This document shows positions 1 through 22,682 of a DNA stretch of 22,682 nt, in pieces (positions within the stretch are counted from its first letter, which is position 1; every line of letters begins with the position of its first letter). The position numbers were made by a program, and so were the translations under genes. A model generated the notes under the pieces. It did not search any database. It saw only the letters and a program-made list of their open reading frames with translations, and was not told where the DNA came from. The DNA is taken from positions 1 through 22,682 of IMG/VR virus record IMGVR_UViG_3300025138_000401; one strand, given 5' to 3'. The DNA comes from a virus.

Positions 1-851
1 AAACTAAAGATGTGGAGTATTCATTTTATTCTGATACTGACTCAACATACATAACGCTTGGTACCTTTGTTGATCAAAATTTTTCTGGTAAAAGTAATAA
101 AGAAATATCGGTACTACTTGACAAATTTTGTGAGACTAGTCTATCAAAAGTAATTGATAAAGCATTAGAAGATATATTTTCATATACAAATGTGTATCAG
201 AAGAAGTTATCTTTTAAACGAGAAGTTATTGCTGATAGTGGTATATGGTTAGCTAAAAAAAGATATGCATTGAATGTTTATGATTCTGAAGGTATTGTGT
301 ATGAAAAACCTAAACTAAAAGTGCAGGGCATGGAGATTGTGAGATCATCTACACCAGCTTCAGTTAGGTCCACTCTTAAGGAATCAGTAAGTATTGTATT
401 GACAAAAAATGAAGACATACTGCGCGATTATGTTAGGGATATTGAAGACAAATGGCACAAACTTCCACCTGTAGATATTGCATTCCCAAGAACAGCAAAT
501 AATGTCACACAATACAAAGATTCGGGATCTATATACAAAAAGGGCACACCTATACATGTAAAAGGCGCATTGATGTATAACCATTTATTGAATACAAAAA
601 ATCTAAAACAGAAATATGAAGAAATACGTGATAGCGATAAAATAAAATTTGTATATCTCAAAAAACAAAATCCATTAGGTATAAATGTGATAACTTTTCG
701 ATCTGAAATACCACCCGAATTTAGATTAGATGATTATGTTGATTATGATATGATGTTTCAAAAGGCTTTCCTTGAACCTTTGACGTCATTGCTGAATGTT
801 GTTGGGTGGAATATAAAAGAACAAGCGACGCTTGAGGGTTTGTTTGGTTGA
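1..851 (+). CDS. 43: DNA polymerase, family B (T4 gp43-like), C-terminal part, 5' truncated by window edge
   Basis: Replicative DNA polymerase of a T4-like phage; only the C-terminal palm and thumb are present. The frame (codons starting at base 3) is already open at the window edge, so the gene begins upstream. The palm catalytic motif DTDS is encoded at 33-44, just after the edge, in the context YSDTDSTY. The KKRY motif typical of family B polymerases is at 255-266. The last residues, TLEGLFG (828-848), look like the hydrophobic C-terminal sliding-clamp-binding tail of gp43 enzymes. The exonuclease domain and Pol motifs A and B lie outside the window. uvsX and the gp41 helicase follow on the same strand, as expected for a replication cluster. 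Identification is secure; whether the gene is split upstream cannot be seen. Confidence 0.96.
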   Translation, partial: TKDVEYSFYSDTDSTYITLGTFVDQNFSGKSNKEISVLLDKFCETSLSKVIDKALEDIFSYTNVYQKKLSFKREVIADSGIWLAKKRYALNVYDSEGIVYEKPKLKVQGMEIVRSSTPASVRSTLKESVSIVLTKNEDILRDYVRDIEDKWHKLPPVDIAFPRTANNVTQYKDSGSIYKKGTPIHVKGALMYNHLLNTKNLKQKYEEIRDSDKIKFVYLKKQNPLGINVITFRSEIPPEFRLDDYVDYDMMFQKAFLEPLTSLLNVVGWNIKEQATLEGLFG

Positions 852-937
852 AAGAGTTACTTGTATTGATTATTATAACAATAATGTTTATAATGGGTTA
901 TTATAGCGAATTATGTAGAGGTGTATTATGTCCTTAA
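848..937 (+). CDS. Possible 29-aa membrane micropeptide between gp43 and uvsX
   Basis: A short frame begins with TTG at 848, overlapping the polymerase stop, and ends with TAA at 935-937, overlapping the uvsX start by 10 bases. The product would start MKELLVLIIITIMFIMGYY, one hydrophobic helix followed by a short tail with two cysteines. A GAGGG at 834-838 sits 9 bases before the TTG, which is good ribosome-binding spacing. Another small single-helix ORF, with a YYS motif just after its helix, lies at 4282-4440. The overlap with both neighbours is typical of phage packing. Against it: TTG start, very short length and no recognised homologue. It may be translated or merely an intergenic spacer. 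Confidence 0.35.
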   Translation: MKELLVLIIITIMFIMGYYSELCRGVLCP

Positions 938-1986
938 TAGAAAAATTACAAAAAAACACAACGATAAAAGACACAAGTTTATTATCTGAATCTAAGTTCT
1001 TCAATGCAAAGGACATGATTCAAACACCAGTGCCAATGCTCAATGTTGCGCTGTCTGGTAAATTAGATGGTGGTTTAACGCCAGGTTTGACAGTGTTCGC
1101 AGGACCATCAAAACATTTCAAAACTGCTTTTGCATTACTACTTGCTAAATCTTACATGGATAAATATGATGATAGTGTTGTTTTGTTTTATGATTCTGAG
1201 TTTGGTTCTCCTCAATCTTATTTTGAGTCCTTTGGTATTGACACATCTCGTGTCTTACACACACCCGTCACAGATGTCGAACAGCTTAAGCACGATTCTA
1301 TGCAACAGCTTAACAGCATTGAACGTGGTGATAGGGTCATATTTATTATCGACTCTGTTGGTAATCTAGCTTCAAGAAAAGAAGTAGAAGATTCATTATC
1401 TGGCAAATCAGTAGCTGATATGTCAAGAGCAAAACAATTAAAAAGTTTGTTCAGAATGATTACCCCTCATCTTGCAATAAAAGATATTCCAATGGTTGTT
1501 GTTAATCACACATATAAAGAAATTGGTTTATATCCTAGAGATATTGTATCAGGAGGTACGGGCGTTTATTATTCAGCAGATAATATCTATATTATTGGTC
1601 GACAACAAGAAAAAGATACAACTGGTTTGACAGGTTATAACTTTATTATTAATGTTGAAAAATCTCGTTATGTTAGAGAAAAAACAAAGATAGCAGTAGA
1701 AGTAAGTTTTGAAGGTGGAATAACAAAATGGTCAGGTTTAATGGATGTAGCATTAAATGGTGGTTTTGTAACTAAACCTTCGAATGGTTGGTATAGTAGA
1801 AAAGATGAAGATCAAAAGTTTAGAATGAAAGACACTTATACGAAAGATTTTTGGTTGCCAATTGTATCAAGTATGGATTTTCAAAATTATGTAGAAACTA
1901 AATTTAAATCATCAAGCGCTAATTTAATGACTGGTGATTTAACAGAAGATGAATTGGATAAGGAGTTTACAAATGCTTCGGAATGA
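928..1986 (+). CDS. uvsX: UvsX-like RecA-family recombinase
   Basis: Strand-exchange protein for phage recombination-dependent replication and double-strand break repair; in T4 it works with UvsY, gp32 and Dda on ssDNA. The 352-aa length fits the UvsX family. Walker A is GPSKHFKT at residues 59-66, the UvsX variant in which FKT replaces the usual GKT. FYDSEFG around residues 87-93 carries the presumed catalytic glutamate, and Walker B is VIFIID at 137-142 followed by SVGNLASRKE. The C-terminus is acidic, as in many recombinases. The ATG is supported by GAGGTG at 918-923, close upstream. It lies between gp43 and gp41, and its last 14 bases overlap the next gene. Confidence 0.96.
   Translation: MSLIEKLQKNTTIKDTSLLSESKFFNAKDMIQTPVPMLNVALSGKLDGGLTPGLTVFAGPSKHFKTAFALLLAKSYMDKYDDSVVLFYDSEFGSPQSYFESFGIDTSRVLHTPVTDVEQLKHDSMQQLNSIERGDRVIFIIDSVGNLASRKEVEDSLSGKSVADMSRAKQLKSLFRMITPHLAIKDIPMVVVNHTYKEIGLYPRDIVSGGTGVYYSADNIYIIGRQQEKDTTGLTGYNFIINVEKSRYVREKTKIAVEVSFEGGITKWSGLMDVALNGGFVTKPSNGWYSRKDEDQKFRMKDTYTKDFWLPIVSSMDFQNYVETKFKSSSANLMTGDLTEDELDKEFTNASE
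1960..1965 (+). promoter_or_regulatory. Ribosome binding site inside the uvsX 3' end
   Basis: AAGGAG lies 7 bases before the ATG at 1973 and decides the start of the following small gene. A longer in-frame start at 1949 lies upstream of this site and is therefore unlikely. Confidence 0.75.
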
Positions 1987-2275
1987 TTTATATAAACCAT
2001 GGTTTGCTGATAAAAACCAATGGGGATTTGAAATATTATCTGGAGATTACCAAGGTTTAGTTGTGCAGTTAGAAAATATTGATATGATAGAAGAAGCTAA
2101 AAAAGGTATTGGTGTTAATTATCATATTATTCATAAACCAGATATTGTATCAAAAGATATGATGAAAAGTGAAATCCTCAACCAAACTTTTGATTTGATT
2201 ATTAACGATATTTTAACGGAGGCAATGCAAATTGATGTCAATAGAAATAACAATATTAAGGAATCTAATACATAA
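1973..2275 (+). CDS. Small conserved-position protein between uvsX and gp41 (unknown function)
   Basis: A 100-aa soluble, mildly acidic protein beginning MLRNDLYKPWFADKNQWGFE. I do not recognise a domain. The start at 1973 is chosen because AAGGAG is 7 bases upstream; the gene overlaps the end of uvsX by 14 bases and the start of the helicase gene by about 40 bases, suggesting translational coupling. T4 has gene 40 in the same place (uvsX-40-41), but I see no clear sequence relation, so only the position is shared. Codon use matches the neighbours. Function could lie in replication or simply be a small accessory role. Confidence 0.8.
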   Translation: MLRNDLYKPWFADKNQWGFEILSGDYQGLVVQLENIDMIEEAKKGIGVNYHIIHKPDIVSKDMMKSEILNQTFDLIINDILTEAMQIDVNRNNNIKESNT

Positions 2276-3626
2276 CGAAGATTACTTAAGAAAGGTAGTA
2301 CCATTTTTAAAGGATGAGTATTTTTACGATCAAAGTCAAAAAATTATATTTAATTTAATAAATGATTTTGTAAAGAAATATAATAAAACACCCACAGAAG
2401 AATCACTGCAAATAGCACTACAAGATAGTAATGTATCAGAGACATATTTTGAACAAGCCAAAAAACTCTTATCAGAACTTAAAATAGAAAAAATAGATGA
2501 AAATTGGTTGTATGATAATACAGAGAAATTTTGCAAAGATAAAGCTGTATATAACGCCATACTCAAGTCTATTTCAATAATTGATGGAAAGGATAAACTA
2601 TTATCGAAAGAAGGTATACCCGATATATTGACAGAAGCACTTGGTGTTAGTTTTGATCGATCTGTTGGTCATGATTACATAGATGATGCAGAATCGCGAT
2701 ATGATTTCTATAATCGTAAAGAAGATAGAATACCTCTTGATTTATATTATTTAAACAAGATTACACAGGGTGGAATCCCCAATAAAACGCTAAACATAGT
2801 TATGGCAGGCACTGGGGTAGGTAAGTCGTTATTCATGTGTCATATAGCGTCTAGCATTCTTTCTCAAGGTAAGAATGTACTTTACATAACATTAGAGATG
2901 GCGGAAGAAAGAATAGCAGAAAGACTTGATGCAAATTTGCTTAATATAGAGTTAGATCAAATTAAAGATTTGCCTAAAGACATGTATAACAGCCGTATAG
3001 ACAAGTACTCTAAGAAGACTAATGGGAAACTAATAGTAAAAGAATATCCAACTGCCACAGCGCATGCTGGCCATTTTAAAGCACTATTAGGTGAGCTATC
3101 ACTGAAAAGAGATTTTCATCCGGATATTATATTTATTGATTATTTAAACATATGCGCTTCTTCCAGATTCAAGGCAGGGACAAATGTTAATTCTTATACA
3201 TATATAAAAGCGATAGCTGAAGAATTAAGAGGTCTAGCTGTAGAATATAATCTACCTGTCGTGTCAGCTACTCAGGTTAATAGATCTGCGTACGGGAGCT
3301 CTGATGTAGAGTTGACAGACACATCCGAATCATTCGGTTTGCCAGCCACAGCAGATTTTATGTTTGCACTTGTCAGTACTGAAGAATTAGAAGAAATGAA
3401 TCAACTGATGGTTAAACAATTGAAAAATCGTTATAATGATCCAACAATTAATAGAAGATTTATTATTGGTGTTGATAGAGCTAAAATGAGATTGTATGAT
3501 GTTGATGACTCCGCACAAAGTAACATTATTGACAATGATGGAACAAAAAAGGATAATATAGATTACTCACTTAAAAATTTATTTAATGGAAATGCAGATC
3601 CTGATTTTTCTGGGATAAAAGTATAG
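2235..3626 (+). CDS. 41: DnaB-family replicative helicase (T4 gp41-like)
   Basis: Hexameric 5'-3' helicase that unwinds the fork and stimulates the gp61 primase (also in this window, at 21200). The N-terminal domain (residues 1-140) begins with a pattern like T4-type gp41, with the FLKDEYF segment near residue 24. The RecA-fold domain has Walker A AGTGVGKS at 191-198, the LEMAEERIAER segment near 220-230, Walker B IIFIDY at 298-303, and a Q/R-bearing segment with TQVNRSAYGSS near 346-355. Length (463 aa) matches the family. Start: ATG 2235 is chosen; a TTG three bases earlier is in frame and slightly better placed from GGAGG at 2218-2222. The acidic tail (NGNADPDFSGIKV) may contact partner proteins; that is inference. 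Confidence 0.95.
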   Translation: MSIEITILRNLIHNEDYLRKVVPFLKDEYFYDQSQKIIFNLINDFVKKYNKTPTEESLQIALQDSNVSETYFEQAKKLLSELKIEKIDENWLYDNTEKFCKDKAVYNAILKSISIIDGKDKLLSKEGIPDILTEALGVSFDRSVGHDYIDDAESRYDFYNRKEDRIPLDLYYLNKITQGGIPNKTLNIVMAGTGVGKSLFMCHIASSILSQGKNVLYITLEMAEERIAERLDANLLNIELDQIKDLPKDMYNSRIDKYSKKTNGKLIVKEYPTATAHAGHFKALLGELSLKRDFHPDIIFIDYLNICASSRFKAGTNVNSYTYIKAIAEELRGLAVEYNLPVVSATQVNRSAYGSSDVELTDTSESFGLPATADFMFALVSTEELEEMNQLMVKQLKNRYNDPTINRRFIIGVDRAKMRLYDVDDSAQSNIIDNDGTKKDNIDYSLKNLFNGNADPDFSGIKV

Positions 3627-3634
3627 GAGAATAA

Positions 3635-4282
3635 GTGTATTTAAGTACTACAATAGATAATGCTATAGAAGACAATAAATCTAAGTTTGTTTGTAAACAA
3701 TCTTATCGCAACCTATTAGTTGTGCTTAATGATACTTTTGATGATAAAGATTTAGATATAAAAATAGAAAAATATGATGACTTCAATCATAACGAATTCA
3801 GTTTTACTGGGTTGTATGATATGTATGAAAATAAAAAATATGTTGTAATGAATGTATCTAAAAAACACAAAAAATTTGAGTTAAGCAATAAAATTTTTAA
3901 AGATTTTAAATTTCTTTTATCTCAAGTTATTCAGCATGAATCAATCCATCAATGTCAGTGGTCATATAAACCTGAAGAGAAAGAGCCTGTTCATGTTGAC
4001 TTTAGGGACTGTGGTGTTGGAACATCTATTAAAGAAGAACAATTGTATCTTTCGAATATAGATGAAATAGAAGCATATGGACATGATATTGCTTTAGAAA
4101 TAAGACATTTTTATCCTAATTCTAATCCTCTACACGTTCTTAGATATTTAAATAGATATAAAAAATTATCTTCTTTTTTTATATATAAAAGAGCATTTAA
4201 AAATATAGAATGGCAAAAAATTAAGACTAAATTGCTTAAACACACATACAAATGGATTAGAACATGGAATACTACACATTAA
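3635..4282 (+). CDS. Zincin-like (HExxH) metallopeptidase-like protein
   Basis: A 215-aa protein with HESIH at residues 101-105, the HExxH zinc-binding signature, inside a predicted helix (QVIQHESIHQCQW). The downstream DEIEAYGHDIA (143-153) supplies a glutamate suitable as third zinc ligand, as in gluzincin-type small peptidases. The rest is charged and soluble, with no signal peptide. GTG at 3635 is the start, with a strong AGGAGAA a few bases upstream of it. It directly follows gp41 in the replication cluster. Similar HExxH proteins occur in marine T4-like phages without known substrate. A catalytic or purely structural zinc role is possible; family membership is inferred from motif and context only. 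Confidence 0.75.
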   Translation: MYLSTTIDNAIEDNKSKFVCKQSYRNLLVVLNDTFDDKDLDIKIEKYDDFNHNEFSFTGLYDMYENKKYVVMNVSKKHKKFELSNKIFKDFKFLLSQVIQHESIHQCQWSYKPEEKEPVHVDFRDCGVGTSIKEEQLYLSNIDEIEAYGHDIALEIRHFYPNSNPLHVLRYLNRYKKLSSFFIYKRAFKNIEWQKIKTKLLKHTYKWIRTWNTTH

Positions 4283-4440
4283 TGGATTTTAGTTATATTT
4301 GTTTATTACTCGCCACTTGCGTTCTTGTATACTATTCAGGTAAGCAAAAAGGTGCGGGTGAGATGTGTGAGATGTTATTAGATGAGAGAATAATAAAGAA
4401 TAGTGATCTTGATAAATTAAATGAAAAATACAATAAGTAA
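4282..4440 (+). CDS. Small single-pass membrane protein
   Basis: A 52-aa product starting at ATG 4282, which overlaps the previous stop as TAATG; an upstream in-frame ATG at 4264 would add six residues. A hydrophobic helix (YICLLLATCVLVYY) is followed by a cytoplasmic-type polar tail with GAGEMCEMLLDERI and a charged end. The topology suggests an N-out inner-membrane anchor with a short tail. I cannot assign a function; small membrane proteins of this kind are common in T4-like early regions and may modify the host envelope. The next gene has its own promoter, so this is probably the last gene of the upstream transcript. Confidence 0.65.
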   Translation: MDFSYICLLLATCVLVYYSGKQKGAGEMCEMLLDERIIKNSDLDKLNEKYNK

Positions 4441-4447
4441 CACACAG

Positions 4448-4476
4448 TTGACATATAATAAATAATATAGTATTAT
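4448..4476 (+). promoter_or_regulatory. Sigma-70-type promoter
   Basis: TTGACA at 4448-4453, a 17-base spacer and TATTAT at 4471-4476 give a perfect -35 and a near-perfect -10 box. Transcription is predicted to start near 4483 and read into the winged-helix gene. This is the best host-type promoter visible in the window and implies early expression by unmodified host RNA polymerase. Confidence 0.8.
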
Positions 4477-4517
4477 AAAAGGGTAGTATAATTTTAATTA
4501 ACTTGGAGATTCAATTT

Positions 4518-4781
4518 ATGAAATTCGATACCAAAACAATCCGTGGCTTTGTTCTAGCACAACTTTTTGATGGTAAAGCTATTACAGCTTCAACAGTAGC
4601 TAAGAAGTTTGGTACTTCTTCAAACTCAGTATCAGCTCGCATTAATGAGCTTAGATCAGAGGGGTTTTCGATTTATGGTAATTCAAACTCTAAAGGCATC
4701 AAGTCTTATAAACTTGGTACACCTTCAAGAGCAATGGTAGCAGCTGCATATGCTTCACAAGGAAGTGCAGTATTTAGTTAA
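4518..4781 (+). CDS. Winged helix-turn-helix DNA-binding protein
   Basis: An 87-aa protein. Residues 5-50 read as a winged helix: a first helix (IRGFVLAQLFDGK), ITASTVAKKFG, then a recognition helix NSVSARINELRSEG, and a wing (FSIYGN through IKSYKL). The tail KLGTPSRAMVAAAY is characteristic of a family of small HTH proteins frequent in marine T4-like phages. ATG 4518 is preferred over TTG 4503 because GGAG at 4505-4508 lies 9 bases before it. It has its own sigma-70 promoter and terminator, so it is probably expressed early and alone. Likely a transcriptional regulator; target unknown. Confidence 0.85.
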   Translation: MKFDTKTIRGFVLAQLFDGKAITASTVAKKFGTSSNSVSARINELRSEGFSIYGNSNSKGIKSYKLGTPSRAMVAAAYASQGSAVFS

Positions 4782-4897
4782 GTTTCACAATACGGACATG
4801 GGCGTACACCTCCTCTCTTCCTCCCGCCCTCCTAAAAATGCCGCTAGATGGTCGTAACTAGCACTTATTTACTAAACCCGCTTCGGCGGGTTTTTTT
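4782..4897 (+). ncRNA. Structured C-rich 3' segment with anti-Shine-Dalgarno motifs (candidate sRNA or regulatory 3' UTR)
   Basis: Between the HTH stop codon and the terminator the + strand carries a pyrimidine-rich stretch (about 4807-4833) unlike the AT-rich surroundings. GGGCG (4800-4804) can pair with CGCCC (4825-4829), leaving a 20-base loop that contains CACCTCCT (4807-4814) and a second CCTCC; a third CCTCCT-like element follows at 4828-4833. CACCTCCT is identical to the conserved anti-Shine-Dalgarno region at the bacterial 16S rRNA 3' end. A second hairpin pairs GCTAG (4843-4847) with CTAGC (4858-4862). No ORF fits. It is transcribed with the HTH mRNA or could be processed from it. 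The structure is by eye, not folded computationally. Confidence 0.4.
4874..4897 (+). terminator. Rho-independent terminator with UUCG tetraloop
   Basis: An 8-bp perfect stem, AAACCCGC (4874-4881) with GCGGGTTT (4886-4893), closes on the extra-stable TTCG loop and runs into a T tract ending at 4897. The T tract is only on the + side, so it terminates the HTH transcript and separates it from the late block. Confidence 0.93.
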
Positions 4898-4911
4898 ATG
4901 TTAATAAAATA

Positions 4912-4919
4912 GATAAATA
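4912..4919 (+). promoter_or_regulatory. T4-type late promoter box, one mismatch
   Basis: GATAAATA followed by CT differs from the T4 late consensus TATAAATACT at one base. It lies between the terminator and the ATG at 4925, a logical place for a late promoter. Using T4 spacing (last A at -6) the predicted +1 is 4925, the A of the start codon. The one-mismatch octamer also occurs inside uvsX, so context carries most of the weight. Confidence 0.5.
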
Positions 4920-4924
4920 CTCGT

Positions 4925-6409
4925 ATGGCAGAACTCACTAAAGATGAATTTTTTAAGTTTTCAAAAGTTGTTGGTTACAGACCAACTGTTCTAGCTCAAG
5001 CTTTTTCTAATGCATATTTGAGAAAACAGTCAGTACAATTGACTATGAAAGGTTCAAAAAATGTATCAAAATCTAGCGCTAAACCAGAAATAAGAGTTTT
5101 TGTTCCTTCAAGCACTTTAGTTAGAAAGTTAAAAGATTTAGAATTAGCTAAAATAGGTGAATCGAGTGCTTTACAAAAATTTAATAGTTTGGAATTGATT
5201 GATGTATTAGGTGATAAATTTAATATTACTAATATTGTTAAGACTAATATGTTTGGAGGAGGTATAGGTGCTAGAGGAGGAACGGCTACTGCAGATAAGA
5301 CTGAACTATTAGTTGCCTTTGGTGTGGCATTGGCTTTTGCGAAGGCCAAGACAATTGATGGCAATGATTTGAGCAATAAAAGGTTAGTTGACACAGCTAT
5401 AAGTAACACGCATAATGGTGCTTCAATTGATCAATATATTCAAGAAATTGAAAATGGTGATTTATATAATATGATACAATCTGCAAATGTGATATATAAT
5501 AAATTAAATAGTTTTGGGTTTAGAGGAACAATTCATACACATTTTAATGATGCTGTAGTAAAACATGTTTACAATGCTTATAAAGAGTGTAAAAAAAATG
5601 ACTTAGATAAACAAGCTCCAGGTACTTTTGCACCAGATAAATGGAATCCTGGTGATATATGGGTATCTAATTCTAATAATCCAAATGATTTTATTCTTCC
5701 TACAACAAACTGGGGTGAACTTAACAAATCTATATTAAATTATGCTCTCGATACAAGTAGTCAAAAAAGATTAATTGGCATATCATTAAAAAAAGTTATT
5801 GAACCAAGAAAACCAACAGTTACAGAATTTAATAAAGATCCAAAATTAAAACGGTCTTTTATATTTAAAGGTTTTACAATATCATCAGAAACCAAAAAAG
5901 ATACGAGTGCTTTTTTTGATACTTCAAAAACTTTCATTTATGTCCTTAATGGAAAAACTGAATTTAGAAACTTTAATGGTAGCAAAAATTTTCAAGCAGA
6001 ATTACAAGGAATAACTGCAGCGGCAGGAAAGGTTGGAGCAGGTAACATAGTTCATTTTTTAAAAGAAGCTGGTGTCAATAGTAATATAGATATTAACAAT
6101 TATGATTTTGATAAAAATAATAAAGTATTAATGAAATATTTTTACAATCTTTATAAAGAACTTTCAGAACATAGCAGCAATCTTAATAAAACACCCATTG
6201 TAGATTTTAATTCATTTCAAGCAGGAATAAACAAAAGATTTAGTAAAGATCAAACTGTTGGTTTTGCTACTTCAAAATTAAAAGGAATGAAAATTATTAA
6301 AAATTTATTAGATGCAACAGCAAACGAAAGAAATAAATTTATTACTAGTGCAGGATTATATGGTTCTTCGCAATCAACGCAGAGTTCATTTCATTTAAAG
6401 GTACAATAA
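4925..6409 (+). CDS. Large protein of unknown function, first gene of the late block; possible PD-(D/E)XK-like fold
   Basis: A 494-aa soluble protein I cannot assign securely. Visible segments: a basic N-terminal part (residues 1-60), a Gly-rich stretch FGGGIGARGG at 110-119 followed by ADKTELLVAFG (123-133), then PDKWNPGDIWV at 237-247, LIGISLKKV at 283-291, and a helical C-terminal half with TAAAGKVG. The order Glu (127), Asp in PGDIW (244) and SLKK (287-290) resembles the E...D...(D/E/S)xK layout of restriction-like nucleases, where ISLK strands occur in some enzymes. This is a pattern by eye and weak. No Shine-Dalgarno precedes the ATG; the late box sits 5 bases upstream. Its stop overlaps the next ATG, so the two are probably co-translated. 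Confidence 0.85.
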   Translation: MAELTKDEFFKFSKVVGYRPTVLAQAFSNAYLRKQSVQLTMKGSKNVSKSSAKPEIRVFVPSSTLVRKLKDLELAKIGESSALQKFNSLELIDVLGDKFNITNIVKTNMFGGGIGARGGTATADKTELLVAFGVALAFAKAKTIDGNDLSNKRLVDTAISNTHNGASIDQYIQEIENGDLYNMIQSANVIYNKLNSFGFRGTIHTHFNDAVVKHVYNAYKECKKNDLDKQAPGTFAPDKWNPGDIWVSNSNNPNDFILPTTNWGELNKSILNYALDTSSQKRLIGISLKKVIEPRKPTVTEFNKDPKLKRSFIFKGFTISSETKKDTSAFFDTSKTFIYVLNGKTEFRNFNGSKNFQAELQGITAAAGKVGAGNIVHFLKEAGVNSNIDINNYDFDKNNKVLMKYFYNLYKELSEHSSNLNKTPIVDFNSFQAGINKRFSKDQTVGFATSKLKGMKIIKNLLDATANERNKFITSAGLYGSSQSTQSSFHLKVQ

Positions 6410-7581
6410 TGAAATCTTTAAAACATTTTAAAGAAGAAATAGATTTACTTAATGAACAAGATGAGTCTAAACTTACACACTTAGAACATGCCGAAGATCA
6501 TCATATAAACGCCGGTAAGGATGGTTTTGATCATGCGTTTAACACTTTGCATCATACTCATCAATTGATAAGTGGAGGCAAGTCTGACGCTTCTGTAACG
6601 ACAAAGTATGATGGATCTCCAAGTACAATTTTTGGGCATCATCCAGAAAATGGAAAGTTCTTTGTTGCATCTAAGTCAGCATTCAATAAGAATCCAAAGA
6701 TTAATTACACTCATGAGGATATAGAAAAAAATCACGGACATGCTCCTGGCTTGGTTAGTAAACTAAAAGCTGCACTCGATCATCTTCCAAAAGTAACAAA
6801 AAAAGGAAAGATATATCAAGGCGACTTTATGTACAATAAAGGAGATGGTGATGTTACATCAAAGGGTGGGCAACATCATTTCACACCTAACACAATTACA
6901 TATTCCACTCCCCACGGATCTAATGAAGGGAAAAAAATTGGAAGCGCTAAAATAGGAGTAGCCGTACATACTTCTTATTCGGGTGATAAGATGGATAGTA
7001 TGAAAGTAAACTACAATCACGATACATCTGATTTTGGTAACCACAAAGATGTGCATATTATTTCACCAAAAATAGATCATAAAGCAGTCAAATATAGTCC
7101 AGAAGCTCAATCTGAGTTTAAATCACATATGCAGAAGGCTGCTGATCTTGGCACTACAATGAAACACGATCATTTAGTTGGAGATCATGGTGCTATGTTA
7201 AAAGTGCATATTAATAAAACAGTAAGAGATGGTACGACACCATCAGTTAATGGATTAAAAAGTCATATATCAACACATTTTAATAAAAAAGCTGATAAAG
7301 TTAAATCCGATACTGCTAAACAAAGACATTTGGATGTTGGTAATAATATGAATAATCATGTTGAAAAAAACAAAGAACACTTTGATAATACATTAAAGTT
7401 ACACAAACATCTCCAAAATGCTAAGAATGTATTAGTAAACACTTTAGCAGATAGTCCACAATATAATCATAGTGTAAATGGGAATAAGGTTAAACCAGAA
7501 GGAGCAGTAGCTGTTATTAATAACAGACCAACTAAACTCAATGATAGAGCAGAATTCAATAGATTAAACTTTAATAACTAG
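6409..7581 (+). CDS. KxDG nucleotidyltransferase (DNA/RNA ligase-like) protein with candidate capsid-targeting N-terminus
   Basis: A 390-aa, very His- and Lys-rich protein. TTKYDGSPSTIFG (residues 64-76) contains KxDG, the nucleotide-accepting lysine motif of ligases and capping enzymes (K66). FVASKS (85-90), YQGDFMY (136-142), IGVAVHTSY (182-190), and near the C-terminus EGAVAV (364-369) with TKLNDRAEF (375-383) are in the right order for motifs III, IV and V, although the span from motif I to IV (about 300 residues) is longer than usual because a Lys/His-rich helical region (about 220-350) is inserted. The first residues, MKSLKHFKEEIDLLNE, resemble a T4 capsid-targeting peptide followed by an LxE cut site. 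Such proteins in marine myophages are usually left as unknown (possibly DUF6267). Substrate is unknown; CDS certain, function moderate. Confidence 0.85.
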   Translation: MKSLKHFKEEIDLLNEQDESKLTHLEHAEDHHINAGKDGFDHAFNTLHHTHQLISGGKSDASVTTKYDGSPSTIFGHHPENGKFFVASKSAFNKNPKINYTHEDIEKNHGHAPGLVSKLKAALDHLPKVTKKGKIYQGDFMYNKGDGDVTSKGGQHHFTPNTITYSTPHGSNEGKKIGSAKIGVAVHTSYSGDKMDSMKVNYNHDTSDFGNHKDVHIISPKIDHKAVKYSPEAQSEFKSHMQKAADLGTTMKHDHLVGDHGAMLKVHINKTVRDGTTPSVNGLKSHISTHFNKKADKVKSDTAKQRHLDVGNNMNNHVEKNKEHFDNTLKLHKHLQNAKNVLVNTLADSPQYNHSVNGNKVKPEGAVAVINNRPTKLNDRAEFNRLNFNN

Positions 7582-7624
7582 TTACTATCACTTGCAGGGG
7601 CCTCATAGGAAATATTAATGTAAG

Positions 7625-7643
7625 GTCAACAGAAAGTCAACAG
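7625..7643 (+). repeat. Direct repeat GTCAACAG x2
   Basis: GTCAACAG occurs at 7625-7632 and 7636-7643, an 11-base (one helical turn) period, just upstream of the late-promoter box at 7654. It could be a protein-binding site on one face of the helix; function not shown. Confidence 0.45.
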
Positions 7644-7653
7644 ATTGTTTTGA

Positions 7654-7661
7654 TATAAATA
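7654..7661 (+). promoter_or_regulatory. T4-type late promoter (perfect TATAAATA)
   Basis: TATAAATACT is a perfect match to the T4 late consensus and lies in the 107-base gap before the tail-fibre gene at 7689. Predicted +1 is about 7667, immediately at the ATG of an 8-codon mini-ORF. Late expression of the fibre genes fits. Confidence 0.8.
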
Positions 7662-7665
7662 CTTT

Positions 7666-7692
7666 ATGAATATAACTGAGACACGGCAATGA
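7666..7692 (+). CDS. Possible 8-codon leader ORF coupled to the tail-fibre gene
   Basis: ATG at 7666 opens a frame MNITETRQ ending TGA at 7690-7692, which overlaps the tail-fibre ATG (7689) as ATGA. It begins at the predicted late transcription start, so it could be read leaderless and deliver ribosomes to the fibre start, whose own ribosome binding site is weak (GAG at 7678). Equally it may be coincidence. Confidence 0.25.
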   Translation: MNITETRQ

Positions 7693-10600
7693 AAAAATTT
7701 AATCAGCACAATAAGGAATCTAAAAATTCCAAGGAAGAAGTACCATCATCAGACTCTAATAATAGCTTATTAGAGAATTTTACTAAGAAGTATGGTTTGC
7801 ATGTTAATAACGTCGAAAAAACAAACAGCACTGTAAATTTGTTTGAAGACATTATTAGTAAGTTAGATCAATACGTAAAAAAAGATGAATTATCTGATTT
7901 TTTGTTTAATCAAATAGTTGTTCTAAAAGAACAGTTTGAAGATTTTAAAACAAATGTCAATAACCTCAATCAACAAAAAAATCAAGAAATAACTAATGAC
8001 GTTGAGTCTATTATATCTCGTGCTAAATTAGTTATAGAAAATGTTGATAAAGAATCTAGTCTTTATAAAAAGAAATATTATGAAGACATAATAGATACTG
8101 ACAAGAAATTTCAAGAAATAGATTATAAGTTTAGCAATCTAGATTATAATTCTATACAAGAAAAAATTGAAAATTTTAATATACAATTAGCTAATTTAGA
8201 AGAAGTAACAATACCTAAACAAAATAAAAAAGTTAACAAATTTATTATAGAGAATGAAGAATCTATAAAAAATGTAAATGAAACTAATAATAAATTAAAA
8301 AATGTTGTTACTGAAATATTAGTAGACTTTGAAAATAAATTAGATAACTTATCTGAAACATTTTTAACAAATGATAAGTTAGATGTTACCAATAAAAATT
8401 ATAATAAAAAAATTGTCGAAGTACATAATCAAGTTGAAAGAATACGTAAAGATTTTACAAAAGTTGATAATCATTTTACTTTATCAAAAGATCAATTTAA
8501 AGATATAGGCGATAAGCTCAATAGTGTTACTGAAAATATATTTGGTGTAGAGCAAAGAATAAAGGCTGAGAGAGATAAACAAAATTATAAAATTGTTGAA
8601 GCTGATACTAAATTAGATAAAAAAATTGAAGATGTAGAATCTAAAAATGATGATAAACTCAATGAAATAACTAAAAATGTTGATATATTTAAAAAAGATG
8701 TGTCAGCTGACTTAAATGTTATTGGTGAAGAGTTTGATAAAGAAATTGTTAATACGAGAAAGCAATTGGATCGTAAGATTTCAGATGTTAAAATTGAACA
8801 AAATAAAGTCGATACAAAGCTCAAAAAACTATTCAATGAAGAATTTAAATCTGTTTCAAAAGATTTAAAAACAACAAATGTAAAATTTGATAAACAATTA
8901 AACAAGTATAAGTTACTTGAAGATAAAACAAAAATATTAATGGATGAAGTTAAGTTAGTTTTCAAAGATGAAAAATTAACTGATATTGATAAAAAGATTA
9001 GCTTTTTAGAAGAAACATTAGAAAAATTTAACGAAAAAACAGTATTAACTGAAAATTTAGTTAATGTGCCATCTGAAACTAATAGAGATCCATTAACACC
9101 ATTAAATCAAGACTATGTAACATTTGATCAATTAAAAAAACATTATCAAATGTTTATCGGAAGAGTGCAGCAACAATTAATGTCTCTTGGTGGAGGTGGT
9201 GCTGTAAGAATCGATCAATTAGATGATGTAAACATTAGAGATTCACAAGGTACTATAAAAGCTACAAATGGTCAATCACTTGTTTATATTACTGCTTCGG
9301 GTAAATTTGAACCAATATCAGTTGGAGCAGCTGCTGGTGAAGTTTCAACAGTTGGTGGAGCGCAGGGTGCTATATCCAATGCTCAAATTTTACAATTTTT
9401 TACTTCAGGTGTTGCAGCTAATGTAGGAAATTTATCTTTATCTGGAAATATTATACCAGATGCCGATAATGTGCATAGCTTAGGCACAGAATCTTTGAGA
9501 TTTAAAGATTTATTCTTATCTGGAAATACATTTAAATTAGGTGGATTGACTCTTAAAGATACGGGTGGTAAATTAGCAGTAACAGATTCTGCTGATGAAG
9601 TTATTTTAGAAGCATCAGAATCGACGCCGGGTCTAACATCCGCTGATTTAACCGTAGCTAATATTGCTGGATATGCTTCTAATTTAGATACAAGATTTAC
9701 GGGCGCTAATGTTGGTGGTGCTTTAACAGGTGGTACAGATATTGAAATTACTGCTGGAGGAACTCTAAATTTTACTGGTAGTGGTGGCAGTGGTGTAGCT
9801 TCTATTGGTGGTTATAATGGCACAATGGTTAATACTATGATATCAAACATAGTAATATCATCTGGTGTATTAAAAGCGGCCAACATTTCTGATTTTACAA
9901 CATCTGCTAGATCATCATTTTCTGGTGGCACAGATATTGAAATTACTGGTGGTGGTGCTATTAATTTCACAGGCTCTGGTGGTAGTGGTGTAGCTTCTAT
10001 TGGTGGTTATAGTGGTACAATGGTTAACACGCAGATATCAAATATAGTGATATCATCTGGTGTATTGCGAACAAATAATGTAACTGAAGATACTAATTTA
10101 TATTTTACTAATGATAGAGCTAATGCAATGATAGCATCAAATGCTATTATTGGTGGTTATTCATTGTCTGATGGTATTACAAATCCTCAATCTAATTCCA
10201 GAGTATCAAATATAGTAATATCATCTGGTGTATTAAAATCAGCTAACATTTCCGATTTAGTTTCGACAGCAAGAGGTTCTTTATCAAAAGCAGATGGTGC
10301 TGGGGCATACAACACAGGCACAGGTGTAATTACTATTCCATCAACTACGGCTCATATTTCAGAATATACAAATTTATTTTATGCGAATGGTAGAGCTAAT
10401 TCAACTATAGTAGCTAATTTGAATTATTCAAATGTAGATTACATGAGTAATTTAATTGGATCTACCACACAAATACAACTTACAAGTGAAAAGAATTTTA
10501 TAAGATTTTATGCTGCTAATCAATCAGCATTTCCAGCTGCAGGAGATTACCATGGTGCTATTATGCATAGTCATGCAGATGCTGGTATGTATTTTGCCCA

Positions 10601-11483
10601 TGGTGGAGCATGGATTAAATTAATTGATCAACCAACCTTAGATGCTGTAAAAATAGGTGGTTATTCAATTACAAGTGGTGTTACAAATCCACAATCTAAT
10701 TCACAAATTTCAAATATTGTTATTAGTTCAGGAGTCTTAAAATCAGCTAATGTTACCGAACTAACAAATTTATTCTTCACAAACGCTAGAGCAAATGCAA
10801 TGATAGCATCAAATGCTATTATTGGTGGTTATTCTTTATCTGATGGTATAACTAATCCACAATCTAATTCAAGAATATCAAACATTGTTGTTAGTTCGGG
10901 AGTGTTAAAATCAGCTAATATTTCTGATTTAGTTTCAACAGCAAGAGGTTCTTTATCAAAAGCAGATGGTGCTGGTGCTTATAATACAGGCACAGGCGTA
11001 ATTACTATTCCAGCAACAACTGCTCATGTTGCAGAATCAGCTTCTGGATTGTATTTTTCTAACACAAGAGCAAATGGTACAATATCAGCCAATGTTCAAC
11101 ATTCATTAGTAAGATCATTAACATTAGCTGCTTCTGATGAGACAACTGATTTAACTACTGGCACAGCTAAGGTTACATTTAGAGCTCCATTTGCAATGAC
11201 ATTGCCAGCAACTCCATTACCTAGAATATCAGTACAAACTGCTCCTGTTGGAGGTACTCCACCTCTTATAGTTGATATTAATGAAGGTGGTTCAACAATA
11301 CTTAGTACAAAACTTACTATTGATGAGAATGAAACAACTTCAAAGACTGCTGCCACACCATGTGTTGTTTCTGATGCTACAATTGCTGATGACGCTATTA
11401 TAACTGTAGATATTGATCAAATAGGAAGTTCTACAGCTGGAAAAGGTTTAAAATTAACACTTTATTATACGGTGACTGAATAA
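7689..11483 (+). CDS. Tail fibre protein, coiled-coil plus repeats
   Basis: A 1264-aa structural protein. Residues about 1-460 are Lys/Glu/Asn/Ile-rich and coiled-coil-like, without Gly or Pro breaks. Near 474-500 comes FDQLKKHYQMFIGRVQQQL followed by GGGG and an IDQLDDV segment, a junction typical of T4-like marine phage fibres. Residues about 560-1130 are Ser/Asn/Gly/Ile-rich repeats with the recurring phrase SNIVISSGVLKSANISD and units ending in TNLFFTNARAN. The C-terminal 120 residues (SLTLAASDETTDLTTGTAKV onward, with VDINEGG and VDIDQIG) form a domain seen at the ends of many phage fibres. It likely forms a trimeric fibre, with the long coiled coil as shaft. The next gene starts in the stop (TAATG) and encodes an adhesin-like partner. 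Preceded by a perfect late box. Confidence 0.93.
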   Translation: MKKFNQHNKESKNSKEEVPSSDSNNSLLENFTKKYGLHVNNVEKTNSTVNLFEDIISKLDQYVKKDELSDFLFNQIVVLKEQFEDFKTNVNNLNQQKNQEITNDVESIISRAKLVIENVDKESSLYKKKYYEDIIDTDKKFQEIDYKFSNLDYNSIQEKIENFNIQLANLEEVTIPKQNKKVNKFIIENEESIKNVNETNNKLKNVVTEILVDFENKLDNLSETFLTNDKLDVTNKNYNKKIVEVHNQVERIRKDFTKVDNHFTLSKDQFKDIGDKLNSVTENIFGVEQRIKAERDKQNYKIVEADTKLDKKIEDVESKNDDKLNEITKNVDIFKKDVSADLNVIGEEFDKEIVNTRKQLDRKISDVKIEQNKVDTKLKKLFNEEFKSVSKDLKTTNVKFDKQLNKYKLLEDKTKILMDEVKLVFKDEKLTDIDKKISFLEETLEKFNEKTVLTENLVNVPSETNRDPLTPLNQDYVTFDQLKKHYQMFIGRVQQQLMSLGGGGAVRIDQLDDVNIRDSQGTIKATNGQSLVYITASGKFEPISVGAAAGEVSTVGGAQGAISNAQILQFFTSGVAANVGNLSLSGNIIPDADNVHSLGTESLRFKDLFLSGNTFKLGGLTLKDTGGKLAVTDSADEVILEASESTPGLTSADLTVANIAGYASNLDTRFTGANVGGALTGGTDIEITAGGTLNFTGSGGSGVASIGGYNGTMVNTMISNIVISSGVLKAANISDFTTSARSSFSGGTDIEITGGGAINFTGSGGSGVASIGGYSGTMVNTQISNIVISSGVLRTNNVTEDTNLYFTNDRANAMIASNAIIGGYSLSDGITNPQSNSRVSNIVISSGVLKSANISDLVSTARGSLSKADGAGAYNTGTGVITIPSTTAHISEYTNLFYANGRANSTIVANLNYSNVDYMSNLIGSTTQIQLTSEKNFIRFYAANQSAFPAAGDYHGAIMHSHADAGMYFAHGGAWIKLIDQPTLDAVKIGGYSITSGVTNPQSNSQISNIVISSGVLKSANVTELTNLFFTNARANAMIASNAIIGGYSLSDGITNPQSNSRISNIVVSSGVLKSANISDLVSTARGSLSKADGAGAYNTGTGVITIPATTAHVAESASGLYFSNTRANGTISANVQHSLVRSLTLAASDETTDLTTGTAKVTFRAPFAMTLPATPLPRISVQTAPVGGTPPLIVDINEGGSTILSTKLTIDENETTSKTAATPCVVSDATIADDAIITVDIDQIGSSTAGKGLKLTLYYTVTE
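9729..10067 (+). repeat. Tail-fibre tandem repeat, A units
   Basis: Two in-frame copies, 9729-9872 and 9924-10067 (offset 195 bases, 65 residues). Both encode GGTDIEIT, then FTGSGGSGVASIGGY, then SNIVISSGVL with few changes. They are part of the fibre shaft. Confidence 0.85.
10119..11036 (+). repeat. Tail-fibre long repeat, B units
   Basis: Two 246-base copies, 10119-10364 and 10791-11036 (offset 672 bases, 224 residues, in frame), encode ANAMIASNAIIGGYSLSDG through TTAH with only a few residue changes. DNA differences are mainly at third positions, so the copies are older than a recent duplication. A partial related unit (IGGYSITSGVTNPQSNS) lies between them at about 10653-10760. Confidence 0.87.
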
Positions 11484-13333
11484 TGGGGTTTTTATTAAAT
11501 TCATATTTTTTTGCGAGTGGTGGTGGTGGTGCAACGATTGATGTAATCGATACATTTACAAGTGATGGCATATGGACCTGTCCAACTGATGTAACTAGCA
11601 TTGAATACCTAATAGTAGGAGGAGGTGGAGCAGGTGGATCAGGATATTCTGGAGGAGGTGGTGGAGCTGGAGGCTTTAGAACAGGCACAGGTTTCCCTGT
11701 AACAGCTGGACAAGATTATACTATAGAAGTAGGTAATGGTGGAGAGAAAGGAGGTTATCCTAGCAAAGGAGGAAATGGGGGAGGTTCATCAATACAGGGT
11801 GGCTCACCAGCATTACATATTGGTTCTAATGGTGGTGGTGGTGGAGGAACATCAGGTAGTGCAGCTGGTCCTTCCCTTGCAGGATTAGTTGCAGGTCAAT
11901 CAGGAGGTTCTGGTGGAGGGGCAGCTTCAATCAAAGCTGGTGCAATTATAGGTGCAGATTTATCATTAACGACTAATAATGGTCATGCTACATCATATAC
12001 TGGTACAACACAAAATAATCCATTTCCTGTACAAGGTTTTGATGGTGGAACTGGATTAGATGGTCAATCAGTTGTAACAGTAGCTGGTGGTGGAGGAGGA
12101 GCTAAAGAAGTTGGTGTTTCTGTTCCTGGTCCTAACTCAACTGCCAGACCTGGTGGCAATGGTGGAGATGGTTTAGCTTCAGATATAACTGGCACTCCAG
12201 TAACTTATGCTGGAGGGGGTGGTGGTGGAACAGATGCTGGTGGTGGAGCTGGAGCTTCAAGAGGAGGAACAGGTGGTGCAGGTGGAGGAGGTACTGGAGG
12301 TACCAGAACTCATGTAGTTTCAACAGCTGGAACCGTTAATTTAGGTGGTGGTGGAGGAGGAGGAGGAGGAATAAACAGTAATCCACAGTGGCCAGGTGCC
12401 AATGGTGGTTCTGGTATAGTAGTTTTAAAATATGCAATTGAAGATGGAGCAGTGTTTACATTTAAGGGATCAACCACATTTAAAATACCAACAGATGTAA
12501 CAACATTTGATTATATAATAGCAGGAGGTGGTGGTGCTAGTGGATATCATTTCAGTGCTGATAAAGGATCAGCTGGTGGAGGAGCAGGTGGATTGAGAAT
12601 AGGTACAGGTGTCCCATGTACTGCTGGACAAACATTAGCTATAACAGTTGGTGCTGGTGGAGCTGGAGATGGCGGCCCTTCATATGGTCCTGCTGGAAGC
12701 GATTCTAAAATTGTGTCTCCATCACCCTCATTTACTATAACAGGCAGTGGTGGTGGCGGAGGAGGAGTGGGAGCAGCAAATCCAGGTCACCCTGGTGGGC
12801 CAGGTGGAAGTGGTGGAGGTAGTGTAAGAGGTGGAACAGCTGGTGGAACAATAGCAGTACCTTCTCCTCCAGGAACAGCATCTGATCCATACCCAGTTCA
12901 AGGTCATGTTGGTGGAAGTGGTCCAGGCAATGCTGATGGAGGTGCAGGTGGAGGTGGAGCAGACGAAGCAGGATTTAATGGTCCAGGCACAGGAGCTCCA
13001 GCTCGTCTTGGTGGTAGAAGATCTCCATATGTTATGGACGCCGCAAATACTCAAGGCGGAACAGGGGGTAATGGCGTTGCTTCGACTATGTCTGGTGCAA
13101 CTGTTTATTATGCTGGTGGTGGAGGTGGTGGTTCGTATTATGGCATGGGCGCGGCAGGTGGTTTAGGAGGTGGTGGTGCTGGTGGAGATGTGCTTGCAAA
13201 TCCAGCAAATGGCGAAGATGGTACAGCTTTCACAGGTGGTGGAGGTGGTGGTGCTTCTGGTCAAAATACTGGAACTCAGCCTGGTAGAAGTGGTGGATCG
13301 GGTGTAGTTTTAATTAAAATTAATACTGGCTAA
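11483..13333 (+). CDS. Glycine-rich tail-fibre adhesin with internal duplication
   Basis: A 616-aa, extremely Gly-rich protein directly after the tail fibre, sharing TAATG overlap. Residues 24-45 (TFTSDGIWTCPTDVT then an IEYLIVGGGG strand) and 325-347 (FTFKGSTTFKIPTDVT then IIAGGGG) begin two homologous halves; each continues through GGAGG(F/L)R.GTG.P.TAGQ and many GGGG turns and ends in GGSG(I/V)V(V/L)(L)K. This is the layout of Gly-rich phage adhesins in which poly-Gly loops form a polyglycine-II-like receptor-binding tip, as in T2/S16-type gp38. Position supports a receptor-recognition role at the fibre end. It contains a (GGA)6 run at 12353-12370. All long minus-strand frames here are shadows of the Gly codons. 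Confidence 0.9.
   Translation: MGFLLNSYFFASGGGGATIDVIDTFTSDGIWTCPTDVTSIEYLIVGGGGAGGSGYSGGGGGAGGFRTGTGFPVTAGQDYTIEVGNGGEKGGYPSKGGNGGGSSIQGGSPALHIGSNGGGGGGTSGSAAGPSLAGLVAGQSGGSGGGAASIKAGAIIGADLSLTTNNGHATSYTGTTQNNPFPVQGFDGGTGLDGQSVVTVAGGGGGAKEVGVSVPGPNSTARPGGNGGDGLASDITGTPVTYAGGGGGGTDAGGGAGASRGGTGGAGGGGTGGTRTHVVSTAGTVNLGGGGGGGGGINSNPQWPGANGGSGIVVLKYAIEDGAVFTFKGSTTFKIPTDVTTFDYIIAGGGGASGYHFSADKGSAGGGAGGLRIGTGVPCTAGQTLAITVGAGGAGDGGPSYGPAGSDSKIVSPSPSFTITGSGGGGGGVGAANPGHPGGPGGSGGGSVRGGTAGGTIAVPSPPGTASDPYPVQGHVGGSGPGNADGGAGGGGADEAGFNGPGTGAPARLGGRRSPYVMDAANTQGGTGGNGVASTMSGATVYYAGGGGGGSYYGMGAAGGLGGGGAGGDVLANPANGEDGTAFTGGGGGGASGQNTGTQPGRSGGSGVVLIKINTG
12353..12370 (+). repeat. (GGA)6 trinucleotide run
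   Basis: Six GGA codons preceded by three GGT codons (12344-12352). Slippage would change Gly number without shifting frame. Confidence 0.8.
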
Positions 13334-13343
13334 AAAAATAACT

Positions 13344-14435
13344 ATGAAAAATTTTAAACAACTTAGAGAAGACATGCATGATAGAGTTAGCGCATACACT
13401 TTTTGGAAAAATGAAGATCCTGTAAATTATTCTATGCATCTATCTCAAACTTTTGGTTCACCTGATGAATTAACTGATTTTAGATCAGTATGGTATGATA
13501 AAGATGGATTTAAAAGAATAGTAGTAAAAGATGAATACATCTTACATGGATCACCTGCTCCACATTTTGATTTTATCTATTGTTATATAGATTTGAAGGT
13601 ACCACATAATTTAGCTGACGCATTGGCTAATAGTAGTGAAAGCATATTAATAGACTTCTTAAAAAATGAAGTTGGAGCTAGATGTGGTTCAATAACAGCT
13701 AATGCTGTAACATTAAATTACGTTTTAGATGTTGTAGCTGGAAGAGTTAGACCAAGTAAAAATGAATATGAAAAAAGAATACTTCAAATGAAAGATATGT
13801 TTAAGAAAGGTGAAACATATTCTAATGATTGGTGGCCAGATGAGACAAATGATGCAGATCCTAAGAACCCATATTACAATAAGGATAATGATGAAAACAT
13901 AGAAGAGGCTAGTCCTGTTGTTGCTGCTATGATGAGAGCTAAAGCAAGAATAAGCCCATCATATAAAATGGCTAAAAAAGAATTAAAAGATAAAGTAAAA
14001 AAAGATCCAAGTAAAGCAAAAATATCTCATGCTGCAATGGTAGCAAAAAAATATTCAGGTGTTGATGCAAGAACATTGCATGATGTTACAGAACAAGGTA
14101 AAGGTTTATATTATAATATAAACAAAAAAAGAAAAGAAGGTCGTGCCATGAGAAAAAAAGGAGCACCTGGAGCTCCTAAACCTTCTGATTTTGATAAAGC
14201 TAAACAAACTGCTTCTGAAGAATCACAACCAATTATTGGTGGTGTAAAGATGAAAAAACTCGGTAAAGGTAAGCCAGGTAGTTACAAAAGTTTAGTGTCA
14301 AGGCATTTAGGTGCAAGTGCTGCCGAAAAAATTGATAAAAGTGATGGAAGTAAATTAGTAGCTAAAGGTAAAAAAACAGGTAATAAAGATCTTGTACGAA
14401 AAGGCAATTTTATTAAAAATATAATCGGCAGGTAA
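13344..14435 (+). CDS. Putative internal head protein with basic C-terminal domain
   Basis: A 363-aa protein. The start MKNFKQLREDM resembles a capsid-targeting peptide with LRE. Residues 1-165 are a folded, mixed region (with YTFWKNEDPVNYSMH and FIYCYIDLKVP). An acidic linker (164-187) leads to NIEEASPVVAAMM (185-197), a candidate IEE|A protease site. From 195 to the end it is strongly basic (Lys/Arg/Ala), including VTEQGKGLYYNINKKRKEG and MRKKGAPGAP (about 248-278), a motif I recognise from many marine phage proteins without known function. Such a basic tail suits DNA binding inside the capsid. No Shine-Dalgarno is visible before the ATG. It follows the adhesin by only 10 bases. Virion role is inferred. 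Confidence 0.82.
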   Translation: MKNFKQLREDMHDRVSAYTFWKNEDPVNYSMHLSQTFGSPDELTDFRSVWYDKDGFKRIVVKDEYILHGSPAPHFDFIYCYIDLKVPHNLADALANSSESILIDFLKNEVGARCGSITANAVTLNYVLDVVAGRVRPSKNEYEKRILQMKDMFKKGETYSNDWWPDETNDADPKNPYYNKDNDENIEEASPVVAAMMRAKARISPSYKMAKKELKDKVKKDPSKAKISHAAMVAKKYSGVDARTLHDVTEQGKGLYYNINKKRKEGRAMRKKGAPGAPKPSDFDKAKQTASEESQPIIGGVKMKKLGKGKPGSYKSLVSRHLGASAAEKIDKSDGSKLVAKGKKTGNKDLVRKGNFIKNIIGR

Positions 14436-14441
14436 CAAAAC

Positions 14442-14449
14442 TATAAATA
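14442..14449 (+). promoter_or_regulatory. T4-type late promoter (perfect TATAAATA)
   Basis: TATAAATA lies in the short gap between the 13344 and 14454 genes. The next ATG (14454) follows after only four bases; with T4 spacing the start would fall at 14455, so the transcript would be leaderless or start just inside the codon. Confidence 0.7.
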
Positions 14450-14453
14450 ACGC

Positions 14454-16463
14454 ATGGACTTTAAAACATTTTTAATAGAATCTGACGAAAAACATGCTGT
14501 CATGTCTTTTGGTAGGTTTAATCCTGTAACTACAGGTCATGAAAAATTAATGCATAAAGTTCATGAAGTTGCTAAAAAAGTTGGTGGGGAAGCTCATATA
14601 ATAGCATCTCATTCTGAAGGTGATAGTAGAAATCCCATACCACATAAAAAAAAATTAGAGTATATTAAGAAAGTTGCTAAACCTGGTACTAATGTTTCTG
14701 GTTCTTCGAAAGAGGCTCCATCTGTATTGCATCAAGCTGTAAAATTGCATAATAAAGGTGTAAAACATTTACATATAGTAGGTGGATCTGATAGGGTGGA
14801 AGGTTTTCACTCAATGTTGACAAAATATAATGATCAAAAAAATAGACATGGACATTATAACTTTAAATCAATAACTAAACATTCGTCAGGCGAAAGAGAT
14901 CCTGATTCTGAGAGTGTATCTGGTATGTCAGGTACTAAAATGAGAGATCATGCAAAAGCTGGAGAGCATGATAAATTTAAATCAGGATTACCAAAAGTAT
15001 TACACCCACATGCAGCTGAAATGATTAATCATATTAAATCAGCACCAGAAAAGAAAACTAAAGTTAAGGAAGAATACAAATACGAATGGGGAACACCTGA
15101 AGGAACAGCTCATATGAAAAGTATGACACCAGGTGAAAAGAAAAATAAAAAAACAAAGACTGTTATTGGTGAAGTGCAACATATGAAGGATAGGGTTAGA
15201 CAAGATACTGATATTAAAAAAAGATCTGGCACTCAACCAGCAAAGTATCATTCTGGATTATCTAAATCTACTAAAGAAAAAAGAGACGCTCAATTTAAAA
15301 GACAAGCAAAAATGGATGATAATAATCCAGCAGCTTATAAACCAGCCCCAGGCGATAAGAACGCAAAAACAAAACTATCAAAACACACCATAGCTTATAG
15401 AAAAAAATTTGGTGAGGAGAAACTACCAATGTTGTTAAAAAAATTTCCATTAGAAGAAGATAAACATGATCAAATAACATTTGATGGTATTACTACAAAA
15501 GCATTTGATATATGCCCAGGAGCTGTAACAGCATTTAATGATCTAGTGGGTGAAGCACCAACTGAAAATGTCAAAGCTGCTTTATTAGATACAGATAATT
15601 ACTTAATGATAGAAAAACGTGCTGACGTAAGAGGGTTTGCAACTCGACCAGAAATGTATGAATTTGTCAAACATTATAACTCCGCATATAGAAATTTAGA
15701 TAGTTTAGATGTCGCAGAAGAGCATGAAGATAATTATATGCAAGGTCATATGGACAAAATGAAAGAACTTTCAAAAAATATGATGAATGATGATGAACTT
15801 GTAACTTTGGATGAAGCAAAAGGTTTATCTGACAAATCTAAAAAATCAGGCATAGCTATAGGAACTTTGAGAAAAGTTTACAATAGAGGAATGGCAGCAT
15901 GGAGAACTGGACATAGACCTGGAACCACACCACAACAATGGGGAATGGCAAGAGTGAATTCATATATAAACAAAGGTAAAGGCACTTATCATGGTGCAGA
16001 TAAAGATTTAAGAGAAGATTATGATATAGCCGAGGAAGAATTAGAAAATATAGCTAATAGTTTATCTTGGGAAGATATTGTAGAATTTTATAAGGATGAT
16101 GAACTCGAAAGAGAAGATATTATTGGTGAAGCTCTTTCAGCACAAGCAAGATTAAGAAAAAGACAAACTTTTGCGAGATTTAGAGGTAAAAGAGGTATTG
16201 CTAGAAATCTTAAATTAAAAAGAAGTTCTGATATGGGAACATTGAAAAGAAGAGCAAATTTAGCTGCTAGAAGAGCTTTGTATAAAAGATTTTTAAGAGG
16301 TAGAAATAAAGCATCATTATCTCCAGCAGAAAAAGATCGTTTAGAAAAACAAGTAACTAATATAGGTAAGAGTGGACTACAAAAATCATTAGCACAAAAA
16401 ATGTTACCTCAAGTTCGAAAAATTGAACAACAGAGAATAGCAAGTTACAGAACAAAGAAATAA
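14454..16463 (+). CDS. Multi-domain protein with N-terminal HxGH-type nucleotidyltransferase; candidate capsid-packaged polyprotein
   Basis: 669 aa. Residues 1-9 are MDFKTFLIE, similar to the T4 capsid-targeting peptide and ending in LIE|S. Residues 16-195 form a nucleotidyltransferase of the NMNAT/cytidylyltransferase superfamily: GRFNPVTTGH at 20-29 (the HxGH loop with T replacing the first His), SEGDSRNPIPHKKK, HIVGGSDR at 107-114 and SGTKMR at 159-164 (the SxTxxR motif). Then come a basic stretch with KYHSGLSKSTKEKRD and KTKLSKHT (about 264-312), an acidic part, a domain with RGMAAWRTGHRPGTTPQQW (478-496; possibly DUF5824) and a very basic C-terminal domain (565-669). IGE240|V, VGE367|A, LDE454|A and IGE559|A lie near the borders and fit prohead-protease sites. 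No Shine-Dalgarno; late box 4 bases upstream. The precise substrate (NMN, CTP, ATP) is unknown. Confidence 0.88.
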   Translation: MDFKTFLIESDEKHAVMSFGRFNPVTTGHEKLMHKVHEVAKKVGGEAHIIASHSEGDSRNPIPHKKKLEYIKKVAKPGTNVSGSSKEAPSVLHQAVKLHNKGVKHLHIVGGSDRVEGFHSMLTKYNDQKNRHGHYNFKSITKHSSGERDPDSESVSGMSGTKMRDHAKAGEHDKFKSGLPKVLHPHAAEMINHIKSAPEKKTKVKEEYKYEWGTPEGTAHMKSMTPGEKKNKKTKTVIGEVQHMKDRVRQDTDIKKRSGTQPAKYHSGLSKSTKEKRDAQFKRQAKMDDNNPAAYKPAPGDKNAKTKLSKHTIAYRKKFGEEKLPMLLKKFPLEEDKHDQITFDGITTKAFDICPGAVTAFNDLVGEAPTENVKAALLDTDNYLMIEKRADVRGFATRPEMYEFVKHYNSAYRNLDSLDVAEEHEDNYMQGHMDKMKELSKNMMNDDELVTLDEAKGLSDKSKKSGIAIGTLRKVYNRGMAAWRTGHRPGTTPQQWGMARVNSYINKGKGTYHGADKDLREDYDIAEEELENIANSLSWEDIVEFYKDDELEREDIIGEALSAQARLRKRQTFARFRGKRGIARNLKLKRSSDMGTLKRRANLAARRALYKRFLRGRNKASLSPAEKDRLEKQVTNIGKSGLQKSLAQKMLPQVRKIEQQRIASYRTKK

Positions 16464-16837
16464 TGATAAATATACAAAAGATAATTTTATTATTCAGTTG
16501 TTTTTTATTAGTTGGATGTTCAACTATATCTGGAATGATGAATGTAAAGGAACATGATTCTGTTTTAGCATTAGCATATGTAGACAGCAAAATTACAACT
16601 TATAATGCCGACTGTGAAGTTTACGAAACTTTAGAAGATGCTTGGTCGCAAGTTATATGGATGCACGAATATGCAATTTTTGTAAATGATCCTCAAAAAG
16701 AAACTACTGGTAATGTAGTTAGTGACATTGATAAAGCAATTGATTATTCTATAGACAACATTGATGTTTGTAATAGATTTTTAAATTTAGCAAAAATTAA
16801 GTTAAAAATATTAAAAAAAACATGGAGTAGTAGATGA
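16463..16837 (+). CDS. Small lipoprotein
   Basis: A 124-aa protein with a clear lipoprotein signal: basic start (INIQK), hydrophobic core (IILLFSCFLLVG) and lipobox L-V-G-C with the lipidated Cys at 19; Ser at +2 favours the outer membrane in Gram-negatives. The mature part is about 105 residues, acidic and helical, with two Cys (51 and 96 approx.) and no Pro-rich stretch. It overlaps the previous stop (TAATG) and the next start (ATGA). It could be an outer-membrane spanin-like lysis factor or a superinfection-exclusion/receptor-blocking lipoprotein; an Rz-type partner is not adjacent, so neither is proven. Confidence 0.8.
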   Translation: MINIQKIILLFSCFLLVGCSTISGMMNVKEHDSVLALAYVDSKITTYNADCEVYETLEDAWSQVIWMHEYAIFVNDPQKETTGNVVSDIDKAIDYSIDNIDVCNRFLNLAKIKLKILKKTWSSR

Positions 16838-17067
16838 ATATAGAAGATCTAAATGAGTTTGTCAATGAACAGTCAACAAAGGGCGAATTGACAAGAGAAT
16901 TGCTTGGAATATTAAGTGATTATAATAATGGTAAATTTGATGAGAAAACAAAAAATGAATTGTGTAAGAGTGTTGAAGCTGGTTTTCATGCTGAAGATGC
17001 ATCCGCAGACGAACAAACATCAAAGTTTTTAAGACAAGCAGTTGAAGTTGTTACAGCAATAATATGA
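16834..17067 (+). CDS. Small acidic protein, unknown
   Basis: A 77-aa, acidic, probably all-helical soluble protein beginning MNIEDLNEFVNEQSTKGEL. No recognised domain. The ATG overlaps the lipoprotein stop (ATGA), with GGAG about 7 bases upstream, and its own TGA overlaps the next ATG. The tight chain 16463-16834-17064-17357 indicates a co-translated operon. Function unknown. Confidence 0.8.
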   Translation: MNIEDLNEFVNEQSTKGELTRELLGILSDYNNGKFDEKTKNELCKSVEAGFHAEDASADEQTSKFLRQAVEVVTAII

Positions 17068-17354
17068 AAAATTTTAAAGAAATTAGAATCTCTTTAGTAG
17101 AGAAAACATTAAACAAGCCTTTTCTTACGCCTGGTGGTCCTAAGAAAAGAGCAGTGTATGTTAAAAATGAAAAGGGAAATATTGTTAAAGTAACATTTGG
17201 TGATCCTAACTTATCTATAAAGAGGGATAATCCAGAAAGAAAAAAAAGTTTTAGAGCAAGACATAATTGTGATAATCCCGGCCCAAAAACAAAAGCAAGA
17301 TATTGGTCTTGTAAATTTTGGAGTAATACTCCAGTAAGTAAAATAGGAAAATAA
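17064..17354 (+). CDS. Small basic protein with conserved Cys/His segment; candidate capsid-targeted
   Basis: A 96-aa basic protein. It opens MKNFKEIRISLVE, similar in pattern to the other capsid-targeting-like N-termini and followed by LVE|K. The rest is a compact domain: PGGPKKRAVYVKNEKGNIVK, VTFGDPNLSIKRDNPERKKS, then FRARHNCDNPGPKTKARYWSC (about 63-83), strongly conserved in my memory of marine T4-like phages where it is annotated hypothetical or structural. His67, Cys69 and Cys83 could bind metal, but there are too few for a classical zinc finger. DNA contact inside the head is a reasonable guess from charge; no function is established. Confidence 0.83.
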   Translation: MKNFKEIRISLVEKTLNKPFLTPGGPKKRAVYVKNEKGNIVKVTFGDPNLSIKRDNPERKKSFRARHNCDNPGPKTKARYWSCKFWSNTPVSKIGK

Positions 17355-17356
17355 AA

Positions 17357-18427
17357 ATGGCTACTTATAGAGGTAAAAAATTAACTCCAATTGAAGATGC
17401 TGCATTAGAAGTGTTAGTAAATAAATTGGCACCTAATCCAGAAGATTATAGAGTGGATGATGAAGTCAATGAGGCTGTTCATCCAATGGGTGTTCATGTT
17501 ACATCTGTGCCTGGAAAAAAAGTAGAAGGATTGCCTGCTTATAAAGTTACCAAAGTTGGATCAAAGGTTAAAGAACATGGTGGAATAAAGGTCGGTGAAC
17601 ATTTACATGACAATCACATAGATGATCTTGCCGATATGGGCCATAAGATAAAAACAGAAGAAACAACAACAATGAAAGAAAAAACCATGAAAGACCAAAA
17701 TCAATCCAAAAGTTTAGCAGAATTAGCTGCAGAAACAATTTCTATGCAAAATGAAGGTGCATTTAAATCAATGGTAACTGATAAGATGACTTCGGGCAAG
17801 GGTATGAGTTACAATAGAGCTATGAAGGCAGCTCAATCTGATTTAGATAAAGGAAAGAATATACCTAAAACTAAAATGGCAGCTCCCAAGATTAAAGAAG
17901 ATAATCATGAAATGGGTCATGATGTAAAAAGTAAAAAAAGAATGGCTCAAGCAAAAAAGAATATTAAGGATGTAGATAAGGTTGATGATCTTGATGGTGT
18001 AAAAGAAGATTTATCAACTGAAGAAGTGCAGTTTGATAAAGAAGCAGACTTCACATTTGTAGAACACAACACATGGGACATACAAATTGCTGAGGAATAT
18101 ACATATGAAGATTTTATGAAGGCAGCTATTGCAGTTACAGATGGCGCTGATAATGCAATTGAGATAGCAGAAGATTATTTTAATGCTGGTGATATAACTA
18201 TTATATTAGAAGAATTTACAAGATCTGATATAAATGATAAGATTGATACACATAAAAAAGCGGGCTCAAAAGTAACTGACCCTAAATATACAACGAAAGA
18301 TGATAAATTGCATGCTGAATTTACTGTTACAGATAAAAAAGGTATGCGCAAAAGACACGTTTTTCATGGTAACATAAGACGACACGAGAGCTTAGGTAAA
18401 GTCGCTGTGTCACCTGATAAAGAATAA
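17357..18427 (+). CDS. Hydrophilic multi-segment protein, probable virion component
   Basis: A 356-aa, highly charged protein (Lys, Asp, Glu) with little hydrophobic content. Segments: an N-terminal helix (TPIEDAALEVLVNKL), VNEAVHPMGVHVTSVPGKKVEGLPAYKV with a His-rich GVHV / EHLHDNH part (40-90), AELAAETISMQNEGAFKSMVTDKM (121-144), GMSYNRAMKAAQSDLDKGK (149-167), a basic linker, and a C-terminal acidic region with YTYEDFMKAAI (248-258). VNE39|A and several IAE/ILE tripeptides resemble prohead-protease sites, but the protein is so Glu-rich that some are expected by chance. SD AGGAAA precedes the ATG. I do not recognise a named family. Confidence 0.8.
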   Translation: MATYRGKKLTPIEDAALEVLVNKLAPNPEDYRVDDEVNEAVHPMGVHVTSVPGKKVEGLPAYKVTKVGSKVKEHGGIKVGEHLHDNHIDDLADMGHKIKTEETTTMKEKTMKDQNQSKSLAELAAETISMQNEGAFKSMVTDKMTSGKGMSYNRAMKAAQSDLDKGKNIPKTKMAAPKIKEDNHEMGHDVKSKKRMAQAKKNIKDVDKVDDLDGVKEDLSTEEVQFDKEADFTFVEHNTWDIQIAEEYTYEDFMKAAIAVTDGADNAIEIAEDYFNAGDITIILEEFTRSDINDKIDTHKKAGSKVTDPKYTTKDDKLHAEFTVTDKKGMRKRHVFHGNIRRHESLGKVAVSPDKE

Positions 18428-18441
18428 TAAGGAGAAAACAC

Positions 18442-19461
18442 ATGTCCGCATGGGGTCGCGAAGAAAATGCAATAGTTATTGCTAACATTATGTTTGTTAA
18501 TGGTAGTGATCAAGTTAGTAATGCACACGGTAATATACAATCGTCTGATAATTTTAATTTTATATCTAATACATATGGTAACTTAAATTTATCGCCAACT
18601 GGTGGAATAATGCCTGGAGATTATATAGTACCTCCACATGCATTGGCAGTTGATGTGGGTGTGTATACACCTAACAGTCCAAAAATGCAAGTTAAAAGTG
18701 TAGATAGTAGTAATGTTATTACATTGACATTTGCATCTACATTTGGTGCTAATGTTATACACCCGGGTGTACAGCAAGGTCCTAAAATACTTGGAAACAT
18801 TGCCTCTGGTACTGCATCTGTACTTAGAGGAAATATTGGTTCGCCTCCAGGTACAAGAAACGTATATTCTATACAAAGAGTATATGGTATTAGTGCTAGA
18901 GAAGCAAACATTGAGCACAATAAAAAAGTTTTAGGAATTAATTCACCTGGATGGAATCATCATTATGAATATAAATCTGAAAGTACTGGTAAAATTAGGG
19001 TTAGATCAGAAACATTAGTTGCAATGTCAAAGAATGCTATTCAAGAAGAATTTAATTATCCACACCACATTCATCATTACAATTTAACATTTGGAGATAA
19101 TCCTTCAACATTTGATGGCACAAGACAACCAACTGAATCACCACCATCTTTTTTATCTAATGTAGCTGGTGCTAATGTTCATTTGTTTGCTAATGCATTT
19201 TCAAATCCAAATGGTGCTACAATAGAATACAAATGGTTACATAAAGTATCTAATACTGCTGCCAATACTACATTTATTGATGTGGCAACTGGCTTCCATG
19301 GTGCTGCAGGAATAACAGGGCAAGCTACCAATGTGTTGTTTGTATCAAATGTAACTCATGTTGATGGTCAAGTCTTTATGTGTCACGCATTTACTAAAAA
19401 TGAATTTCATATAGTAGGTTTAGCTAATTCATTACATGCTGGTGTACATGCTACTTCATAA
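18442..19461 (+). CDS. Virion structural protein with C-terminal Ig-like domain
   Basis: A 339-aa beta-rich protein (Asn, Gly, Ser, Val), typical of T4-like tail/neck or capsid decoration proteins and of the type found in marine myophages. Residues 1-230 are predicted mainly beta with GTRNVYSIQRVYGISAREANI near 137-156. Residues about 236-330 read as an Ig-like fold: AGANVHLFANAF, ATIEYKWLHKV with the core Trp (265), and HVDGQVFMCHAFTKNEF with the core Cys (314). Such domains decorate phage particles and bind surfaces weakly. A strong AAGGAGAAAA ribosome site lies just before the ATG, which is unusual in this region and suggests high expression. Two palindromes lie inside the gene (18661, 18758). 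Confidence 0.85.
   Translation: MSAWGREENAIVIANIMFVNGSDQVSNAHGNIQSSDNFNFISNTYGNLNLSPTGGIMPGDYIVPPHALAVDVGVYTPNSPKMQVKSVDSSNVITLTFASTFGANVIHPGVQQGPKILGNIASGTASVLRGNIGSPPGTRNVYSIQRVYGISAREANIEHNKKVLGINSPGWNHHYEYKSESTGKIRVRSETLVAMSKNAIQEEFNYPHHIHHYNLTFGDNPSTFDGTRQPTESPPSFLSNVAGANVHLFANAFSNPNGATIEYKWLHKVSNTAANTTFIDVATGFHGAAGITGQATNVLFVSNVTHVDGQVFMCHAFTKNEFHIVGLANSLHAGVHATS
18758..18771. repeat. 14-bp perfect palindrome in the 18442 gene
   Basis: TACACCCGGGTGTA reads the same on both strands. A related 10-bp palindrome GTGTATACAC lies at 18661-18670, 88 bases upstream. Both use the half-sites GTGTA/TACAC. CCCGGG is unusual in this AT-rich sequence. May be a protein-binding site or a coding coincidence. 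Confidence 0.6.
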
Positions 19462-19913
19462 TGGCTGATTCAAAAGTATCCGCTCTTACAGCTGCCACCA
19501 GTGTTGGTGGCAGCGATCAATTATATCTAGTACAATCTAGTACAAGTAAAAGTATTACTGCTGATGTATTTTATTCGAGTATATCTAATCCAACGTTTAG
19601 TGGAAATATAACTGTTGGTGGTAGTTTAGATACAGTTACATCTCCTGGAGTTATTGCTAACAATATTCCAGTTACTTTATTAACTATAGGTGGAACTGAT
19701 GGTGAAATGTCAATACATCCAGGAAAAGCCAATGGACAAATTAAAGTAGTATTAACTGTAGCTGCAGCGGGTGGTACATTTTACATTAATAAATCTAATA
19801 TTGCTGGGTCAGGAAATGTTCAGTTTGATACAGTAGGCGATACAGCAACTTTAATGTATCATGGTGAAGATTGGCATATGATAGGGGGCACTGCAAACGT
19901 AGTCTCTACATAA
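19461..19913 (+). CDS. Small beta-rich virion protein (fibre/baseplate type)
   Basis: A 150-aa Ser/Thr/Gly/Val-rich protein. It begins MADSKVSALTAATSVGGSDQ, a start common to phage fibre and baseplate-associated proteins, followed by a SITADVFYSSI bridge and beta repeats like those in fibre shafts (NPTFSGNITVGGSLDTV). The C-terminal half (TLLTIGGTDGEMSIHPG, NGQIKVVLTVAAAGG, DTVGDTATLMYHGEDWHMIGG) reads as a compact beta domain of the kind used for pyocin/fibre knobs. ATG overlaps the previous stop (TAATG). A 9-bp GC-rich hairpin sits 30 bases inside the gene. Role: structural, probably fibre or decoration; no enzyme motifs. Confidence 0.8.
   Translation: MADSKVSALTAATSVGGSDQLYLVQSSTSKSITADVFYSSISNPTFSGNITVGGSLDTVTSPGVIANNIPVTLLTIGGTDGEMSIHPGKANGQIKVVLTVAAAGGTFYINKSNIAGSGNVQFDTVGDTATLMYHGEDWHMIGGTANVVST
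19491..19514 (+). other. GC-rich mRNA hairpin near the start of the 19461 gene
   Basis: GCTGCCACC (19491-19499) and GGTGGCAGC (19506-19514) are perfect reverse complements around a 6-base loop, giving a 9-bp stem with seven G-C pairs. It lies in codons 11-18. It is not followed by T residues, so it is not an ordinary terminator. Confidence 0.7.
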
Positions 19914-19916
19914 TTT

Positions 19917-20273
19917 ATGCTTGTAATAACTGATGATAATTTTATAATTTTTGCTATGAAACATTATGATAACCCTAGCTGCAAAGGATTAGATGAATTT
20001 AAAGATGATTTAAAAAGATTTAGTTATGTGAAAAGATTGTTGAAAAAACATTCTGCTGGTGATAGTTTAAAGGAAAGACTTATAATTAATCATTTAATTG
20101 TCTTATATAATTTATTTGGGGTAAAACCAACTACTAAAATGTTATTTTTTAAAATAGAAGATGGATATAAAAGCAAATTAAAATCATTTTTGATTTTTTT
20201 AAATGTCATGCCATTTGATAATATGGAAGTTGTGCCTGATCAGGCATCATTAGATTCATTAAGGAAAATATAG
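19917..20273 (+). CDS. Conserved T4-like phage protein, unknown function
   Basis: A 118-aa helical protein with the pattern NPSCKGLDEFKDDLKRFSYVKRLLKKH (residues about 19-45) and RLIINHLIVLYNLFGVK (54-70). I recognise this arrangement from many marine T4-like phages, where it always remains hypothetical. No signal peptide. No clear Shine-Dalgarno before the ATG. Its stop overlaps the GTG of the next gene, and the two are often neighbours, suggesting a joint function. That joint role is not known; because the second gene carries a capsid-targeting-like segment, a virion or assembly role is possible. Confidence 0.82.
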   Translation: MLVITDDNFIIFAMKHYDNPSCKGLDEFKDDLKRFSYVKRLLKKHSAGDSLKERLIINHLIVLYNLFGVKPTTKMLFFKIEDGYKSKLKSFLIFLNVMPFDNMEVVPDQASLDSLRKI

Positions 20274-20863
20274 TGGGTAGATTCGTCGATTCTGTTATAA
20301 CTTTTAGAATATTAAAACTTTTAACTACACCTTTTGAAAAAACTAAAGCATATAAGCTAGGTATTATTGATAAAAAAGGTAAAGAGTTAAAGAAAATGAG
20401 ATCTCTTAATTCTGTTGCTGAAAGAGATGCATACAGTTTATTACATAGGCTGGTATTTAGATTAAAAAAAATAATAGAAAAAGTTCCATTTGAAAATAAA
20501 AAAATGTTATCTTATGCCGCTGCATTATCATTAATAAGAGAAAATTTAATATATACACATGAGCCAATTGAGTTAGAAACAATGTATTTGACAAAGATTA
20601 CAGAAAATTTATATGAAGAACTAAACATCATTAAAGAATATATGTCTGAAAATAAGACATTGTCATTTAGACAATTTATTGATGAAGAAATACCAGCTAA
20701 CAATGCTAGCGGAGGTGGGATAGCTGGTTTTACTCCCGACACATTAGGTGTTCCAAAATTAGCTGCAATAAAATACATGAAAAAAAATGAAATTGAAGCC
20801 AATTCTTTAACTAAAGCAATAAGGACAGATTCATATGGAGGCCAGCAAGACAGATACAACTAA
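20273..20863 (+). CDS. Conserved T4-like phage protein with internal capsid-targeting-like segment
   Basis: A 196-aa helical protein starting with GTG inside the previous stop (TAGTG), with AGGAAA upstream. It opens MGRFVDSVITFRILKLLTTP and contains AYKLGIIDKKGK (26-37) and YAAALSLIRENLIY (81-94), a pattern I know from many marine T4-like phages as hypothetical. Residues 130-142 (LSFRQFIDEEIPA) closely match the capsid-targeting pattern aromatic-x-x-F-I-x-E; the sequence after it (NNASGGGIAGFTPDTLGVPK) is a Gly-rich linker typical of internal head proteins. If cut after Glu138, a 58-residue C-terminal peptide would be released. The next gene starts 29 bases before its stop. Confidence 0.83.
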   Translation: MGRFVDSVITFRILKLLTTPFEKTKAYKLGIIDKKGKELKKMRSLNSVAERDAYSLLHRLVFRLKKIIEKVPFENKKMLSYAAALSLIRENLIYTHEPIELETMYLTKITENLYEELNIIKEYMSENKTLSFRQFIDEEIPANNASGGGIAGFTPDTLGVPKLAAIKYMKKNEIEANSLTKAIRTDSYGGQQDRYN

Positions 20864-21182
20864 CGCTAGAATATCAGTTTTAGAAAATAACTATCATGTT
20901 GTTTCACATAATGTTGAAAAATTAGAATACAAAATTGACCAAAATTATGCAACACTCCATTCGAGAGTGAGTGAATTAAGAGATGATTTACGTCATGATT
21001 TTGAATTAAAAAATGATAAAATTTTAAAGAAAATGGAAGATCATAATACTGCTTCCTGTGCACAAAATAAATCATTGCATGAAAAAATAGCTCACTTAGA
21101 AAGATGGCGTTGGATGATAATGGGTGGTGCATTAGTTGTTGGATATATTTTAGCTCACATAAAGTTGGACTCTTTTTTATAA
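20835..21182 (+). CDS. Coiled-coil membrane protein, XhlA/holin-associated-like
   Basis: A 115-aa protein: a long charged coiled coil (residues 12-90, e.g. ARISVLENN and VSELRDDLRHDF) followed by one C-terminal helix (WMIMGGALVVGYILAHI, about 93-109) and a short tail. This matches the layout of XhlA-type proteins, which sit in the inner membrane with a cytoplasmic coiled coil and assist holin-mediated lysis; the junction HLERWRW plus Gly-rich helix is especially similar. The ATG has AAGGA at 20821-20825, 9 bases upstream, and overlaps the previous gene by 29 bases. No endolysin is present in the window, so a lysis role is inferred. Alternative: a generic phage membrane tether. Confidence 0.75.
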   Translation: MEASKTDTTNARISVLENNYHVVSHNVEKLEYKIDQNYATLHSRVSELRDDLRHDFELKNDKILKKMEDHNTASCAQNKSLHEKIAHLERWRWMIMGGALVVGYILAHIKLDSFL

Positions 21183-21199
21183 TGGTGTAATATGGTTAA

Positions 21200-22204
21200 A
21201 TGTCATTATATGTTGATCAAAAATACTTAAATTTAATAAGTAACAAACTTCCTTTATTTAAAAAGAAAAAAGATAATACATACAACTGTAGGTGTATTAT
21301 ATGTGGCGACTCTCAAAAAAAGAAAAGTAAAGCTAGAGGATACTTTTTTGCCAATAAAAACAAATTATTCTATAAATGTTTTAATTGTGATGCTGCAATG
21401 GCATTTGGCACTTTTCTTAAAAATATAGATCAAAATTTATTTAATGAATACAATTTAGAAAATTATTCTGACAATGTTAGGTCCAATGCAACACCATCAT
21501 ATAAGTTTGAACAACCTAAATTTAAAACAAAAATACAGAAAAATTTAGAAACCGTTTTAACTAATCTTAAGGATTTAGAATGGGATGATGAACATGAAGC
21601 AGTGAAGTTTGTAAAGAATAGAAACATTCCAAACAATAAATTCAAACAAATATATTTTATTGATGATATATCTAAGATCAGTTATTTTAATGAAGATTAT
21701 AGATATAGTATTAAGACTAAAGAACCAAGAATAGTTTTTCCTTTTTATGATAACAATAAAAATTTAACAGGATTAACATGTAGAGGTATTCGTGGTGAAG
21801 CACTTAGATATATTACTGTAAAAATAATTGACAATCGACCTTTAATATATGGATTAGATACAGTCGACACAAAACAAACAGTATATGTAGTGGAAGGACC
21901 TATAGATAGCTTGTTTTTAAATAATTCTATAGCAATTGCTGGGACATCATTATCTAAGTTAAAAGAACTACAATTTGATACTGTTATGATATATGATAAT
22001 CAACCAAGAAATGAGCAAGTGTGTAAACAAATTGAGAAGGCAATAGATAATCAAAATAAAATTGTAATATGGCCTCAAAATATAGTTGATAAAGACATAA
22101 ACGATATGGTAAACTATAATATTAATGTTCAAAAAATTATTAGAGAAAATGTTTATTCTGGATTAGAAGCTAAAATGCAATTTATGGGATGGAAAAGAAT
22201 ATGA
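21200..22204 (+). CDS. 61: DNA primase (T4 gp61-like)
   Basis: Makes RNA primers for lagging-strand synthesis together with the gp41 helicase at 2235. 334 aa, the usual size of gp61. N-terminal zinc-binding module with C32-x2-C35 and C60-x2-C63 (CIIC and CFNC). TOPRIM-type domain: VVEGPIDSLF (230-239) has the metal-binding EGxxD, MIYDNQP (263-269) is the next acidic position, where T4-type enzymes keep an incomplete DxD, and DKDINDMV (297-304) is the last conserved segment. The ATG lacks a strong ribosome site; two mini-frames (ATG GTG TAA at 21182 and an ORF from 21192) lie just upstream. Its stop overlaps the thyX start (ATGA). Confidence 0.93.
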   Translation: MSLYVDQKYLNLISNKLPLFKKKKDNTYNCRCIICGDSQKKKSKARGYFFANKNKLFYKCFNCDAAMAFGTFLKNIDQNLFNEYNLENYSDNVRSNATPSYKFEQPKFKTKIQKNLETVLTNLKDLEWDDEHEAVKFVKNRNIPNNKFKQIYFIDDISKISYFNEDYRYSIKTKEPRIVFPFYDNNKNLTGLTCRGIRGEALRYITVKIIDNRPLIYGLDTVDTKQTVYVVEGPIDSLFLNNSIAIAGTSLSKLKELQFDTVMIYDNQPRNEQVCKQIEKAIDNQNKIVIWPQNIVDKDINDMVNYNINVQKIIRENVYSGLEAKMQFMGWKRI

Positions 22205-22682
22205 ATGTAAAATTGATTAGTTATACAAAATCTGAAATTGAGGGAATAGATAACTTACAAGAATTGGTAGCATACTGTGCAAGAGTATCTAATCCAAACA
22301 ATCAACTCAATAATGAAACTTCTGAAAAATTAATTAGATATCTTATTAGTAATGAACATTGGTCACCATTAGAGATGGTAAATGTTTGTTTAGAAATTAA
22401 TACAACAAGAGATATTGCAAGACAGATACTTAGACACAGATCTTTTTCATTTCAAGAATTTAGTCAAAGATATGCTGACCCAACAGAAAATTTAGAAGAA
22501 AATTTTGTTAACAGAGATCTAAGATTGCAGGATCCAAAAAATAGACAAAATAGTGTTGAGTTAGAAAGAACAAGTGAAAATATGTTTAAAAAAATGTCAT
22601 TTCATGCTAGTCAAAAAAAATTAGTAGATAAAGCAGTTGCTTTATATAAAGAAGCTATAAGTGAAGGAGTCGCAAAAGAGCA
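22201..22682 (+). CDS. thyX: Flavin-dependent thymidylate synthase ThyX, 3' truncated by window edge
   Basis: Makes dTMP from dUMP with FAD and NADPH, using methylenetetrahydrofolate, for phage DNA synthesis. The ATG overlaps the gp61 stop (ATGA), and the frame stays open to the end of the window, so about 160 residues are seen of a family of roughly 210-250. HWSPLEM (54-60) and the ThyX signature RHRSFSFQEFSQRY (77-90 approx.), the phage variant of RHRxxSxNEQSxRY, identify it. The C-terminal part, including residues that complete the substrate pocket, is outside. Coupling to the primase places nucleotide supply beside replication, as in T4-like marine phages. Confidence 0.95.
   Translation, partial: MNVKLISYTKSEIEGIDNLQELVAYCARVSNPNNQLNNETSEKLIRYLISNEHWSPLEMVNVCLEINTTRDIARQILRHRSFSFQEFSQRYADPTENLEENFVNRDLRLQDPKNRQNSVELERTSENMFKKMSFHASQKKLVDKAVALYKEAISEGVAKE

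Follow-up and report, generated by a model that had tools for sequence, protein, structure and literature searches.

What might a phage gain from an abruptly C-rich stretch of RNA that carries the anti-Shine-Dalgarno (anti-SD) sequence and lies directly behind a small regulator gene? The question is raised by a virus record of 22,682 bases, the whole of which was analyzed here (the window). The window encodes UvsX, a primase-like gene, and a DnaB-type helicase (gp41) closest to those of marine T4-like phages (61-65% identity). The regulator gene (4518-4781, + strand; ATG at 4518, SD GGAG at 4505-4508) codes for an 87-aa protein that matches HTH and phrog_4973 in Pfam and PHROG. Structure prediction models it as a winged helix (wHTH; pLDDT 75), and the nearest solved folds in structure comparison are MarR/ArsR-type, none at E <= 0.001. 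Its sole match among phage records is from Pelagibacter phage HTVC008M (Kyanoviridae); our guess for the host of the window phage is SAR11. The HTH homologue is encoded in at least 506 viral stretches, and scanning bacterial and archaeal genomes turned up no relative, hence no prophage or host link. Elsewhere in the window, a 108-aa gene listed from ATG 1949 has AGGAG at 1961 and an alternative ATG at 1973, probably its true start.

A sequence scan recovered the two signals that the first-pass annotation had placed around this gene, a sigma-70-type promoter (TTGACA-N17-TATTAT, 4448-4476, + strand) and a UUCG intrinsic terminator with a T-run (4874-4897, + strand). Together with the terminator hairpin call (4874-4893), also seen in the predicted fold, the promoter is the only good + strand candidate around the HTH gene; no promoter-like site was found on the + strand over 4477-5387. 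By eye, -35 and -10 hexamers with 16-17 nt spacing lie upstream of the HTH gene in loci L001, L002, L003, L004, and L073, where the spacer diverges although the hexamers stay recognizable. The terminator is kept in relatives and rearranged in L004. Promoter, small protein, C-rich-loop RNA, and terminator form one unit, as at the CIN1 locus considered below, and the structured RNA shares the intrinsic terminator of the HTH mRNA, as expected of a 3'UTR-derived sRNA. The 3'UTR location, the shared terminator, and the conserved upstream promoter support the earlier proposal of a phage sRNA or 3' UTR; a small transcript may be derived from this unit.

The C-rich character of the tail is real and exceeds chance. 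Positions 4807-4832 are the most C-over-G-rich 26 nt on the + strand of the window, and neither their C-over-G excess of 16 nor three CCTCC within a comparable span was reached in any of 200 dinucleotide shuffles of the window. CACCTCCT, located at exactly 4807-4814 as previously claimed, occurs by itself in 4 of 200 such shuffles. The three CCTCC-type elements reported earlier are present at 4809, 4820, and 4828, the third being partly stem. Most antisense CCTCC matches in the window come from the gene of a glycine-rich 616-aa protein (11483-13333) with GGAGGA repeats, which also gives the strongest predicted loop-binding sites; both are probably meaningless.

The structured RNA occupies 4793-4862 in the tail of the wHTH gene and is followed by the UUCG terminator. 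Its P1 hairpin (4795-4842) presents the 20-base C-rich loop UACACCUCCUCUCUUCCUCC (4805-4824). In the outer helix, P1a, GACAU (4795-4799) pairs with AUGCC (4838-4842; AUGUC in L003 and L004), with one A-C mismatch in the window; in P1b, GGGCG (4800-4804) pairs with CGCCC (4825-4829). The loop, with an unpaired probability of 0.87-1.00 in modelled transcripts, contains the core CCUCCUCUCUUCC (4809-4821) and the segment CACCUCCU (4807-4814), identical to the anti-SD stretch of 16S rRNA. The 3' arm of P1a abuts a second hairpin, P2 (4843-4862), in which GCUAG and CUAGC enclose the loop AUGGUCGUAA, ending in CGUAA. The P1b pairing and its loop with two CCTCC had been described before and are borne out by the sequence and the predicted fold of the window tail (z = -1.96), while P2 and P1a had been overlooked. 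Folding z across sequences ranges from -0.03 to -3.0, so that stability alone is weak evidence; on the alignments described below, covariation rather than thermodynamic stability carries the structural case.

In five relatives forming a close marine clade, the 72-nt RNA core is 85-100% identical and the adjacent HTH gene 56-96% (RNA and gene, respectively: L063, 100 and 96%; L065, 98.6 and 82%; L072, 98.6 and 77%; L058, 88.9 and 87%; L073, 84.9 and 56%). The 13-nt loop core is unchanged throughout the clade while P1 changes by compensatory pairs. P1b occurs as GGGCG/CGCCC, GGGUA/UACCC, or GGGUC/GACCC, and P1a as GACAU/AUGYC or GAUAC/GUAUC, with two double-sided changes in L073. In a MAFFT alignment of the clade, four pairs change on both sides, a count lowered by the misalignment of one row in P1b; none of 500 shuffles had as many, and the paired fraction dropped to 29-53% when control structures were slid along the alignment. 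The genes downstream differ among L001-L004 and L073, and the RNA itself is retained. The first-pass annotation had staked its proposal on loop conservation and compensatory stem changes in related phages; both are seen here, and C-rich loops recur at greater distance. In a comparison of L058 with window positions 2232-4900, dnaB is 98.7% identical and the HTH gene and RNA just 87-89%, which suggests recombination at the HTH-RNA unit.

An all-lineage MAFFT alignment misaligned P1 and P2, and lineage groups were therefore treated apart. Among 90 distinct tails behind the homologous HTH gene (chosen by HTH gene similarity and including many mutually close relatives, so that counts are not independent events), 44 contain a hairpin with a loop ending in GTAA, nearly always CGTAA; the expectation from shuffles is 1.1, and an upstream control gave 1. 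Many tails carry a second helix immediately 5' of the CGUAA hairpin, in variants such as GAGCAC/GUGCUC, GAACACUU/AAGUGUUU, GUCGCCA/UGGCGAC, GGCAC/GUGCC, and GGCGCU/AGCGCC. The P2 stem also covaries in distant relatives, its loop end staying unchanged. Eleven members form a group that we call freshwater-type, a name given on the appearance of the loci and contig sets. In this group, both sides change in 10 of 16 pairs, with 0 of 500 shuffles as good, and 95.9% of cells are paired versus 27-42% when the structure is slid. P1 loops of 18 lineages have a C fraction of 0.47 and a G fraction of 0.04, compared with 0.21 and 0.19 in the flanks. The marine-clade model (R2) recovers L096, another lineage with ACCUCCUCUCUCUUCCUCC, at E 2e-8, and L123 (1e-4) and L013 (0.004) are picked up by the freshwater model, each at the HTH tail. 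As judged from these alignments, the plan of a covarying P1, a C-rich, G-poor loop, a CGUAA hairpin, and the same gene persists in distant relatives, freshwater phages among them. A C-rich DNA pattern applied to the whole collection gave true matches behind the HTH gene alone, alongside scattered chance matches; a looser pattern was too permissive and was dropped.

The C-rich loop is not universal. Many relatives carry just a terminator behind the HTH gene, L008, L130, L133, and L100 have P2 without a C-rich P1 loop, and several freshwater loops are C-rich yet do not match the anti-SD sequence. Behind its HTH gene, HTVC008M lacks a C-rich loop and carries two CGUAA hairpins; these hairpins are intergenic with G+C-containing stems, whereas the other CGUAA hairpins of that genome have mostly A+T stems. 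The HTVC008M homologue lies directly behind a gene for phage 30S ribosomal protein S21 (L080:2679-3219, corresponding to HTVC008M 91228-91768), a protein situated close to the anti-SD end of 16S rRNA. In freshwater relatives, we also noticed a candidate H-type pseudoknot in the 5'UTR just upstream of the HTH gene (L013, L133, L020, L130, L115, L118, L123, L100, L021, L009, L026, L101, L140, and L032), in which a hairpin with the loop GACCGCC is followed by a T-run and, ahead of the SD, by GGYGGGG or GCGGU. It has no Rfam match in the loci scanned, is absent from the window's clade, and could control the same HTH gene in riboswitch-like fashion or by binding a protein.

Where might the loop pair? 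The 16S tail used for comparison was a general one rather than that of a host genome. Identity to this tail beyond C-richness has p 0.05 for the window loop and about 0.013 when summed over lineages, a modest value from non-independent loops. Over the start regions of the window, mean loop duplex energy is at its minimum at -20 to -12, with the strongest pairing falling on the SD position of window genes, as it does for the 16S tail. Such a peak is expected because the loop is an anti-SD-like sequence; whole RBS regions bind it slightly better than background (-5.6 versus -4.5 kcal/mol). The AGGAG sites previously put forward as targets at 1960, 3629, and 18432 were found at 1961, 3625, and 18430, offset by 1-4 bases. 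Pairing with the unit's own GGAG at 4505, likewise put forward, is not predicted: modelling of the transcript leaves the loop core unpaired, with no contact to the HTH gene's SD. Own-SD autoregulation was rejected, the loop-SD pairing mass being about 0 in six modelled transcripts. The best start region is that of uvsX (GAGGUGUA/UACACCUC, 8 bp), a candidate target by sequence match. This match is kept in L063 and L072, differs by one base in L065, and is absent in L073, which speaks against uvsX as a conserved target.

No Rfam family fits the RNA, either at the gathering threshold in the window and 12 relatives or at low stringency on the tail. Known sRNAs with anti-SD loops include CcsR1-4, which lie in 3'UTRs (PMC8625941, PMC10253847), and the alpha-r14/cuckoo RNAs (PMC3927594, PMC10746234). 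The CIN1 locus (ccaF1-CcsR) of Rhodobacter sphaeroides resembles ours in that a small-protein gene is followed by C-rich-loop RNA and a Rho-independent terminator on one transcript (PMC10253847, PMC8625941). However, CIN1 encodes a DUF1127 protein, while Pfam and PHROG give HTH and phrog_4973 for the phage protein; CIN1 has four homologous sRNAs, and the phage locus one C-rich hairpin and a CGUAA hairpin; and the ccaF1-CcsR operon is alphaproteobacterial rather than phage-encoded. The alpha-r14/cuckoo RNAs (SmelA075, SmelA099, NfeR1; RF02344 ar14) likewise carry the anti-SD motif in loops on diverging stems (PMC3927594, PMC10746234), but their loops are CCUCCUCCC, unlike the phage loop and its core, and they have three or four motif hairpins where the phage RNA has one, its P2 loop being of a different kind. 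The ar14 model scored 16.6 bits on the tail, below the gathering cutoff of 58.8. We conclude that the phage RNA falls outside the cuckoo family; by analogy, it would work like CcsR/cuckoo RNAs if the pairing inference holds. The phage small RNAs c4, DicF, AsxR, IpeX, and CfrI are also phage-encoded regulators, and c4 acts around a ribosome-binding site from its loops. By their descriptions in a phage-sRNA review (PMC12197685), they share no sequence or architecture with the present RNA, and none represents a family residing in the 3'UTR of a wHTH gene of T4-like phages; the passages of the review that were consulted, within a search of open-licence papers, mention no such phage RNA.

We favor, at slightly better than even odds (about 0.52), the reading that the RNA is a phage 3'UTR-derived regulator pairing through its C-rich loop with SD regions. 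We hold SD pairing to be the likeliest role and not the only one because of the freshwater loops that are C-rich without an anti-SD match. The main rival, possible though considerably less probable, is a protein-binding element: the HTH protein or another phage or host protein would bind the CGUAA hairpin and C-rich loop, for autoregulation or mRNA stability without RNA-RNA pairing. It would account for the CGUAA loop end being the most widespread invariant, retained twice in HTVC008M, and is consistent with RNA and HTH gene always occurring together in the loci examined and with the pseudoknot candidate in many freshwater homologues. Protein binding alone, however, leaves unexplained both the invariant anti-SD-matching core and the C-rich, G-poor loop across lineages. 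The same core speaks against an ordinary 3' end, in which P2 and the terminator shield the HTH mRNA from 3' exonucleases. Freshwater P2 is itself followed by a terminator-like T-run, but a roleless loop would be free to drift, and it is the most conserved part of the RNA in the marine clade; we regard this explanation as unlikely.

It is also rather improbable that the loop is a decoy, whether for phage S21 or for a host factor with affinity for C-rich RNA or for the 3' end of 16S rRNA (Rho primary site, S1, IF3). The loop is rich in pyrimidines and in YC steps and imitates the 16S tail, and S21 adjoins the HTH gene in HTVC008M; the window lacks this adjacency, and in some lineages just 7-10 C-rich nt lie beside an inner hairpin, which is short for Rho. 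That the element acts as a leader controlling the downstream gene, or encodes a short peptide, is very improbable. An ATG-initiated frame of seven codons (AUG 4838, MPLDGRN) overlaps P2, and the next gene begins close behind in many freshwater loci. Neither L073 nor the freshwater members retain the frame, a terminator intervenes, and the RNA is kept while downstream genes vary; comparative data disfavor both variants.

Under SD pairing, one promoter would drive the wHTH gene and the RNA, transcription stopping at the UUCG terminator, and the RNA would either remain the tail of the mRNA or be cleaved off to give a small RNA of about 100 nt. P1 would keep the G-free, C-rich loop open as a seed, with P2 and its CGUAA loop stacked beneath P1 to provide stability or bind a protein. 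The C-rich loop would then most likely base-pair with G-rich SD regions in other mRNAs, whether from the host, the phage, or both, and block ribosome entry. The analysis establishes the sequence, the structure through covariation, the conservation of the loop, and the linkage with the HTH gene and terminator; transcription, processing, mRNA pairing, targets, and any temporal or host-versus-phage role are what we infer.

Very little is known of base-pairing RNAs in lytic T4-like phages. The family reported here has comparative structural support, a loop that suggests a mechanism, and a spread over marine and freshwater phages, and its parallel with bacterial ccaF1-CcsR operons possibly reflects independent origin of the same design. 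More tentatively, and with greater doubt than for the pairing itself, it may be a widespread, undescribed phage RNA family which, in the loci examined, invariably follows one phage-only wHTH gene. By mimicking the 16S 3' end, its members would compete with ribosomes for SD sites and redirect translation during infection by T4-like phages of marine and freshwater bacteria. The family offers a direct test of whether T4-like phages steer translation by anti-SD RNA.
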